A stretch of DNA of 64,000 nt from Clostridiales bacterium (GTDB lineage Bacteria > Bacillota > Clostridia > Peptostreptococcales > Acidaminobacteraceae), in the NCBI GenBank assembly GCA_016342415.1, contig JAEIOD010000021.1, positions 1-64,000 of the forward strand, written 5' to 3'. The notes below the pieces were generated by a model that saw only the letters and a program-made list of their open reading frames with translations, ran no database searches and was not told the DNA's origin. Position 1 is the first letter of the stretch. Each line of letters opens with the position of its first letter. Below, one piece after another: positions 1 to 64,000 of this stretch. Made by a program: the position numbers and the translations under genes.

Positions 1-133
1 ACAGAAGTGTTTGTCTACTTTCGTATCCAAACGGAATTTTTGGGCCATTTCTTTCGAAATGGTATGCTTGTTTTTTTTGTTTATACTGTTCAGTTTTCAA
101 TGTTCTGCGTCGTCGCTATCACTCTCAGCGACT
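1..133 (-). other. rRNA operon leader (16S rRNA gene expected just beyond the left edge)
   Basis: Read on the minus strand, this stretch downstream of two promoters has the make-up of a Clostridia/Bacillus rRNA leader. There is a GTCGCT/AGCGAC hairpin (112-117 with 127-132) and then a boxA-like segment, AGAACATTGAAAACTGAAC (88-106), resembling the antitermination leader found before 16S genes. No 16S sequence itself lies inside the window, so the rRNA gene is inferred. The plus-strand open frame here is a shadow of this non-coding DNA. Confidence 0.7.
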
Positions 134-139
134 CTTAAA

Positions 140-168
140 ATTATACTACCGTTGCTTTTAAAAGTCAA
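140..168 (-). promoter_or_regulatory. rRNA promoter P2
   Basis: On the minus strand: -35 TTGACT (163-168), a 17-bp spacer and a perfect -10 TATAAT (140-145). It lies about 90 bp downstream of a second near-consensus promoter and just before the boxA-containing leader, the usual tandem layout of an rRNA operon. Confidence 0.8.
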
Positions 169-233
169 GGTTTTTTTAAAACTTTATTTTCGTTTATTTC
201 TTGCCTCAACCACCGTTTCGCAACAGCTTTTAT

Positions 234-262
234 AATATACCAAGCCAGAGCCAATATGTCAA
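234..262 (-). promoter_or_regulatory. rRNA promoter P1
   Basis: On the minus strand: perfect -35 TTGACA (257-262), 17-bp spacer, -10 TATATT (234-239). An A/T-rich stretch (263-300) upstream could act as an UP element. With the downstream P2 this forms a tandem strong promoter pair typical of rRNA operons. Confidence 0.8.
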
Positions 263-585
263 CAACTATTAGAAACTTTTTTTAACATATTGCATTTTCT
301 TTTCAAAACATTGGTTTTTAGCGTACAAACCACTGTTTTTGACCCTAATGTCAGAATCTTCAATATTGTCTATCTAACGGCTGCTCTAATATAATAACCA
401 ATTAACTTTTTTTTAATCATAATTTGAGTAACTTTTTATTTTAATTTTCTATTATTAATTCAAAAAAAATTCCTTTTCATAATTATTTTCTTATTACTGA
501 GAGATGATTTAAGATTAAATTAATCTCTTCTTCAGATGATATATAGTATACTGATAATCTAAACTTTATAAAAAAGGAGGTTAAT
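263..585. other. A/T-rich intergenic region between divergent transcripts
   Basis: About 320 bp without a gene. It separates the leftward rRNA promoters from the rightward membrane-protein gene at 586. A short inverted repeat, TGGTTT/AAACCA, is visible near 312-332, and a possible -10 element TATACT lies near 548-553. No convincing -35, RNA gene or repeat family was seen. Confidence 0.5.
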
Positions 586-1032
586 ATGAAAAGAAACATT
601 GCAACATCACTTATTATAGGAATTATTTATTCGATTATCGGTGTAGCTTTATGGTGTGCAGTCGGTTACTTCTTCGATATCAGACTTGGTCTTGTTGGAC
701 TTGCTATTGGTTTTATGGTCGGTAAAGCTTTAAGTAAAAGCAATTCAAACGGATCACCCATGTTTGGTATTATTGCAGTCATCATTACAACTGCTGCGAT
801 TCTATTAGGAGAAGTCAGTTCTCTTATTTTATTGGTAAGTAAAGAATATGACATTACTATCATGGAAACATTAACAATTATTGATTACAAAGTTGCATTT
901 GAAATCATAGTGGAATCATCAGGCGCTCAATCGCTAGTGATTTATGCCATCTCATTGTTTGAAGCATTCAAAATCGGGTCAAGCATTGGGCATACTCAAG
1001 ATCAGGACACTGAAATTGAAGATATCGCCTAA
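586..1032 (+). CDS. small integral membrane protein, unknown function
   Basis: I do not recognise this 148-residue protein. It has about four hydrophobic segments (roughly residues 6-28, 31-48, 60-84 and 115-136), a glycine-rich second segment, and an acidic C-terminus, so it should sit in the cytoplasmic membrane. The start is well supported by AAGGAGG seven bases upstream. It is monocistronic, ends at a hairpin, and faces away from the rRNA promoters. Short hydrophobic proteins with Gly-rich helices could be transport or stress-related, but nothing in the sequence decides this. Confidence 0.7.
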   Translation: MKRNIATSLIIGIIYSIIGVALWCAVGYFFDIRLGLVGLAIGFMVGKALSKSNSNGSPMFGIIAVIITTAAILLGEVSSLILLVSKEYDITIMETLTIIDYKVAFEIIVESSGAQSLVIYAISLFEAFKIGSSIGHTQDQDTEIEDIA

Positions 1033-1034
1033 AA

Positions 1035-1064
1035 ATAAAGGACGTGCGCCGTCACGTCCTTTAT
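1035..1064. terminator. bidirectional terminator hairpin
   Basis: A perfect 12-bp stem (1035-1046 with 1053-1064) with a 6-base loop lies between the converging genes ending at 1032 and 1103. The T-run is better on the minus strand (TTTTT directly after the stem), so it mainly ends the DUF885 operon and probably also the plus-strand gene. Confidence 0.75.
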
Positions 1065-1102
1065 CTATAAAGATTTTATTCATAGAAATATAATCATCGG
1101 GG

Positions 1103-2887
1103 CTATTGATATGTTTCTATATAATCCATTACATGCTCTTCTATTAAAGTCAACGGCATACTGCCTTCACCTAAAATCAGATGGTGAAAATCTCTAATAT
1201 CGTATGCGTCACCTAAAGCTTCTTCCATTCTGTTTCTTAATTCCAATAACTTTAACTGACCAATTTTATAAGAACATGCTTGTCCTGGCCATGATGTATA
1301 TCTGGTAACTTCTGCTTGTGCATAACCGGACGATAATAATCCTTCATCCACAAGATAATCTACAGCTTCATCTCTTGACCACTTTTTATAGTGAATTCCT
1401 GTATCGACTACAAGTCTTGCCGCTCTGTGAAGTTCGGATTTTAAATAACCGATATGATGAGCTGGCGTTGGATTATAACCATATTCATCAGCAAGCATTT
1501 CAGCATATAAAGCCCACCCTTCGATATAAGCAGTATTAAAAGCCAACTTTCTAACCATCGGAATGTTCTCTAATAGAAGTTCGTGTTCTCTTTCCAAATG
1601 GTGTCCAGGTACAGTTTCATGAAAAGCCAGAGTGTTAATTGAAAAATCAAAATGTGCACTTGCCAAATCCAGATAATATGCACCAGGCCTCTTCCCATCA
1701 ATTGATGGCGTTACATAAAAGTTACCACCTGGTGATGTTTTTATTGTAGGGCTACTCGCTGGCAAATCTTCTTTATAGAAGAAAGTTTCTAAATCTTCTT
1801 CTATAGTCTGGGCAATCAAAACATATTGATCCATGGCATCTTGCCCTCTAAAAGTCTCTGCATCACCATATAAGGCATTTAACGAAACGCCTAAATCCCC
1901 CTCATACCCCAGTGCAGAAAAGGCAATTTTCATATCCTCTTGAATCCTTTTAACTTCCGCTAAACCCAATTGATGAACTTCTTCTGGTGTCATAGTGGTA
2001 GTCGTATGTCTTTTCAAGGCAAATTGATAATAGCGTTCTCCATCAGGCAGTGCCCAAACACCATTGATCTCTTTTGACAATTGTTTTGAATCAGACATAG
2101 TCTTTTTAAGCTCAGCCATATTGGGTACATAGTAATCTGTCAAAGCCATTAATGCTTGATCCTCTAAAATGATTTTTTCATCCTCTGAGATCTCAAGCAA
2201 CTCAACACGTTCTTTATAACGTTTAAATAAATCCATATATTCTGGTTTTGTTTTATAATACGTTCTCAATTGTCCTAAGGTTGCATCTATACTCATAGGA
2301 TCCATTAAATAACCTAATTCAAGCTGATTATTGTAACGTACAATCCATTCTTGAATGACAACTTCAGAACCTTCCACTCTTTTTATCCAATCTTTCGCAT
2401 CTTGTTCACTCTCGATTATATGACTGTCCAATAGCAGTGTATAAAGGCTTCTATGTTCTCCAATGATATGAGATAAGAAAAAGCTATGATTCTTAAAAAG
2501 AAGTTTTTCGAGTTCTATCTCCAAATACCACTTAACATTTTTATAATCAAGATCCTCTGAATCAAATGTTGATAAATACCTAAGTGCTTCTTTATAAAAC
2601 TCTGTCATACCCTCTAAATATTCTTCGTCCATTCGATTCAATTGATCTTTTTGAAAAGATACCCCATAATCAGACAAATCTCCTAAATCATCTATCCGCT
2701 GTGGATTATAAGACATAATTTTTACAAATAACTCATTATAAAAATCATTCAAAGTTGTACTTGAAAAGATTGTACTCACTTCAGATTCTACATTATTTTT
2801 TTCTTTGAATACTAAGTTTTCTTGATTTGTGTTATTTTGACATCCCATCAATAGAATACTCATAAGAATTATCATTACTTTTTTCAT
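1103..2887 (-). CDS. DUF885 family lipoprotein, putative metallopeptidase
   Basis: This 594-residue protein starts with a lipoprotein signal (hydrophobic core then LMGC lipobox), so it is expected to be anchored on the outer face of the membrane. Around residue 425 it carries HETVPGHH and about 30 residues later EGWALYAE, the zinc-ligand pattern typical of DUF885, a family with the fold of zinc carboxypeptidases. Length agrees with the family. Its start overlaps the stop of the upstream beta-lactamase-fold gene by four bases (ATGA), with GAGGGGG as ribosome site, so the two are translationally coupled. The natural substrate is unknown; peptide trimming outside the cell is the likely role. Confidence 0.85.
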   Translation of the reverse strand: MKKVMIILMSILLMGCQNNTNQENLVFKEKNNVESEVSTIFSSTTLNDFYNELFVKIMSYNPQRIDDLGDLSDYGVSFQKDQLNRMDEEYLEGMTEFYKEALRYLSTFDSEDLDYKNVKWYLEIELEKLLFKNHSFFLSHIIGEHRSLYTLLLDSHIIESEQDAKDWIKRVEGSEVVIQEWIVRYNNQLELGYLMDPMSIDATLGQLRTYYKTKPEYMDLFKRYKERVELLEISEDEKIILEDQALMALTDYYVPNMAELKKTMSDSKQLSKEINGVWALPDGERYYQFALKRHTTTTMTPEEVHQLGLAEVKRIQEDMKIAFSALGYEGDLGVSLNALYGDAETFRGQDAMDQYVLIAQTIEEDLETFFYKEDLPASSPTIKTSPGGNFYVTPSIDGKRPGAYYLDLASAHFDFSINTLAFHETVPGHHLEREHELLLENIPMVRKLAFNTAYIEGWALYAEMLADEYGYNPTPAHHIGYLKSELHRAARLVVDTGIHYKKWSRDEAVDYLVDEGLLSSGYAQAEVTRYTSWPGQACSYKIGQLKLLELRNRMEEALGDAYDIRDFHHLILGEGSMPLTLIEEHVMDYIETYQ

Positions 2888-3951
2888 TGTTCCCCCTCAA
2901 TATAAAATGGTATGATTTCGTCTTTAATCAATCTTTCTAATGTCACAAATTGGTTAGAAGCAATCGAATCTTGAACAGCACCAAGAGTGCCGCAGGTAAT
3001 GACCAACTCAAGTTCAGGTACAATCGTAATAAACTGACCACCATGACCAAGTGCTGATATAGTTTTAAAACCTTGAACATCACCCAACCACCAATAATAC
3101 CCATAGGAGTCACTAAACGCTGAATTTCCAGTGTTTGCATAAGAAGTGAGCGACCTCTCTAACCATTCTTTCGACACAATTTGCCTGTTGTCCTTTACAC
3201 CTTCATTCAATATCAGTTTGCCGATAACTCGCATATCCTCACAGGTCAAATACAAATCAAATCCGCCATAGTAGACATCCGTCAAACTTTTCTGCCATTT
3301 TACCTCATCTATCCCTAGAGGAAAAAAAAGATTTTCTGTTGCATACTCCAATAGACTCACACCTGTTGCTTCTTGCAAAATAACAGCAACCATATAAGCC
3401 GATCCATCACTATAATTAAATATCGAACCAGGGGTATAAGACACACCTCTTTCAAATATCATCTCAAGCGGATCTAACGATCCCTTTAAGGTGAAATATT
3501 CGCTGGATTGGTTATTGCTGTCCCAAAGGATACCAGAGCTCATCACAAGCAAATGGTGAAGAGTAATCTCCTTATAACGATCATCTAGTCCGTACTTTTC
3601 AAAATCAATATACATTTCTATACTATCTTCTACACTTCCAATATAGCCTTGATCAATCGCAATACCAACTAAAAGAGATGTAACACTTTTAGTCACAGAA
3701 AACACATTATTTTGATAGGAAGAACCATAATTGAAATTGACTTCTTCTAGCGAGCTTCCTTTTGATATCGAGAGACTCACTATATTAGAAATTTCAGATG
3801 CCTTTTGAATGATTTCATCTAAATTAGATGAATCGACGTTCGATATATCTTCAATCAATCTATCGTCTCGTATCTTATTAGTACTTTCTAAACTCTTTTC
3901 ACAAGAGTATAAATTTAAGGCAACTATCATAACAACAATCAATAATTTCAT
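2884..3951 (-). CDS. serine hydrolase of the beta-lactamase/class C (AmpC-like) fold, lipoprotein
   Basis: This 355-residue protein has a signal peptide ending in a lipobox (LYSC). The class C serine-hydrolase signatures are present: the SxxK nucleophile motif as SVTK (about residue 86), a Y-S-D tyrosine motif in the middle, and a C-terminal GHGG corresponding to the KTG/HxG box. This family covers D-aminopeptidases, esterases and beta-lactamase-like proteins, and the sequence does not decide which. It is first in a two-gene operon with the DUF885 metallopeptidase, so a joint extracellular peptide or cell-wall-fragment role is plausible. The start has AAGGGGG six bases upstream. Confidence 0.85.
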   Translation of the reverse strand: MKLLIVVMIVALNLYSCEKSLESTNKIRDDRLIEDISNVDSSNLDEIIQKASEISNIVSLSISKGSSLEEVNFNYGSSYQNNVFSVTKSVTSLLVGIAIDQGYIGSVEDSIEMYIDFEKYGLDDRYKEITLHHLLVMSSGILWDSNNQSSEYFTLKGSLDPLEMIFERGVSYTPGSIFNYSDGSAYMVAVILQEATGVSLLEYATENLFFPLGIDEVKWQKSLTDVYYGGFDLYLTCEDMRVIGKLILNEGVKDNRQIVSKEWLERSLTSYANTGNSAFSDSYGYYWWLGDVQGFKTISALGHGGQFITIVPELELVITCGTLGAVQDSIASNQFVTLERLIKDEIIPFYIEGEQ

Positions 3952-4171
3952 ATTAATCCCCCTTTAAAACAGTATACCCCTTAAATCATCAGAATATTCC
4001 TGGCAAATTTTACGTTTTGTTCAGAATATTCTGATTTATATTACAAAATATTAAAAGTTAAGGTTTCCTTAATAGGTTTGGAAAGAAAAAGATGTTAACA
4101 TTAGATGTCCGAACCACTCGGGTATATTAAATATCCCAATAGAAAGATTCCATGAATTTTTCACAACACTA

Positions 4172-4200
4172 AAAAAGCACTGACTTAGTCAGTGCTTTTT
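4172..4200 (-). terminator. terminator overlapping the methyltransferase stop codon
   Basis: Perfect 13-bp stem (4172-4184 with 4188-4200) around a three-base loop that is itself the stop codon of the gene ending at 4185. The A/T ends of the stem give U-rich flanks on both strands. Confidence 0.85.
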
Positions 4201-4829
4201 GTATTCTTAAATATCATATAATCTTTTTCATTGTGATAAACAATCTCCAAGCCGTAGCGATTTGCAATCCATTTAAAAGTTTCAACCGTATAGAATGATA
4301 TATGTGTTTTATCTCTCCTATACCACCAGCTCTTAAAATGATCATCATCTCTAGGAAACTGAGTCATTATCGCTAAAATGCCATCCTCGTTTAATAAACC
4401 AATCAATTTTTCAATTTCTTGAATAGGCTCCACAAAATGCTCAAATACTTCTGTTGAAGTGATAACGTCGTAAGTTTTATCCAAGTAACTTTCATCAGGC
4501 AAGTAAAACGGATCGTAAGAGGTCACATCATAACCAGAACGTCTTAAAACTTCAGAAAATACAGGCTCTGGACCAGAACCATATTCTAACACATTTTTCT
4601 TTTCTACAAAATGTTCAAAAGACTCCATAAACCTTCTGAACATATTCACATAACCTTCATCTTCAATTGAATTATTATGTGTATCGTATTCTTTTTTTTC
4701 ATCATTATATGAAATATGATATGCAGGATCTTCATAAATAAAACCACAGGACTTACAACGATGATACTCAACTTTGAATTGGTCATCATAAATAATATAC
4801 GTTTCTTGTTTACATATTTTACAGGTCAT
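4185..4829 (-). CDS. class I SAM-dependent methyltransferase with N-terminal zinc ribbon
   Basis: I place the start at the ATG at 4829 (GGAG six bases upstream), not at the further upstream alternative, which would lie inside the lysS terminator. The 214-residue protein opens with CKIC, followed about 25 residues later by CKSC, a four-cysteine zinc ribbon. A Rossmann methyltransferase domain follows, with VLEYGSGPEP as the SAM-binding motif and a TSTEVFEHF segment. This architecture (zinc ribbon plus Methyltransf_23-like domain) is found on enzymes acting on small molecules, glycans or proteins; the substrate cannot be read. It lies just downstream of lysS but behind that gene's terminator. 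Confidence 0.8.
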   Translation of the reverse strand: MTCKICKQETYIIYDDQFKVEYHRCKSCGFIYEDPAYHISYNDEKKEYDTHNNSIEDEGYVNMFRRFMESFEHFVEKKNVLEYGSGPEPVFSEVLRRSGYDVTSYDPFYLPDESYLDKTYDVITSTEVFEHFVEPIQEIEKLIGLLNEDGILAIMTQFPRDDDHFKSWWYRRDKTHISFYTVETFKWIANRYGLEIVYHNEKDYMIFKNTKSTD

Positions 4830-4840
4830 ATTTTTCTCCA

Positions 4841-4865
4841 AAAAAAGCACTGCTAAGCAGTGCTT
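4841..4865 (-). terminator. lysS terminator
   Basis: Nine-bp perfect stem (4845-4853 with 4857-4865), TAA loop, followed on the minus strand by a run of six T. It ends just after the lysS stop, and the ribosome site of the methyltransferase gene begins a few bases further on. Confidence 0.85.
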
Positions 4866-4869
4866 CCCA

Positions 4870-6345
4870 TTAGTCTTTAATCGGTTTCATAGTAGGGAAT
4901 AAGATAACGTCTCTAATTGATGATTGATTTGTTAACAACATAACCATTCTATCAATACCGATACCTAAACCACCTGTCGGAGGCATACCTACTTCTAAAG
5001 CGTTGATAAAGTCATCATCCATCGGATGTGCTTCATCATCACCAAGATCTTTCGCTGTAACTTGAGCCTCAAATCTTTCTCTTTGATCAATCGGATCATT
5101 TAACTCAGAGAACGCATTTGCAATTTCCCAAGTGTTAACAAACGCCTCAAATCTATCAGTAATCTCTGGATTATCTGCATTCTTCTTAGCAAGTGGCGAA
5201 ATCTCAACTGGATGATGTGTCACAAAAGTTGGTTGAATCAAGTGCTTCTCACAATGAATTTCAAACGCTTCACTTATCAAGTGACCTTTTGTCATATACG
5301 GTTGGATATCTACACCTAACTTCTTAGCTGCAGCTTTCATCTCATCTAAAGTTTCAAACGAGTTAAAATCAACACCTGTGTCTTGAGTAACAGCATCTGT
5401 CATTGAAATCCTCTTCCATGGTGGTGTAAAGTCTAATTCAACACCTTGGAAATCAACTTTCATAGAACCATTTGCCTGCTCACAACAATACGCTACTAAA
5501 TCCTCCGTTAACTTCATAACGAACTCGTAATCTTCATAAGCTGTATATACTTCCATTGCAGTATACTCAGGGTTATGCTTCATACTCATCCCTTCATTTC
5601 TGAACATTCTTCCCATCTCATAAACTCTATCAAAACCACCAACGATTAATCTCTTAAGAGGCAATTCGTTAGCAATTCTCATATACATATCAATATCAAG
5701 TGTATTGTGATGAGTTAAAAACGGTCTTGCAGAAGCACCACCAGCAATTGTATTCAAGATTGGAGTTTCTACTTCTAAATAATCTCTATCATCTAAGAAC
5801 GAACGAACAGCTTTCATTATTTTATTTCTCTTGATGAAAACTTCCTTCACTTCCGGATTAACAATTAAATCAACGTATCTTTGTCTATATCTCAATTCAT
5901 TATCTTTAAGTCCATGGTACTTTTCTGGTAATATTTGAAGTGATTTTGTCAATAACAACACTTCACTTGCACGCACAGAAATCTCTTCTTTTTTTGTTTT
6001 AAATACAGTACCTTTGATACCAACAATATCACCGATATCGTAAGTTGAAAACACGTCAAATGCTTCATCTCCAATGGCATCTCTTCTAACATACGATTGA
6101 ATTCTACCATCTCTATCTAAGATATCAAGAAAACTTGCTTTACCCATACCACGTTTTGCCATAATACGACCAGCAATCTGTACTTCTTTTCCTTCAAATG
6201 CTTCAAAGTTGTCAGCAATTTCTACACTAAAAGCAGTTCTTTCATATTTAGATACTTTGAATGGATCTTGATTGTTTGCAACTAAGTCTTTTAACTTATC
6301 ACGTCTTACCTGCAATACTTCACTTAATTTAATTTCTTCACTCAA
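4870..6345 (-). CDS. lysS: lysyl-tRNA synthetase (class II)
   Basis: Attaches lysine to tRNA-Lys in the cytoplasm. The 491-residue protein has the OB-fold anticodon-binding domain at residues about 55-150 and the class II catalytic domain after it. Motif 2 is visible as [17 protein letters not shown] and motif 3 as GLGIGIDRM. Length matches bacterial LysS. The start codon is TTG at 6345, chosen because AGGAGGT lies seven bases upstream and no better start is in range. It is the last housekeeping gene before the rRNA promoters, as in Bacillus subtilis. Confidence 0.97.
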
Positions 6346-6405
6346 CGCCTGTACCTCCTAGTTTATTTGCATAATGTATAATTATAAAGTAGCACCTTAC
6401 CTTTG

Positions 6406-7371
6406 TCAATCAACCGATAAGGTTCGAATAAAATCATATAACAACGTTTCAATTTCTTCTCGACTGTTAACACGATTCAATTGGTCTCTAATTTTCGAAC
6501 TACCCTTAATTCCTTTCAAATACCACGCAGCATGTTTTCTCATTTCCATAATACCACGATGGCTCCCCTTATATTTTATCATAAGGTCAAGTTGCTTTAA
6601 AGCAACTTCCATTTTCTCTTCTGGAGTGGGCGGATCAAGCCTTGTTCCATCTTTGAAATAAGCATTAATTTCTCTAATCAACCAAGGGTTCCCTTGTATG
6701 CCTCTAGCCACCATCAAACCATCCACACCTGTATGCTCTTTCATTCTAATAGCATCATCCAATGTAAATATATCACCATTGCCAATCACAGGTATGGAAA
6801 CTGTATTTTTGACATCTCTAATAATGTTCCAGTCAGCCTGTCCTGCATAAAACTGATTTCTAGTCCGACCATGAATGGATAATAGAGATGCTCCTGAAGC
6901 TTCAATAACTTTTGCTACTTCTATAGCATTGGTTGTTGTAAATCCTTTTCTAATTTTAACAGAAACTGGTTTATTGGATGCTTTAACCACTTCTGTTACA
7001 ATGGATTCGATTAATCTTAAGTTATCCATCAAAGCGGATCCATCACCATTTTTAACAATTTTAGGGGCCGGACATCCCATGTTGATATCAAGGATATCAT
7101 GATTAAACTCCGACAATTCTCTTACCATATGTGCCATGATCTCAGGCTCATGTCCAAATATTTGAAGACCAACAGGTCGTTCTTCTTCAGCAATCTCCAT
7201 TAAGGCCTTTGTTTTTTCGTCTTTGTAATAGAAAGCTTTTGCACTCACCATCTCTGTAAACATCAAACCGCAGTCAAACGATTTACAAATTTCTCTAAAT
7301 GCTCTATCTGTCACACCTGCCATAGGTCCTAATGACACTTCACCTTTTATATCTAATGTACCTATTCTCAT
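6406..7371 (-). CDS. dusB: tRNA-dihydrouridine synthase
   Basis: FMN enzyme that reduces uridines in the D-loop of tRNA. The 321-residue protein starts with the TIM-barrel signature GPMAGVTDRAFR and carries the catalytic cysteine in MGCPAPKIVKNGDGSALM (about residue 100). SIHGRTR and GNGDI match the FMN/tRNA binding strands, and the C-terminal helical domain is intact. It follows coaX with one base between the genes and precedes lysS, an order conserved in Firmicutes. Ribosome site AGAGGA precedes the ATG. Confidence 0.95.
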   Translation of the reverse strand: MRIGTLDIKGEVSLGPMAGVTDRAFREICKSFDCGLMFTEMVSAKAFYYKDEKTKALMEIAEEERPVGLQIFGHEPEIMAHMVRELSEFNHDILDINMGCPAPKIVKNGDGSALMDNLRLIESIVTEVVKASNKPVSVKIRKGFTTTNAIEVAKVIEASGASLLSIHGRTRNQFYAGQADWNIIRDVKNTVSIPVIGNGDIFTLDDAIRMKEHTGVDGLMVARGIQGNPWLIREINAYFKDGTRLDPPTPEEKMEVALKQLDLMIKYKGSHRGIMEMRKHAAWYLKGIKGSSKIRDQLNRVNSREEIETLLYDFIRTLSVD

Positions 7372-7372
7372 C

Positions 7373-8143
7373 TTATCCTCTGTTCAACTGATAAATATAC
7401 AGCAACCCTTCTAGAGTCAACCATCTATCGATTTCATCAATACAATCGGTTTCTTCGGAAACCATAGTTGCCAAACCACCAGTTGCAATAACTTTTGCAT
7501 GAGGTGCTTTTAATTCTTTCTTCATACGTTTAACAATGTACTCCACTAAACCCACATAACCTAACAACACACCAGCTTGAATACTTTCAGTTGTATTTTT
7601 ACAAATTACACGGTCTGGTTTAACAAGTTCTACTTTCGTAAGCTTTGCAGCCTTTTGATACAATGCATCATTTGAAATAATAATACCAGGCGCTATGGTA
7701 CCACCTAGATACTCAAATTTTTCATTTATGGCACAAAATGTTGTTGCTGTACCAAAATCAACAATTATAAGCGGGCCACCATATTTTTTAAATCCAGCCA
7801 CAGCATTAACAATCCTATCGGCTCCAACTTGCTTTGGATTATCATATTTAACATTCATCCCGGTTTTAATTCCTGGCCCAATTACTATAGCTTCACAATC
7901 ACAATACTTTTGAGCCATGTGTTGCAGCGAATACATAATCGATGGTACAACTGATGAAATAATCACATCAGAAACCATTGATAAGTCGTAATTATTATAT
8001 GAAAACAACTGATCAATTAACATACCTAGCTCATCTGCCGACTTGCTTTTATCAGTTGAAATTCTCCAGTTCATAACTAATTCTTCGTCTTTAAAAAGAC
8101 CTAATACAATATTTGTATTACCAACATCCACTGCTAATAACAT
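7373..8143 (-). CDS. coaX: type III pantothenate kinase
   Basis: First step of coenzyme A synthesis: phosphorylation of pantothenate. The ASKHA-fold phosphate motif is at the very N-terminus ([12 protein letters not shown]), followed by [11 protein letters not shown] and [11 protein letters not shown], all signatures of CoaX. I set the start at the ATG at 8143 with GAGG five bases upstream; a GTG two codons earlier overlaps that ribosome site and is unlikely. The protein is then 256 residues, normal for the family. CoA supply fits the CoA-dependent pathway nearby, but the gene is housekeeping. Confidence 0.95.
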
Positions 8144-8151
8144 AAACACCT

Positions 8152-9138
8152 CTAATCAATATATTCGTACAACCCTCTTACAGAAACTTCTCCATAAAAG
8201 ACCTGTTCTCTTTCACCGTTCTCATTAACGATGACCAATTGTCCATTTTCATTTATATCAATGACCTTTACCGTTCTGGTACCTGCCTTTGTTATTATTC
8301 TTACCGTTTCATTTAAAAGTATTGAACGCGACTTACAGATCTCTATTGTACGCTTCAAACTATTAGTCGTGATAAAATCCTGATACAATACTTCAAACGA
8401 CTTTAGAAAAGATAACACAATCGCTTTGCGGGAAACTTCTCGTTCGAGTCCCATCTTTAGCGATATTGCTTTATCAACTAGTTCTTCAGGGAATTGTGTT
8501 TGATTCACATTAACACCTATACCCACTACAACATAATTAATACCGCCTAATTCTGCAGACATTTCTGTTAATACACCACAAACTTTTTTCTTCTTATATA
8601 TAATATCATTTGGCCACTTGATACCAATGGATTCACCTACAACACTTTCTATAGCTTCAGTCATTGCTGCTGCGGCTATTTGTGTTATTTTAGGTGCTTC
8701 TGCCGGTTCAATATCTGGCTTCAAAATGATTGACATCCATATACCCGAACCTTTTTCACTAGCCCACTGTCTACCAAGTCTACCTTTACCGGCCGTTTGC
8801 TCATCAGCAAGTACAACAGTCATATCATCGTGTTCCAATGCAATATTTTTGGCGTAGTTATTTGTTGAATCAACCGTTTCTAGAAAAATCATTTTTTTTC
8901 CTAAAGTATCGGTGTCTAACTCGCTGACAATTTCTGCTTTGTTGTATATTTCTTCTACAGCAGATACATAACGGTGGCCTTTTCTTGAGACCGATTCAAT
9001 GTTGTGACCTTGTTTTTTAAGTTGAGTCATATGTTTGGATATTGCTTGTCTAGAAATATTAAGGGCCTCACTTATTTCAGCACTGGATAAAAACTTATTT
9101 TCATTTGCTTTTAACATGTTTAAAATCTTAGATTTCAT
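8152..9138 (-). CDS. birA: bifunctional biotin--protein ligase / biotin operon repressor
   Basis: Activates biotin to biotinyl-AMP and joins it to the lysine of carrier proteins. The 328-residue protein has an N-terminal winged helix-turn-helix (about residues 1-65, with SRQAISKHM in the recognition region), the ligase core with GKGRLGRQW and KWPNDI, and a C-terminal SH3-like domain. The DNA-binding domain means it can also act as a repressor. It sits eight bases upstream of coaX and immediately downstream of the genes for a biotin-dependent decarboxylase, whose carrier subunit (10570-10959) is a likely target. Confidence 0.95.
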
Positions 9139-9170
9139 AACTCCTCCAATATCAACACACGTATTGTATG

Positions 9171-9195
9171 TAAACGCTACATTTAAACGCTACAT
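9171..9195. repeat. 13-bp-spaced direct repeat upstream of birA
   Basis: The 12-mer TAAACGCTACAT occurs twice in direct orientation, at 9171-9182 and 9184-9195, immediately followed by TGTCAA (a TTGACA -35 on the minus strand). It lies 33-57 bp upstream of the birA start. This may be an operator, but it does not match the known BirA palindrome with GTTAACC arms. Confidence 0.5.
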
Positions 9196-9269
9196 GTCAA
9201 CACTTAATATATCAAAAAAAGCGGGAAACCGCAATGCCTAGGAGAAATCAAACACAAGTTAAAGGAAAA

Positions 9270-9294
9270 AAGAATCTAGCAAAATGCTAGATTC
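9270..9294 (-). terminator. terminator of the decarboxylase operon
   Basis: Eleven-bp perfect stem (9270-9280 with 9284-9294) with AAA loop, followed on the minus strand by a run of T. It separates mmdB from birA. Confidence 0.85.
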
Positions 9295-9308
9295 TAAATA
9301 TCTTTGTT

Positions 9309-10544
9309 TTATCCAAATAGCGATAGTAATACACCAGCAGATACTGCTGATCCAATTACTCCTGCAACGTTTGGTCCCATAGCATGCATCAGTAAGAAGT
9401 TTGAAGGATCTGCTTTCTGTCCCTCAACCTGCGAAACTCTTGCTGCCATCGGCACTGCAGATACACCTGCCGAACCAATTAATGGATTCAGTTTACCACC
9501 GGTTAACTTATTCATCAACTTAGCCAGTAATACACCCGCAGCTGTACCACATGAGAATGCGATAACGCCTAAGAAGATAATCTTAAGTGTTTCAGCTTGT
9601 AGGAAGTACTCAGCCGAAGCTGTCGCTCCTACTGTTACACCAAGGAAAATTGTTACAATATTCATCAGTGCGTTCTGAGCTGTATCAGTTAATCTACCAA
9701 CAACACCAGACTCTTTAAACAGGTTACCTAACATCAACATACCAACTAAAGCTGTTGCTGGTGGTACGATTAATGCTACTAATATTGTTACAACGATAGG
9801 GAAGATAATCTTTTCTACTTTAGAAACAACTCTTAATTGTTCCATCTTGATTTCTCTTTCCTTTTTAGTTGTTAAGAACTTCATAATTGGTGGTTGAATT
9901 ACCGGCACTAAAGCCATGTAAGAATATGCAGCAACTGCAATAGCACCCAACTTCTGTGGAGCTAACTTCGAAGCCAAGAATATTGCTGTCGGACCATCCG
10001 CACCACCGATGATACCGATTGCCGATGCTTCTTGAGCTGTAAAGCCAAACATGATTGCACCTGCAAAAGTAATATAAATACCAAACTGAGCTGCTGCACC
10101 AAGAAGTAATGATTTTGGATTTGCAATCAGTGGACCAAAGTCAGTCATTGCACCAACACCTAAGAAAATAAGCGGTGGGAAGATTCCTAAATGGTCACCT
10201 TGGAATAAGTAATAAAGTAAACCACCGATTTCTTTTAAATACAGCGTAAATTCACCAACTATGGTGCCGCCTTCTCCAACAAATTGAAGCGTGTTACCTT
10301 CCATACTTAAAGCATGAGCTACGTCTGTTGGAACCAGTTGTGTAATTGGAGCGTTCATAACTCCTGCCACTGGTAAGTTCGCTAGTAACATACCAAAGGC
10401 AATTGGAACAAGTAATAATGGTTCAAAACCTTTTTTTATTGCTAAGTATAGCAACACAAAAGATACAAGCATCATTATAACTTGGCCACCTTGTATATTG
10501 GCAAAACCCGTGTCTTGCCAAAAATTCAATAGCGCCTGACCCAT
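9309..10544 (-). CDS. mmdB: sodium-translocating decarboxylase beta subunit (methylmalonyl-CoA type)
   Basis: Membrane subunit that removes CO2 from carboxybiotin and pumps sodium ions out. The 411-residue protein has about ten membrane segments and the family signatures [27 protein letters not shown] and [16 protein letters not shown], which hold the conserved Asp and the sodium-binding residues. Oxaloacetate, glutaconyl-CoA and methylmalonyl-CoA decarboxylases share this subunit. The methylmalonyl-CoA assignment comes from the adjacent alpha subunit, epimerase and mutase genes. It is the last gene of mmdADCB and is closed by a terminator. Confidence 0.93.
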
Positions 10545-10569
10545 ATGTGTCTCCTCCTATCAGTACAGA

Positions 10570-10959
10570 TTATTCGATAACAATCATTACGTCTCCACCA
10601 TTAACAGATTCGCCTGTTTTCACTAGGATTTGAGAAACTGTACCGTCTACTGGAGTTGAAATTTCATTTTCCATTTTCATCGCTTCTAATACAAGTACCA
10701 CATCACCAGCTGAAACCGTGTCACCTTCGTTAACTTTTAAGTCAAAGATAGTTCCTGGCATTGGAGCAGTGATTTGAGTCCCGCCTGCTACTGCTGCTTT
10801 AGGCGCTGCTTTAGCTGCTGCCTTAGGTGCTGATTTTGGTGCTGCTTTTGGTGCTGGAGCTGCCGCTCTTGGTGCTACTGGTGCTGATGGCACGCCACCG
10901 ATTTCTTCAACGTCTACTTCATAAGACTTGCCATTTACAGTTATGTTAAACTTTTTCAT
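10570..10959 (-). CDS. mmdC: biotin carrier (gamma) subunit of the sodium-pumping decarboxylase
   Basis: Carries the carboxyl group between the alpha and beta subunits. This 129-residue protein has a short N-terminal segment, a flexible Ala/Pro/Lys-rich linker (about residues 28-58) and a C-terminal biotinyl domain with the biotinylation motif EAMKMENE. The linker is typical of decarboxylase gamma subunits rather than acetyl-CoA carboxylase BCCP. It lies between the delta and beta subunit genes. BirA, encoded just downstream, should modify the lysine in AMKM. Confidence 0.95.
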
Positions 10960-10972
10960 GAGTTAAATCCCC

Positions 10973-11443
10973 CTAAAATCTTGTATTCATCTGCTCTATT
11001 CTACCAGTTTTTGCCCAACTTGGTGAATGATCATTTACACGTACAATGTTTTTTACTACTATATTATGAATTGAAGTGTTAAGACTTGCTGCTATTGCTG
11101 CTGCAATAACTGCAATTAACTCTTCATCTTCGTCTTCTTCAACTACTGCTACTGCTTGCTCTGTCAGCTTAACTTGTGTCAGTTGAGACGGCTTTGCTTT
11201 TTTTGCGCCAAATGTTTTCATGACACTTGTTAATACCGAAATACTGAACCATAAGAAAAGTAAAACAGCAAAAGTTACGGCCATTCCTAGCCCAGCCACA
11301 AATAAAATCAAAAATGTTTTTTCAGAACCAGTCAATATATCAACTGATCTAGGATCTGATTGTAACATCGTTAAGATTTCGTTTATACCTCTACCTTCAC
11401 TTGCAAAAGCTAACATCGAGTTGAACAACATATTAATTTTCAT
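10973..11443 (-). CDS. mmdD: OadG-family delta subunit of the sodium-pumping decarboxylase
   Basis: Small anchoring subunit, 156 residues, with one strong membrane helix (about residues 44-72) followed by a charged region with an acidic run (VVEEDEDEELIAVIAAAIAA) and a C-terminal part ending in WAKTGRIEQM. In Veillonella and Propionigenium this subunit holds the alpha subunit and biotin protein on the membrane complex. It lies 15 bases after mmdA. Sequence conservation in this family is low, so the call leans on size, topology and position. Confidence 0.85.
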   Translation of the reverse strand: MKINMLFNSMLAFASEGRGINEILTMLQSDPRSVDILTGSEKTFLILFVAGLGMAVTFAVLLFLWFSISVLTSVMKTFGAKKAKPSQLTQVKLTEQAVAVVEEDEDEELIAVIAAAIAASLNTSIHNIVVKNIVRVNDHSPSWAKTGRIEQMNTRF

Positions 11444-11458
11444 GAATGCACCTCGCTA

Positions 11459-13006
11459 TTATAGTGGAATATTTCCGTGCTTCTTACCTGGTCTATTTTC
11501 TCTCTTAGATGAAAGCATATTGAATGCATCAACTAATCTTGCTCTAGAAGCCGACGGTTCGATTACATCATCAACAAAGCCTCTTTCAGCTGCTTTATAT
11601 GGTGTAGAGAACTCAGTTTCATAGTTATCAATTAATCTTTGTCTTTCCACTACAGGATCATCTGCACCTTTAATTTCTTTTCTAAATATAATTTCAGCTG
11701 CACCTGATGCACCCATTACCGCAATTTGTGCAGTTGGCCAAGCAAGAACAATATCTGCGCCTAACTCTTTACAGCACATTGCTAAATAAGATCCACCATA
11801 AGCTTTTCTTAAAATTAAAGTTACTTTTGGAACCGTTGCTTCACTGTAAGCATATAACATCTTCGCACCATGACGAATGATTCCACCGTACTCTTGTGAT
11901 GTACCTGGTAAGAATCCTGGTACGTCTACTAAGTTAAGTAGCGGAATGTTATAACAATCACATGTTCTAACAAATCTTGCAGCCTTATCAGATGCACTGA
12001 TATCCAAACAACCAGCTAAGAACTTAGGTTGATTGGCAACAACACCTACTGAATGACCATTTAATCTGATGAAACCTGTTACAATATTTTTAGCAAAATG
12101 TTCTTGATATTCCATGAAGTCACCTTCATCTGCTAAAGCGTGAATAACATCTTTTATGTCATAAGCTTTATTTGGATTATCAGGAATAATCGTGTTGAAC
12201 TCTTCAACGATACGATTTAAATCATCTTCACTATCGAATATTGGTGCAGTTTCAGTGTTATTTGATGGCAAGAAAGATAATAATCTTCTAATTTCCATAA
12301 TACACTCTTCATCGTTTTGCTCGAAGAATTGAGCAACTCCTGAAATTGCATTATGAGTCATTGCACCACCTAATGCTTCCGCTGTTACTTCTTCACCTGT
12401 TACAGTTTTAATAACTTGTGGTCCGGTGATAAACATTTGAGATGTTTTATCTACCATGAAAATAAAATCATTAAGCGCTGGAGAGTAAACCGCTCCACCT
12501 GCACAAGGTCCCATGATTGCAGTAATTTGTGGAATAACACCTGAAGCTATTGTATTTTTGAAGAATATTTTACCATATCCTGATAATGCATCTACAGCTT
12601 CCTGAATTCTCGCCCCACCCGAATCATTAATACCAACAACTGGCGCACCAACTTTTAATGCATAATCTAAAACTTTACAGATTTTTGAAGCATGCATTTC
12701 TCCTAAAGAACCACCAACAACAGTGAAATCTTGTGAGAATGCATATACAACTCTACCATCTACTTGTCCGTAGCCTGTTACTACACCTTCAGCTGGAGCT
12801 TCTAATTTCTCCATACCAAAGTTTGTGCAACGGTGCTTTACAAAAGCATCTAATTCAACAAAAGTACCTTCGTCAAATAACAGATTAATTCTTTCTCTTG
12901 CAGTTAATTTTCCTCTAGCATGTTGCTTTTCAATTCTATCAACACCCCCGCCTAAAGCAATCTTTTGCTTTCTTTGACGCAGATCTTCAAGTTTGTTCAT
13001 AGCCAT
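11459..13006 (-). CDS. mmdA: methylmalonyl-CoA decarboxylase alpha subunit / carboxyltransferase
   Basis: Moves the carboxyl group from methylmalonyl-CoA to biotin, releasing propionyl-CoA. The 515-residue protein has the two crotonase-like carboxyltransferase halves with GGARIQEAVDALSGYG and GPCAGGAVYSPAL in the N-half and VDVPGFLPGTSQEYGGIIRHG and KAYGGSYLAM in the C-half. Propionyl-CoA carboxylase beta subunits are nearly identical in sequence; the presence of beta (membrane), delta and gamma subunits and the lack of a biotin carboxylase gene make the sodium-pumping decarboxylase the better call. AGGAGG precedes the start and a promoter lies at 13068-13095. Confidence 0.93.
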   Translation of the reverse strand: MAMNKLEDLRQRKQKIALGGGVDRIEKQHARGKLTARERINLLFDEGTFVELDAFVKHRCTNFGMEKLEAPAEGVVTGYGQVDGRVVYAFSQDFTVVGGSLGEMHASKICKVLDYALKVGAPVVGINDSGGARIQEAVDALSGYGKIFFKNTIASGVIPQITAIMGPCAGGAVYSPALNDFIFMVDKTSQMFITGPQVIKTVTGEEVTAEALGGAMTHNAISGVAQFFEQNDEECIMEIRRLLSFLPSNNTETAPIFDSEDDLNRIVEEFNTIIPDNPNKAYDIKDVIHALADEGDFMEYQEHFAKNIVTGFIRLNGHSVGVVANQPKFLAGCLDISASDKAARFVRTCDCYNIPLLNLVDVPGFLPGTSQEYGGIIRHGAKMLYAYSEATVPKVTLILRKAYGGSYLAMCCKELGADIVLAWPTAQIAVMGASGAAEIIFRKEIKGADDPVVERQRLIDNYETEFSTPYKAAERGFVDDVIEPSASRARLVDAFNMLSSKRENRPGKKHGNIPL

Positions 13007-13067
13007 TAAGCTACCTCCTAACTCCTATTAACTCAATAATGATCGATATAAAATACATGATGGTTAC

Positions 13068-13095
13068 ATTATAACCGATAATTATATAATTACAA
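13068..13095 (-). promoter_or_regulatory. promoter upstream of mmdA
   Basis: On the minus strand: -35 TTGTAA (13090-13095), 16-bp spacer, perfect -10 TATAAT (13068-13073). The -10 is embedded in a 5-bp inverted repeat, GGTTA/TAACC (13062-13076), which could be an operator. It gives the decarboxylase genes a transcript of their own in addition to read-through from mce. Confidence 0.65.
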
Positions 13096-13119
13096 TATTA
13101 AAATGAAAGTTTTAGAGCC

Positions 13120-13521
13120 TTATCTTTCACAAAGTTCAACTAACACTCTATAAGAATCTTTAGGATGCATAAATGCAATTTTAGCACCACCAGCTCCGTA
13201 TCTCGGCATCTGATCAATCATTCTCATGCCCTTTTCTTGCATCTCAGCAATAGCATCCTCAATGTTTTCAACTAAAAACGCAAGGTGCTGTACGCCTTCA
13301 CCGCTTCTCTCAATATACTTAGCGATTGGACCATCATCAGCAGTAGATTCCAATAGTTCTACTTCAGTGTCTCCGATAGGCAAAAATGCAACTTTTACCT
13401 TCTGTTCTTCCACAATTTCCACACTTGCTAGGTCTAATCCCAAAACATCTGTATAAAATTTCAATGTTTCATCTAAGCTTTTAACAGCAATACCTACATG
13501 GTCAAGTTTCAATACTTTCAT
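13120..13521 (-). CDS. mce: methylmalonyl-CoA epimerase
   Basis: Interconverts (R)- and (S)-methylmalonyl-CoA, linking the mutase and decarboxylase reactions. The 133-residue protein is a single vicinal-oxygen-chelate unit pair starting LDHVGIAVKSLDET (metal-binding His) with QHLAFLVENIEDA and a C-terminal LVEL glutamate as further ligands. Length and motifs are standard for the family. It lies nine bases after meaB in the same operon. Confidence 0.95.
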   Translation of the reverse strand: MKVLKLDHVGIAVKSLDETLKFYTDVLGLDLASVEIVEEQKVKVAFLPIGDTEVELLESTADDGPIAKYIERSGEGVQHLAFLVENIEDAIAEMQEKGMRMIDQMPRYGAGGAKIAFMHPKDSYRVLVELCER

Positions 13522-13530
13522 ACCTGCCTC

Positions 13531-14466
13531 CTATTTCCTTTTAATATTATGCATTATATCCTCACACACTGTATAAGGATCAGTTATTCTTTTAACAACT
13601 TCTTTTGATAAGTTATTGATCTTCTCTTCATTATAAGCATTATCAAAAATATGTTCTAAAACTCTGTGTTTTATGAGTTCAACAATTTCATTTTTAGTAT
13701 TGTTTATTCTTCTGGTTTCAAACAATCCACTTTCTTGCATATAATCACGATGTTCTTTGATGCTATCAACTAAGTCACCAATACCTTCGTTATTTACTGC
13801 AACGGTCATTGTAAGAGGCGGACGCCACTCATTTGAATTGTAGTCTAACATGGCATCAATTTCACGAGCGGTCTTTTTCGCACCCTCTCGATCTGCTTTG
13901 TTGATTGCAAATACATCACCAATTTCCATAATCCCCGCTTTTATGGCTTGAATATCATCGCCAAGACCAGGTACCATAACCATTACTGTTGTATCGCAAT
14001 TCTTAACAATATCAATTTCCGATTGACCAACACCAACTGTTTCTACAAATATATAATCAGCACCATAAATATCCAATACTTTAATTGCTGCACTAGTACC
14101 TTCTGAAATACCACCCAAACTACCTCGAGCACCCATTGACCTGATAAATACATTTTCATGAGTTGATAAGTCGTTCATACGAACTCTGTCACCCAGTATT
14201 GCACCACCTGTAAACGGGCTGGTTGGATCAATCGCAATAACGGCAACTTTTTTACCTTCATTTAAATAAGCTTTTACCAATTTGTCAGTTAATGTGCTTT
14301 TACCAGCACCAGGTGGACCAGTAATGCCTATTACATAGGCATTACCTGTCTTGTTGTGTAATTTTTTTAATAACTCGAAAGCTGCTGGATCTTTATTTTC
14401 GACTAAAGTTATCAATCGAGCAACTGCTCTCTTGTTGCCTTCTTGCAGTTTCTGTTCTAAGTTCAT
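13531..14466 (-). CDS. meaB: MeaB/ArgK G-protein chaperone of methylmalonyl-CoA mutase
   Basis: GTPase that guards B12 loading and reactivation of methylmalonyl-CoA mutase. It has the P-loop GPPGAGKST (about residue 57), the NKAD guanine-specificity motif, and ETVGVGQSEID in the switch region. I chose the ATG at 14466, five bases after the AAGGTG ribosome site; earlier GTG/ATG codons lie inside that site. The 311-residue length is normal. It follows the B12-binding mutase subunit directly, the usual arrangement. Confidence 0.95.
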   Translation of the reverse strand: MNLEQKLQEGNKRAVARLITLVENKDPAAFELLKKLHNKTGNAYVIGITGPPGAGKSTLTDKLVKAYLNEGKKVAVIAIDPTSPFTGGAILGDRVRMNDLSTHENVFIRSMGARGSLGGISEGTSAAIKVLDIYGADYIFVETVGVGQSEIDIVKNCDTTVMVMVPGLGDDIQAIKAGIMEIGDVFAINKADREGAKKTAREIDAMLDYNSNEWRPPLTMTVAVNNEGIGDLVDSIKEHRDYMQESGLFETRRINNTKNEIVELIKHRVLEHIFDNAYNEEKINNLSKEVVKRITDPYTVCEDIMHNIKRK

Positions 14467-14480
14467 ACACATCACCTTAT

Positions 14481-14876
14481 TTATCTTTTAATATTTGCCT
14501 TAATAAATTCAATTGTTACAGTAGTCGGTGTACCTGGTGTAAAGATTTCAGCGCAACCATTTTCTTTCAAGAATGGAATGTCGTCATCTGGAATAACACC
14601 ACCACCTACAAATAAGATATCAGATGCATCTTGTGCAGCCAACAACTTAGAAATCTTAGGGAATAATGTACTGTGAGCACCTGATAAGATACTTACAGCA
14701 ATACAATCAACATCTTCCTGAATTGCAGCATTTACAATTTGCTCAGGAGTTTGTCTTAAACCAGTATAAATAACCTCCATACCAGCATCTCTTAAAGCTC
14801 TTGCTACAACCTTAGCACCTCTATCATGCCCATCTAATCCCGGCTTAGCAACTAATACTCTAATTGGTCTATCCAT
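14481..14876 (-). CDS. mcmB: methylmalonyl-CoA mutase, cobalamin-binding subunit
   Basis: This 131-residue protein is the B12-binding half of a split methylmalonyl-CoA mutase. It has the lower-ligand motif [10 protein letters not shown] (D-x-H-x-x-G, about residues 16-21), with SILSGAH and GGGVIPDDD downstream. In many organisms this domain is fused to the catalytic barrel; in Clostridia-type and archaeal enzymes it is separate, as here. It lies 20 bases after mcmA and 14 bases before meaB. Confidence 0.95.
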
Positions 14877-14896
14877 TTTAATCCTCCTATTCAGTT

Positions 14897-16570
14897 TTAT
14901 AAGTTAACTGATTGTTGGTATTCACCGAATACTTCTCTCATTACGCCACAGATTTCTCCAAGTGTTGCGTAAGCTTTAACAGCCTCTAAGATAACAGGCA
15001 TTACATTAGTAGTCCCTTCACAAGCTGTTCTTAAGGCCGCTAATTTGGCTTCAACAGCTGCGTTATCTCTTTTTGCTTTTAAATCAACTAGATTTTGCTT
15101 TTGCATTTCGCCAACTGAAGGATCTACTCTTAAAAGACCTTTTGGAGCTTCTTCTTCAATTTGGAATTTATTCATTCCAACAACGACTCTTTCACCTGTT
15201 TCAACTTCTTTTTGGTAGTAATAAGCTGCATCCATTATTTCTTGTTGGATATAACCGTTATCGATTGCTTTTGGAGCGCCACCTAAATCATCAATCTTAG
15301 TGATGTACGCCATCGCTTGGTCCATGATTTCTTTAGTTTTAGCTTCAATGAAGTAAGAACCCGCAAGTGGGTCTACTGTGTTTGTCACACCCGATTCATA
15401 AGCAACGATTTGTTGAGTTCTAAGTGCTACTCTTACTGAATCTTCAGTTGGTAGAGCAAGCGCCTCGTCTTTAGAGTTAGTGTGTAATGATTGAGTACCA
15501 CCAAGTACTGCTGCAAGTGTTTGAATAGCAACACGTACAATATTGTTCTCCGGCTGTTGAGCCGTTAAAGTAGAACCACCTGTTTGAGTATGGAACTTAA
15601 GTTGCATAGACTTAGGGTTTTTCGCGCCAAATCTTTCTTTCATGATTTTAGCCCATAAAGTTCTAGCTGCTCTGTATTTTGCAACTTCTTCTAATAAGTC
15701 ATTGTGTGCATTAAAGAAGAATGATAATCTTGGCGCAAATGTATCTACATCTAAACCAGTCTTAACCGCTGCTTCAACATACGCAATACCATCAGCTAAT
15801 GTGAAACCAACTTCTTGAGCCGCAGTCGATCCCGCTTCTCTGATATGGTATCCAGAAATACTGATTGTATTCCATTGAGGAACATCTTTAGAACAGAAAT
15901 CGAAGATATCAGTAATCAATCTCATAGACGGCTCTGTCGGGAAGATATACGTTCCTCTTGCAATGTACTCTTTTAGAATATCGTTTTGAATTGTTCCTCT
16001 TAATTTTTCAGAACTAACACCTTGCTTTTCAGCTACCGCAATGTACATTGCCAATAATACTGATGCTGGTGCATTAATCGTCATTGAAGTAGATACTTTA
16101 TCTAGTGGAATACCAGCAAATAAAATTTCCATATCGGCAAGCGAGTCAATTGCAACTCCAACCTTACCTACTTCACCCTCAGATAACTCGTGGTCTGAGT
16201 CATAACCAATTTGAGTCGGTAAGTCAAATGCTACTGATAATCCGCCCGAACCTTGCTCAACAAGATATTTATATCTTTTATTAGATTCTTCAGCTGTTGC
16301 GAAACCAGCATACATTCTCATTGTCCATAAACGCCCTCTGTACATATTCGGTTGTACACCACGTGTATATGGAAATTGTCCCGGGAATCCTATATCACTA
16401 TAATCAAATTCCTCAACATCAGCAGGCGTATATAATCCTTTGATTTCATCACCTGAACCAGAGTAGAAAACTGAGTTTCTTTCTGGACGTTTTTCTAACA
16501 TGCTCTTTGTTTTTTCATTAAATTTTTCAAGTCCTTCACTTACTTGAGCCATTTTTTCCTTATCAAACAT
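14897..16570 (-). CDS. mcmA: methylmalonyl-CoA mutase, catalytic subunit
   Basis: Catalyses succinyl-CoA to (R)-methylmalonyl-CoA with adenosylcobalamin. The 557-residue protein is the TIM-barrel substrate-binding part only. Signatures include [35 protein letters not shown] (CoA and radical site) and [19 protein letters not shown]. The C-terminal B12 domain is missing because it is encoded by the next gene. Ribosome site AAGGGAGG. No cobalamin riboswitch is visible in the 157 bases upstream. Confidence 0.97.
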
Positions 16571-16683
16571 TGAACTGCCTCCCTTTTATTTTTCTGGATA
16601 CGTCAAATATACCCAGTTTTACACCTTTACATCCCCTATAGGATATCATAAATTGCTAAGCTTTTCACAAAAATAGCATAAGT

Positions 16684-16721
16684 ATAATTGTATACTTTAG
16701 GACCATGTCATAATTGTATAC
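16684..16721. repeat. paired ATAATTGTATAC motifs between scpC and mcmA
   Basis: The 12-mer ATAATTGTATAC appears at 16684-16695 and again at 16710-16721, 26 bp apart in the same orientation. The TATAC core and AATTGTATAC arm resemble GntR-type half-sites. They sit 110-150 bp upstream of mcmA, just after the scpC stop. Possible operators; no candidate regulator gene is in the neighbourhood. Confidence 0.4.
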
Positions 16722-16727
16722 GTTTTC

Positions 16728-18224
16728 CTACTTTTTCATCGAACCTGTCTTTAAGAAACGATCATGCCAAGAGTGAGACTCATCCATTAAATGCGGTTCA
16801 TGACTAAACTTACCCGTTTCAGCACGGTTTAAATAATCTAATAACATTTCTTTATAATTTGGATGTGCACAGTTCTCAATAATCGCCCTTGCACGTTCGG
16901 TTGGACATAAACCTCTTACATCAGCAAGACCTTGCTCTGTTACAAATACTTCGACATCATGTTCTGTATGATCCACATGCGATACAAATGGAACGATAGA
17001 AGAAATATCACCATTTTTTGCTGTAGAAACCGTAGTAAAGAATGATAAATATGCATTTCTGGTAAAATCACCAGAACCTCCTAAACCATTCATCATACGC
17101 GAACCCATGATGTTTGTTGAATTAACATGACCATAGATATCAAATTCAATCGCTGTATTCATTGCTATAACGCCTAAACGTCTAGCAACTTCTGGATGAT
17201 TTGAAATTTCCATCGGTCTTAAAATACAGTGTTTTGCATAATGTTCCATGTTTTCATTCAGTCTTATCAAACCTTCTTCCGAAGGTGTAAAAGACGTCCC
17301 TGAAGCTATGGTAACTTTTCCTGCATCTATAAGGTCGAACATCGAATCCTGAATAACTTCTGTATAACAGGTTAAGTTGTCAAAGTCAGATTCGACCAAT
17401 CCACCTAAAACAGCATTTGCAACCGAACCAACACCCGATTGTAGGGGGAGTAAGTTCTTTGGTAACCTTTTGGCTGCAACTTCTGCTTCTAAAAATTTAA
17501 TAATGTGCTGAGAAATTTTCTTTGAATCTTCATCAATAGCACCGAGTGGTCTTACTTTATCAGCAATATCACACTCTACAATAGCAACTATTTTTTCCGG
17601 ATCACAAGTGATGTACGGCGTACCAATACGATCACCCGAATGCGTAATAGGAATAGGCTCTCTAAACGGTGGTTTTTTTGTCATATAAATATCATGAACA
17701 CCTTCTAAAGCCATAGATTGTGATGTGTTAATTTCAACAATAACAATATCTGCCTCTGCAACCGCTTGAGGTGAAATACCAACAGATGTCGTTGGGATAA
17801 TATTACCCTCTTCCGTGATAGCCAAAGCTTCAATAATTGCAATATCTATATTGCCAAAGAAACCATATTCGATAAACTGAGGCACATGACTTAAATGCAT
17901 ATCTTGGTAAGCTACAGTACCTGCATTGATACCGTTTCTTGAATCATTATTCGTTTGATACGGGAATCTTCTTTTTAAAACACCCGCTCTGGATAACGCA
18001 CCATCTAATTCATCACCCACTGAGGCACCAGTAATTAGAGTCACACCAATTTCCTCACCATTTTCAGCTCGTTTCGCAAGTGCCAAAGGAACTGCTTTCG
18101 GATAGCCCGACGGTGTAAAACCACTTGTTGCCAGTGTCATGCCATCTTTTATGAATAAGGCCGCTTCGTCAGCAGTCATAACTTTCTCTCTTAACTTTTC
18201 CATTCTAATACGGTCTAAAATCAT
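16728..18224 (-). CDS. scpC: succinate CoA-transferase (Cat1/acetyl-CoA hydrolase family)
   Basis: Transfers CoA to succinate, most likely from propionyl-CoA or acetyl-CoA, feeding succinyl-CoA to the mutase. The 498-residue protein has the family's N-terminal region with LATSGFTPSGYPK, the catalytic-glutamate region around YTEVIQDSM, and GGSGDFTRNAY near the C-terminus. Length matches Cat1/ScpC/AarC enzymes. The donor CoA ester cannot be read directly; propionyl-CoA is preferred because every other enzyme of the cycle is encoded beside it. AAGGAGG precedes the ATG, only 22 bases after a strong terminator-like hairpin. Confidence 0.93.
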   Translation of the reverse strand: MILDRIRMEKLREKVMTADEAALFIKDGMTLATSGFTPSGYPKAVPLALAKRAENGEEIGVTLITGASVGDELDGALSRAGVLKRRFPYQTNNDSRNGINAGTVAYQDMHLSHVPQFIEYGFFGNIDIAIIEALAITEEGNIIPTTSVGISPQAVAEADIVIVEINTSQSMALEGVHDIYMTKKPPFREPIPITHSGDRIGTPYITCDPEKIVAIVECDIADKVRPLGAIDEDSKKISQHIIKFLEAEVAAKRLPKNLLPLQSGVGSVANAVLGGLVESDFDNLTCYTEVIQDSMFDLIDAGKVTIASGTSFTPSEEGLIRLNENMEHYAKHCILRPMEISNHPEVARRLGVIAMNTAIEFDIYGHVNSTNIMGSRMMNGLGGSGDFTRNAYLSFFTTVSTAKNGDISSIVPFVSHVDHTEHDVEVFVTEQGLADVRGLCPTERARAIIENCAHPNYKEMLLDYLNRAETGKFSHEPHLMDESHSWHDRFLKTGSMKK

Positions 18225-18346
18225 ATTTCCTCCTTAAAAAATCCGTAAAAAAAGGCGTTAGAAATAAACATAAAGTTTATATCTAACGCCTAATGATTAC
18301 GGGATAGGCGAGAGGTTATCTCACCAAAATAGTCATTTGTTAAATA
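18225..18346 (-). promoter_or_regulatory. candidate attenuator/antiterminator leader of scpC
   Basis: Three mutually exclusive stems occur in transcription order on the minus strand. Stem 1 is GGTGAG/CTCGCC (18320-18325 with 18307-18312). Stem 2 is CGCCTA/TAGGCG (18305-18310 with 18287-18292). Stem 3 is a terminator of 9+6 bp with one mismatch (18254-18290) followed by seven T. Stem 2 shares bases with both stem 1 and the terminator, the anti-terminator layout. The terminator ends about 22 bases before the scpC ribosome site and start, so it controls entry into scpC. No known riboswitch class was recognised. Confidence 0.55.
18254..18290 (-). terminator. intrinsic terminator between DUF3870 gene and scpC
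   Basis: Stem GGCGTTAGA/TCTAACGCC (18254-18262 with 18282-18290) extended by ATAAAC/GTTTAT after one A-A mismatch, ATAAA loop, then TTTTTTT on the minus strand. It ends the antiporter-DUF3870 transcript or attenuates read-through into scpC. Confidence 0.9.
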
Positions 18347-18649
18347 TTAAATCTGATTCAATTTTTCATGACATGTTCTCATCGCGGAAATAAGTGCTTT
18401 CTTTGCTGATCCATAATAATGTTTTACAAACCCTGCTTCAATCGTTTCAATATCATTTAAATCCAGATCGACTACAAGAGATTTAAAAACCCTTTTAGCT
18501 AAACTTGTCACCAAAGAACATTCCGCATCTAAAATGATGCCTGTTTCTTTATCAACGAGTAGTCCAACACAGATAACGGTATAAAGTTCACTCGCTGTGA
18601 TCCCTTGAGGGAGTTTTGCATATCCTGTTACAAAAACTTCATTCTTCAT
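18347..18649 (-). CDS. DUF3870 family protein
   Basis: A 100-residue protein starting MKNEVFVTGYAKLP. The start at 18649 is chosen because AGGTGG lies five bases upstream; longer alternatives lack a ribosome site. The middle (GIILDAECSLVTSLAKRVF) and the YYGSAKKALISAMR segment match the DUF3870 family as I know it, whose function is undescribed. It is cytoplasmic, with no membrane segment or signal. It lies 54 bases downstream of an AspT/YidE-type antiporter gene in one transcript, so a role in regulating or sensing that transport is a reasonable guess. Confidence 0.8.
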   Translation of the reverse strand: MKNEVFVTGYAKLPQGITASELYTVICVGLLVDKETGIILDAECSLVTSLAKRVFKSLVVDLDLNDIETIEAGFVKHYYGSAKKALISAMRTCHEKLNQI

Positions 18650-18703
18650 TTTACCACCTATCTCTATGATTATTCTATCACTCGAAGGGTGTTCAATCAA
18701 GTA

Positions 18704-20092
18704 TTACATTGGTAAACCGTGCAAAATAATTGTGAACAATACCATTCCCAATAAAGCAAACGGATACGTTGCACCATAACCTGCTGCTGGATCATCCGAA
18801 CCGATTGCATCAACAGCTGCACCTAATCCTGGCGTTGAAGTCATACCACCACAGATAGCGCCTGATAACATAATCCAGTTGATTTTAAAGATATATTTAC
18901 CAACAAGGAAACCAACCATCATTGCAACTAATCCTACAACTAGTCCGACAACTGCTAAAATCACACCAGATCCAGCTAAAGCATCAAATACTTTAAAACC
19001 ATAACGAAGTCCAACGATTGCAAGGAAAAATGCTAATGACAACTGTCTTACAATACCGAGTATTCTTGAGTTCATTCTGAAGTTAATCGGTCCTATTTTA
19101 CCGATATATCCAAGAATCAACGAACCTACCAGTACACCACCGGTCGATCCCAAGGAGAACACTTGATCAATGCCGATAAAGCCTAAGTCTACACCAAATC
19201 TACCGATGGTATATCCAAACAACATCGCAATACATAGAGCAATTAAATCAAAGTCTGTTTCTTTAATTTCCCTACCACCACCGGCTTTTCTCGCTTCTTC
19301 CATTTCTCTATTAAAGATCTTCTGTTCCTCTTCAATGTTTATTCTGAAAATTTTCGGGAAGAAGTTAACCGCAATAATAACAATGATGACACCAAACGGA
19401 TAGCCTATCGCGTGACCTACGCCGATTCCAGCTTCCGCATTTTGGATAAACTTTGTTTTCATATCATCCGTTAACTCAGGATAATCTGAAACTTTAAAGT
19501 CCTTATCAAGTTGCTTAAGCACTTTTGCCTTTTCGTCATCTGCCATTTCTGCATATTCTGTAACTAAATTCGTCGCATGCTTAGTAGCCGTTTCCGTTGC
19601 CGCTGCAAGTCCTGGCGAACTTGTTAACGCACCGGTATACACCCCTGATACTTCATACGGTGTTGAATCACTATTTAAAACTTTCGTTGTAAATATCGTC
19701 ATACCATACGTCGTTGCTGCACCTGCGAAAGTAATTATTACACCTAACAGCACAAACTTAAGTCCATACTTTTTAAGTACTGCTCCAATATCCTTTGAAG
19801 CCAATAAACCTACTGTTGCTACAAATAAAATTAAAAATAAATAAAAGAAGTCCTTCGGTATAATACCTTTACCTAAAAAACTTTGTGCTGCACTAAAATA
19901 ATCGTCACCTTCAACAAATCCTTTAGCATACTTCACTACCACCCATCCGAATAATAGTCCTGTAAACAATGTGCCCGATACTCCAAAATTAAATTTACCA
20001 AATTTAATTTTACCAAACATCATACCTGTAAATACCGCAACAAACATTAGTACAAACGGGTTCATGATCCATTTTGCTAATTCAAACTCCAT
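18704..20092 (-). CDS. AspT/YidE/YbjL-type antiporter, probable dicarboxylate transporter
   Basis: The start at 20092 follows GAAAGGGG; an upstream frame extension has no ribosome site. The 462-residue protein has about ten membrane helices arranged as two homologous halves, each with a signature loop: GALTSSPGLAAATETA in the first half and SGAICGGMTSTPGLGAAVD in the second. These are hallmarks of the aspartate:alanine exchanger superfamily (TIGR01625 domain repeats). The usual central TrkA-C domains are replaced by a charged loop of about 100 residues (about 150-250). Its position beside succinate, fumarate and malate enzymes suggests exchange or uptake of a C4-dicarboxylate. Confidence 0.85.
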   Translation of the reverse strand: MEFELAKWIMNPFVLMFVAVFTGMMFGKIKFGKFNFGVSGTLFTGLLFGWVVVKYAKGFVEGDDYFSAAQSFLGKGIIPKDFFYLFLILFVATVGLLASKDIGAVLKKYGLKFVLLGVIITFAGAATTYGMTIFTTKVLNSDSTPYEVSGVYTGALTSSPGLAAATETATKHATNLVTEYAEMADDEKAKVLKQLDKDFKVSDYPELTDDMKTKFIQNAEAGIGVGHAIGYPFGVIIVIIAVNFFPKIFRINIEEEQKIFNREMEEARKAGGGREIKETDFDLIALCIAMLFGYTIGRFGVDLGFIGIDQVFSLGSTGGVLVGSLILGYIGKIGPINFRMNSRILGIVRQLSLAFFLAIVGLRYGFKVFDALAGSGVILAVVGLVVGLVAMMVGFLVGKYIFKINWIMLSGAICGGMTSTPGLGAAVDAIGSDDPAAGYGATYPFALLGMVLFTIILHGLPM

Positions 20093-20133
20093 GTCTATCC
20101 CCTTTCTCTCTTTAAATAACAAAAACACAAAAA

Positions 20134-20178
20134 GACGACATTAAATAAAAAAACCGAGGTTTCTAAATTTATGCCGTC
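20134..20178 (-). promoter_or_regulatory. terminator-like hairpin in the antiporter leader
   Basis: On the minus strand, 20167-20178 pairs with 20134-20146 (12-13 bp with a G-U pair and a bulge), and TTTTTGTGTTTTTG follows. It lies 42 bases before the antiporter start. A second perfect hairpin, 8 bp (TGACAAAA/TTTTGTCA, 20193-20213), precedes it, and its loop bases ATGCC can pair with GGCAT in the 5' arm of the large stem. This suggests a regulated leader. Confidence 0.45.
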
Positions 20179-20256
20179 ACATACTCATTGGATGACAAAA
20201 GGGCATTTTGTCAAAATAAGTAACAAGGCTCTATGCATTTGTTAAATACTATGTTA

Positions 20257-20286
20257 ATAATATCACAAATTGTGTAGCGATTGCAA
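20257..20286 (-). promoter_or_regulatory. promoter of the antiporter-DUF3870 transcript
   Basis: On the minus strand: -35 TTGCAA (20281-20286), 18-bp spacer, -10 TATTAT (20257-20262), about 165 bases upstream of the antiporter start, leaving a long structured leader. Confidence 0.65.
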
Positions 20287-20295
20287 GCGTTTTCA
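20282..20295 (-). promoter_or_regulatory. catabolite-responsive element (cre)-like site
   Basis: TGAAAACGCTTGCA on the minus strand matches the CcpA cre consensus TGWAANCGNTNWCA at 13 of 14 positions and overlaps the -35 box of the antiporter promoter, a placement expected to repress. It suggests that dicarboxylate transport is switched off when sugars are plentiful. Confidence 0.6.
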
Positions 20296-20327
20296 GAAAA
20301 TTTACACTATGGGTGTATACATTTCAT

Positions 20328-21500
20328 TTACAGCCTTGCAACACCCGATTCTTTAGCCGCTTTTGCAACTGCACTTGCAACATTTTTACCAACTCTTAAA
20401 TCAAAAGCTTTTGGTATGATATTATCAACCGCTAATTCATCATCAGAAAGCGTCTCTGCAATGGCATATGCAGCAGCTAGCTTCATCTCCTCATTGATAT
20501 CTTTTGCTCGTACATCCAACGCCCCTCTAAAAATACCAGGGAAGGCAAGTACATTATTCACTTGATTATCAAAATCAGATCGACCGGTTCCTACAATATA
20601 AGCACCTCCTTTAAAAGCTTCGTCAGGAAATATCTCTGGCGTAGGATTGGCCATCGCGAGTACGACAGGCTGATTGTTCATTGTAGCAATCATTTCTTTA
20701 GTCACAACATTGGGCGCTGACACACCAATAAAGATGTCTTTGCTTTTAATCACATCTTTTAGAAGTCCTTTTTCACCATGGATGTTGGTAATAGCAGCCA
20801 TTTCTTTTTTTGCATCGTTCATATTCTCTAAATCATCATTAATGACACCGTTTCTATCACAAAGTACAATATTTTTAATACCTACGCTCATTAACAGTTT
20901 AGCAATTGCTATACCAGCTGATCCAGCACCGTTAATAACCGCTTCTACTTCATCAAATCTCTTTTTCTTAAGCTTCAATGCATTAATAAGACCTGCAACA
21001 ACAACAATGGCTGTACCATGTTGATCATCATGAAATACCGGTATGTCCAATATGGCTTTTAGCTTTCTTTCTATTTCAAAACATCTCGGTGCTGCAATAT
21101 CTTCTAAGTTTATACCGCCAAATACAGGCTCCATCAATGCTATCGTTCTTACGATCTCATCCACATCTTTTGTTTTCAAGCAGATTGGAAACGCATCTAC
21201 ATTACCAAACTTCTTAAATAAAACAGCTTTACCTTCCATAACAGGCAACGATGCTTCAGGTCCTATATCACCAAGTCCTAAAACCGCAGTACCATCTGAT
21301 ACAACTGCAACTAAATTACCTTTAGATGTGTAATCATATACCAGATTTATATCTTTATGAATCTCTCTACACGGTTCAGCTACACCTGGTGTGTACGCTG
21401 TTGATAAATCGTCTTTCGTTGCGACTTCCACCTTTGACTCAACTGAAATCTTACCTTTATATTTCTTGTGCATTTCTAAAGCCAACTTATTATAATCCAT
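20328..21500 (-). CDS. malic enzyme (oxaloacetate-decarboxylating malate dehydrogenase)
   Basis: Converts malate to pyruvate and CO2 with reduction of NAD(P). The 390-residue protein has the N-terminal malic domain (SKGNLVAVVSDGTAVLGLG, with the catalytic Lys near MEGKAVLFKKF), DDQHGTAIVV, and the C-terminal Rossmann domain with INGAGSAGIAIAKLL. It is the short bacterial form without a phosphotransacetylase tail. The cofactor cannot be assigned with certainty; the family member is usually NAD-linked in Firmicutes. It lies three bases after the fumarase beta gene, so fumarate to malate to pyruvate is encoded in one transcript. Confidence 0.95.
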   Translation of the reverse strand: MDYNKLALEMHKKYKGKISVESKVEVATKDDLSTAYTPGVAEPCREIHKDINLVYDYTSKGNLVAVVSDGTAVLGLGDIGPEASLPVMEGKAVLFKKFGNVDAFPICLKTKDVDEIVRTIALMEPVFGGINLEDIAAPRCFEIERKLKAILDIPVFHDDQHGTAIVVVAGLINALKLKKKRFDEVEAVINGAGSAGIAIAKLLMSVGIKNIVLCDRNGVINDDLENMNDAKKEMAAITNIHGEKGLLKDVIKSKDIFIGVSAPNVVTKEMIATMNNQPVVLAMANPTPEIFPDEAFKGGAYIVGTGRSDFDNQVNNVLAFPGIFRGALDVRAKDINEEMKLAAAYAIAETLSDDELAVDNIIPKAFDLRVGKNVASAVAKAAKESGVARL

Positions 21501-21502
21501 AT

Positions 21503-22051
21503 CTACCTCTCATATTTCTTTCTTTCAACATCATACATATTTGTACCATCAGAGTCTATAACGACTACGCATGGAAACTCTACAACTTCTAATCGCCTGA
21601 CAGCTTCTGCTCCCAAATCTTCATAAGCAATGATTTCTGAAGATTTAACCGTACTGGCTATTAAAGCACCTGCACCACCTATTGCTGCAAAGTAAACCGC
21701 ACCATACTCTTTCATACCTGATATAACCGTTTCATTTCTTTGACCTTTGCCGATCATCCCAGTCAAACCCAGTTCCAATAAAGGCAGTGTTAAATCATCC
21801 ATTCTGTAACTTGTGGTCGGTCCACAAGATCCAATGACTTGTCCGGGCTTCGCCGGGGCGGGACCTACATAATAGATAACGGCATCTTTTACATCAAAAG
21901 GCAGGTCATCACCCCTTTTAATGGCGTCTACCAATCGTTTGTGAGCCGCATCTCTTCCAGTATAAATAATACCGGTCAATAAGACCTGATCTCCCGCTTT
22001 TAATTCTTTAACTTTCTCTTTTGTTAGAGGTAGCGTGATCTTCTTTTTCAT
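21503..22051 (-). CDS. fumB: class I fumarate hydratase, beta subunit
   Basis: C-terminal half of the two-subunit iron-sulfur fumarase/tartrate dehydratase family. The 182-residue protein has LLTGIIYTGRDAAHKR, VGPAPAKPGQVIGSCGPTTS and IGKGQRNE, as in other beta subunits. Fumarase and L(+)-tartrate dehydratase cannot be told apart from sequence alone; the adjacent malic enzyme supports fumarase. AGGAGG precedes the ATG, ten bases after the alpha subunit. Confidence 0.92.
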   Translation of the reverse strand: MKKKITLPLTKEKVKELKAGDQVLLTGIIYTGRDAAHKRLVDAIKRGDDLPFDVKDAVIYYVGPAPAKPGQVIGSCGPTTSYRMDDLTLPLLELGLTGMIGKGQRNETVISGMKEYGAVYFAAIGGAGALIASTVKSSEIIAYEDLGAEAVRRLEVVEFPCVVVIDSDGTNMYDVERKKYER

Positions 22052-22061
22052 ACTGGACCTC

Positions 22062-22904
22062 CTATAAACTTCTTGTCACATGTCTGGCAGCGTGACAGTT
22101 GATATTAACGACAACCGGTAATCCAGCAATATGAGTTGGGTAAGTTTCTACGTTCACTCCTATTGCAGTAGTAATACCCCCTAAACCTTGAGGTCCTATT
22201 CCCAGTTTATTAATTGATTCCAACAGTTCCACTTCCAAGTCTGCAATATGTTTTGATTCATGAGATGATCCCAAGTCCCTCATCAAACTTTTTTTTGCGA
22301 TTAAAGCAGCTTTTTCAATGGTACCACCAATACCGACACCAACAACAATCGGCGGGCAGGGATTTGGACCTGCTAAAGATACCGTTTCTATAACAAAGTC
22401 TCTAACGCCATCTATTCCGTCGGAAGGTTTAAGCATTTTCATACGACTCATGTTCTCACTACCAAACCCCTTTGGCGCAACCGTCAGTTTAAGTTGATCA
22501 CCGGCTACAATCTCATAATGTATGATGCCAGGCGTATTATCTTTTGTATTCACTCTATCAAGCGGATCCTTTACAACTGATTTTCTAAGATATCCTTCTG
22601 AATATCCCAGACGTATGCCTTCATTGATAGCATCTTCTAAGATGCCATCTTCTATATAAACTTCTTGACCAATTTCTACAAAAACAACTGCCATACCAGT
22701 ATCTTGACACATGGGCACTCTATCATTCTTTGCGATTTTAGCATTTTCAAGTATATCACCTAATATGGCTTGACCAACTGGCGACTCCTCTTTTTCTTTA
22801 AAAGTCACCAACGCTTCTTTAATATCTTTACATAAATCAAAGTTGGCCTCTTGACACATTTCTTTTATTTGTTCGATTATCAAATTCACTGAAATTTTTC
22901 GCAT
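22062..22904 (-). CDS. fumA: class I fumarate hydratase, alpha subunit
   Basis: Iron-sulfur subunit that hydrates fumarate to malate. The start at 22904 (MRKISV) is set by AAGGGGG four bases upstream; an upstream frame extension would include that ribosome site. The 280-residue protein contains cluster-ligand cysteines in MCQDTGMAV, LAGPNPCPP and NINCHAARH, and GVGIGGTIEKAA. It is oxygen sensitive in known members, consistent with an anaerobe. It heads the fumA-fumB-malic enzyme operon. Confidence 0.93.
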   Translation of the reverse strand: MRKISVNLIIEQIKEMCQEANFDLCKDIKEALVTFKEKEESPVGQAILGDILENAKIAKNDRVPMCQDTGMAVVFVEIGQEVYIEDGILEDAINEGIRLGYSEGYLRKSVVKDPLDRVNTKDNTPGIIHYEIVAGDQLKLTVAPKGFGSENMSRMKMLKPSDGIDGVRDFVIETVSLAGPNPCPPIVVGVGIGGTIEKAALIAKKSLMRDLGSSHESKHIADLEVELLESINKLGIGPQGLGGITTAIGVNVETYPTHIAGLPVVVNINCHAARHVTRSL

Positions 22905-22994
22905 ATTACCCCCTTGCTCACTTGATATCATATGATTATTTAATCCCTAAAACAAGAGATTTTACTTACAAAGTTAATAAACCTTCTTGTACAA

Positions 22995-23113
22995 AAACAA
23001 CAAAAGAGCTAGACAAAAACATCTAACTCATCGTGGATACGACAAAGTAAAGGTCATTTACTCAATATCCACATCATCTCCATCAGTATAACTGTAACTT
23101 TTAAAAAACTCAA
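22995..23113 (-). ncRNA. candidate small RNA or attenuated leader between ftsH and fumA
   Basis: On the minus strand a promoter (TTGAGT 23108-23113, 17-bp spacer, TATACT 23085-23090) is followed by a nested hairpin. The outer stem is GTGGATA/TATCCAC (23066-23072 with 23033-23039) and the inner stem AGTAAA/TTTACT (23057-23062 with 23046-23051). Then comes a terminator, GAGTTAGA/TCTAGCTC (23022-23029 with 23006-23013), with a T-rich tail. This predicts an RNA of about 80 nt with no sizeable open frame. It could be an independent small RNA or an attenuated leader of fumA, which starts 100 bases further on. Confidence 0.5.
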
Positions 23114-23155
23114 TACAATTTTTATAATATTCAGTAAACCGATAAAAAAAGCAAA

Positions 23156-23182
23156 AATGCTCTAGCAGACAGCTAGAGCATT
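23156..23182 (-). terminator. ftsH terminator
   Basis: Eleven-bp perfect stem (23156-23166 with 23172-23182), five-base loop, then TTTGCTTTTTTT on the minus strand, directly after the ftsH stop codon. Confidence 0.85.
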
Positions 23183-23185
23183 CAT

Positions 23186-25153
23186 TTAATTCTTTAAAAT
23201 GTTTTCAATTTCGTTTTCCAAAGAGTCATCTTTTTCCTTAAGCATTTGTTCCATTGCTTCTTGCTCTTTTTTTGCTTTTTCTTCTTGAACTATCTTATCT
23301 TCAGCAAGTTTTTCTTCTAAATGTGCTCTTCTTTCAACAAGCGCTTCATAACCTTCTTCTAATAAAGTAATGAAGTCTTTTGCATCAATTGTTTCAAATT
23401 CAAGAAGTGCTTTAGCCAAATCATGAAGTTTATCAATGTTATCTTTTAATAACAATTCTGCTTCATTATAAGCTTCATCAACAAGTTTTCTTACTTCTCT
23501 ATCAATCTCAGCTGCCACATGTTCAGAGAAATGTTTGCTTGATGTCATATCTCTACCAAGGAATACCTCATCATTGGTATCAAATGCCATAGAAGCTAAG
23601 TTCTCACTGAATGCATATTTTTCAACCATCGCTCTTGCAATAGCAGTAACACGCTTTAGGTCTCCACTTGCACCTGTACTGACATCATCCAAGATCAATT
23701 TTTCAGCCACACGACCACCCAAACTAATGATGATATCATGGTACATTGTTTTCTTAGTTTGGAACATGCCATCATCTTCAGGTAATTGCAGTGTAAATCC
23801 ACCAGCTCTACCTCTAGGAATGATCGTTACTTGATGTACCGGATCAGTCTCAGGTAATAAATAAGCTAGAAGCGCATGACCCGCTTCATGGTAAGAAGTT
23901 AAGTTCTTTTCTTTATCAGAAACCACTTTACTCTTCTTCTCAACACCAATCAATACTTTTATTTTAGCTTGTTCGATTGTTTCCATACGAATTGTACGTT
24001 CTTTCTTTCTACCCGTAAGAAGTGCTGATTCATTTAACAAGTTTTCTAAATCAGCTGGTGTAAATCCAGTTGTTCCTTTTGCAATAACGCTTAAATCCAC
24101 ATCATCAGATAATGGTTTGTTGCGTGTATGTACTTTAAGAATCGCTTCACGCTCTTTAACATCTGGACGACCAATTGTAATTTCTCTATCAAAACGTCCT
24201 GCTCTTAAAAGAGCTGGATCTAAAATATCCGGTCTATTGGTTGCTGCTATAACTATAACGCCTTCATTAACGCTAAAACCATCCATCTCAATTAATAATT
24301 GGTTAAGTGTTTGCTCTCTTTCATCATGACCACCGCCAAGACCGGCACCACGTTTTCTACCAACTGCATCAATCTCGTCAATAAAGATGATACAAGGGGC
24401 ATTCTTCTTAGCCGTCTCAAACAAGTCTCTTACTCTCGATGCACCTACACCAACAAACATCTCAACAAAGTCTGAACCACTCATGTTATAGAACGGCACA
24501 TCAGCTTCACCAGCAACAGCACGTGATAAATACGTTTTACCTGTACCTGGAGGGCCTACCATTAAGATACCCGTAGGAATTCTTGCTCCAATTTCGAGAA
24601 ATTTCTTTGGACTCTTAAGAAACTCAACAATTTCCGACATTTCCTCTTTTTCTTCAGTTAATCCTGCAACTTCTTCAAATGTGATACGTTTCATCTCTTC
24701 TGGTTTAACAAGTTTCGCTTTGCTTTTACCGAAAGACATTACTTTGTTACCACCACCCTGTGAATTTTGCATGAATAACATCCACACTACAATAATCACA
24801 GCAAACACAATCAAGTATAAGAAAATATTTACAAAACCTGATAATGGCGACAATGGTACACCATTGAGTTCAAAGTTTTCATCTTCCAAAACTAACTGGC
24901 TCGTTACTTGCGCTAACTGTTCCGTATGCTTAGTTGGTACATAAACGTCAAATGTAACGCCATTTTTTAAGATACCGTTTACATAATTATCATCTCCGAT
25001 AGATAGTTGACTAACATTAGCAACTTCTAATTCTCTTAATAATTGATCATATGTGAACTGTGTCGTTTCTGTTCCGCCTAGGCCACGAAAAGCAACTAAT
25101 GCAAATGCTGTAATTGCAATCACAATTACAATATTCTTCACTCTGTTCTTCAT
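23186..25153 (-). CDS. ftsH: ATP-dependent zinc metalloprotease FtsH
   Basis: Membrane-anchored AAA+ protease that degrades misfolded membrane proteins and regulators. The 655-residue protein has two N-terminal membrane helices (about residues 6-22 and 108-128), the AAA module with Walker A GPPGTGKT (about 198-205) and [15 protein letters not shown], and the zinc protease domain with HEAGHALL (about 424). The C-terminus is a charged coiled coil. A promoter TTGTTT-17-TAAAAT lies at 25207-25235. Its place downstream of tilS is the Firmicutes order, although hprT, usually between them, is missing here. Confidence 0.98.
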
Positions 25154-25206
25154 GTATTCCTCCTGATGTATTTTAAATTGTATAATACCGTTTTTAATAC
25201 TTTCTC

Positions 25207-25235
25207 ATTTTAACACAATAGAAGTAGTCAAACAA
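25207..25235 (-). promoter_or_regulatory. ftsH promoter
   Basis: On the minus strand: -35 TTGTTT (25230-25235), 17-bp spacer, -10 TAAAAT (25207-25212), about 50 bases upstream of the ftsH ATG. Confidence 0.5.
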
Positions 25236-25264
25236 TTTAATTTATAAACTTCTAATATTTCGCA

Positions 25265-27847
25265 TCACTGAATATTCAAGTGTTTTTTGAAGACTTCAAT
25301 CATTTTAGGGTCATCATCAAACTTATAAATTCTTGCTTTTTCTCGTTCAGGTGTGTAATCTACACTGTTCCAGTACACTGCTGCTTTGAAATTATATTTA
25401 GAAATGACTTCAAACATTTCATTTAACCATGTTTCTTTATCGCCACCAAATGTACTTGTACCAAATTCTGTTATCATAAAAGGATAATTTTTAAAGACCG
25501 CTTCGTATTCTGGCATAAATTCATCATAGATAAATTCAAAATCTCTCCAAATTTCTCCATTATAGAAGTTTCCTGTATTATACCCCGTTACACCAATAAT
25601 ATCGACATATTTTTTACCCGGGAAATAATTGGAGTAATGATTCCATTTAAATCCTGGAAAACTTGACTCATTGGGATTGAAAACCCAGATCAGGTTTTCA
25701 GCACCCTGTTCTTCAAATTTTTCATAGAAGTACTGCCACATCTCCCTATAAATCCTTGTGTCTTTTTGGAAAAAGAACGCATTATAGAAACACCAATCTC
25801 CATTCATTTCATTGTTGAGTCTAAACAATACCGGTCCATTAATACGAGATACTTTTTCAATTATCGTATCAATCTCCTCATCATAAACGCCATTTAAAAC
25901 ATCCATTGTAAAATTAGGATCATAAGCACCATAAACACTAGTTTGTAATGTAAACTCCAATACTTTACCCTGATCATATATAGATTGTATATTATCTTCA
26001 TCTATATAATAAGCCAAATCATAATATTGTAGCACATATTCAAAGTCATAAGAGATAGCTTCTTCTATATTGTTTAAAGTTTCTAAACCTTTAACACTAC
26101 TCGGTTCAAATATCCCCCATGCCATTTCTTTTCTATCGACGAACTCGTTATAGAAAAATGTTTTGGTTGCCTGACTCCAACTCGGATTGTCTTCTCTTTC
26201 ATATTGAATTTGTTTCACCGCAGACTCTTCATCGATATCCGTGATTTCAAATCTGGCCAAATAAGCAAGAGCATCCAACTCATTTTGGGAATTGATCGTG
26301 ATATTATACACTTCATAATCATTTTTAATGATATCCAAGGATACATAATATCTATAATCCTGTTTAATATGTTTTAAACTCTCTCTAGACCATGACAGCA
26401 AGTGAACATTGTAATCATCAAACTTAATCCAGGAATCCTCGCTGACATTTACATATCTATCATCAACAATCGATCGATTGCCATAAACCGTAAACGCTTG
26501 AGAACTATGTATGGTACCGTTTAGATTTTCATAATAAACATCAACAATCGTTTGACCATCTAAAAAAGTGGTTTTAATCACTTCATTAGAATCATCCACA
26601 TCAAATCCATCATAATTATATGTATAGCCAAATTTTTTATTGGTATAGATATGATCCGATGCATCATTTTGTGACTGAAGATTTTTCACCCTCTTAGAAT
26701 CAGAAAAACTTTTAACCGAAGGGATATATCCTCTTTCAACCAATTCACCATAAACGACTACCATCGAAAAACCGCCCAGTACAAAGGCAATAAGAACAAC
26801 AGCAACTTTTTTGCTTTTGTTAAGAGCTTTGTAGTACGAATGCCACGGGATGCCTTTTATGATATAAGCAACTAGTGTACTAACAACACTAACGATTATA
26901 AGCGTTAATATAAACCTTATAGAAACCGATACAACTCCCAAATGATTTAAGAATCTTTCGGTCGCATACATAAATAACGGATGTAACAAATACACATAGT
27001 AAGATATCTTAGAAAAAGCTGAACAACCTTTTCTTATAAATTCCTTCTGTATAAGCCTCATACCAATCCAAGTCAGCAAAACACAAGCGAGTGTGCAATA
27101 TAAGAACCAACCTGTATCCCGGAATTTTTCTAAAACGTAGTAATTTTTAAACATCAAAGAAAAACTATTGGTATGTGTATAAGTATAATAAATCCCAAAG
27201 GATAAGATAATAAATAGCAAACCGTATAATTTACGACCTAAGTTTTTCATCCAAATCATCAAGTCACTACCAAAGTACAAACCCAGACCATACGGGACAA
27301 TGAATTTAATGAAAATTCGATCACTGTAATTAAACTTCAAGGTTAAAATACTAATATAACTGACAACTATCAAAAGCGGCATCAAATACTTAAGTGATAC
27401 TTTATTCTTTAACCATAAAAATACCGGTGTCAATAAATACAATTGTAAAATAATCGGTATAAAGTACAGATGGTATTGCGCCGATCCGGTTAGAAATTGT
27501 TTTATAAACACAGAAACACTCAATGATTGATGTGCAATCAATGAAATCATCACATAATACATCAATGAAACAATTGCATAAGGTACTAAAATTCTCTTTC
27601 CTCTGCTTACTAAAAAATGCTTGTAATCAAAGGCTTTTTTCTTATTTGATTCGTAAATCAAAGCACCGGCCAAGTAGATAAAAACAGGGGTTGTAAACTT
27701 GAGCATGCGATTAAATAAAATCATCAAGGTCGATTGCATGCTATCCGGTTCGTAACCTGCTATTGCGATGGCACTGATATGAACAAATATCACCGAAAAG
27801 GTTGCTATTGTTCTTACGATATCGTATTCATATATTCTTTTTCTCAT
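25265..27847 (-). CDS. membrane acyltransferase-3 fused to a GH26-like glycosidase domain
   Basis: This 860-residue protein joins two activities. Residues about 1-345 form a ten-helix acyltransferase family 3 domain beginning EYDIVRTIATFSVIFVHISA, with the conserved early Arg and His; such enzymes acylate sugars of surface polymers. A further helix (about 350-372) crosses the membrane, followed by an extracellular linker domain (about 385-545). The C-terminal 300 residues look like a GH26-type TIM barrel: FRLNNEMNGDW supplies the acid/base glutamate, MITEFGTS the nucleophile, and WVFNPNE and GVTGYNTG fit the family. It probably trims and acylates a cell-surface polysaccharide. It is monocistronic, divergent from the DUF2975 operon. 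Family calls are from motifs only. Confidence 0.8.
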   Translation of the reverse strand: MRKRIYEYDIVRTIATFSVIFVHISAIAIAGYEPDSMQSTLMILFNRMLKFTTPVFIYLAGALIYESNKKKAFDYKHFLVSRGKRILVPYAIVSLMYYVMISLIAHQSLSVSVFIKQFLTGSAQYHLYFIPIILQLYLLTPVFLWLKNKVSLKYLMPLLIVVSYISILTLKFNYSDRIFIKFIVPYGLGLYFGSDLMIWMKNLGRKLYGLLFIILSFGIYYTYTHTNSFSLMFKNYYVLEKFRDTGWFLYCTLACVLLTWIGMRLIQKEFIRKGCSAFSKISYYVYLLHPLFMYATERFLNHLGVVSVSIRFILTLIIVSVVSTLVAYIIKGIPWHSYYKALNKSKKVAVVLIAFVLGGFSMVVVYGELVERGYIPSVKSFSDSKRVKNLQSQNDASDHIYTNKKFGYTYNYDGFDVDDSNEVIKTTFLDGQTIVDVYYENLNGTIHSSQAFTVYGNRSIVDDRYVNVSEDSWIKFDDYNVHLLSWSRESLKHIKQDYRYYVSLDIIKNDYEVYNITINSQNELDALAYLARFEITDIDEESAVKQIQYEREDNPSWSQATKTFFYNEFVDRKEMAWGIFEPSSVKGLETLNNIEEAISYDFEYVLQYYDLAYYIDEDNIQSIYDQGKVLEFTLQTSVYGAYDPNFTMDVLNGVYDEEIDTIIEKVSRINGPVLFRLNNEMNGDWCFYNAFFFQKDTRIYREMWQYFYEKFEEQGAENLIWVFNPNESSFPGFKWNHYSNYFPGKKYVDIIGVTGYNTGNFYNGEIWRDFEFIYDEFMPEYEAVFKNYPFMITEFGTSTFGGDKETWLNEMFEVISKYNFKAAVYWNSVDYTPEREKARIYKFDDDPKMIEVFKKHLNIQ

Positions 27848-28121
27848 AAGTCCCCTTCCATACTTGGTTTAAATCAGTTCTTTATTATATCATGAAGAAA
27901 TAATTAAGAAACATTTATTTTGCAATTGACTTCAGAATGTAAAACATATGAATTAAGAGAATCTTAAAAATACTATCAACCTCTTAACAAAGGCTTAAGA
28001 ATATATTAAATACACATTTTTTATCGATAAACGATAAAAAAATATTGAAAAGGAATATGTTTGCTGTTAACCTAATCTTGAAAGAAAAAGTTGTTTTAAC
28101 ACTCTTAAAAAGGAGATTTCT
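27848..28121. other. divergent intergenic region with a strong palindrome
   Basis: Separates the acyltransferase fusion (leftward) from the DUF2975 operon (rightward). A -10 TATAAT for the leftward gene is at 27884-27889. A perfect 10-bp inverted repeat TTTTTTATCG/CGATAAAAAA with a five-base loop is at 28017-28041, about 80 bases upstream of the DUF2975 start; it may be an operator for the HTH protein of that operon. No clear promoter for the rightward operon was found. Confidence 0.5.
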
Positions 28122-28586
28122 ATGAAAAAGATGAAATACAGTACATTTGCAGGCTATGTCAAACTTTTACTCGACATTTTATTTTTTCTGGGTATCGGTT
28201 GTCTAATTGCTTCACCACTATTGATCAACTCCGGCATACACATTTACACCTCAAAAGCGACCGAGTATCTTATCAGAAATATTTTCACACTATTGGTTTT
28301 ATCTGATATTGCCATCATCTATGTTTTGTTTGAATTGAGAAAGATCTTTTATTCGATAAAGGTTGGGACACCTTTTATAGAGAGTAATGTCAAAGGGCTC
28401 TTTAGAATGGGCGTCGCTTCAATACTGCTCTCATTAGTTTTTATTTATAAGTTATTTGTGTTCAAATCCTTTTTAACTTATTTTGTAATTCTCGTCCTTA
28501 TCATTGCAGGTTGTTTTTCTTTTACATTATCGGAGCTTTTTAAAGAAGCGATGAGGGTAAAAGAAGAAAACGACCTGACTATTTAA
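28122..28586 (+). CDS. DUF2975 family membrane protein
   Basis: A 154-residue protein with four membrane helices (about residues 14-34, 47-67, 90-112 and 118-138), and a short charged tail. The N-terminal region with KLLLDILFFLGIG and the loop VGTPFIESNVKGLFRMGV (about residue 85) are typical of DUF2975, the YoaS family of Bacillus. Members are almost always encoded next to a small Cro/CI-type regulator of the YozG type, as here. Function is not established; a membrane sensor or partner of the regulator is suspected. AAGGAG lies upstream. Confidence 0.88.
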   Translation: MKKMKYSTFAGYVKLLLDILFFLGIGCLIASPLLINSGIHIYTSKATEYLIRNIFTLLVLSDIAIIYVLFELRKIFYSIKVGTPFIESNVKGLFRMGVASILLSLVFIYKLFVFKSFLTYFVILVLIIAGCFSFTLSELFKEAMRVKEENDLTI

Positions 28587-28596
28587 GGTGGTGCAT

Positions 28597-28812
28597 ATGA
28601 AAATTATTGTAAATTTAGATGTGATGATGGCCAAAAGAAAAATAAGTTCTACTGAACTATCAAATAAAATAGGCATCAGCAAAGCCAATTTGTCCATTCT
28701 AAAAAACAACAAAGCAAAAGCCATCAGGTTTTCAACGCTAGAAGCCATATGCGACGTTCTGGACTGCCAACCTGGGGATATTCTAGAATACAAAACAGGA
28801 GGTGACTCATGA
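28597..28812 (+). CDS. small HTH (Cro/CI, YozG-like) transcriptional regulator
   Basis: A 71-residue DNA-binding protein made almost only of a helix-turn-helix: ISSTELSNKIGISKANLSIL is the two-helix core, and the C-terminal CDVLDCQPGDILEY is a hallmark of the YozG/HTH_26 group. The start at 28597 (ATG) follows AAGGTGG by five bases; a GTG three codons earlier overlaps it. It is coupled to DUF2975 (11 bases) and overlaps the next gene by four bases (ATGA), so all three should be made together. The palindrome at 28017-28041 is a possible target. Confidence 0.9.
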   Translation: MKIIVNLDVMMAKRKISSTELSNKIGISKANLSILKNNKAKAIRFSTLEAICDVLDCQPGDILEYKTGGDS

Positions 28813-30263
28813 AACAATACACTTTGCTCTTAATGAGTATCGTATCAGCTCTGCTCATTACCACATTATTATTCGGAAGCGGATTAGGTTTAATGGCAAC
28901 GCTTGTGACAGGTACACTTCTCATCACATTTTTTATTTCTTTTAAACAAGCAGGTAAACTCGCTTTAAAAAAAGGTTTTTTTCTGCTCATTGCCTTAATA
29001 TGTTTAAGTCTCAGCTTTTTACTAAGGGATCAAGTCATGTTACATCTACTGAATCTTGTTGTATTCTTTGGTTTATCCATTGTATATTCGGTTCAAATGA
29101 TAGAGGGTCAACCCTTAAAGATAAACACTCACTTAATTACTAGGAGTTTGGAACAATTGCTTTATCCAATAGGCGAATTTTCTGTACCCATTACTTTGCT
29201 TTTCAAAAATAAGAAAAACAAAAAACTGAAAGATTTAGATCCCAAAATCAAAAGTGTTTTAATCGGTATTATCATAGCATTGCCATTACTCCTAATATTT
29301 ACAGCACTTTTAGCATCCGCTGATGATGTTTTCAGTTCAATGATCGCTATTGATTTATCGTTTTTAAATGATTTTTTAGATGGTACAACAATACCCAAAA
29401 TCATAGTTTCACTGTTTTCAACATTTTATATTTTTTCCTTTTTCCATTACCTTTTATATAAGAAAAAAGAAGAAGAGATACAAGCCGAGCCTTTTGTCAA
29501 TGACGATGTCGAAGCAACGAGCGACACCTCAAAAGATATCATCGTTACAACTGTTTTGGTTTTAATGAATTTGCTATTTTTAGTATTTACGTTTATTCAG
29601 TTTAAGTACTTATTCTCAAAGGCCAATATCGGTTTCGATGGCTTAACTTACTCCTCTTATGCTAGGAAAGGATTTTTTGAATTAACCATCATTTCGATGT
29701 TGATCATCGGTTTAATATTAGTATTCTCTCGATTTACAAAGAATAAGGCAAACAATCTCCTAATGAGTTTGATGGTGACGACAACATTGGTAATTGCTTA
29801 CTCCGCTATCTTTAGAATGAATCTGTATATTTGGGCTTATGGGTATACATGGCTTCGCATTGTTTCACTCTGTTTTATCATTTTGCAAATGTTGCTCCTT
29901 GTCATCACATGCATTTATCTATGGTACAGAGGCATCAACATCCATGTCATTATTGCAAGCCTTTATCTGATTGCTTATTTGGGTTTAAACTTTACCAATG
30001 TAGACTATTTTATTGTAGAAGGCAATATCACCAGATACCTAGAAGGCAAAGAACTCGATGTTTACTATTTCGAAACACTCACTTACGATGCGACGGATTC
30101 TCTTATTAAGTATTATATTGAATTTAGCGATCAAGAAAGCCACCAGCAAGCTTTTCAGGATATCAAATCGGTTTTAGTCCAAAAGGAATACGATTTAAAA
30201 GACGATATCAAATGGTATCATTACAACTATTCGAAAGTCCATGCAAAACAACTTTTAAATTAA
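28809..30263 (+). CDS. DUF4173-type integral membrane protein
   Basis: A 484-residue protein with about ten to eleven membrane helices and an extracellular C-terminal tail. The segment LLIFTALLASADDVFSSMI (about residue 160-180) and FLVFTFIQFKYLF (about 255) match the DUF4173/DUF4153 group as I know it. Such proteins are repeatedly found with DUF2975 and a YozG-like regulator, the arrangement seen here, but no biochemical role is known. The last 75 residues are polar and should be outside the membrane. Start overlaps the regulator stop by four bases with AGGAGG upstream. Confidence 0.8.
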   Translation: MKQYTLLLMSIVSALLITTLLFGSGLGLMATLVTGTLLITFFISFKQAGKLALKKGFFLLIALICLSLSFLLRDQVMLHLLNLVVFFGLSIVYSVQMIEGQPLKINTHLITRSLEQLLYPIGEFSVPITLLFKNKKNKKLKDLDPKIKSVLIGIIIALPLLLIFTALLASADDVFSSMIAIDLSFLNDFLDGTTIPKIIVSLFSTFYIFSFFHYLLYKKKEEEIQAEPFVNDDVEATSDTSKDIIVTTVLVLMNLLFLVFTFIQFKYLFSKANIGFDGLTYSSYARKGFFELTIISMLIIGLILVFSRFTKNKANNLLMSLMVTTTLVIAYSAIFRMNLYIWAYGYTWLRIVSLCFIILQMLLLVITCIYLWYRGINIHVIIASLYLIAYLGLNFTNVDYFIVEGNITRYLEGKELDVYYFETLTYDATDSLIKYYIEFSDQESHQQAFQDIKSVLVQKEYDLKDDIKWYHYNYSKVHAKQLLN

Positions 30264-30267
30264 TAAA

Positions 30268-30300
30268 ATCAAAAAAATCCACCTTAGTGGATTTTTTGAT
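30268..30300. terminator. bidirectional terminator
   Basis: Stem of about 14 bp (30268-30282 with 30287-30300, one unpaired A) with CTTA loop and A/T-rich ends, between the converging genes ending at 30263 and 30301. Works as a U-tract terminator on both strands. Confidence 0.85.
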
Positions 30301-31635
30301 TTAATAATTTCTAACTCGATCAACTTCTTCTTTGTTTAACAGTACTTTAAACAGCTTTTTATCTTTATCATATAATCTGATAACACCTTTATTCATTTCT
30401 TCAATCAAGCGCTCACCAGCATAACATTTTAAGCCGTCGTTCAGTTCATCACCTTTTACAAATAGTTTCGTCAACTTACTCACCTGTACATAATCATCGC
30501 CAACATCCACAAATTTAACTTCACCATCACTATAATAGTTGATTTGATACAAATCATCTGATCCTTCTTTTTTATAACCTTGTTCCGAAAGCGCTGCAGC
30601 ATAAGGTAGCAAATCATCTGGAATCAAATGAATAGAACCGACCAAGAAGTCTCCATCAATGTACTTGGCACCTAAAGATTTTATGTACTCTAAATCAATT
30701 GTATCCTGATCAAAATAAGCATATGATATTTGATTATAATTCTTTTTGAAGTCAGCTCTTGCAATAGAAATCGGTAAAAACTCCACTTCTATTACCTTAT
30801 ATGCTTCCTTCAACATACCTTTTCTAAAGATACCATTGTGTATAGAAGCAATTGACTTGCCTCCATTTGATTCATATATGTTGCCACTCGATAAAGGATC
30901 AATATACAACACCTTATCGTTCTTATCATAATATGTAATATTCACATTGTAGTAATAACCATCATAGTTGTTGTTCAAGTTGGTATATACTTTAACGTAG
31001 TCATTATCCGATCCATCTTCTCTTTCAATGTATAACATCTCATTGAACAACAATCCTTTTTCCTCAAGTTCAGCATCAGTTACTTTAAGCTGTACATAAT
31101 AAGGCTCTGGAATAAAAACTTCTAAAGTAGGATCTACCGATACTTTAAGACCTGTTGCATTCTCCCACTTATAACCTGCTCCAAACTCTCCTACCATATA
31201 ATCATATGTCATTGGAAAGTAAGTAATATTTCTAAAGTTTAAAAGCGGATAGTCTGCACTCAGATTGTCAATGATCTCACCATTTACAATAACGGGAAAA
31301 GTCACAATAGTTGCGTCGTATTGACCACCAAGGTTATTTAGCACTTTTTCCTTTTGTACATACACCTGCATTTTGTCTTTCTTTGAAACTTTTAATCCAT
31401 CAACATCATTCCATTTCAATTCAAGACCTAAAGCAAAAGACAAATCCCAAGTCATTGGAATATACGTTATACCTTTGTACTGAATAAATGGAAATTTCTC
31501 TGTTCTGTTGTCAATAACATTGCCATTGATTGTTATATCAAATTCCGGCAAGATAACTTCCACCTCTTTTGTTTCTGCAAACGTTGCTGGTATCAGTAAC
31601 ACCAATAACATCACGATAAATACTATTCTCTTCAT
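30301..31635 (-). CDS. secreted protein with two stalk (copper amine oxidase N-like) domains
   Basis: A 444-residue exported protein with a signal peptide cleaved after about residue 20 (TFAET). Two tandem repeats follow: residues about 28-88 (ITINGNVIDNRTEKFPFI, ITYIPMTWDLS, W-x-x-x-x-GLKVS) and about 112-168 (VIVNGEIIDN, ITYFPMTYDYM, W-x-x-x-x-GLKVS). These are the stalk domains common on Firmicutes surface proteins and are not enzymatic by themselves. The rest has no family I recognise. No anchor motif or LPXTG is visible, so it may be released or held by the stalk domains. Gene stands alone; AGGAGGG precedes the ATG. Confidence 0.75.
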   Translation of the reverse strand: MKRIVFIVMLLVLLIPATFAETKEVEVILPEFDITINGNVIDNRTEKFPFIQYKGITYIPMTWDLSFALGLELKWNDVDGLKVSKKDKMQVYVQKEKVLNNLGGQYDATIVTFPVIVNGEIIDNLSADYPLLNFRNITYFPMTYDYMVGEFGAGYKWENATGLKVSVDPTLEVFIPEPYYVQLKVTDAELEEKGLLFNEMLYIEREDGSDNDYVKVYTNLNNNYDGYYYNVNITYYDKNDKVLYIDPLSSGNIYESNGGKSIASIHNGIFRKGMLKEAYKVIEVEFLPISIARADFKKNYNQISYAYFDQDTIDLEYIKSLGAKYIDGDFLVGSIHLIPDDLLPYAAALSEQGYKKEGSDDLYQINYYSDGEVKFVDVGDDYVQVSKLTKLFVKGDELNDGLKCYAGERLIEEMNKGVIRLYDKDKKLFKVLLNKEEVDRVRNY

Positions 31636-31801
31636 TTCACCCTCCTAAGGCTCATCTCAATAACACAATTTAAATTTTATCATATCGGATTTGCTCAAGA
31701 CATTAAATAAAGCTTAAATAAAAAGATTTAATTTAAGGTACAGTTAAGGTATGATCGAATTGTTTTATTGCAATACCAAATTAAAAATATGACAATACAG
31801 C

Positions 31802-31836
31802 AAAATACCTGAACAGGAAGCCTATTCAGGTATTTT
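31802..31836 (-). terminator. tilS terminator overlapping its stop codon
   Basis: Twelve-bp perfect stem (31802-31813 with 31825-31836). The 5' arm on the minus strand contains the last tilS codons, and the stop codon (31822-31824) abuts it. The A/T-rich end of the stem supplies the U-rich tract. Confidence 0.8.
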
Positions 31837-33153
31837 AGAAAGTTTAAAACTTATTTTATTTTTAGTATGACTATCTACTTTATACAAATCACTCAACCGA
31901 TAACCCGCTACCCATATAATTTGTTCTTCATCACACAAAAGCAACACGTCATCACGACGATGTACCGGTACTTTTTGATCTATTAGAAAATCTTTCAACT
32001 TCTTTGTCCCCTTCATATTAAGGGGTGAAAATCGATCACCTGGTTTTCTAGTTCTTATGAATAAAGAGCCCTTTATCTTATCTCTATCAACTGTAACGAT
32101 GTCTCTACTATTCGAGTCAACAGAGTCCAACTGTTCCAATCTATTCCCATTATAATCGAAATACCGATCAAACAGAGTTGGTTCTACACCATTGGTACAT
32201 TTTTTATAAAACAACAACTGCTTATAACTGATTTTAAACACCAGTCCTTTTACGTTTTTTTCATTACCGTGTTTTTGAGAACGCACCATGTCCATTATTT
32301 CTTTAACACTTTCATAAGAAACACCTTTTAAAGAGACTTGTTGATCAATTATTTTTCTTAGGACACGACTTAAAATCGCGTTTTCAAGTTCCAAGTCAGA
32401 TAATAAAACACTTTCTTTTTTAACACATCTGTTATAGACATCCTCCACATAGGTTTCAATAAATCTCAAATCCTCTGTTAATAATTGAGTGGTATCAAAC
32501 AACTTTTCTATGACTTTTTCATTAAAGTTCTTTTCGATATAAGGTATCAATTCCAGTCGAATCTTATTTCTTGTATAATCGGTTTCAAAGTTTGTATGAT
32601 CTGTACGATACATCAAATCATGTTCTTTACAGTACTTTTCAATATCTCTTCTACGAATACCCAGAAGCGGTCTAATGATATGGCCTCTTTTGAATTTGGT
32701 TGCAGTTAATCCTTCCAAACCACTGCCTCTAAAAAGTCTCATCAAAATCGTTTCTGCCTGATCATTCATATTTTGAGCCACAGCTACTTTATTGGAACCG
32801 GTCTCTTTTAATACATAATCAAACAGCTCATAACGAACTTCTCTAGCAGCTTCTTCAAAGCTCATTTTCATGTCTTTTGCTAGATTTTCTATGTCTTTAG
32901 AGAATATATATGATTTTAAACCTAGCAGATCTGACAATTTTTTTACGTACGTTGCATCTCCATCTGCATCTTCACCTCTAAGTTGATGATTGAGATGACA
33001 AACATATAATTCTAAATCATAGTCATTTTTTATGCTATGAAGACCATGAAGCAAAGCGGTGGAATCCGCACCTCCTGATACAGCAACAACAATTTTGTCA
33101 CCTTTATCAATCAGATTATTCTTTTTTATAATTTGAATCATTTGATTTAACAT
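31822..33153 (-). CDS. tilS: tRNA(Ile)-lysidine synthase
   Basis: Adds lysine to C34 of tRNA-Ile(CAU) so that it reads AUA. The PP-loop VVAVSGGADSTALL is at the N-terminus, followed by CHLNHQLRGEDA and RMLFRGSG-type (LMRLFRGSGLEG) motifs, with the C-terminal tRNA-binding domains complete. I set the start at 33153 because GAGGGAG lies six bases upstream; earlier in-frame ATGs would include this ribosome site. The 443-residue product has normal length. It precedes ftsH as in other Firmicutes, with insertions between. Confidence 0.95.
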   Translation of the reverse strand: MLNQMIQIIKKNNLIDKGDKIVVAVSGGADSTALLHGLHSIKNDYDLELYVCHLNHQLRGEDADGDATYVKKLSDLLGLKSYIFSKDIENLAKDMKMSFEEAAREVRYELFDYVLKETGSNKVAVAQNMNDQAETILMRLFRGSGLEGLTATKFKRGHIIRPLLGIRRRDIEKYCKEHDLMYRTDHTNFETDYTRNKIRLELIPYIEKNFNEKVIEKLFDTTQLLTEDLRFIETYVEDVYNRCVKKESVLLSDLELENAILSRVLRKIIDQQVSLKGVSYESVKEIMDMVRSQKHGNEKNVKGLVFKISYKQLLFYKKCTNGVEPTLFDRYFDYNGNRLEQLDSVDSNSRDIVTVDRDKIKGSLFIRTRKPGDRFSPLNMKGTKKLKDFLIDQKVPVHRRDDVLLLCDEEQIIWVAGYRLSDLYKVDSHTKNKISFKLSKIPE

Positions 33154-33204
33154 AACATTCTCCCTCAAGACCATTTTAGCATCACAGAGATACTCTAACA
33201 AGAA

Positions 33205-33224
33205 AAACAGCCCGAAGGCTGTTT
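33205..33224 (-). terminator. tldD-tldE terminator
   Basis: Eight-bp stem AAACAGCC/GGCTGTTT (33205-33212 with 33217-33224) closed, on the minus strand, by a stable TTCG tetraloop and followed by TTCTTG. It lies after the 43-bp repeats downstream of tldE. Confidence 0.7.
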
Positions 33225-33231
33225 AAATTGA

Positions 33232-33375
33232 TTATTCTCCAGCCACCATCAAGTGGCCATAGTTTGTTATTTTTTTATTCTCCAGCCACATCAAGTGGCC
33301 ATAGTTTGTTTATTAAATTATTCTCCAGCCACATCAAGTGGCCATAGTTTGTTTATTAAATTATTCTCCAGCCAC
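33232..33375. repeat. 43-bp tandem repeat copying the tldE 3' end
   Basis: Starts of TTATTCTCCAGCCAC lie at 33232, 33275, 33318 and 33361, an exact 43-bp period. Units 33275-33317 and 33318-33360 are identical; 33232-33274 is slightly diverged. The fourth copy (33361-33375) is the end of the tldE coding sequence (Val-Ala-Gly-Glu-stop), so each unit repeats the last four codons and stop. Each unit also holds a small hairpin, GCCAC/GTGGC. Confidence 0.95.
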
Positions 33376-34719
33376 AGCTAGAGACTTTATTTTAAGTGAA
33401 GGTGATGCTATAAATGTAGAGCCTGCCGGGAATGTGAATTCCAAATCATTACCGACAGCTACAATATCCATCAATAAATCCTTTAAATTTCCTGCTACAG
33501 TGATTTGATCTACCGGTCTAACTATTTTACCCTCTTCTACTAAAAAGCCATTAGCAGCTAAAGAGAAGTCGCCTGATATAGTATTCAAACCAGAATGTAA
33601 ACCTTGCAACTCGATAATAATCATACCTTCTGTCATATCACCGATCAACTCTTCCAAACTATCCTTACCAGGCTCAATGTACATATTGGTAGGTGCAACA
33701 TTCAAGCTTGACTTATAAGACGCTTTAGAAGCGTTTCCTGTTGAAGCAACACCATCTTTTGTTGCTGTTTTCACATTATGAAGAAAAGACATCAACTGAC
33801 CGTCTTTTATAATCTCGGTTTTTTGAGTCGGTGTACCTTCTGCATCAAAACTCGCATTACCAAATCCATTCTTCATAAACGGATCATCTACTAAAGTTAC
33901 ACAACTTCCAGCGACTGCTTCATTCAAACGACCTTTCATCAGCGATAAGTCCTTCTGTACCACTTCTGCATTAAAGACACTTTCAAAAGCACCTAGCAAA
34001 CTTGCAGCACAATCATTTCTAAATACCACTGGATATGATTTAGAAGGCACTGTTTTAGATCCAAGTAGGGATGTTGCTTCTTTGACAACCTTCTGAGCAA
34101 CGGTCTTATAATCGAAGTTTCTGAAGTCTCTATCCAATACCATACAAATACCAGTTTTGTTTTCACCATTTTCTACAGCTAAAGCCATAATCAACGCAAC
34201 GGCTAAATTGCTTTTTTGACTTAAATCCATACCTTTTGTATTTTTAATACGCAGTTCATTCTCATAATCAGCATATAAATTATAAGCAAGTGATTGAATT
34301 CTCGAATCTAGTTTCATAACTTCTATTTCTACATTTTTTAGAAACTCAATCTTTTCAGCTTTAGAAATTCCGTTTAAACCATCGTTGTAAGCATCAACTT
34401 CAACAAACCCTGTCTGTGGTGATGATATCACAACCTTATCTTCAGATTCGATTGCCTGTGCATTGGCTTTTGCTTCTCTTACCAACATAGCAATTGATTG
34501 GTCGTCCAAAATTTCAGTATAAGCATAACCCATCTTGTTATCAAACAACCCTCTAAAAGATAAACCAGAAACTTCAGAGATGCTAAATTTATCCACTTCA
34601 CTTTTAAAAACCGTTGTTTCAAATTCTTTATGTTTTTGGAAGTACACTTCCATATCTTCAAAGCCTTCTTTTGAACCCAATTCAAATACTGAATCTACAA
34701 ACTTTTGATACTCCATCAT
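33361..34719 (-). CDS. tldE: TldE/PmbA metalloprotease subunit
   Basis: Partner of TldD in a heterodimeric metalloprotease that degrades unfolded peptides and matures some modified peptides. The 452-residue protein shows the PmbA pattern ISEVSGLSFRGLFDNKMGYA, FRNDCAASLLGAF, and GLHSGLNTISGDFSLAANG, and lacks the HExxxH zinc motif, as expected for this subunit. It lies eight bases after tldD. Two consecutive ATGs fit AAGGAGG; the second (34716) has better spacing. Its last codons are duplicated downstream in the 43-bp repeats. Confidence 0.95.
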   Translation of the reverse strand: MMEYQKFVDSVFELGSKEGFEDMEVYFQKHKEFETTVFKSEVDKFSISEVSGLSFRGLFDNKMGYAYTEILDDQSIAMLVREAKANAQAIESEDKVVISSPQTGFVEVDAYNDGLNGISKAEKIEFLKNVEIEVMKLDSRIQSLAYNLYADYENELRIKNTKGMDLSQKSNLAVALIMALAVENGENKTGICMVLDRDFRNFDYKTVAQKVVKEATSLLGSKTVPSKSYPVVFRNDCAASLLGAFESVFNAEVVQKDLSLMKGRLNEAVAGSCVTLVDDPFMKNGFGNASFDAEGTPTQKTEIIKDGQLMSFLHNVKTATKDGVASTGNASKASYKSSLNVAPTNMYIEPGKDSLEELIGDMTEGMIIIELQGLHSGLNTISGDFSLAANGFLVEEGKIVRPVDQITVAGNLKDLLMDIVAVGNDLEFTFPAGSTFIASPSLKIKSLAVAGE

Positions 34720-34727
34720 ATACCTCC

Positions 34728-36110
34728 TTACTTTCTGCCACCTACAGTAATATCCTGAACTCTAACCATCGGCTGTCCAACCCATGTCGGAATAGATCCA
34801 GAACTCGATCCGCACATGCCCTGGCCATAAGCCAATTCATTACCAACCATATCAATCTTTTGCAAGACTTCCAAGCCAGTACCGATTAAAGTTGCACCTC
34901 TCACAGGTTCTGCGACTTTACCATCTCTAATTATATAACCTTCCGTTACAGCAAAGTTAAAGTCCCCAGTTGCCGGATTAACAGAACCGCCACCCATGTT
35001 TCTAGCATAAATACCCAGTTCAGTATTTTTTATAATGTCATCATGAGTCGATTTACCCGGTGCTATATAAGTGTTGGTCATACGTGATGTTGGTGCAAAC
35101 TGATACGATTGTCTTCTACCAGCACCAGTTTGAGCCATATTCATACGTCTCGCACCTAACTTATCAATCATATAATTCTTTAATACGCCATTTTCAAGCA
35201 AAACATTCTTTTGTGGCAATTCGCCTTCATCATTGATGTTAAACGAACCCCAACCATTATTAATTGTACCGTCATCAATCGCCGTTACCACATCAGAGGC
35301 AATCTTCTCACCCAGTTTGTTACAATAAACAGAAGTGCCTTTAGCAACAGATGTTGCTTCTAAACCATGACCACATGCTTCATGGAAAATAACACCACCA
35401 AATCCATTGTCAATTACAACCGGCATCTTTCCACTTGGACATTGATCTGCATAAACCATTGTTTTTGCAATTCTTGCAGCTTCTTTACCTATATTTTTAA
35501 GTGTTTTTTCATTGTATATTTCAAGTCCAACGTGTGCACCCGTATCACTTGATCCAGTTTGCATCTCACCATTTACAGAAGCGACTGCGCCAACTCTTAA
35601 TCTGGTTCTTACCCTTTGGTCTTCTGCATATACTCCTTCAGTATTGGCAACCATGATATTTTGCACATAATCCAAATAAGAGCCTGTCACTTGAGTAATT
35701 TCTTTTGCATAACCACTCGCTTCTGCAGCTGCAATTTTAAGCCAATCAATTTTTTCACCTTTAGAAATATCTGCCGGCATCACTTTAATCGGATTAATTG
35801 TGTCCACACATTTTTTAACCAAATCAATACCCAAGTTTTTATCAACACCAGAAATTGAAGATGCTATTTCTTTAGCTACCTTAATCAAATTTTCTTTTGA
35901 GGTATCATTGGTATAACCATAGATTGAATTATTACCGTTAAAAATTCTAATTCCGGCACCATACGAACGACCAGCGTTAGAAGTTTCAATTTTACCACCA
36001 ATCATATTGATGACATTATCATGACGATCCTCTACGAAAACCTCAGCAAAATCTCCCCCACTGGATAACGCTGCATGTAACACTTCTTTTACGATACTTT
36101 CTTTAATCAT
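34728..36110 (-). CDS. tldD: TldD metalloprotease, catalytic subunit
   Basis: Zinc-bearing subunit of the TldD/TldE protease. The 460-residue protein contains HEACGHGLE (about residue 248), the HExxxH metal motif of the family, with SYGAGIRIFNGN and GNMGGGSVNPATGDFNF-type segments (MGGGSVNPATGDFNF) shared with TldE. Length is normal. AGGAGG precedes the ATG. No modified-peptide gene cluster is nearby, so a housekeeping peptide-degradation role is assumed. Confidence 0.95.
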   Translation of the reverse strand: MIKESIVKEVLHAALSSGGDFAEVFVEDRHDNVINMIGGKIETSNAGRSYGAGIRIFNGNNSIYGYTNDTSKENLIKVAKEIASSISGVDKNLGIDLVKKCVDTINPIKVMPADISKGEKIDWLKIAAAEASGYAKEITQVTGSYLDYVQNIMVANTEGVYAEDQRVRTRLRVGAVASVNGEMQTGSSDTGAHVGLEIYNEKTLKNIGKEAARIAKTMVYADQCPSGKMPVVIDNGFGGVIFHEACGHGLEATSVAKGTSVYCNKLGEKIASDVVTAIDDGTINNGWGSFNINDEGELPQKNVLLENGVLKNYMIDKLGARRMNMAQTGAGRRQSYQFAPTSRMTNTYIAPGKSTHDDIIKNTELGIYARNMGGGSVNPATGDFNFAVTEGYIIRDGKVAEPVRGATLIGTGLEVLQKIDMVGNELAYGQGMCGSSSGSIPTWVGQPMVRVQDITVGGRK

Positions 36111-36245
36111 TTTGCCTCCTTATTTATAATTATTTTAGCATAACGTTAAAATTATTTTCTCGTTTAAAGAATATCACATGCTTCAAATTCTGTCAAAAGA
36201 CATATTTGTAATATTTGCACTATTCATGTCTGAGGGAGCAAATTT

Positions 36246-36265
36246 TATCCACAGTTTATCCACAG
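36246..36265 (+). promoter_or_regulatory. two perfect DnaA-box sequences
   Basis: TTATCCACA occurs at 36246-36254 and 36257-36265, same orientation, starts 11 bp apart. Both match the DnaA consensus exactly. They lie between tldD and the tRNA-Leu terminator, with no dnaA or dnaN gene in the window, so they may be a titration or regulatory cluster rather than the origin. Confidence 0.5.
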
Positions 36266-36277
36266 GTCAAAAAATAG

Positions 36278-36307
36278 AAAAAAGACGTAATTTCTTACGT
36301 CTTTTTC
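36278..36307 (-). terminator. tRNA-Leu terminator
   Basis: Stem AAAAAGACGTAA/TTACGTCTTTTT with a four-base TTTC loop just downstream of the tRNA 3' end, followed on the minus strand by a T-rich tail. Confidence 0.85.
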
Positions 36308-36310
36308 TCT

Positions 36311-36398
36311 TGGTGCCGAGGACCGGAATCGAACCGGTACGATCGCAATGATCGCAGGATTTTAAGTCCTGTGCGTCTGCCAGTTCCGCCACCACGGC
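36311..36398 (-). tRNA. tRNA-Leu (anticodon UAA)
   Basis: Read on the minus strand, this 88-nt gene has the class II tRNA-Leu form: GGCGGAACTGGCAGACGC D-arm, anticodon stem CAGGA/TCCTG around loop CTTAAAA (anticodon TAA), a long variable arm CGATCATTGCGATCG, TTCGATT T-loop and an encoded CCA end (36311-36313). The acceptor stem is GCCGTGG/CCTCGGC, so position 5 (U) faces position 68 (U), a mismatch where B. subtilis has G-U. It has its own promoter and terminator. Confidence 0.97.
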
Positions 36399-36437
36399 AC
36401 ATTTCGCGTGTGTTCACATACGCTGCGAACAATTAAT

Positions 36438-36466
36438 ATAATATATCATATCAGAACTTTTGTCAA
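36438..36466 (-). promoter_or_regulatory. tRNA-Leu promoter
   Basis: On the minus strand: perfect -35 TTGACA (36461-36466), 17-bp spacer, -10 TATTAT (36438-36443), about 35 bases upstream of the mature tRNA 5' end. Confidence 0.8.
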
Positions 36467-36564
36467 CAACTTATCAACATTTATTTTAAAATAAATCAAT
36501 TTATTTTTCAAAGTAAATTTTCGAGTTATTAACAATATTCTGACTTTAAACAAACGATAAAAAA

Positions 36565-36585
36565 ATCACACGCTTACAGTGTGAT
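36565..36585 (-). terminator. ppx terminator overlapping its stop codon
   Basis: Seven-bp stem ATCACAC/GTGTGAT (36565-36571 with 36579-36585). The 36574-36576 stop codon of ppx lies in the loop, and a run of T follows on the minus strand. Confidence 0.75.
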
Positions 36586-37515
36586 CTTATCGATTTTATC
36601 AAAGAACAGTCCTTCAAGGTTATCATACTCACTTATAGAAATTCCATCTCTTTCTAATGACAATAACAACAGTTGCAATATCATAAAACCACACGGAATA
36701 ATATCCGCACGTTTAGGCTGTAAACCAACATGCTCTTGTCTCTCTTTCACAGTTTGAGTCAAGAGTTTACGGTTCAGCTGATACACATTGTCTAATAGAA
36801 CATAGTAATTATGAATTCTTTTTCTATTATAAATTTCCATCTCCAATACCATCGAACCCGCCGTAGAAATAGTACCTCCGATACCGATGACCTGTTTGAT
36901 ATCATAAGTTTGTAATTTTTCTATCTCGGGTTTTATGATCTGTCGAATATAATCTGCAATCTCTTGTTGTTCCGTTAAAGCAACAGGATCTTCTGATACA
37001 AATTTATCATGAAGTCTAACCGCACCAATATCCAAACTGATACTGTATAAAATTTCACTACCATTACCGACGATCAATTCTGTAGAACCACCGCCGATAT
37101 CAACTACGAGAATATTATCTTCCTTTTTTACCAGACCTGATTGCTCCACACCTTTAGCAACACCCAAAAATCCCAACCTGGCTTCTTCTTCACCACTGAT
37201 CATTTCTACATCAATACCAATAGCTTTTACTTTATTTAAAAACACATCTCTATTAGATGCATCTCTTACCGCACTAGTAGCTATAGCAATAATTTCTACA
37301 ACACCTTCACCCTTAGCAATTTCAACAAAATGTCTAAGCGCTTCTACTGTACGTGTAATACCTTCTTCAGATAACAACTTGTTCTTATCAACACCACGGC
37401 CAATACGAGTTGTCTCCATGTACTTATCGGCTTCTATACAATCACTATTCAAAGGATCTAAAACAATCATTCTAACTGAGTTTGTACCGATGTCTATGCA
37501 TGCAATTTTCTTCAT
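36574..37515 (-). CDS. ppx: exopolyphosphatase / guanosine pentaphosphatase family protein
   Basis: ASKHA-fold phosphatase that shortens polyphosphate and/or converts pppGpp to ppGpp. The 313-residue protein starts with ACIDIGTNSVRMIV and has EEARLGFLGV, VVDIGGGSTELIVG and QVIGIGGTISTAG, the phosphate-1 and -2 and adenosine-type motifs. It is the short form without the C-terminal HD domain of E. coli Ppx. It lies downstream of divIC, separated by the 28-bp repeats. Ribosome site GAGGT. Ppx and GppA activities cannot be told apart here. Confidence 0.92.
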   Translation of the reverse strand: MKKIACIDIGTNSVRMIVLDPLNSDCIEADKYMETTRIGRGVDKNKLLSEEGITRTVEALRHFVEIAKGEGVVEIIAIATSAVRDASNRDVFLNKVKAIGIDVEMISGEEEARLGFLGVAKGVEQSGLVKKEDNILVVDIGGGSTELIVGNGSEILYSISLDIGAVRLHDKFVSEDPVALTEQQEIADYIRQIIKPEIEKLQTYDIKQVIGIGGTISTAGSMVLEMEIYNRKRIHNYYVLLDNVYQLNRKLLTQTVKERQEHVGLQPKRADIIPCGFMILQLLLLSLERDGISISEYDNLEGLFFDKIDKITL

Positions 37516-37632
37516 TTTTACCTCATGAAAAACCGAGTACGACCCGATTTACCTCTCATAGTACACGACATACTACACTTATGCTCTTTAATCATCCCAA
37601 AATTCATGCTTATTCTTCGATCAAGTCCATTG

Positions 37633-37695
37633 CTTCGTCTTGGTGCGCGACTTTGCTACTCTTCGTCTTGGTGCGCGACTTCGCTACTCTTCGTC
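37633..37695. repeat. 28-bp tandem repeat copying the divIC 3' end
   Basis: Unit CTTCGTCTTGGTGCGCGACT plus TYGCTACT at 37633-37660 and 37661-37688 (one base difference), and a third partial start CTTCGTCG at 37689. On the minus strand each unit begins GACGAAGAGTAGC. The native copy encodes the last residues Asp-Glu-Glu and stop of the divIC gene, so the stop codon is duplicated downstream. Confidence 0.9.
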
Positions 37696-37986
37696 GCTAG
37701 CATAATGGATTTGGAAATATATTTCGTTAGGACTAACCATCTTTAACTTCTCTCGTGCATATTCTTCTACAAATTCAAGGGTTTCAACACGTTCTAAATC
37801 TTCTTGATATTGTTTCAATTCTCTTTCAAGTTTATCAATTTCGGTTATATATGTTTCACCTTGTTGTTTCAGTTCGTTATAGAGTTCTTGTTTGTTAAGT
37901 GTGGAAGCCACAGAAAAAATAGCTACTATCACAAGTATCCCTATGGAAATGCTATGCCTTCTTAAGAAACTTCTACGCTTTTTCAT
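37684..37986 (-). CDS. divIC: septum formation initiator family protein (DivIC/FtsB)
   Basis: Small bitopic division protein, 100 residues: basic N-terminus (KKRRSFLRRHS), one membrane helix (about residues 14-30), then a coiled coil (about 33-70, rich in Leu and Glu/Lys heptads) and the conserved C-terminal VEEYAREKLKMVSPNEI segment of the DivIC/FtsL family. It bridges the late divisome proteins in the septum. One base separates it from the S4 gene; the pair S4-divIC is conserved in Firmicutes, normally with yabP and yabQ between them, which are absent here. Confidence 0.92.
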   Translation of the reverse strand: MKKRRSFLRRHSISIGILVIVAIFSVASTLNKQELYNELKQQGETYITEIDKLERELKQYQEDLERVETLEFVEEYAREKLKMVSPNEIYFQIHYASDEE

Positions 37987-37987
37987 A

Positions 37988-38233
37988 CTATCCCTCTATG
38001 ACTTCATACATATCTTTGGCATCATCTTTTGTTACATGTTCTTTTAAATCCAACACTTTGATTTTGATGATTCTTGAAGAAAAGTCCATGCTGATGATAT
38101 CATTCACACCAACAAGTGATCCTGGTTTAGCCGGCTTGTCATTTATTAGGATTCTACCTTGATCACAAGCTTCTTTTGCCACGGTTCTTCTTTTGATCAA
38201 TCTAGAGTTTTTTAAATATTTGTCTACTCTCAT
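37988..38233 (-). CDS. rqcP: S4-domain RNA-binding protein RqcP (YabO)
   Basis: An 81-residue protein consisting of an S4 domain: MRVDKYLKNSRLIKRRTVAK followed by GRILINDKPAKPG. In B. subtilis RqcP helps RqcH add alanine tails during ribosome quality control on obstructed large subunits. The start at 38233 is set by AAGAGGTG; an upstream extension of the frame has no ribosome site. It lies between hup and divIC. Confidence 0.9.
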   Translation of the reverse strand: MRVDKYLKNSRLIKRRTVAKEACDQGRILINDKPAKPGSLVGVNDIISMDFSSRIIKIKVLDLKEHVTKDDAKDMYEVIEG

Positions 38234-38256
38234 ATCACACCTCTTAGATAATAAAA

Positions 38257-38295
38257 AACGTAGCAGCACTCAGTATAACCTTGCATTGCTACGTT
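38257..38295 (-). terminator. hup terminator
   Basis: Nine-bp stem AACGTAGCA/TGCTACGTT (38257-38265 with 38287-38295) enclosing a longer loop, followed on the minus strand by TTTTTTATTAT. Confidence 0.75.
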
Positions 38296-38315
38296 TATAT
38301 TCATTATGTAATGAA

Positions 38316-38594
38316 TTACTTGTTAACTAATTCTTTTAATGCTTTACCAGCTTTGAATACTGGAGCTTTAGAAGCTGGAATATCAATAACTTCTTCAGGG
38401 TTTCTAGGGTTTCTTCCTAATCTCGCTTTTCTTTCTCTAACATCGAAAGTACCGAAACCAACTAATTGAACCTTGTCATTTTCTACTAATGCTTCTTCAA
38501 CACTCTTCATGAATGCGTTTAATGCCACCTCAGCGTCTTTTTTTGTTAATCCTGACTTCTCAGCCATGCTTGTAATTAATTCTGCTTTATTCAC
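38316..38594 (-). CDS. hup: HU family histone-like DNA-binding protein
   Basis: Nucleoid protein that bends DNA. The 92-residue protein has the HU fold: helical N-terminus (NKAELITSMAEKSGLTKKDA), then the DNA-arm signature VGFGTFDVRERKARLGRNP and PASKAPVFKAGKALK. Length is standard. The start codon is GTG at 38594 with AAGGAGG upstream. It sits between mazG and rqcP, a common Firmicutes position, and has its own terminator. Confidence 0.97.
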   Translation of the reverse strand: MNKAELITSMAEKSGLTKKDAEVALNAFMKSVEEALVENDKVQLVGFGTFDVRERKARLGRNPRNPEEVIDIPASKAPVFKAGKALKELVNK

Positions 38595-38689
38595 AGTAAA
38601 TCCTCCTTATTAATAAATAGTCGAAAACCAAATAGCTTGATTTCCGAAGAGATTGATATCACTCATCTCACTATATACATGATATATTG

Positions 38690-38715
38690 AAAACACTAGA
38701 TTGTTCAAGTGTTTT
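38690..38715 (-). terminator. mazG terminator overlapping a possible hup promoter
   Basis: Eight-bp stem AAAACACT/AGTGTTTT (38690-38697 with 38708-38715) just after mazG. In the loop, minus-strand TTGAAC (38703-38708), 16 bp from TATATC (38681-38686), could serve as the hup promoter, so termination and initiation signals appear to be intertwined. Confidence 0.55.
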
Positions 38716-38729
38716 TTTAATATTTTTTA

Positions 38730-40187
38730 TTAATTTTCTCTTTTTTTTGCTAAATCCCATAATTCATCCATTGTTTCAAGGGACTCTTCTTCTAATACTT
38801 TGCCTTTTGACAGCAAAGTTTCCTCTACAAAGCTAAAACGACTGATTACTTTCTCGTTTGTAAGAGACAACGCTTCACTCGGATCCAACTTTAAAATTCT
38901 TGCAATATTTACAACTGCAAACAAAAGGTCTCCAATTTCTTTAAGTGTGTAATTCATGTTGTTTTCAGAAATAGCATGTTCGACTTCTTCAAGCTCTTCT
39001 CTTACTTTTTTTATAGCACCAGTCACATCCGGCCAGTCAAAACCAACTTTAGCCATTTTCTTTTGTATCTTTTCAGCTCTTAAAAGTGGTGGAAAGGTCT
39101 TTGATATCGAAAGAAGATTTTCACCCACTGTAGTTGCTGATTTTTCTTCTTGTTTGATTGCTTCCCAATTAACAAGCACTTCATCAGAATTCTCTACATC
39201 GACATCGTCAAATACATGAGGATGACGCCTCACCATCTTTTCATAAATGCCAGTAATTACATCATTGATGTTAAAATATCCATTTTCAGAAGCAATTTCA
39301 GCGTGAAATACCACTTGTAGCAGCAAGTCGCCCAGTTCCTCTTCCAAACTCCATAAATCATCGTTATCAATAGCTTCAATCACTTCATATGATTCTTCAA
39401 TCAAATAACGTCTTAAACTTTCATGCGTTTGTTCACGATCCCAAGGACACCCGTCCTGACTTCTTAATGTCGTCATCACATTCACCAAGTCAGGCATAAA
39501 GAATTTTCTTCTATCTTCTGGATGAACCGCTTCAATGTACACGCTCGTCAAATGATCCAAACAGTCTACTCTATCGAGCTCATAAAGTGGTACATTCATG
39601 ATGACTTCTTCATTTTCAATGCCTGCGCCTCTAACAACAATCACTTCATGATCGTCATCATAATAGTTCATCAGCTTTATTTTAACTTCAGATGCCACAC
39701 GTTGATCATAGACTTGAATAATAAGTGCATCCGAAGTCACATCCGGAACCATCTCGTTGATGGTCAAACCATCAACAATCTTTAAACCGTATACCGGATC
39801 AATTCTAAGTGTGGTTACAATGGCGTCAATAAAACTGGCTCCATGAACAATTCTTAGATTTTCTTCAGGTACATTTTCAATGAGCTGTTCCACTGTGGAT
39901 TCTGCTACAAAAGGGTTCCCCGGCACAGCATACACCACATCCGAGTCTTCTAATTTTTTTAAAACATCAGCTGCAATGTGTTTGTACACATCATCAAAGT
40001 TTTCATAACTTTCATAGAAGTTATCATAACTTTCAAAATGACCACCTTGTTCTTCTAAATATGACATAACAGGATGTTTCATCGTTCTGACATAAACCAG
40101 AGGCGCACTTTTGATTTCTTCAAGCGCCTCTAGTGTCAAATATGATTTTGATCCTGGTCCCAACCCTATTATGGTTAATTTATTCAT
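38730..40187 (-). CDS. mazG: bifunctional tetrapyrrole-methylase-like / MazG nucleotide pyrophosphohydrolase
   Basis: Cleans the nucleotide pool by hydrolysing aberrant NTPs. Residues about 1-225 form a SAM-dependent tetrapyrrole methylase-like domain (TIIGLGPGSKSYLTLEALEE, YAVPGNPFVAEST); residues about 235-485 hold MazG with DGCPWDREQTHESLRRYL, EELGDLLLQVVFHAE and the second EIGDLLFAVVNIA repeat (metal-binding Glu/Asp). This fusion is the YabN type of Bacillus. What the methylase-like half does is not known. It follows the flippase gene by two bases. Confidence 0.95.
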   Translation of the reverse strand: MNKLTIIGLGPGSKSYLTLEALEEIKSAPLVYVRTMKHPVMSYLEEQGGHFESYDNFYESYENFDDVYKHIAADVLKKLEDSDVVYAVPGNPFVAESTVEQLIENVPEENLRIVHGASFIDAIVTTLRIDPVYGLKIVDGLTINEMVPDVTSDALIIQVYDQRVASEVKIKLMNYYDDDHEVIVVRGAGIENEEVIMNVPLYELDRVDCLDHLTSVYIEAVHPEDRRKFFMPDLVNVMTTLRSQDGCPWDREQTHESLRRYLIEESYEVIEAIDNDDLWSLEEELGDLLLQVVFHAEIASENGYFNINDVITGIYEKMVRRHPHVFDDVDVENSDEVLVNWEAIKQEEKSATTVGENLLSISKTFPPLLRAEKIQKKMAKVGFDWPDVTGAIKKVREELEEVEHAISENNMNYTLKEIGDLLFAVVNIARILKLDPSEALSLTNEKVISRFSFVEETLLSKGKVLEEESLETMDELWDLAKKREN

Positions 40188-40189
40188 TG

Positions 40190-41809
40190 TTATCTCCCAA
40201 ACTTTTCAGCTAATTTTCTTAATTTGCTACCACCCGGTAACATATCGTATTCTTCATGGCTCAACGTCTTAGTAAAGATGATGAAACCACCATAAATAAC
40301 CGCAGCGATAGAAATCGTAACAACGGTTGCCAACTTGGCCCCCAAAATGCTGTTCAAAGGATTGTATGCAACCAATACAAACGCACCCATCACCAAACCA
40401 CTAATCAGTGGTTTAATACCCAGTTTGAATATATTGACATTTAAATACTCTTCTTTTGTTAACGACCAAACATTCAAGGTACTCGCCACAGCAAAAGCAA
40501 CTACAGTAGAAATAGCAGCACCAGTAATACCAAATTCAGGCATACCAACAAGTACATATGTTAATACAACCTTAAAAACCATACCGACTGCCAAATGTAT
40601 TGCAGGCAACATCTGTTTTTTAATACCTTGTAAAATACCTGTCGTTGCTTGGAACACAGCCAAGAATATAAGATCCCATCCAAGAATTGTCAAGATTTCT
40701 CCACCAATAACAGCACTCTCAGGTTGTTTTGAGAACAACAACATCATCACAGGTTCAGCCAGTGTCACAAGTCCAATAGCACACGGTATACCGATGATTA
40801 AAGCAGTTTTAATACCTGCATTCACGGTATCTGACAAATGTTTTTTATCATCTTCATCATTTGATTTTTTATAAATAACAAATAATTGTGTTATAGCTGG
40901 TACCAAACTGATTTGTAACGATGCCGTTAATATCTGCGGGAAATTAACGATAGTAACAGCAAAACCTGTTAAAATACCATATAAATCCGCAGCATTCGCC
41001 ACACCAATATCGTTTAATCTTCTTACCACCAACATCAAGTCAATCGAATTCATCGTCGGCATTATTGATGCACCGATTGTAATTGGAATGGAAATGATAA
41101 ATAATTGTTTCAAAATTTCCCACGTTGATTCTTTAGGGTGGGTCTCAGGTGTCTGAAGAACCAAAGTATATTCTTTTTTCTTGATATACTTGTAAATGCT
41201 AAAACTAACAACAAACCCTATAATCGCACCTGCCGTTGCACCAAAAGAGGCACCAGCAGCAGAGAATTCCAATCCTCGACCAAATAAGAAATATGCCAAT
41301 CCCAAACCGATAACAACTCTAAACAGCTGTTCTACAATCTGAGTAATCGCAAAGCCTTGAAGCTTTTGAATACCTTGAAAAAAACCTCTGAATATTGACA
41401 TCGCAGGCACAAACAAAAGTGCTGGTGCCATGGCTCTAAAAGCCATTTTAGAAGATGGTATACCCACCCAGTTGGAAATGCCTTCTGCTCCAAAGAACAA
41501 AATTGCAAATATAACAACTGAAATTAAAACCATAGGTTTAAAGATTGCCGATATGATTCTGAAGATACCATGAGTGTCACCTTCAACCTCTTTTTCGGCA
41601 ATCATCCTTGCTATCGCCGTCGGAATACCTGCAGTTGATACAACAAGCAACCAGTTATAAATTGGATAAGGTGCATTGTAGTAACTACTACCTTCTGCTC
41701 CAATTAGATTAAATAGGGGAATCTTAAATGCTGCTCCTAATACTTTTATTAGGATACCAGCCAATCCCAGTATGGTTGCTCCTTTAATAAAGGATTGTTT
41801 CCTTGACAT
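40190..41809 (-). CDS. MATE/Wzx-like polysaccharide flippase, SpoVB/YabM family
   Basis: Integral membrane exporter of the MOP superfamily; relatives flip lipid-linked oligosaccharides (lipid II, teichoic or surface polymer precursors). The protein has about 14 helices, starting with KQSFIKGATILGLAGILIKVLG and containing AEGSSYYNAPYPIYNWLLVVS and GFFQGIQKLQGFA. I placed the start at 41809, where GAGGCG precedes the ATG, ten bases after prsA; 540 residues is typical. Its place next to mazG and mfd is that of yabM in B. subtilis. The exact substrate is unknown, and it need not relate to sporulation. Confidence 0.9.
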   Translation of the reverse strand: MSRKQSFIKGATILGLAGILIKVLGAAFKIPLFNLIGAEGSSYYNAPYPIYNWLLVVSTAGIPTAIARMIAEKEVEGDTHGIFRIISAIFKPMVLISVVIFAILFFGAEGISNWVGIPSSKMAFRAMAPALLFVPAMSIFRGFFQGIQKLQGFAITQIVEQLFRVVIGLGLAYFLFGRGLEFSAAGASFGATAGAIIGFVVSFSIYKYIKKKEYTLVLQTPETHPKESTWEILKQLFIISIPITIGASIMPTMNSIDLMLVVRRLNDIGVANAADLYGILTGFAVTIVNFPQILTASLQISLVPAITQLFVIYKKSNDEDDKKHLSDTVNAGIKTALIIGIPCAIGLVTLAEPVMMLLFSKQPESAVIGGEILTILGWDLIFLAVFQATTGILQGIKKQMLPAIHLAVGMVFKVVLTYVLVGMPEFGITGAAISTVVAFAVASTLNVWSLTKEEYLNVNIFKLGIKPLISGLVMGAFVLVAYNPLNSILGAKLATVVTISIAAVIYGGFIIFTKTLSHEEYDMLPGGSKLRKLAEKFGR

Positions 41810-41819
41810 TTTCGCCTCT

Positions 41820-42830
41820 CTATTCTCCATCGACTGCATCCTCGTTTAATAACTCTTTATGCATTTCAATGACTGCTTGAGACTCCATTTCATTGTAAAT
41901 ACGAAGCATTTCCTTTGCTGCATAGTCTTTAATAATATCTGCTTTATAACCGTCTATCTCTTCTTCCGGCATGCCTGTATCAATCATGTCTTGCAACATT
42001 TGTCTATCATCAACAAATATGAGATGAAAACCATATTCTGTTTGAACCGGTTCACTTACTGTATAAGGCTCAATTTCCAAAGCCACTTTTTCATATTCCT
42101 CTGGCATATTACCCACAAGAATATAACCCAGATCTCCACCTTTAACCGCAGAAGTAGCATGAATTGAATAAAGTCTTGCCATATCAGAGAAATCCGCTGG
42201 ATTTTCTTCATCATTTAAAAGTGACAACACTTCTTGTAACACCTCTTGACTATCCAGTAAAATATGTCTTGTTTTGTAACGAATATATTTGTCTGCAAAC
42301 AACACATCATGCGTTTTAGGATCATTACTGATTTCTTCTAACCGTAGATCCGAATAGATTCTTAAATAATACTGATCTTGTAAAAACCGTTTTAAGAACA
42401 CTTCATCAATACGATTCTCTTCAAAATAGGTTTTTATTTCTGCATCATTCTTAATCGAATCCATATATCTGCCATACGCTTCATCTATGACAGTACCATT
42501 TACTTTTAGATTTTTATCATCGATATAAGACTCGACCAAAGCAACTCTAATCAAATAATCTAAAGTCTGGTCCTGACGAATTTCTTTCATCGTTTTACCG
42601 TCTTGTTCAATATCCCATACAGACGCACCAAACTCCTTCTCGAAATCATAACTTTGCATTGCATAATACTTGTTGAACATTTCAATTGAAATCTCTTTGT
42701 CATTTACAATGACTACAGACGTATTGGGTACATCTTCTTTTTGCCCCGCATCTGATGAATTGTTCGAATCATTTTCACTACATCCAACCAACAACATCAC
42801 CACTATTAATATAAGTATAATTTTCTTCAT
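41820..42830 (-). CDS. prsA: PrsA/SurA-like peptidyl-prolyl isomerase lipoprotein
   Basis: Extracellular foldase. The 336-residue protein has a lipoprotein signal with lipobox LVGC, an N-terminal SurA_N-like helical region (VNDKEISIEMFNKYYAM), and a parvulin domain (about residues 180-275) with TRHILL, DFSDMARLYSIHATSAVKGG and the DLGYI-F-H core (GFHLIFVDD). It should help fold secreted proteins. It is encoded between mfd and the flippase, 28 bases after mfd; linkage of a PrsA-like gene to mfd is common in Clostridia. Confidence 0.9.
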   Translation of the reverse strand: MKKIILILIVVMLLVGCSENDSNNSSDAGQKEDVPNTSVVIVNDKEISIEMFNKYYAMQSYDFEKEFGASVWDIEQDGKTMKEIRQDQTLDYLIRVALVESYIDDKNLKVNGTVIDEAYGRYMDSIKNDAEIKTYFEENRIDEVFLKRFLQDQYYLRIYSDLRLEEISNDPKTHDVLFADKYIRYKTRHILLDSQEVLQEVLSLLNDEENPADFSDMARLYSIHATSAVKGGDLGYILVGNMPEEYEKVALEIEPYTVSEPVQTEYGFHLIFVDDRQMLQDMIDTGMPEEEIDGYKADIIKDYAAKEMLRIYNEMESQAVIEMHKELLNEDAVDGE

Positions 42831-42858
42831 TTATTCTTCTCCTTTTTACCCCACCCCA

Positions 42859-45800
42859 TTATAACATACCTTTATCGAGTGAAAACTTATCCTTCTTGAT
42901 GTTATAAATTTTTAATAAAAAGTCTTCTAATTCTTTTAACCGCTTTTCGTTAATTAAATCACGCTTGGTATATCTAAATACCATATTGGGCAATTTGGTA
43001 AACTCGAAAGAAACTTGTCTATTAAACAGTACTGATATTTCATTGATCAACTTCAAATCCAGATTATCCTTATCCGAAAACTCTAAGACACATTTATCCT
43101 TATGATCTACAACCAGTTTAATACGTAAATAACCCGCCAAAGCTTTGATAAGAGAAATAGATATTAAGTTATAGATAACATTGGGAATGGTACCATAACG
43201 GTCTTCTATCTCTTCTTCAATAGAAAAAGCATCCTCTTGATTTCTAATAGAAGAAATCTTTTTATACAACTCAAGTTTGTATTGTCCATTTTGAACAAAC
43301 TTACTCGGTATAAAAGCAGAAACTTTAAAATCTATGGTCACCTCAAATGGTTCTTCTACCTTGATACCTTTTACCTTATTGACTTCAATCTCTAACATCT
43401 TGCAGTATAAATCATAACCGATACTGGCAATATGCCCATGTTGCTGTGATCCCAAAAGATTACCCGCACCACGAATTTCAAGGTCTCTCATGGCAATTTT
43501 AAAACCAGCACCTAATTCTGTAAACTCTTTGATGGCTTTTAATCTCTTTTCAGCCACTTCAGACAGGACTTTATCTCGTTTGTACATCAAATATGCATAC
43601 GCCAGTCTATTGGATCTACCAACACGTCCCTTTAACTGATACAGTTGAGACAAGCCCATGTAATCTGCATTATCGATAATGATGGTATTGGCATTTGAAA
43701 TATCCAATCCGGTTTCTATGATTGTTGTACATACCAAAATATCATATTCGTGATTCATAAAAGCAATCATAATCTTTTCTAGCAACCGTTCACTCATTTG
43801 ACCATGTGCAAAAACAACTCTTGCGTGAGGTAAAAGCGTTTGGATCTTACCAGCAACCAAGTCAATATCCTCCACTCGATTGTAGACGTAATACGCTTGT
43901 CCTGAACGGTCTAATTCACGTTCTAGAACATCTTTTATTAATAGCGGATCGTTTTCGACCACATAAGTTTGAATCGGATAACGTTCTTCTGGCGGATCTT
44001 CTATAACACTCATATCCCGAATACCCACTAGAGACATGTGAAGGGTACGTGGTATAGGTGTTGCAGTCAGTGTTAAGATATCCACATCTTTCTTCAAATG
44101 TTTGATACGTTCTTTATGTTTTACACCAAAGCGTTGTTCTTCATCAACTACGAGCAGTCCCAAACTTTTAAAGACTACATCTTGACTTAAAACTCTATGA
44201 GTCCCTACAATCACATCAACAACACCCGTCCTTAAGTTTTCCAAGGTTTGCTCCTGTTGCTTTTTAGTTCTAAAACGACTGAGCATCTCTATCCGCACCG
44301 GATACTTGGACAAGCGCGTCATCATGGTATTAAAATGTTGTTGAGCTAAAATCGTGGTCGGTACAAGTACAACAGCTTGTTTGCCATCCATAACAGCTTT
44401 GAAAACCGCTCTAATAGCCACTTCTGTTTTACCAAACCCTACATCACCACAAAGAAGTCGATCCATCGGATAAATAGATTCCATATCCTTTTTGATTTCT
44501 TCAATACATTTTAATTGATCTGGTGTTTCTTCGTAAGGGAACATATCTTCAAACTGTTTCTGCCATTCATTGTCTTTAGAGAAAGCAAACCCTCTAGCTT
44601 TCGCTCTTTCTGCATAAAGCGCAAGCAGTTCATCCGTCATATCCTCAATCACTTTTTTAGCATGACTCTTGGCTTTCTGCCAATCATTACTGCTCAGTTT
44701 ATTGAGTTTGACATGTTTTTCATCTGAACCGATATATTTCTGAACCAAATCCATCTGATCGATTGGAATATATAAAACATCTTCATTCTTATAAGTTATT
44801 TTTAAATAGTCTCGTTTGGTGTTTTCAACCATCAGTTGTTCCAGACCGACATATTTACCAATACCGTGATTCTCATGAACCACATAATCACCAACATTCA
44901 GATCTCTAAAACTCTTGATGGCACGACCATCTTTAAATTTCTTACTTGTTTTTTTACGTTTATTCACGCCAAAGAGTTCGTGTTCTGTTAATAAAATATA
45001 TTTAGCCGTACGAAGTTCGTAACCAATACGTTCATGTTTGACTAAAATCATCACTTGCGAACTGACGATTGTCACATCCAAACTCTCTTGTATCGAAGCC
45101 ACCACCTCGTGTTCTTCCAGATTTTTTCTAATTCTTTCAGCACGTTCTAGAGTACTGGCTGTGATAATGATTTTGTTGCCAGAATACAGTTGACGTTTTA
45201 AATCCGCAGCCAGAGCATCCATCTTTCCATGATAGGTGGCTGCTTCTCTTGATTTGAATTCTACAATTTGTTCTAAATTAAAGTCTTCAATACGTTTTCT
45301 AAGATTGGTCATCAGTAACACAGAATGTTTTTTAAAGGCAGTTAACAATGTTTCATAACGGTTTATCGCATACAAAACACCCTCTAATGCATCTTCTTTT
45401 TCTAAATAAGACTTATAACGCTCGTCAAAGTCAGCAATATATGCTTCCGCTTTTTCTTTTATACGATCAGGCTCATGCAAAATCATCAAACTATCTGGTT
45501 TAAAATAATCAACCAATGTAAATCCATCGTTGTAAAAGTACTTATGAAACTTATCAAATTCCTCTAAGTAAATGCCTTCACTAAGAGATTCTATTAAATA
45601 ATTCAATTTAGAAGCTTTCGGTTCTGACACGATATCCTTCAAGTCCGTTAATGTTCGAATCGATTTTTCTCTGATTTCGTCGGTCATAATTATTTCTCGA
45701 CACGGATCAATGATACACTGTTCTATCTTTTCGATCGATTTTTGTGTTTCTGAATCGAAAAAACGAAGTGAATCAATTTCATCATCAAAAAGTTCGAGTC

Positions 45801-46377
45801 TAACCGGATGATCGTAAGTCGGCGCAAAGATATCAATGATAGAACCTCTTCTTGCAAATTGACCCTTCTGTTCTACCATATCTACTTTTTCATATCCACC
45901 TTCAATCCATTTCTTTTCAACCGAATCAGTGTCTATAATGCCACCGAGTTCCAAAGTAATTTGTTGAGCTTTAAAGAGTTTAGGATCCATATGAGACAAT
46001 AACAGACTATCGACAGTTGTTACAACAACGGGTTGCTCCAAGGTTAAAATCTTTTGAATGACTTTGGCACGGTCATGAATCACAGATTTGCTGTGTGCAT
46101 AAGCATCAAAGAATACCACTTCTTTTGCCGGCATATAGACCAACCGTTCTGGAAGGAGTGGTGTTAAATCTTCAACGACCTTTAAAGCAGCCGCACTTGA
46201 ATGACATACTATCATAGCTTGACCACTTAAATCTTCAAGAAGTGCTGCAGTTACATGAGAGCCTAATGTTTCAAAAATACCTTGAGTACAGATTGGCGTC
46301 AACTTGTGTTGGAGACTTCTTTTCAGTTCTTGATATTCGGTTGTTTTTCTAATAACATTTTCATAAACAACTTGCAT
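42859..46377 (-). CDS. mfd: transcription-repair coupling factor
   Basis: Removes stalled RNA polymerase at DNA lesions and recruits UvrA. The 1172-residue protein has the UvrB-like N-terminal domains, the CarD-like RNA polymerase interaction domain ([18 protein letters not shown], about residue 500), the SF2 translocase with [23 protein letters not shown] and [13 protein letters not shown], and the C-terminal TRCF domain. Length is standard. It overlaps no neighbour and follows pth by seven bases, the conserved pth-mfd pair. Confidence 0.98.
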
Positions 46378-46384
46378 AATTCAC

Positions 46385-46948
46385 CTACTTTATATTGTAT
46401 CTGTTCATCGCTAGATCAACATCGTCTTTAATAATCGTTTCAATGGCTGATACAGAATCTTTAACGATCGGTATCATCATTTCCTGTTCATCCTTAGAGA
46501 ATCTCCCCAAGACATAATCTGCTAAATTCTGACCATTTTGAGGTCTGCCCACACCCACTCTGACACGAGGGAATCCATCTTGTTTTAAAAGGTAGATGAT
46601 ATTTCTCATACCATTATGTGAACCACCACTGCCTTTTTTCCTTATGCGAAGTTTGCCAGCATCCACATCAATATCATCGTAAACAACAATTAAGTTCTCA
46701 AGAGGCAGATTGTAATACTCTATAATTTTCATAACCGCTTCACCACTTAGATTCATATAAGTTTGTGGTTTGACCACCAGTACTTTTTCACCACATACAT
46801 TACCTTCACCAATGACTGATTTGAACTTCACTTTGGTCATTTTTATTTGATTTTGTCTGGCAAACTCATCCACCACCTCAAATCCAATATTGTGTCTGGT
46901 AATAGCATATTTTTTACCTGGATTACCTAGTCCTACTATTACGTACAT
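46385..46948 (-). CDS. pth: peptidyl-tRNA hydrolase
   Basis: Releases peptides from prematurely dropped peptidyl-tRNA. The 187-residue protein starts VGLGNPGKKYAITRHNIGFE with catalytic His near residue 20, and has KPQTYMNLSG, VYDDIDVDAGKLRIR and GSGGHNG-type (GSGGSHNGMRNI) motifs. It heads the pth-mfd-prsA-flippase-mazG gene run and corresponds to spoVC of B. subtilis. Confidence 0.97.
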   Translation of the reverse strand: MYVIVGLGNPGKKYAITRHNIGFEVVDEFARQNQIKMTKVKFKSVIGEGNVCGEKVLVVKPQTYMNLSGEAVMKIIEYYNLPLENLIVVYDDIDVDAGKLRIRKKGSGGSHNGMRNIIYLLKQDGFPRVRVGVGRPQNGQNLADYVLGRFSKDEQEMMIPIVKDSVSAIETIIKDDVDLAMNRYNIK

Positions 46949-46978
46949 TTTTTTGCTCCTTTATATTTACACGACAAA

Positions 46979-47016
46979 AAATATAACTTTTGCCCAAAGG
47001 GGGCTGTGTTATATTT
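46979..47016 (-). terminator. terminator of the acetyltransferase gene
   Basis: Long hairpin with outer stem AAATATAAC/GTTATATTT (46979-46987 with 47008-47016) and inner GCCC/GGGC, followed on the minus strand by TTTTTTG. Confidence 0.8.
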
Positions 47017-47071
47017 CTTAGAGTTCTATTTAATGATTATAGTATAGTGAATATCACTGCTTTTATCAATA

Positions 47072-48094
47072 CTAAACCGATTTAAAACCGTCAGTTTTAA
47101 TATCTTGATTGGAAATCACCAACTCGTAATCTTCTTTCATCAATTGCATCAGACCTGAAATCAGGATTTTTTCTGGCATATGGGAATGAATATAATATAT
47201 TTCATCACTATAAATCATTTGATAGTCGTATCTTTCATCTTTATATATAAACCGATCAGATGTGACTTCAACCTCTAACGGTTTATGTTTTAATTCAAGT
47301 GTTGTTTTGACACTGACCGATTTTGCATCAACACCAAAATGAGCCTGATAAGTTTTCAAATGTACTTTGAACGACTCACCAAGTCTAACCACGCCAAACC
47401 AATGAACCTCTCCATGTTTTTCAAAGCCCAACTTCAAAGCCAGCTGTTTTGATTTTTCATTGCCTTGCACGATTTGAATATAAGGCAGTCTGCCAGTATT
47501 CAATGTTTTATTGATGATATCTTTTGCAAGTTCATAAGCATAGCCATTGCCTCTATACTCAGGCAGTGTATACATGTAACCAATGGAATCGTCATCATGT
47601 AAAAGCACAAAAGAAACAATTTTTCCATCAATACGAAGACAAGACGTCGGTCTACTTTTAATCGCGTCCTTTATCTTTGTCAATGAATTGGAGTTTTTAT
47701 ATTCATAATTATCATTTACATAAGTTGCATCAGAAAGATTCAGCGACTCTAACGCCATCACTTCAGAAAACTTCTCTCCAGAGTAATGGTACTGATCACA
47801 GGTATTCTTCCACTGAATCAATTCATTTTCAAAATAATACTCTAAAACAGATTTGTTTGTGCCTGCAAAACCAAAATAGTCCTCTTTGATGGTTTGGTCA
47901 AACAACTCAATAAAATTTAACTGTTCTGAATACAGAAAGTTAAAATACTTATCTTTAACCCATATGCCTTCGGGTTTCTCCAGGTCATCCACAAACGTGG
48001 GATAATTCGTATTTGTAAGCACACCTTTGATGTTCAAACTGTCATATCCTTCAAAGTATTTGCACTGATTTTCTCTATTTTTCACTTCTATCAT
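47072..48094 (-). CDS. GNAT family N-acetyltransferase with extra terminal domains
   Basis: A 340-residue cytoplasmic protein. The GNAT acetyl-CoA-binding signature lies in the middle: YTLPEYRGNGYAYELAKDI (about residues 180-200, the R-x-x-G-x-A loop), followed by KSKQLALKLGFEKHG. The N-terminal 120 residues and the C-terminal 100 residues are outside the usual 150-residue fold; the former resembles the first half of a tandem GNAT. The acceptor substrate cannot be inferred. It is monocistronic with AGGGGGAGG upstream and its own terminator, inserted between pth and the ABC locus. Confidence 0.8.
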   Translation of the reverse strand: MIEVKNRENQCKYFEGYDSLNIKGVLTNTNYPTFVDDLEKPEGIWVKDKYFNFLYSEQLNFIELFDQTIKEDYFGFAGTNKSVLEYYFENELIQWKNTCDQYHYSGEKFSEVMALESLNLSDATYVNDNYEYKNSNSLTKIKDAIKSRPTSCLRIDGKIVSFVLLHDDDSIGYMYTLPEYRGNGYAYELAKDIINKTLNTGRLPYIQIVQGNEKSKQLALKLGFEKHGEVHWFGVVRLGESFKVHLKTYQAHFGVDAKSVSVKTTLELKHKPLEVEVTSDRFIYKDERYDYQMIYSDEIYYIHSHMPEKILISGLMQLMKEDYELVISNQDIKTDGFKSV

Positions 48095-48192
48095 ATAGAT
48101 ACCTCCCCCTTTATTTTACACGAAAATGACGTATGACGGATGTTCAAAAACGACTAAAACCATTTTTTTATATAAACCTTAAAATATAAAAT

Positions 48193-48232
48193 CCTCATAT
48201 AAGGCAGCTCAGTTCAACTGTCTTTTATGAGG
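48193..48232 (-). terminator. ABC transporter operon terminator
   Basis: Imperfect long hairpin (CCTCATAAAAGACAG arm pairing across 48193-48232) followed by TTTTAT on the minus strand, after the last ATPase gene. Confidence 0.75.
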
Positions 48233-48255
48233 ACTCGATTAAAGGATTACAGATT

Positions 48256-49059
48256 TCAAGTTAAATCCCACGGTTCATGCAATTTCGGCACATCATTGAT
48301 CAACTGTTTTGTATAACGATGACTCGGTGTTGCAATCACACTTTCAGCATCGCCTTTTTCAACAATTTCACCACGTTCCATGATATAAACGGTATCACTT
48401 ACATAGTATGCAAGTCCAAGGTCATGTGTAATAAATACAATGGTCATTTGATTTTCATCTCTAAGTTTCATTAACATCTCAAGTATGTTGGCTCTAGAAC
48501 AGGCATCTATCATGGAAGTCGGTTCGTCTGCAATCAATACTTTTGGGTGAATCAAAAAGATTCTTGCAATCATAACACGTTGCATTTGACCACCGGATAA
48601 TTCAAACGGATGTTTGTTTCGAATTTCATCAAAATCTAAATTCACAAAGAAACAGGCTTCTCTCATTTTATCCATACGTTCTTGTTTGGATTGTTTTTCA
48701 TTTCTTAAATCCAAGCAGTTGGTCAAAAGTGTTTCAACTTTATAGAATTCGTTAAATGAAGAAAACGGATCTTGAAATACCGCTTGTACATTTTCCCAAT
48801 AATTTTTCCGGTTCTTGAAAGATTTAATATCTCTTTTGGTATCATTGAAATACAAGTCCCCTGACGTTGCAGGAATTAGACCTAATATCATTTTAGCCAA
48901 TGTCGTTTTACCACTACCACTTTCACCAACTATAGAGATAATTTCCCCTTCATGAAACTTAAAATCAACATTATTTACAGCATGTACACTTGAAGCGCCA
49001 TGCCCAAAAATCTTATTTATACTTTTGCCCTCTAATATCACTTTCCCATTAGACATCAC
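48256..49059 (-). CDS. oligopeptide/oligosaccharide-type ABC importer ATPase (OppF-like)
   Basis: One of two nucleotide-binding subunits of the importer. The 267-residue protein has Walker [10 protein letters not shown], signature [14 protein letters not shown], and Walker [12 protein letters not shown], and a shortened C-terminus compared with peptide-specific OppF. It overlaps the preceding ATPase by 11 bases. The start is GTG at 49059 or ATG one codon later; GGAAGG serves either. Family 5-type importers carry peptides but also cello-, chito- and other oligosaccharides; the neighbours here favour a sugar. Confidence 0.92.
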
Positions 49060-50041
49060 TTTTTACCTTCCTATCCATAACACATCGATAACGACGATGA
49101 CCAACCACTGTTTCTTCAACGTCTGCTTCTGTACAAGCTTCTGTAGCCAAAGAACATCTCGGAGCAAATCGACACCCTGTCATCTTGTATTTCAGATTTG
49201 GTGGCGCTCCAGGAATACTGGACAGCTTATGACCCTTTTGGCCGACTTCCGGTACAACAATCGATGTCATCAACTCAACCGCATACGGATGTAACGGTTT
49301 GAACACAACATCTTCCGAGGTCCCGTATTCTACACATTCTCCTGCATACATCACCATAATGTTATCTGCAATATGAAAAAGAAGCGGTAGCTCATGGGTA
49401 ATGAATATCATGGATTTAACAATCTTTTTCTCCATTAAAGACATCAGCATTTTCATAACGACTTTCTGAGTGGAAACATCCAATGCAGATGTCGGTTCAT
49501 CAGCCACCAGTATATCCGGATTCATAATCGTTGAAATCGCAATCACCGTACGTTGTTTCATACCACCTGATAGTTCATTGGGATAAGAATGAAGTACACG
49601 TTCATCGAGATTTAACTCTTTAAAACGTTCTTTAGCGAGTTTAAAAACCTCTTCTTTTGTCATGTCCGGAAAATGTTCCTTCATAATATCAAAAATAAAA
49701 TTTTTGATTTTAGCCGTTGGGTTAAGTGCATTCATAGCCGACTGAGGAATATATGCGATTTTTTTACCTAATATTTCTACACGTCTAGTCTCTTTATCTA
49801 GTTGTGTGACGTCTCTTCCTTTGATCACAATTGCACCACTGTCATAACATAATGGTTTTGCAAACAATCCGATCAGACTGAGGGCCAAGGTGGATTTGCC
49901 ACAACCCGACTCACCGGCTATGCCTAAAACTTTTCCCTCTTCCAAATCAAACGACACGCCATCTACTGCAAAGATCTTCTCACCAAATCTCGTATCATAA
50001 TATGTTTTTAGCTGTTCTACGTTTAATAATTTGTCTGACAT
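49049..50041 (-). CDS. oligopeptide/oligosaccharide-type ABC importer ATPase (OppD-like)
   Basis: Second nucleotide-binding subunit. The 330-residue protein has Walker [10 protein letters not shown], signature ELSGGMKQR, Walker [11 protein letters not shown] and the C-terminal oligopeptide-transporter extension with the cysteine cluster [14 protein letters not shown], which binds an iron-sulfur cluster in some homologues. It is three bases after the second permease gene, so the whole importer is one transcript. Confidence 0.94.
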
Positions 50042-50043
50042 AT

Positions 50044-50871
50044 CTAACTCCTTAACTTCGGATTAAAGATTTCATCCATGCCTATGTTAATTAGGTACAG
50101 TGAAAAAGTTACAAATCCTACCATAGCTGCCGATGGTATAAACGTCCACCATGCTCCGATTCTAGGCGCTTCAGACATCAACGCCCAGTTCAGCATCATA
50201 CCTAAAGTTACTTTATTCGTCGGACCAAGACCCAACATTGAAATTGCAGATTCCTGAAGTATGCCTGAAGCCAATTGGATAATAAATGCCATCACAACAT
50301 ACGAGGCAACATAAGGCAGTATTTCAAGTACAATAATCTTAGGTGCACTAAAGCCAGATATCTTGGCAATATAAATATGATCTCTATTGCGAAGCGAAGC
50401 TGCTTGAGCTCTTACTGCTCTTGCCGTCCACGGCCAAGCTGTAAATCCAATCACGAGTGCCGTCAACCAGGCACCACGGGTTTCAAGACTCACCGATATC
50501 AAAATAAGAATCACAAAGGAGGGTACGACTGTAAATATATTGGTTATGAAGGTCAGAATTTCATCGACTATACCGCCGACATAACCTGCAAACAAACCGA
50601 TCACAAGTCCAACCGATATGGCAATAACACCAGCCAGTACACCAACATATAAGGATGTTCTTGCTGCATGTGCCAATTCAAGCAACACATCTCTGCCAAA
50701 ATTATCGGTTCCTAAAAGATGAGTGCCACTCGGTTCTTGAAAGGGCCTTCCGTCCATATTGAAGGGATCTCCTGTATTCATTAGAGGATACATCAATGTA
50801 AACGTTAGAAGTATGAAGAGTATCGTTATACCAATCATAAATTTAGATGATTTAAATAAAGTTTTTACCAT
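50044..50871 (-). CDS. ABC importer permease (OppC-like)
   Basis: Inner-membrane channel subunit of 275 residues with about six helices. It shows the OppC N-terminal cytoplasmic-plus-helix segment, [20 protein letters not shown], and the EAA loop ([20 protein letters not shown]), which docks with the ATPases. Its ATG directly follows the stop of the upstream permease gene, suggesting coupled translation. Confidence 0.94.
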
Positions 50872-51882
50872 TTATTTATCCTCCGTCTGTGCAGCTTTAA
50901 TTCTTGGATCAATTACCCCATAAAGAATATCCAAAAGGAAACTTGATGCCAATATTGTAATTGAAATAATTAATGTACAACCTGAGATTAACGGGTAATC
51001 CCTTCCTTTAATGGCATTGAACATTACAATACCAATGCCTCGATAACTGAATACGATTTCTGTAATCAAGCCACCTGCAATAACGGTACCTAAAGATAAA
51101 ACCAATCCTGTTATTTGAGGTAACATGGCATTTCTAAATACATACTTGATTATTTTCGATTCTCTAATGCCCATCAATTTACTGTACTTCACATAATCCG
51201 CATTCAATTCATAAATCGCCATTTCACGCATACCAATACCTTGACCACCAATCATAACCAATACAATTGATAAAAACGGCAATGTATGATGTCTAATAGC
51301 TGACAATATGAAATCGATTGTAAAGCCAATATTGACATCATGTCCATAAGCACCACTCGACGGGAATAATTCCAATGTAAACGAAAGTCCGTATAATAGT
51401 AATATTGAAAAGATAAAGAATGGTATTGAACTGATGAATAATGCTACCGGGAATATTATCTTATCAAAGACGCCTCTTTTATAAGCAGCATATGCACCCA
51501 ATACATTGCCGACTACCCAGCCCACAATAATTGCAGGCAATTGCAGTGCAATGGTCCATGGTAATGCATTTCCAATAATTTCTGTCACTTCTCGAGGATA
51601 CTGTGAAAACGACGTCCCGAAATCACCTTTAAAAACATTGCCAATATAATATAAAAACTGTTTCCACATGGGTAAATCCAATTGAAATTCATGCATAAAG
51701 TTTTCATACATGTTTTTCACCGAATTCGTATCCGTCATGCCTCTTGACACTCTTGCCATAATAGCATCTACAGGATTCCCATCAATCAAACGAGGTAAAA
51801 TAAAATTCAGTGCTACTGCTACTATCAAAGTAAACATATACCATCCAAATTTCTTTAAAAAGTACTTTAGATAATTACTCAT
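50872..51882 (-). CDS. ABC importer permease (OppB-like)
   Basis: Partner channel subunit of 336 residues with six helices. The OppB pattern is visible: N-terminal helix at residues 12-30, a periplasmic-side loop with DLPMWKQFLYYIGNVFKGDF, and the EAA region YELNADYVKYSKLMGIRES. It is the first membrane gene after the binding-protein gene, 74 bases downstream. Confidence 0.94.
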   Translation of the reverse strand: MSNYLKYFLKKFGWYMFTLIVAVALNFILPRLIDGNPVDAIMARVSRGMTDTNSVKNMYENFMHEFQLDLPMWKQFLYYIGNVFKGDFGTSFSQYPREVTEIIGNALPWTIALQLPAIIVGWVVGNVLGAYAAYKRGVFDKIIFPVALFISSIPFFIFSILLLYGLSFTLELFPSSGAYGHDVNIGFTIDFILSAIRHHTLPFLSIVLVMIGGQGIGMREMAIYELNADYVKYSKLMGIRESKIIKYVFRNAMLPQITGLVLSLGTVIAGGLITEIVFSYRGIGIVMFNAIKGRDYPLISGCTLIISITILASSFLLDILYGVIDPRIKAAQTEDK

Positions 51883-51956
51883 ACCACTCTCCTACATTTA
51901 TTTATGCTTAAATAATTCGGATTTCAAACCTAAGTTTGAAATCCGATAATTGTAAA

Positions 51957-53684
51957 TTATTTATTTTCTAAGTTGTAAAGCCCTCTGACACCTGCGCCAT
52001 CAAAGAAGAATGCCGGCAGTCCGTCACCCTCTTGTGGGAATCCAGACCAAACCGATTCATTAACAGTGTAGTAGTATACTGGTCTGTACATCAAGCCAAT
52101 CGCTGGTACATCTCTTAAATAAATTTGATTTAATTCAGTATAATAATCAACCAATTCAGCATCCGATCCAGCATGAGGAATCGCCTCTATGATTTCATCC
52201 GCACGATCGTCTTGATATCTTCCATAGTTCCAGAATGCCATCTCACCAACTTCTGGTACACCGACAGAATAAAGCACTTCATTGTATGCTTTCCATGGGT
52301 TTGCAGGTGTTACAAATGCAGCTGGTGTATTCATGATGATATCAAACTCGCCAGTTGTCATACTGTTGAAATAAGGACCCCAGTCCGGGAAATCAACAAC
52401 AATTTCAATACCAGCCTCTTTAGCCGATTGAGATACGACCTCCAAAGCGACATTCCACTCTGTCCATCCTGCAGGACAAGTAATCTTCCAAGGTCCTAGA
52501 CGTGTACCATCTTCTAAGACTCTAATACCGTCGTCACCTCTAACCGCTCCAATTGAATCTAAAATTCTATTGGCTTCATCAATATCATAAGACCATTGAA
52601 GATCTTCGATCGCATTCATATCCACTAGTGCTCTAGAAGCATCCGTATTGACATATAGGCCCGCTTCAACCGGAATTGAATAGCCATTCATTGCCGTTTC
52701 AGCTATTTTTGAATAATCAATTGCATGTGCTAACGCCCTTCTTACTTCCACTTCTTTTAAACCTGGTCTATGTTGGTTCAAGTAAATAGTTGGTGCTGTA
52801 TCATTCGTATAATAAGGTTCTTTTGGTAAATACGTTTTAATCGTATCGCCAAAACCTTCTAAATTCCATACTTCTGGAATGTAGTTTTCTGAATAATCAT
52901 AAATGCCTTTTTCAAATTCAACTGTCGCCACATCATTTGAAGCATAATCAAGATGTGTAATATATTTAGGCGCTGGTAGTTTACCAAATACATCCACGCC
53001 CCAATAATCGTCATTTCTAACCACTGTAATCTTTGTATCATCATATGTATCTATTTTATATGGTCCTGATCCAATCGGATCCGGATTAAAGAACTCTGTA
53101 ATCGCACTTTGATCGTAATCATATTCCTCTTCAATTGCTTCCCAAACATGTTTAGGATGAATTGGTGTTTTACATAACGCTTCTTCTATAGCAATTTTAA
53201 GATTTCTTTCTTGATTGATATTGATTTGAACCGTATAGTCATCAACTACTACTACAGAATCAATATCTTCCCAATAACCTGACCACGTTGAAGAGTCGTA
53301 TCTTTGACCCAAGTCAAACGTATAAGCCACGTCATGAGCTGTCAATTTCTCACCGTCACTAAATTTCGCTTTATCATTCATTTTAATTTCAACTGTATAC
53401 TCATTAATCCACTCATAACTTTTTGCAAGTAGTGGTTCTAATTCTTCTGTCATATTGTTATACATAAACATGGTTTCATATAACAAATGGTTACTATTCA
53501 TATTACATGGGAATGCCGACCAACCAGACAAGTGATTAAAGTTATTCGGTGCTCCCCACCATAAACCCGTAATCAGCAGTGTCTCTTTTCTTTCATCACT
53601 TACTGCATCAGCTTCTTTACATGCTGTAAAAGACAATGCAAGTGCAAGAATCAAAACTAGAGATAAAATTCTTTTTAACTTCAT
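51957..53684 (-). CDS. ABC importer substrate-binding lipoprotein (family 5)
   Basis: Captures substrate outside the cell. The 575-residue protein has a lipoprotein signal (lipobox FTAC) and the family 5 fold: MNDKAKFSDGEKLTAHDVAYT and later VRRALAHAIDYSKIA, both standard for DppA/OppA-like proteins. The family includes peptide binders and cello-oligosaccharide binders such as those of Thermotoga. Here the LacI regulator, GH4 enzyme and sugar kinase point to an oligosaccharide. AGGAGGGG precedes the ATG, and the gene lies 26 bases after the LacI gene, so it is probably co-transcribed with it. Confidence 0.92.
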   Translation of the reverse strand: MKLKRILSLVLILALALSFTACKEADAVSDERKETLLITGLWWGAPNNFNHLSGWSAFPCNMNSNHLLYETMFMYNNMTEELEPLLAKSYEWINEYTVEIKMNDKAKFSDGEKLTAHDVAYTFDLGQRYDSSTWSGYWEDIDSVVVVDDYTVQININQERNLKIAIEEALCKTPIHPKHVWEAIEEEYDYDQSAITEFFNPDPIGSGPYKIDTYDDTKITVVRNDDYWGVDVFGKLPAPKYITHLDYASNDVATVEFEKGIYDYSENYIPEVWNLEGFGDTIKTYLPKEPYYTNDTAPTIYLNQHRPGLKEVEVRRALAHAIDYSKIAETAMNGYSIPVEAGLYVNTDASRALVDMNAIEDLQWSYDIDEANRILDSIGAVRGDDGIRVLEDGTRLGPWKITCPAGWTEWNVALEVVSQSAKEAGIEIVVDFPDWGPYFNSMTTGEFDIIMNTPAAFVTPANPWKAYNEVLYSVGVPEVGEMAFWNYGRYQDDRADEIIEAIPHAGSDAELVDYYTELNQIYLRDVPAIGLMYRPVYYYTVNESVWSGFPQEGDGLPAFFFDGAGVRGLYNLENK

Positions 53685-53710
53685 TTGTTCCCCTCCTAAA
53701 ATAACTAACC

Positions 53711-54712
53711 CTATTTTTTTGGTACTGAAGTTGTATGCCTTACTATCAATTCCGGGGCTAATTTAACAACTACATGTTGTTTTTCTTTCCCTTTCATTGC
53801 ATTAAATAAAGCTTCAACACCTTGTTTACCGATTTCAACAGCAGGTTGCTTCACCGTTGTAAGATTTGGGTGTAATTTTGATGCAAAAGGATGATCATCA
53901 TACCCGACAACCGAAACATCTTCAGGAACTTTCAAGTCATATTCTCTAAGTGCATCGATTACACCAAAAGCAATATGATCATCTCCACAGATGACAGCAG
54001 TAGGCAGTATTTTCTCTTCAATCCATTTTTTTGTAACCTCATATCCTGCTGTGATATCAAACTCACCACATTTTACAGCCACTGCTTCAACGCCAACTTC
54101 TCTTAGAGCTGCATTGAATCCATCTACACGATGTTTTGCAGATAACAGATCTTCTGGTCCCCCTATGCAACCAAACTTTAAATGACCTAACTCAAGCAGA
54201 TGTCTTGTGACATCATAACCACCTTTAAAGTTATCGACTACAATTGAAGACACAGTAAACGGAAACAGCTGATTGTCCATAATGACAAAAGGAATATTCT
54301 TTTCCTTTAAAGAGGTTACATAATCCTCTTCGAAAATCGGTGTCAAAATTAAAATACCATCCACACGATCTTGCTGAAATAAGAAGTTACTTCTAACAGT
54401 TGAATCATCTTGCTCACCAATAACAGAAAGTGCTAAAAAATAGCCTCTTTTTTCAAGCTCACGATCTACGGTATCTACAACTTCCATAATGAAAGGATCT
54501 GTAAGATCAGGAATCAACAGTCCGATAACATTCGTTTTACCTCTAGCCAAGCTTTGAGCTGCAGAACTCGGTTGGTAATTCAATTCTTTAATCGCTTTCA
54601 TTACTTTATCACGACTAGATTGTCTAACCGTTGATGCATTGTTGATCACTCTAGACACTGTTACCACAGATACACCTGATTTTTTTGCCACATCGTAAAT
54701 ACTTGCTTTCAT
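53711..54712 (-). CDS. LacI family transcriptional regulator
   Basis: A 333-residue repressor with the N-terminal LacI helix-turn-helix (SIYDVAKKSGVSVVTVSRVI, hinge SAAQSLARGKTNVIGLL) and a periplasmic-binding-protein-like sugar domain. Being first in the leftward transcript that continues into the importer genes, it likely controls that transport operon. Two sites with LacI-type AANCGNTT cores lie in the 504-bp region upstream (54803-54828 and 55058-55074). AAAGGAG lies nine bases before the ATG. Confidence 0.94.
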   Translation of the reverse strand: MKASIYDVAKKSGVSVVTVSRVINNASTVRQSSRDKVMKAIKELNYQPSSAAQSLARGKTNVIGLLIPDLTDPFIMEVVDTVDRELEKRGYFLALSVIGEQDDSTVRSNFLFQQDRVDGILILTPIFEEDYVTSLKEKNIPFVIMDNQLFPFTVSSIVVDNFKGGYDVTRHLLELGHLKFGCIGGPEDLLSAKHRVDGFNAALREVGVEAVAVKCGEFDITAGYEVTKKWIEEKILPTAVICGDDHIAFGVIDALREYDLKVPEDVSVVGYDDHPFASKLHPNLTTVKQPAVEIGKQGVEALFNAMKGKEKQHVVVKLAPELIVRHTTSVPKK

Positions 54713-54802
54713 GTCATTTGGCTCCTTTACAATAAAATATTATAGTTATTTGTATTTACTAACAGTATAACATTTTTTAGTAATCCACCCATATGTTTTT
54801 TT

Positions 54803-54828
54803 CGAAAGTGAAACCGGTTAAACTTTCG
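54803..54828. promoter_or_regulatory. LacI-family operator
   Basis: Twenty-six-bp interrupted palindrome with arms CGAAAGT (54803-54809) and ACTTTCG (54822-54828) around an AACCGGTT core, which fits the LacI-family AANCGNTT rule. It lies about 90 bp upstream of the LacI gene and is the probable autoregulatory and operon operator. Confidence 0.7.
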
Positions 54829-55057
54829 TTACTATAATATTATGGTTATTTAATATCTTTGTCAACTACATTTTTTTCTTTTTAAAATATGTTCTATTAC
54901 ACACAGTCCACACACTCGTTGATATAACTAGCATTTAGTAAATAAATAAAATTTATACAATCTTCTGATAATTCCTTGGAAAATACCATTTACAATCTTC
55001 CCCAATCATAAATAATACGTTTTATACTTATAAAGCTCACTGTTTGCAACATTTCTA

Positions 55058-55074
55058 CGAAAGTTAAAGCGGTT
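55058..55074. promoter_or_regulatory. second, partial LacI-type operator upstream of the kinase
   Basis: CGAAAGTTAAAGCGGTT repeats the left arm and core of the operator at 54803 (AAGCGGTT core fits AANCGNTT). A possible -10 TATATT follows at 55074-55079, so binding would block transcription towards the kinase gene. Confidence 0.55.
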
Positions 55075-55216
55075 ATATTGTAAAAGAAGAATTAATGTGT
55101 TACGATTACTTTGAAATCATTATGACAGACTATAGACTTCTTTAAATATATTTAACCTAACATTTATATCAAAGAAGTATCTATAAGTAATTTTCATTTA
55201 ACAAGGAGGCACATAT

Positions 55217-56194
55217 TTGAAATATACAATAGGGTTTGATGGAGGTGCCACTAAAACCAGATGTGTTTTAGGGGATACTCAAGGTAATATTTTAGCAAAT
55301 ATTGAAGCCGGTCCATCCAACCATCAAATTATAGGCATCAACGAAACAAAAAATACGTTACAAACACTTTTGAATGAAGTGTTATCTATCGCTTCTTTAA
55401 AGTTAAACGATATAGAATTTATTTTTCTAGGATTAGCCGGCGCTGATCTACCATCTGATTTTGATATGTTAAAAAAAATCTGCAAGGAACTCTTCAAAGA
55501 AGTTTCATACGAAGTGGCAAACGATGCTTGGATCATCATGCGAAGCGGGACTTCTGAACCATTTGGTGCCGTGTCCATCTATGGGACAGGAGCAAATGCA
55601 GGTGCCATCAATACCGAGGGTGATATGAAGATACTTAGAGCTTTGTCTTATAATCTTGGTGGCGCTGGTGGCGGGAGCGAAATCGCTAACGATGCCCTTC
55701 ACTATGCATTTAGATCCAACGAAGAAACTTATACCAAAAGCGCTTTAGAAACAGAGTTGCCCCGACATTTGAATATGGATTCAATCGAGACATTACTCAA
55801 TAAAATATACCCTGAGTATATATTGGATTATGCAGACTATACAAAAATTCCACCTTTGGTTTTTAAACTAGCAAAAGATGGCGATCTTGTTTGTCAGGAG
55901 ATCTTAATCCGAAAAGGTAAGGTACAAGGTCAAATGGTCAATGGGGTTTTAAAACAGGCGAATATGATCGGAACCGAATTTCCAGTTGTTTTAGGTGGCA
56001 GTATCTATAAAGGTGAATCACCATATTTCATAGACGCCATGAAAGAAGTCATTTTAGAGAAATCACCGAAGGCGACGTTTAATTATCCTATGCTGCAACC
56101 TGTTGCCGGGGCATATTTATTTGCCCTCGATAGACTACACCTCAAGTTGTCGGATGAAGAACACACCCATTTAGCTCAACAATTATCACTGTAA
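55217..56194 (+). CDS. BadF/BadG/BcrA/BcrD-type sugar kinase (N-acetylglucosamine kinase-like)
   Basis: ASKHA-fold ATPase/kinase, 325 residues: phosphate-1 motif FDGGATKTRCVLGD at the N-terminus, FLGLAGADLPSD, adenosine-side SIYGTGANAGAI and GGAGGGSEIANDAL. Relatives phosphorylate N-acetylglucosamine or glucosamine. The start codon is TTG, set by AAGGAGG eight bases upstream. Because the neighbour is a GH4 enzyme, which normally needs a 6-phosphorylated glycoside, and import is by an ABC (not PTS) system, this kinase may phosphorylate the imported disaccharide itself. That is inference; phosphorylating the released monosaccharide is the alternative. Confidence 0.88.
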   Translation: MKYTIGFDGGATKTRCVLGDTQGNILANIEAGPSNHQIIGINETKNTLQTLLNEVLSIASLKLNDIEFIFLGLAGADLPSDFDMLKKICKELFKEVSYEVANDAWIIMRSGTSEPFGAVSIYGTGANAGAINTEGDMKILRALSYNLGGAGGGSEIANDALHYAFRSNEETYTKSALETELPRHLNMDSIETLLNKIYPEYILDYADYTKIPPLVFKLAKDGDLVCQEILIRKGKVQGQMVNGVLKQANMIGTEFPVVLGGSIYKGESPYFIDAMKEVILEKSPKATFNYPMLQPVAGAYLFALDRLHLKLSDEEHTHLAQQLSL

Positions 56195-56200
56195 AAAATA

Positions 56201-56227
56201 AAAAACATCATTGCAAATGATGTTTTT
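56201..56227. terminator. bidirectional terminator after kinase and DeoR genes
   Basis: Perfect 12-bp stem (56201-56212 with 56216-56227) with GCA loop and A/T-rich ends, placed between the converging genes ending at 56194 and 56234. Confidence 0.85.
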
Positions 56228-56233
56228 TTGTTT

Positions 56234-56995
56234 TTATAATAAAGTTATATTTAAATCTTTTATCAAGGACTTTTCATCTTCGCTTAGTTTTCTTTCAGAT
56301 ATCATATAATCCAATTCAGCCATATCATAAAACTTTACGGTACCGTGGTAATTGAATTTTCTGGTTTCAGTTACCAGTACTTTGATTCTTGAAATGTTGA
56401 AAATAGCTGTTTTTGTAAATCCAATATCCTTTGTACTAGAATATAAGTTTGCTTCTTCCAAACCGACACTCATACAACTGATAAAAGACTTGTCAACATG
56501 ATAACCTTTGATCAGTTCAATGGTTTCATATCCTACAAATCCACCAATCATACGATTATAAAGGCCACCTGTCAGGATCACACGAATATCATTATTTTTC
56601 TCTAATATTCTAACAATCTCAAGCATGTTGGTAATCACAGTCACTTGTTTGTTTTTCTTCACCAGCATTTCAGCTATGGTTGCACAAGTTGTGGAGGTGT
56701 CTAAAAAGATGGTATCGCCATTTTCGATTAACGCCACAGCTTTTATAGCAATTTCATTCTTTTCATCTTTATGTATATTCATTCTATAGTTTACATTCGA
56801 GGCATCAAATTTCTTCGTTTTTCGTTCTGCCCCACCATAAATTCTATCAATTAAATCTTTCTCTTCCAATTTTTTCAGATCTTTTCTGATAAGGTCTTCT
56901 GTCACCTGAAACATGTCACTCAAATCTTTAACATGCACACGACCTTGTTTATTCAAGATCTTTACTATTTCATCTAGTCTATCACTGGCTCTCAT
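56234..56995 (-). CDS. DeoR/GlpR family transcriptional regulator
   Basis: A 253-residue repressor: N-terminal winged HTH (RLDEIVKILNKQGRVHVKDL, with VTEDLIRKDLKKLEEKDLI as recognition helix) and a C-terminal sugar-phosphate-sensing DeoRC domain with FLDTSTTCATIAEML and TNMLEI. Such proteins sense phosphosugars. It faces the GH4 gene across 147 bp containing a perfect 12-bp inverted repeat that straddles the GH4 promoter. It is likely relieved by the phosphorylated substrate or product of the GH4 enzyme. Confidence 0.93.
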   Translation of the reverse strand: MRASDRLDEIVKILNKQGRVHVKDLSDMFQVTEDLIRKDLKKLEEKDLIDRIYGGAERKTKKFDASNVNYRMNIHKDEKNEIAIKAVALIENGDTIFLDTSTTCATIAEMLVKKNKQVTVITNMLEIVRILEKNNDIRVILTGGLYNRMIGGFVGYETIELIKGYHVDKSFISCMSVGLEEANLYSSTKDIGFTKTAIFNISRIKVLVTETRKFNYHGTVKFYDMAELDYMISERKLSEDEKSLIKDLNITLL

Positions 56996-57056
56996 ATCTA
57001 CCTCTTTCTTTTAACTTATTATACCATAAATGATCATATTTTTTTTATATTTTCTC

Positions 57057-57085
57057 TTGAATTTATTGTTTTTCAGTATTATAAT
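57057..57085 (+). promoter_or_regulatory. GH4 gene promoter
   Basis: -35 TTGAAT (57057-57062), 17-bp spacer, perfect -10 TATAAT (57080-57085), 58 bases upstream of the GH4 ATG. Confidence 0.75.
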
Positions 57086-57120
57086 AAGCATATCAATAAC
57101 AACAATAAGAAAAACAATAA
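57063..57120. promoter_or_regulatory. DeoR-type operator pair
   Basis: TTATTGTTTTTC (57063-57074, in the promoter spacer) and its exact inverse GAAAAACAATAA (57109-57120, downstream of the -10) form a perfect 12-bp inverted repeat with starts 46 bp apart, ideal for a repressor bridging the promoter. The facing DeoR protein is the obvious candidate. Confidence 0.65.
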
Positions 57121-57142
57121 TAAAACAAGAAAAGGAGGGTTT

Positions 57143-58441
57143 ATGGAAAACTTAAAAATCGCGATCATTGGCGGTGGATCAAGTTACACGCCAGAAATAA
57201 TAGAAGGCTTTATCACTCGTCATAAAGAGTTGCCTATTAAAGAAATCTGGTTAGTTGACATCAAAGAGGGCCAAGAAAAACTCAATATAGTTGGTAATCT
57301 TGCAAAACGTATGGTAAAAAAATCCGGTATCGATTGTGAGATCCATTTGACCCTTGATAGAAGAGAAGCTTTAAAAGGTGCTCGTTTTGTTACCACTCAA
57401 TTCAGAGTCGGTTTATTGGATGCTAGAATTAGAGACGAACGCATCCCATTATCAAAAGGCATGTTAGGACAAGAAACCAATGGGGTTGGCGGATTTGCCA
57501 AAGCGCTTCGAACCATTCCAGTTGTTCTTGATATCTGTAAAGACATGGAAGAACTTTGTCCTGAGGCGTTTCTCATCAACTTTACAAATCCAGCGGGCAT
57601 CATCACAGAAACGGTTTTAAGATATACCAATATCAAGGCTATCGGTTTATGCAATGTGCCCATCAATATGAGAAAAGCCATTGCAAAAGTACTGGATTCT
57701 GAAGACTTTCTATTCCATGCCATCGGTTTAAACCACTATGTATTCGGTCATGGCGTTTACCATAACGGCAAAAATGTGATGAAAGATATTTTACCGATAC
57801 TTTTAGAAGATGATGAGTTCAATCCAAAGAACATAGAAGATATGCCATATTCGACAGAACAAATCTTAGCGACCAATATGATGCCATGTTATTATCACAA
57901 GTATTACTATGTGTCTGATGAGATGTTAAAACATTCCCTTGAAGATTATAAGATAAACGGCACCAGAGGTGAAGTGGTTAAAAAAGTAGAAGAAGAACTG
58001 TTCGAACTATATAAAGATGAACATTTAGCTGAAAAACCGACCCAACTTGAATTAAGAGGCGGGGCTTATTATTCAGATGCTGCATGTGAACTGATCAATT
58101 CAATCTACAACAATAAAAACAGTTACATGGTAGTCAATGTCATGAATAAAAACACCTTACCATTTTTACCTTATGATGCAGTAATTGAAACCACTTGTTT
58201 GATTACCAGTTCAGGTGCTATGCCGCTGAGCATCGAATCTTTAAACGATTCTGCTCAGGGTGAACTTCATCTTTTGAAATCTTACGAAAGATTAACCATA
58301 GAAGCTGCTATTAAAGGAGATTACAACACTGCCCTTCAAGCACTTACAATCCATCCTTTAACAAGAAGTGGTGCGGTTTTAAAAGAAACACTTGACGAGG
58401 TATTAGAACAGAATAAAGCCTATTTGCCGCAGTTTGATTAA
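57143..58441 (+). CDS. GH4 family 6-phospho-beta-glucosidase-like hydrolase
   Basis: NAD- and metal-dependent glycosidase of 432 residues. The Rossmann start IAIIGGGSSYTPEIIEGF, VTTQFRVGLLDARIRDERIP and the metal-site LCNVPINM with catalytic Cys, plus GLNHYVFG, are GH4 hallmarks. CNVP is the variant of phospho-beta-glucosidases (LicH/CelF type) rather than alpha-glucosidases. It acts in the cytoplasm on phosphorylated beta-disaccharides such as cellobiose-6'-P or chitobiose-6'-P. The substrate is inferred from family and neighbours. AAAGGAGGG precedes the ATG. Confidence 0.93.
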   Translation: MENLKIAIIGGGSSYTPEIIEGFITRHKELPIKEIWLVDIKEGQEKLNIVGNLAKRMVKKSGIDCEIHLTLDRREALKGARFVTTQFRVGLLDARIRDERIPLSKGMLGQETNGVGGFAKALRTIPVVLDICKDMEELCPEAFLINFTNPAGIITETVLRYTNIKAIGLCNVPINMRKAIAKVLDSEDFLFHAIGLNHYVFGHGVYHNGKNVMKDILPILLEDDEFNPKNIEDMPYSTEQILATNMMPCYYHKYYYVSDEMLKHSLEDYKINGTRGEVVKKVEEELFELYKDEHLAEKPTQLELRGGAYYSDAACELINSIYNNKNSYMVVNVMNKNTLPFLPYDAVIETTCLITSSGAMPLSIESLNDSAQGELHLLKSYERLTIEAAIKGDYNTALQALTIHPLTRSGAVLKETLDEVLEQNKAYLPQFD

Positions 58442-58447
58442 AAAAGA

Positions 58448-58476
58448 AAACTCACTCCAAAAATTGGAGTGAGTTT
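58448..58476. terminator. bidirectional terminator between GH4 and chemoreceptor genes
   Basis: Perfect 13-bp stem (58448-58460 with 58464-58476) with AAA loop, between converging genes ending at 58441 and 58480. Confidence 0.85.
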
Positions 58477-58479
58477 ATT

Positions 58480-60219
58480 TTATACTTCATAATGTTCAAT
58501 CGCCTTCGAAAGATTGACAATCAGATTATTCAAATCATGTGTTGAATGAGTCACATTTTCTATGTAGCTTGCCTGTTCTTCAGTAGAAGCATAGATCTCC
58601 TGTGTGGCTGCCGATGCTTCTTCAGCGATTGCCGTGATACTTTCCATAGATTTTGAAACCACTTCTTCAGTTGATCGAATCACCTCTACATTGGATTGCA
58701 TTGAATCCAACATCTCTACAACATATGAAATAGATTTACTGGTTTCGTTAAAGACCTGTTGGGTATCTTCCATTTGAGTTACCGATACTTTTGATAAGCT
58801 ATTGGATTTGTCCATCGATACATCCACCTGGTCTATAATTGAAGTTATCTCATCAATTGTACTTCTTATGTAACCTGTTGATTTACTTGATTCTTCAGCA
58901 AGTTTTCTAACTTCCTCAGCAACTACAGCAAAACCTCTACCATGTTCACCCGCTCTTGCAGCCTCTATCGCTGCATTTAAAGCAAGTAAGTTCGTTTGCT
59001 CTGCTATCGCATCTATGGTTGCAACGATATCGCCAATTGATTTTGATTTAAGTGATAATGTTTTTATAACCTCACTCACTTCACTTCTCATCTCTGTATC
59101 TTTATTAACGGCTTTGTTTAATGAATCTATCGTTTCTAAACCCGCTTTATTATGATTTTTCATAATCAAAGCACTTTCAATAGTGGATGTCAGTTTATCA
59201 ATCAATTCATTAAGCGCCAAAGACAATTCCGCCACTGACGCTGTACTCTCTACAGCTTCTCTGGCTTGTGAATCCGCGCCATGTGCCAACTCAGATATTG
59301 CAGTAGCGACCTGTTGGCTCGTTTCAGACAGTTCAGTGGTAGAACCACTCAACGTCCCTGAAGTTTTCTCCAATACCTCCACAGTATCTTTGATCTTAAA
59401 AATAAGCGTATGAATATTTTCTATCATATGATTAAAGGCATTGGTTAGATACCCAAGCTCCGAGGAACTTTTACTTTGGATTGTTTCAATGGAAAAATCG
59501 CCTTCCGAAACCCTTTGACTGCTTATGGCAAGTTTTACAATACCTTTAGAAATAGCGGATGAAATAAACATACTCATCACCACACCCATAAAAATTGTAA
59601 GCAGTCCTATTATAATAATCATATTTCTAAACGATTGAAATTCTTTGTATTCATCAGTGGCGTCATAATCCACACCGACTATTGCAATGACTTTATTCCC
59701 CTCTTTAATTGGTGCATATGCCGACAGCAAAAATCCATCATCATCAAAAGTAATGTCATCGTCTTGACTGGACTTACCCTCAAACGCTAAGGTATACCCT
59801 TCATAGATATTGTCTTCAACGTCTCCAATAGATGTCGGATCCTCTGAATTGTAATCCGCTCCTTCAATAATATAAGTAAATTCTCCAGCATCATTTTGTC
59901 TCATAATGTACAAATACTTAACGCCAGATAACTTCATTATATGGTCAAGATAATCTCCTAATTCGGTAAAACTCTCATGTGTCATATCGCCTTCTGTTTG
60001 AAGTACATTAAGCGCATCGATGTTTACATCATCTCCAACTTGATCAGCAATTAACAATGCGTCGTTTCTGATGGTATCCAGAACCATCGTATAACTTTTC
60101 TGATAAAAAATTCCCGATGTAATCGTTACAATCAAAATGATTAAAACGACTATCGAAATTGTAATCTTGAACTGTATTCGTTTTGAAAATGGTACCCCTA
60201 AAACTTTATCTCTTCTCAT
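58480..60219 (-). CDS. methyl-accepting chemotaxis protein
   Basis: A 579-residue chemoreceptor: N-terminal membrane helix (about residues 13-35), extracellular sensor domain of about 160 residues (Cache-like, with [18 protein letters not shown] and [20 protein letters not shown]), second helix (about 200-222), HAMP domain, and the long cytoplasmic signalling coiled coil. The hairpin tip [20 protein letters not shown] (about 408) is intact, so it should bind CheA/CheW. The ligand cannot be read. Neighbour of the carbohydrate locus but separated by a terminator, so linkage to sugar sensing is only suggestive. AAGGGGG precedes the ATG. Confidence 0.95.
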
Positions 60220-60365
60220 TTATCCCCCTTGCATAATGAAACTATCTCTAGTAGACCATTACATCAGCATTTAATCTTCTTTCATTATGTAACAATCCTT
60301 ATCCATACTATCCGACATTCCTAACTTATGCAATGTTACGCATGCTTTTTTTGTTTTTTTGTCTC

Positions 60366-60388
60366 TTTAGTATAACTAAAATACTAAA
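60366..60388. repeat. inverted repeat upstream of the chemoreceptor gene
   Basis: TTTAGTAT (60366-60373) and ATACTAAA (60381-60388), perfect 8-bp arms with a seven-base gap, about 150 bases upstream of the chemoreceptor start and just after the LtaS terminator. Possible operator or weak terminator extension. Confidence 0.4.
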
Positions 60389-60401
60389 AGAAACAAAAAA
60401 A

Positions 60402-60425
60402 GACTCGTTCTATTTAAAACGAATC
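60402..60425 (-). terminator. terminator of the LTA-synthase-family gene
   Basis: Eight-bp stem (60402-60409 with 60418-60425, one G-U) with an eight-base loop, followed on the minus strand by TTTTTTTG. Confidence 0.75.
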
Positions 60426-60457
60426 TCTAAGTGGAAATTTTCTATTTCAAAACGATA

Positions 60458-62272
60458 TCATTGATTTACATCTCTTGTCACATCAGATTCTTTAACGACC
60501 TTATTATTTTCGAGCAAGTATTTACTGACTGCAATTTCATATAACGCTCTACTATAACCTTCTCTGCACTCTGAAACATCAATTGGTTCTCTTGTTTTTC
60601 TATTGTAAGCTCTACTGTTTTCAAAAACACCATCTCGAGACATCTCAAAAACCGTATCATCTTTCATAAAAGAACCTGTAAGCATATAGGTCTGGAACAA
60701 GGCAAAATAATCTTCAGTATTTAGCATATCTTGGCCCATCATATTCAGTGATTCATCAATATTAAATAGATTGACCAAAGTCGGTAACAAGTCCTGTTGG
60801 TCGAAGATATCATCGGACTGATAAGTTATACCACTCCCAGGTGCATGTATGATCAATGGTATATTCATCATCTCATCAAAGTCGTAATCATACCCTAGAA
60901 ACTCTGAAACTCTATCTTTATGCGCAGGATCCATAGATGGTATACCGTGGTGGTCTCCATAAATAATAACCACACTGTTTTCCAACAGACCGGAAGCTTC
61001 CAACTGATTGTAAAAGGATTCAATGGCTTCATCTGTATAACGAACACTTTCGATGTATCGTCCGAACAACTGACTTTTATCTTCTTCTGACACTTCTATA
61101 CCGATCAACTCTTCTGGTATCACATAGGGGTTATGATTGGTCAGCGTTATAAAAAATCCATAAAACGGTTCTTCTATTGTTTTTAAGATGTCAGTCCCTT
61201 GAGCAAATAATGACTGGTCCGATAAGCCCATGCCGAGAATATCGTCCATCTCTAACTTTTCTGAACTGTAAAACGTATCAAATCCCTGGTTGGGATAGGC
61301 TTCTTCCCTGCACCAAAACGCTGCTTCATTACCATGAAAAGCAACTGTTTCATATCCTCTATCTTTGAGTAGGACCGGCAAACCTTTAAAATCATAATCC
61401 TGATACCGTTCATAAGAAATGCCATCCATAGAAGGATACATAGAATTATGACTTGAAAACTCCGAATCTGACGTATTACCTCTACCGAGTTGTTGATAGT
61501 AACTTGAAAAATAGAAGCTATCTTTTTGAATCAGTTGATTTAAAAACGGTGTGATTTCTTGACCGTCATAAGTTTGCAGTAACATCATATCTTGTAATGA
61601 TTCTACTTGTATTGTAATCAGGTTTCTGCCTTCAAATATGCCTTTATAAGCTTTTTCCTCTACAATGCTCTCTTCTTCTGTTTCTATAGGCTCAGGCGCT
61701 TCTATTACCACCTCTTGATTCAAATGATTATATACTTCAATACCATCTTTTGTATGGTACATGAAGAACTCCTGATTCATGACACTGACTGCAAACTCAT
61801 TACCAAAAGATGCCAGGGTCAAAAACGGCACAATCATTAAAATCATAGATGCAGTAATTGCTTTGTATTTTCTTTTAAGATGCAGGACATCTCCGTGTTT
61901 CATCAAAATAACCGCTAGAACCACAAGATCAATCAGCAAAACAATGTCAGCATACCTGATAAGACCAAACATCACATCAGAAACATCCAAGGCAAATTTT
62001 GCCTGACTGAAATTACTGAAGGACAACAGTTTGTTGAAGTATCTAAAATAGACCACTTCTCCTTCAAACAAAAGCGTTAGCAGTGCAGATACAGTTATAG
62101 ACAACCATGGTTTTTTAGACAGTAAAATAATAAGTCCTGTATAAATAACACTGGTAATTAAAACGATGACTATGTAATGATTTCTAACAGCTGTCATATT
62201 ATAAAACCAACTGAATTTAATCAGTATCGCTAACAATAATAAAAAAAATGGTAGATGTTCTTTGATCTTCAT
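60458..62272 (-). CDS. LTA synthase family sulfatase-fold protein
   Basis: Membrane phosphoglycerol transferase, 604 residues: five N-terminal helices (about residues 5-165) and an extracellular sulfatase-like domain from about 215. The nucleophile motif GRGNTSDSEFSS matches LtaS (Thr in TSDSEF), with the metal-binding residues in ESLQDM, GYETVAFHGN and VVIIYGDHHG. LtaS polymerises glycerol-phosphate onto a lipid anchor; paralogues act as primases or modify other phosphoglycerol polymers, so the precise product is unknown. Presence supports a Gram-positive envelope. AGGAGG precedes the ATG. Confidence 0.92.
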   Translation of the reverse strand: MKIKEHLPFFLLLLAILIKFSWFYNMTAVRNHYIVIVLITSVIYTGLIILLSKKPWLSITVSALLTLLFEGEVVYFRYFNKLLSFSNFSQAKFALDVSDVMFGLIRYADIVLLIDLVVLAVILMKHGDVLHLKRKYKAITASMILMIVPFLTLASFGNEFAVSVMNQEFFMYHTKDGIEVYNHLNQEVVIEAPEPIETEEESIVEEKAYKGIFEGRNLITIQVESLQDMMLLQTYDGQEITPFLNQLIQKDSFYFSSYYQQLGRGNTSDSEFSSHNSMYPSMDGISYERYQDYDFKGLPVLLKDRGYETVAFHGNEAAFWCREEAYPNQGFDTFYSSEKLEMDDILGMGLSDQSLFAQGTDILKTIEEPFYGFFITLTNHNPYVIPEELIGIEVSEEDKSQLFGRYIESVRYTDEAIESFYNQLEASGLLENSVVIIYGDHHGIPSMDPAHKDRVSEFLGYDYDFDEMMNIPLIIHAPGSGITYQSDDIFDQQDLLPTLVNLFNIDESLNMMGQDMLNTEDYFALFQTYMLTGSFMKDDTVFEMSRDGVFENSRAYNRKTREPIDVSECREGYSRALYEIAVSKYLLENNKVVKESDVTRDVNQ

Positions 62273-62293
62273 AAGTACCTCCTGAACAATGAA

Positions 62294-62322
62294 AGTCTAC
62301 CACTATGATAATTGATACTCAA
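62294..62322 (-). promoter_or_regulatory. promoter of the LTA-synthase-family gene
   Basis: On the minus strand: -35 TTGAGT (62317-62322), 17-bp spacer, -10 TAGACT (62294-62299), leaving a leader of about 15 bases before AGGAGG and the ATG. Confidence 0.5.
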
Positions 62323-62407
62323 GGGTTTAAGGCAAATTAATCCGTTTCACACCAAATCTTAAGATATTTGTAAGACTATCACCTTATAAAGAGTTTGTTA
62401 AGAAGAA

Positions 62408-62463
62408 TGTGGATAACATTAAAATATGCTGTTCTATCCACAACAGACTTAACAGTATCCACA
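62408..62463. promoter_or_regulatory. cluster of DnaA-box-like sequences
   Basis: One perfect box on the minus strand, TGTGGATAA (62408-62416), and two one-mismatch boxes on the plus strand, CTATCCACA (62434-62442) and GTATCCACA (62455-62463), the last two exactly 21 bp apart. They lie between the chemoreceptor terminator and the LTA-synthase-family promoter. Could be DnaA-binding regulatory DNA; it is not accompanied by an AT-rich unwinding element or dnaA. Confidence 0.4.
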
Positions 62464-62484
62464 AAATTGTTGTTTGATAACAAC

Positions 62485-62521
62485 AAAAGGCCGGAATCTC
62501 ATGTTTAGATTCCGACCTTTT
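62485..62521 (-). terminator. terminator of the second chemoreceptor gene
   Basis: Fifteen-bp stem with one mismatch (62485-62499 with 62507-62521), seven-base loop, T-rich end on the minus strand, just after the stop at 62532. Confidence 0.85.
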
Positions 62522-62531
62522 GCATTCTATC

Positions 62532-64000
62532 TTAATCGATTTTAAACTTGTTCATTTCATGATTTAATCTGAGTGCTATTTCATTTAGAAGTTCAGCAGA
62601 TTCTGCGACTTCTCCAACAGCAAGTCTCTGTTGATCCGTTGCAGCACTAACCTGTTGTGCTCCTGCAGCGGTTTGCTGTGAAACAGCTGATATATTTTGA
62701 AGTGAAAGCACTAATTTATCTTTGTCTTCTGTCAGAAGTGTTACCGAATGACTGATTGTATCTATTTTGGCAGCGATGGCTTCAATAGAATTTGAAATGG
62801 TTTCAAACGATTGATTCATATCACTTACCGCAACCGTTTGCTCTTTCGTAATCTCTTCTACTTCTGACATTTCTTTTACTGTCTTTTCACTATCTCTTTG
62901 AATATTATTAATAATCACACGAATCTGTTCGGCTGACTGATTAGACTCTTCTGCTAATTTTCTAATTTCATCTGCAACAACTGCAAAACCTCTACCATGT
63001 TCACCCGCTCTTGCAGCTTCAATCGAAGCATTTAATGCCAGTAAGTTGGTCTGTTCAGCAATACCTGTAATAGAAACTAAAATGCTATCAATGTCTTTCG
63101 TTTGATTGTTGAGTTCCATAATTGATTTACCAATACGAACACTTGCCTCACCTGAAGCTTCTGCGTTTTTAGAAAGTAATCCAATCTTCTCCGAGCCCAC
63201 TTTATTGGCTTCTATAGCCTCTCTAGTGGATTCTATCATCGTATATGTGTTGTCATTTAACGACTCAAAGGTACTGGATAAACTGTAAGCGATGCCTGCT
63301 GACGTTTCTGTATCATTGGCTTGTGATTGTGCACCTTTTGCAATTTCCTCAACGGTTCTACCCACTTCTTCAGCACTTGCAGAAGCTTCTTCTGATGTCG
63401 CAGCCAAATTGGTTGCGGCTTCTGATACTTCGTTGGAAATCAATTGAACATCTTTCATCATGCTACCTAGACTTTCAAAAGCTTCATCCAAGTATAAACT
63501 CAGCATATTTATTTCATCTCTACTGCTTACTGCAAATTCAGCTGTTAAATCACCATTCTTAACTTTTTCTGTCGCATCTAAAATAGTTTTGACTCTTTTA
63601 GTTAACGAGTTTGAAAAGAATACTGACAACAACACGGCAACAACTATACTTACCAAAGCAATGATTGCAATTCTAAGCAGTACTGCGTTGGCAGCTTCTA
63701 GAACTTCAGATTTTTCAATCGTTGCAATAACGGTCCAACCCAAATCAGTTTTCTTATAGTAGGCAAATCGTTTCTCACCTTCAACAAGTTCTGGTGCTTC
63801 ACTTGAAAGACCCAATGCTTTTCTAGCATCCGCAAAATCAGAATCAAACACTGGTGCGTCTTTTAAATCTTCATTTGGTGTGTATTCAAAATTACCACTT
63901 GCTCCCGAAATATTGTTGATGATATTTTTATCTCTGATTTCAAGACCAACAACTTCTGGATTCGGATGGGTAACCAATAATCCCGAAGGTGATACAATAA
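62532..64000 (-). CDS. methyl-accepting chemotaxis protein (5' end beyond the window)
   Basis: C-terminal 489 residues of a chemoreceptor. The frame runs open to the right edge; the residues just inside it ([14 protein letters not shown]) are the middle of a dCache sensor, so the start lies outside the window. Present are the end of the dCache domain, one membrane helix (about residues 100-122 of the visible part), HAMP, and the signalling coiled coil with tip [20 protein letters not shown]. Unlike the neighbour at 58480 this receptor has a dCache sensor, typical for amino acids or organic acids. Ends at a strong terminator. Confidence 0.95.

Follow-up and report, generated by a model that had tools for sequence, protein, structure and literature searches.

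The window analysed here, a 64,000-nt stretch of DNA from an uncultured Clostridia bacterium, carries on its minus strand the gene order fumA-fumB-malic enzyme-permease-DUF3870-scpC-mutA-mutB-meaB-mce-carboxyltransferase. Two copies of an RNA element lie in this cluster (Table 1). Element 1 begins directly after the stop codon of the DUF3870 gene and precedes scpC, and element 2 occupies 20129-20230 as a whole, between the malic enzyme and permease genes. The gene order is compatible with a predicted control over the entire succinate-to-propionate operon. DUF3870 encodes a 100-aa protein, and PF12986 is its only significant Pfam match.

Table 1. Features of the DUF3870-scpC region, in the order of transcription
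Feature	Position	Strand	Basis
Possible sigma-70 promoter, TTGCAA-18-TATTAT with TG before the second hexamer	20257..20286	-	Pattern match only; just upstream of element 2
Element 2 antiterminator: GCC 20227-20229/20173-20175, P1 20215-20224/20176-20189, P2 GACAAAA-UGCCC-UUUUGUC 20194-20212	20173..20230	-	R1 match and fold
Element 2 terminator, GACGGCAU...AUGUCGUC and U-tract 20129-20133	20129..20178	-	5' arm common to antiterminator; folds
AspT/YidE-type permease (Asp-Al_Ex), behind element 2 and upstream of DUF3870	18704..20092	-	PF06826 7.5e-59; NCBIfam AspT/YidE
DUF3870 gene (PF12986), proposed RNA-binding regulator	18347..18649	-	Pfam 5e-25; co-occurrence and co-loss with the RNA
Element 1 outer antiterminator helix, 5' strand (UAUUUAAC)	18339..18346	-	Pairs with 18280-18287, 8 bp; nascent-RNA MFE; covariation
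Element 1 inner P1, 5' strand: AAUGA 18333-18337, UAU 18329-18331	18329..18337	-	Pairs with 18292-18296 and 18298-18300; covariation
Element 1 P2 hairpin, GGUGAGA-UAACC-UCUCGCC (stem 1 of the initial annotation)	18307..18325	-	Compensatory changes, 9/9 model pairs
Element 1 inner P1, 3' strand	18292..18300	-	Fold and covariation
Element 1 outer antiterminator helix, 3' strand (GUUAGAUA)	18280..18287	-	Common to terminator 5' arm
Element 1 intrinsic terminator: hairpin 18254-18290 and seven U 18247-18253	18247..18290	-	Full-length fold
scpC, succinyl-CoA:acetate CoA-transferase, downstream of element 1	16728..18224	-	NF053853, 724 bits against a cut-off of 500

Element 1 can form an antiterminator or a terminator. 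The 3' strand of the antiterminator is also the terminator's 5' arm, so the two structures are mutually exclusive. Inside the outer helix, the inner P1 pairs AAUGA with UCAUU and UAU with GUA, and P2 is capped by a pentaloop with a CC end. The initial annotation had described three hairpins before scpC, and all three are present at the positions given: stem 1 (GGTGAG/CTCGCC, 7 bp when the pair 18319/18313 is counted), stem 2 (CGCCTA 18305-18310 with TAGGCG 18287-18292), and a terminator with seven T that lies 22 nt from the scpC ATG at 18224. It had also stated that terminator and antiterminator exclude each other, which is borne out, though through another pairing. Stem 2 had been taken as the antiterminator, but it pairs in 46% of the cells in 26 relatives, against 28-56% with partners slid by 1-3 columns. 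One of its pairs is found in the window alone, and stem 2 is not conserved. The antiterminator is instead the long helix around P2 that is formed by the outer helix and inner P1, and stem 1, formerly taken as an anti-antiterminator, is the conserved P2 hairpin inside it. The longer pairing of UAUUUAAC with GUUAGAUA had gone unmentioned, as had the second whole element before the transporter gene.

The spacer between DUF3870 and scpC folds at -39.8 kcal/mol, compared with -18.3 +/- 3.2 for shuffles (z = -6.8), and most of this is driven by the terminator. With the terminator removed, the rest of the spacer stands out less (z = -2.1), and for this reason conservation, and not folding energy, decides about the part upstream of the terminator. 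In folds of the growing transcript, the antiterminator (-17.5 kcal/mol) persists up to the point where the terminator's 3' arm emerges, and it then gives way to the terminator (-33.6 kcal/mol). The full-length element has the same energy with the terminator (-33.6 kcal/mol) and reaches -17.8 kcal/mol when the antiterminator is forced. The terminator of element 1 was not listed by a simple terminator scanner, yet it is unambiguous in the RNA fold.

The DUF3870 protein was searched against 148 related genomes, and the sequence after the stop codon was then inspected. Nearly all DUF3870-scpC spacers have a common RNA, in which a hairpin with a loop of 5 nt is flanked by a 5' strand and a 3' strand, and the terminator begins inside the latter. 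The element is 67 nt long and has two helices and the pentaloop. RNAalifold on 26 aligned spacers (alignment A1) found P2 unguided, with both-sided changes in 9/9 pairs. The comparison of relatives' spacers that had been proposed initially thus upholds stem 1, as P2, and lends no comparative support to stem 2. The full structure is paired in 84% of the A1 cells, as against 37-51% with slid partners, and its covariation score was unreached by any shuffle. The outer helix, which has fewer both-sided changes than P2, is somewhat favoured by A1, because the ends of its rows were cut manually at the proposed outer helix. After realignment to the model, 44 distinct rows, four weak antisense matches among them, are 86% paired with 156 both-sided cells. 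The loop usually ends in CC (NNNCC in most rows of A1), and the exceptions are L033, L233, and several leaders of subtypes B and C (see below). Attenuators in general have a mutually exclusive and phylogenetically conserved terminator and antiterminator, and both are found here. The element before scpC, for which a new attenuator had been suggested, is on the strength of this conservation and covariation a terminator/antiterminator attenuator that is conserved and new.

The covariance model R1 finds the RNA in 35/297 genomes of the order. It recovers untrained copies that adjoin DUF3870 in six genomes (G041, G073, G101, G115, G198, and G014) as well as element 2 in the window (20170-20235, 39.9 bits, E 2e-4 in a search of the window). 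The terminator of element 2 competes with its P1. Equivalent copies before the permease gene occur in G001, G014, G198, and weakly in G004, and that of G198 is the sole copy. The element that follows DUF3870 lies directly before mutA in G145, G115, and G003. One operon (L071, G145:C4:161000-175576) has two DUF3870 genes, and an element follows each of them, before scpC in one case and before mutA in the other. Promoter-like sites in the region are not above chance, and the one at 20257..20286 is by itself no evidence. R1 is order-specific: a class-wide search beyond the order brought no new match at E<=0.01, even though recognisable, if diverged, leaders accompany DUF3870 loci in other classes.

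Rfam 15 has no model for this RNA. A tRNA at 36314-36398 is the only feature of the window to reach the gathering score, and at E<=10 the element region has sub-threshold matches only, nearly all on the wrong strand. The leaders of relatives and of the paralogs B and C are likewise without a match. This bears out the earlier statement that no known riboswitch core is present. A T-box was considered along with the known riboswitches as the identity of the element and rejected, there being no match at the element. The T-box leader that was found, at L105:2168-2436 on the minus strand, is above the gathering score and sits elsewhere, near a subtype C DUF3870 locus. In the open literature searched, neither a description of the RNA motif nor a function for DUF3870, whose name is all but absent there, was found; subscription papers or supplements may contain it as an unnamed computer-predicted motif. 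The RNA switch belongs to a family that is unreported in Rfam 15 and the open literature searched.

The RNA accompanies DUF3870. Among the 148 genomes searched, 70 have scpC, and 38 of these 70 have a clade-A DUF3870. The RNA is present in 31 of the 38 and in 0/32 without this DUF3870 (Fisher 2e-13, indicative only, as the genomes are related and P values overstate their independence). Most of the 20 inspected scpC loci that lack DUF3870 in front have a short spacer after the permease gene with an RBS only and no switch. Where DUF3870 is absent, the leader and terminator are absent too, while scpC and the permease gene remain. Judged by gene content, the RNA tracks DUF3870 and not scpC, and the DUF3870 gene, RNA, and terminator are gained or lost as a single module. 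Since the RNA family adjoins most DUF3870 copies, DUF3870 probably works the switch. DUF3870 genes without such a leader are found at L092, L093, L098, L230, and L249-L251. In 14 control genomes PF12986 did not occur, and Bacillus subtilis 168 is likewise expected to lack DUF3870.

DUF3870 paralogs (~35% identity) precede genes that we take, from sequence motifs and not from database searches, to encode a class-III aminotransferase, a DctA-like symporter, BKACE, a CoA-transferase subunit, dipeptide epimerases, hydro-lyases, and others. Most paralogs are followed by a leader of common layout. Subtype B leaders have the form CUGCUUU...P2...AAAUCCAG, and subtype C leaders have the form GUUUUGUUUA...P2...UAAAUAAGACCCAG. 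The two structures are paired in 89% and 96% of cells, respectively, with covariation beyond shuffles and slides. P2-like hairpins (at least 7 bp, CC loop) are present in 46/127 DUF3870 spacers, compared with 1.2 +/- 1.0 in shuffles. The genome of the window has a B copy of its own at G000:C20. At two loci (L121 in G037:C1 and L123 in G029:C41), DUF3870 and the gene for a beta-keto acid cleavage enzyme are separated by a tandem pair of B-type elements.

The B model, R2, gave matches below E 1e-4 in 32 genomes. All 32 have DUF3870, compared with 60/148 overall (P 4e-16, again only indicative for related genomes). Family f5 has leaderless DUF3870-B genes, whose proteins fall in clade B. Its B elements are unlinked to DUF3870-B and lie before a symporter gene (L273) or aminotransferase genes (L278, L282, and L283), which suggests that DUF3870 may act in trans.

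Several properties of the RNA would also fit a true riboswitch. In that case the antiterminator would be stabilised by direct binding of a metabolite, such as a dicarboxylate or CoA ester, to the P1-P2 RNA, and DUF3870 would serve the same pathways as a metabolic enzyme or accessory protein. The conserved hairpin and internal loop are compact, metabolic genes lie downstream, and the antiterminator/terminator layout resembles that of ON-type riboswitches with terminator platforms, in that the 3' strand of P1 also serves the terminator as its 5' arm. Unlike those riboswitches, this RNA has no Rfam 15 match and follows a protein gene and not a metabolite pathway. DUF3870 is its constant partner while the downstream genes vary (scpC, mutA, permease, aminotransferase, DctA-like symporter, BKACE, epimerase, and hydro-lyase), and the RNA is gone wherever DUF3870 is gone, even where scpC and the permease gene stay. 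The three leader subtypes are also alike in architecture more than in a common sequence core. A riboswitch is for these reasons a doubtful explanation, though one worth keeping in mind.

A transcription antitermination switch, with the DUF3870 protein as the most likely sensor, is the probable explanation on these sequence comparisons. RNA binding by DUF3870, its ligand, and the direction of control we infer as follows. In the presence of a pathway ligand, which for clade A may be succinate, methylmalonate, or a CoA ester, DUF3870 would bind P2 together with the internal loop next to it. Ligand-bound DUF3870 would hold the antiterminator, and RNA polymerase would read into scpC-mut from element 1 and into the transporter gene from element 2. 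Without DUF3870 binding, the more stable terminator would win, and transcription would stop. DUF3870 would be made even with scpC off, because its gene precedes the terminator of element 1. Element 2, being upstream, would add positive feedback.

The anatomy of the element leaves the sign of control unfixed, and DUF3870 might act in the opposite direction, blocking the antiterminator and promoting termination when an end product is abundant, as in repression of the PyrR or TRAP kind. The antiterminator does form first in the nascent RNA, and the default would be ON if it were kinetically trapped. However, conservation falls within the antiterminator, which a protein that recognises the conserved part would stabilise, and at equilibrium the terminator is more stable by ~16 kcal/mol. 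The downstream genes are also mostly catabolic or uptake-like, where induction is usual. Repression of this kind is unlikely.

Among the control modes offered by the initial annotation, control by a protein, here DUF3870, is clearly favoured, and control by translation of DUF3870 did not fare well. Ribosomes finishing DUF3870 could mask the 5' strand of the antiterminator, with DUF3870 as a long leader peptide, and the stop codon does abut the element in the window and two sister species (4 nt by match coordinates); such coupling is nevertheless highly improbable, because the distance reaches 237 nt elsewhere, element 2 and the unlinked B elements are not behind DUF3870, and DUF3870 is a conserved protein domain and not a peptide with regulatory codons. 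Equally little speaks for a plain internal terminator that sets operon stoichiometry with no regulation. The terminator is strong, and stoichiometry-setting internal terminators are reported for cellulolytic Clostridia (PMC9045158), but a plain terminator would need neither the antiterminator helices nor P2, and both show conservation and compensatory changes across much of the order and outside it.

The proposed antitermination by DUF3870 has parallels in layout among known systems. The hutP gene directly precedes the terminator and hutH, and at the DUF3870-element-scpC and paralog loci a small regulator gene is likewise directly upstream of an attenuated catabolic gene. This likeness is one of layout and not of descent. 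HutP, which acts at the hut leader of Bacillus subtilis, is a small metabolite-sensing protein that prevents terminator formation in a catabolic operon, and it binds NAG repeats (PMC7430163), whereas the putative target here is a conserved hairpin within a long antiterminator. No HutP match was found in the genome of the window.

BglG, SacY, and LicT stabilise an RNA antiterminator that overlaps a terminator (PMC4347634). The overlap is shared by the element described here, for which stabilisation by a protein is a proposal. The RAT is a stem-loop of 23-30 nt, and LicT contacts two bulges and has phosphorylatable PRD domains (PMC4347634, PMC7430163). In contrast, the element is longer (67 nt) and bounded differently, and the 100-aa DUF3870 is without another Pfam domain of the CAT-PRD type or any other, though binding of the RAT kind is conceivable. 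The leaders of ANTAR proteins (EutV, NasR, and AmiR), which also belong to metabolic operons, have a hairpin with a conserved loop that precedes a terminator and overlaps it, as here. Their targets are two small hairpins with hexaloops that have A at position 1 and G at position 4 (PMC3369931), unlike the single conserved hairpin here with its pentaloop, usually CC-ended, which falls outside the ANTAR pattern.

The fold of DUF3870 gives few indications of its relationships. An AlphaFold model from 2 sequences is poor (pLDDT 55.6), and the best Foldseek match of this low-confidence model, to IscU, is not significant (E 0.16). An IscU/NifU_N fold, considered from this match and a likeness of motifs, found no support in profile comparison, with hhalign probabilities of 0.2-1.1%. 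Homology to HutP (PF09021) was rejected by hhalign (0.2-0.5%), and the positive control between DUF3870 clades reached 99.4%.

It seems fairly likely that a class of RNA-binding antiterminator proteins has gone unrecognised, with DUF3870 (PF12986) as its founding member and with paralogs that would sense different metabolites and each read their own leader subtype. Such a class would control carboxylate, propionate, and amino-acid catabolism widely among Clostridia and their relatives in the phylum, at cis loci and in trans. To our knowledge, only a handful of protein families are involved in protein-dependent antitermination or attenuation (BglG/Sac, GlpP, HutP, ANTAR, TRAP, and PyrR). If the proposal is true, a functionally uncharacterised family gains a testable role as the sensor that works an RNA switch, with a defined target site, and the switches would include one on the succinate-to-propionate pathway of anaerobes. 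The leaders would then be a guide to the catabolic genes under each paralog, and hence to its ligand. The hairpin and terminator are small enough for reuse as a ligand-responsive part.

Further leaders may exist outside the three subtypes. Two loci from other families of the phylum (L246 in G873 and L248 in G755) have a long spacer after DUF3870 with AAGGTTAGCTGC...AACCAGCTA...GCTGGTTTT in common, which resembles a further leader subtype. GC-rich DUF3870 loci of one family (L232, L235, L237, and L238 in G843, G788, G867, and G753) have a conserved spacer with CCGGCAGGGACACGC...GGGGTCAGGTTTT, possibly another subtype. In the window, a strong hairpin (GAATGCTCTAGC/GCTAGAGCATTT) lies between ftsH and fumA at 23155-23183 and has a terminator score on both strands.
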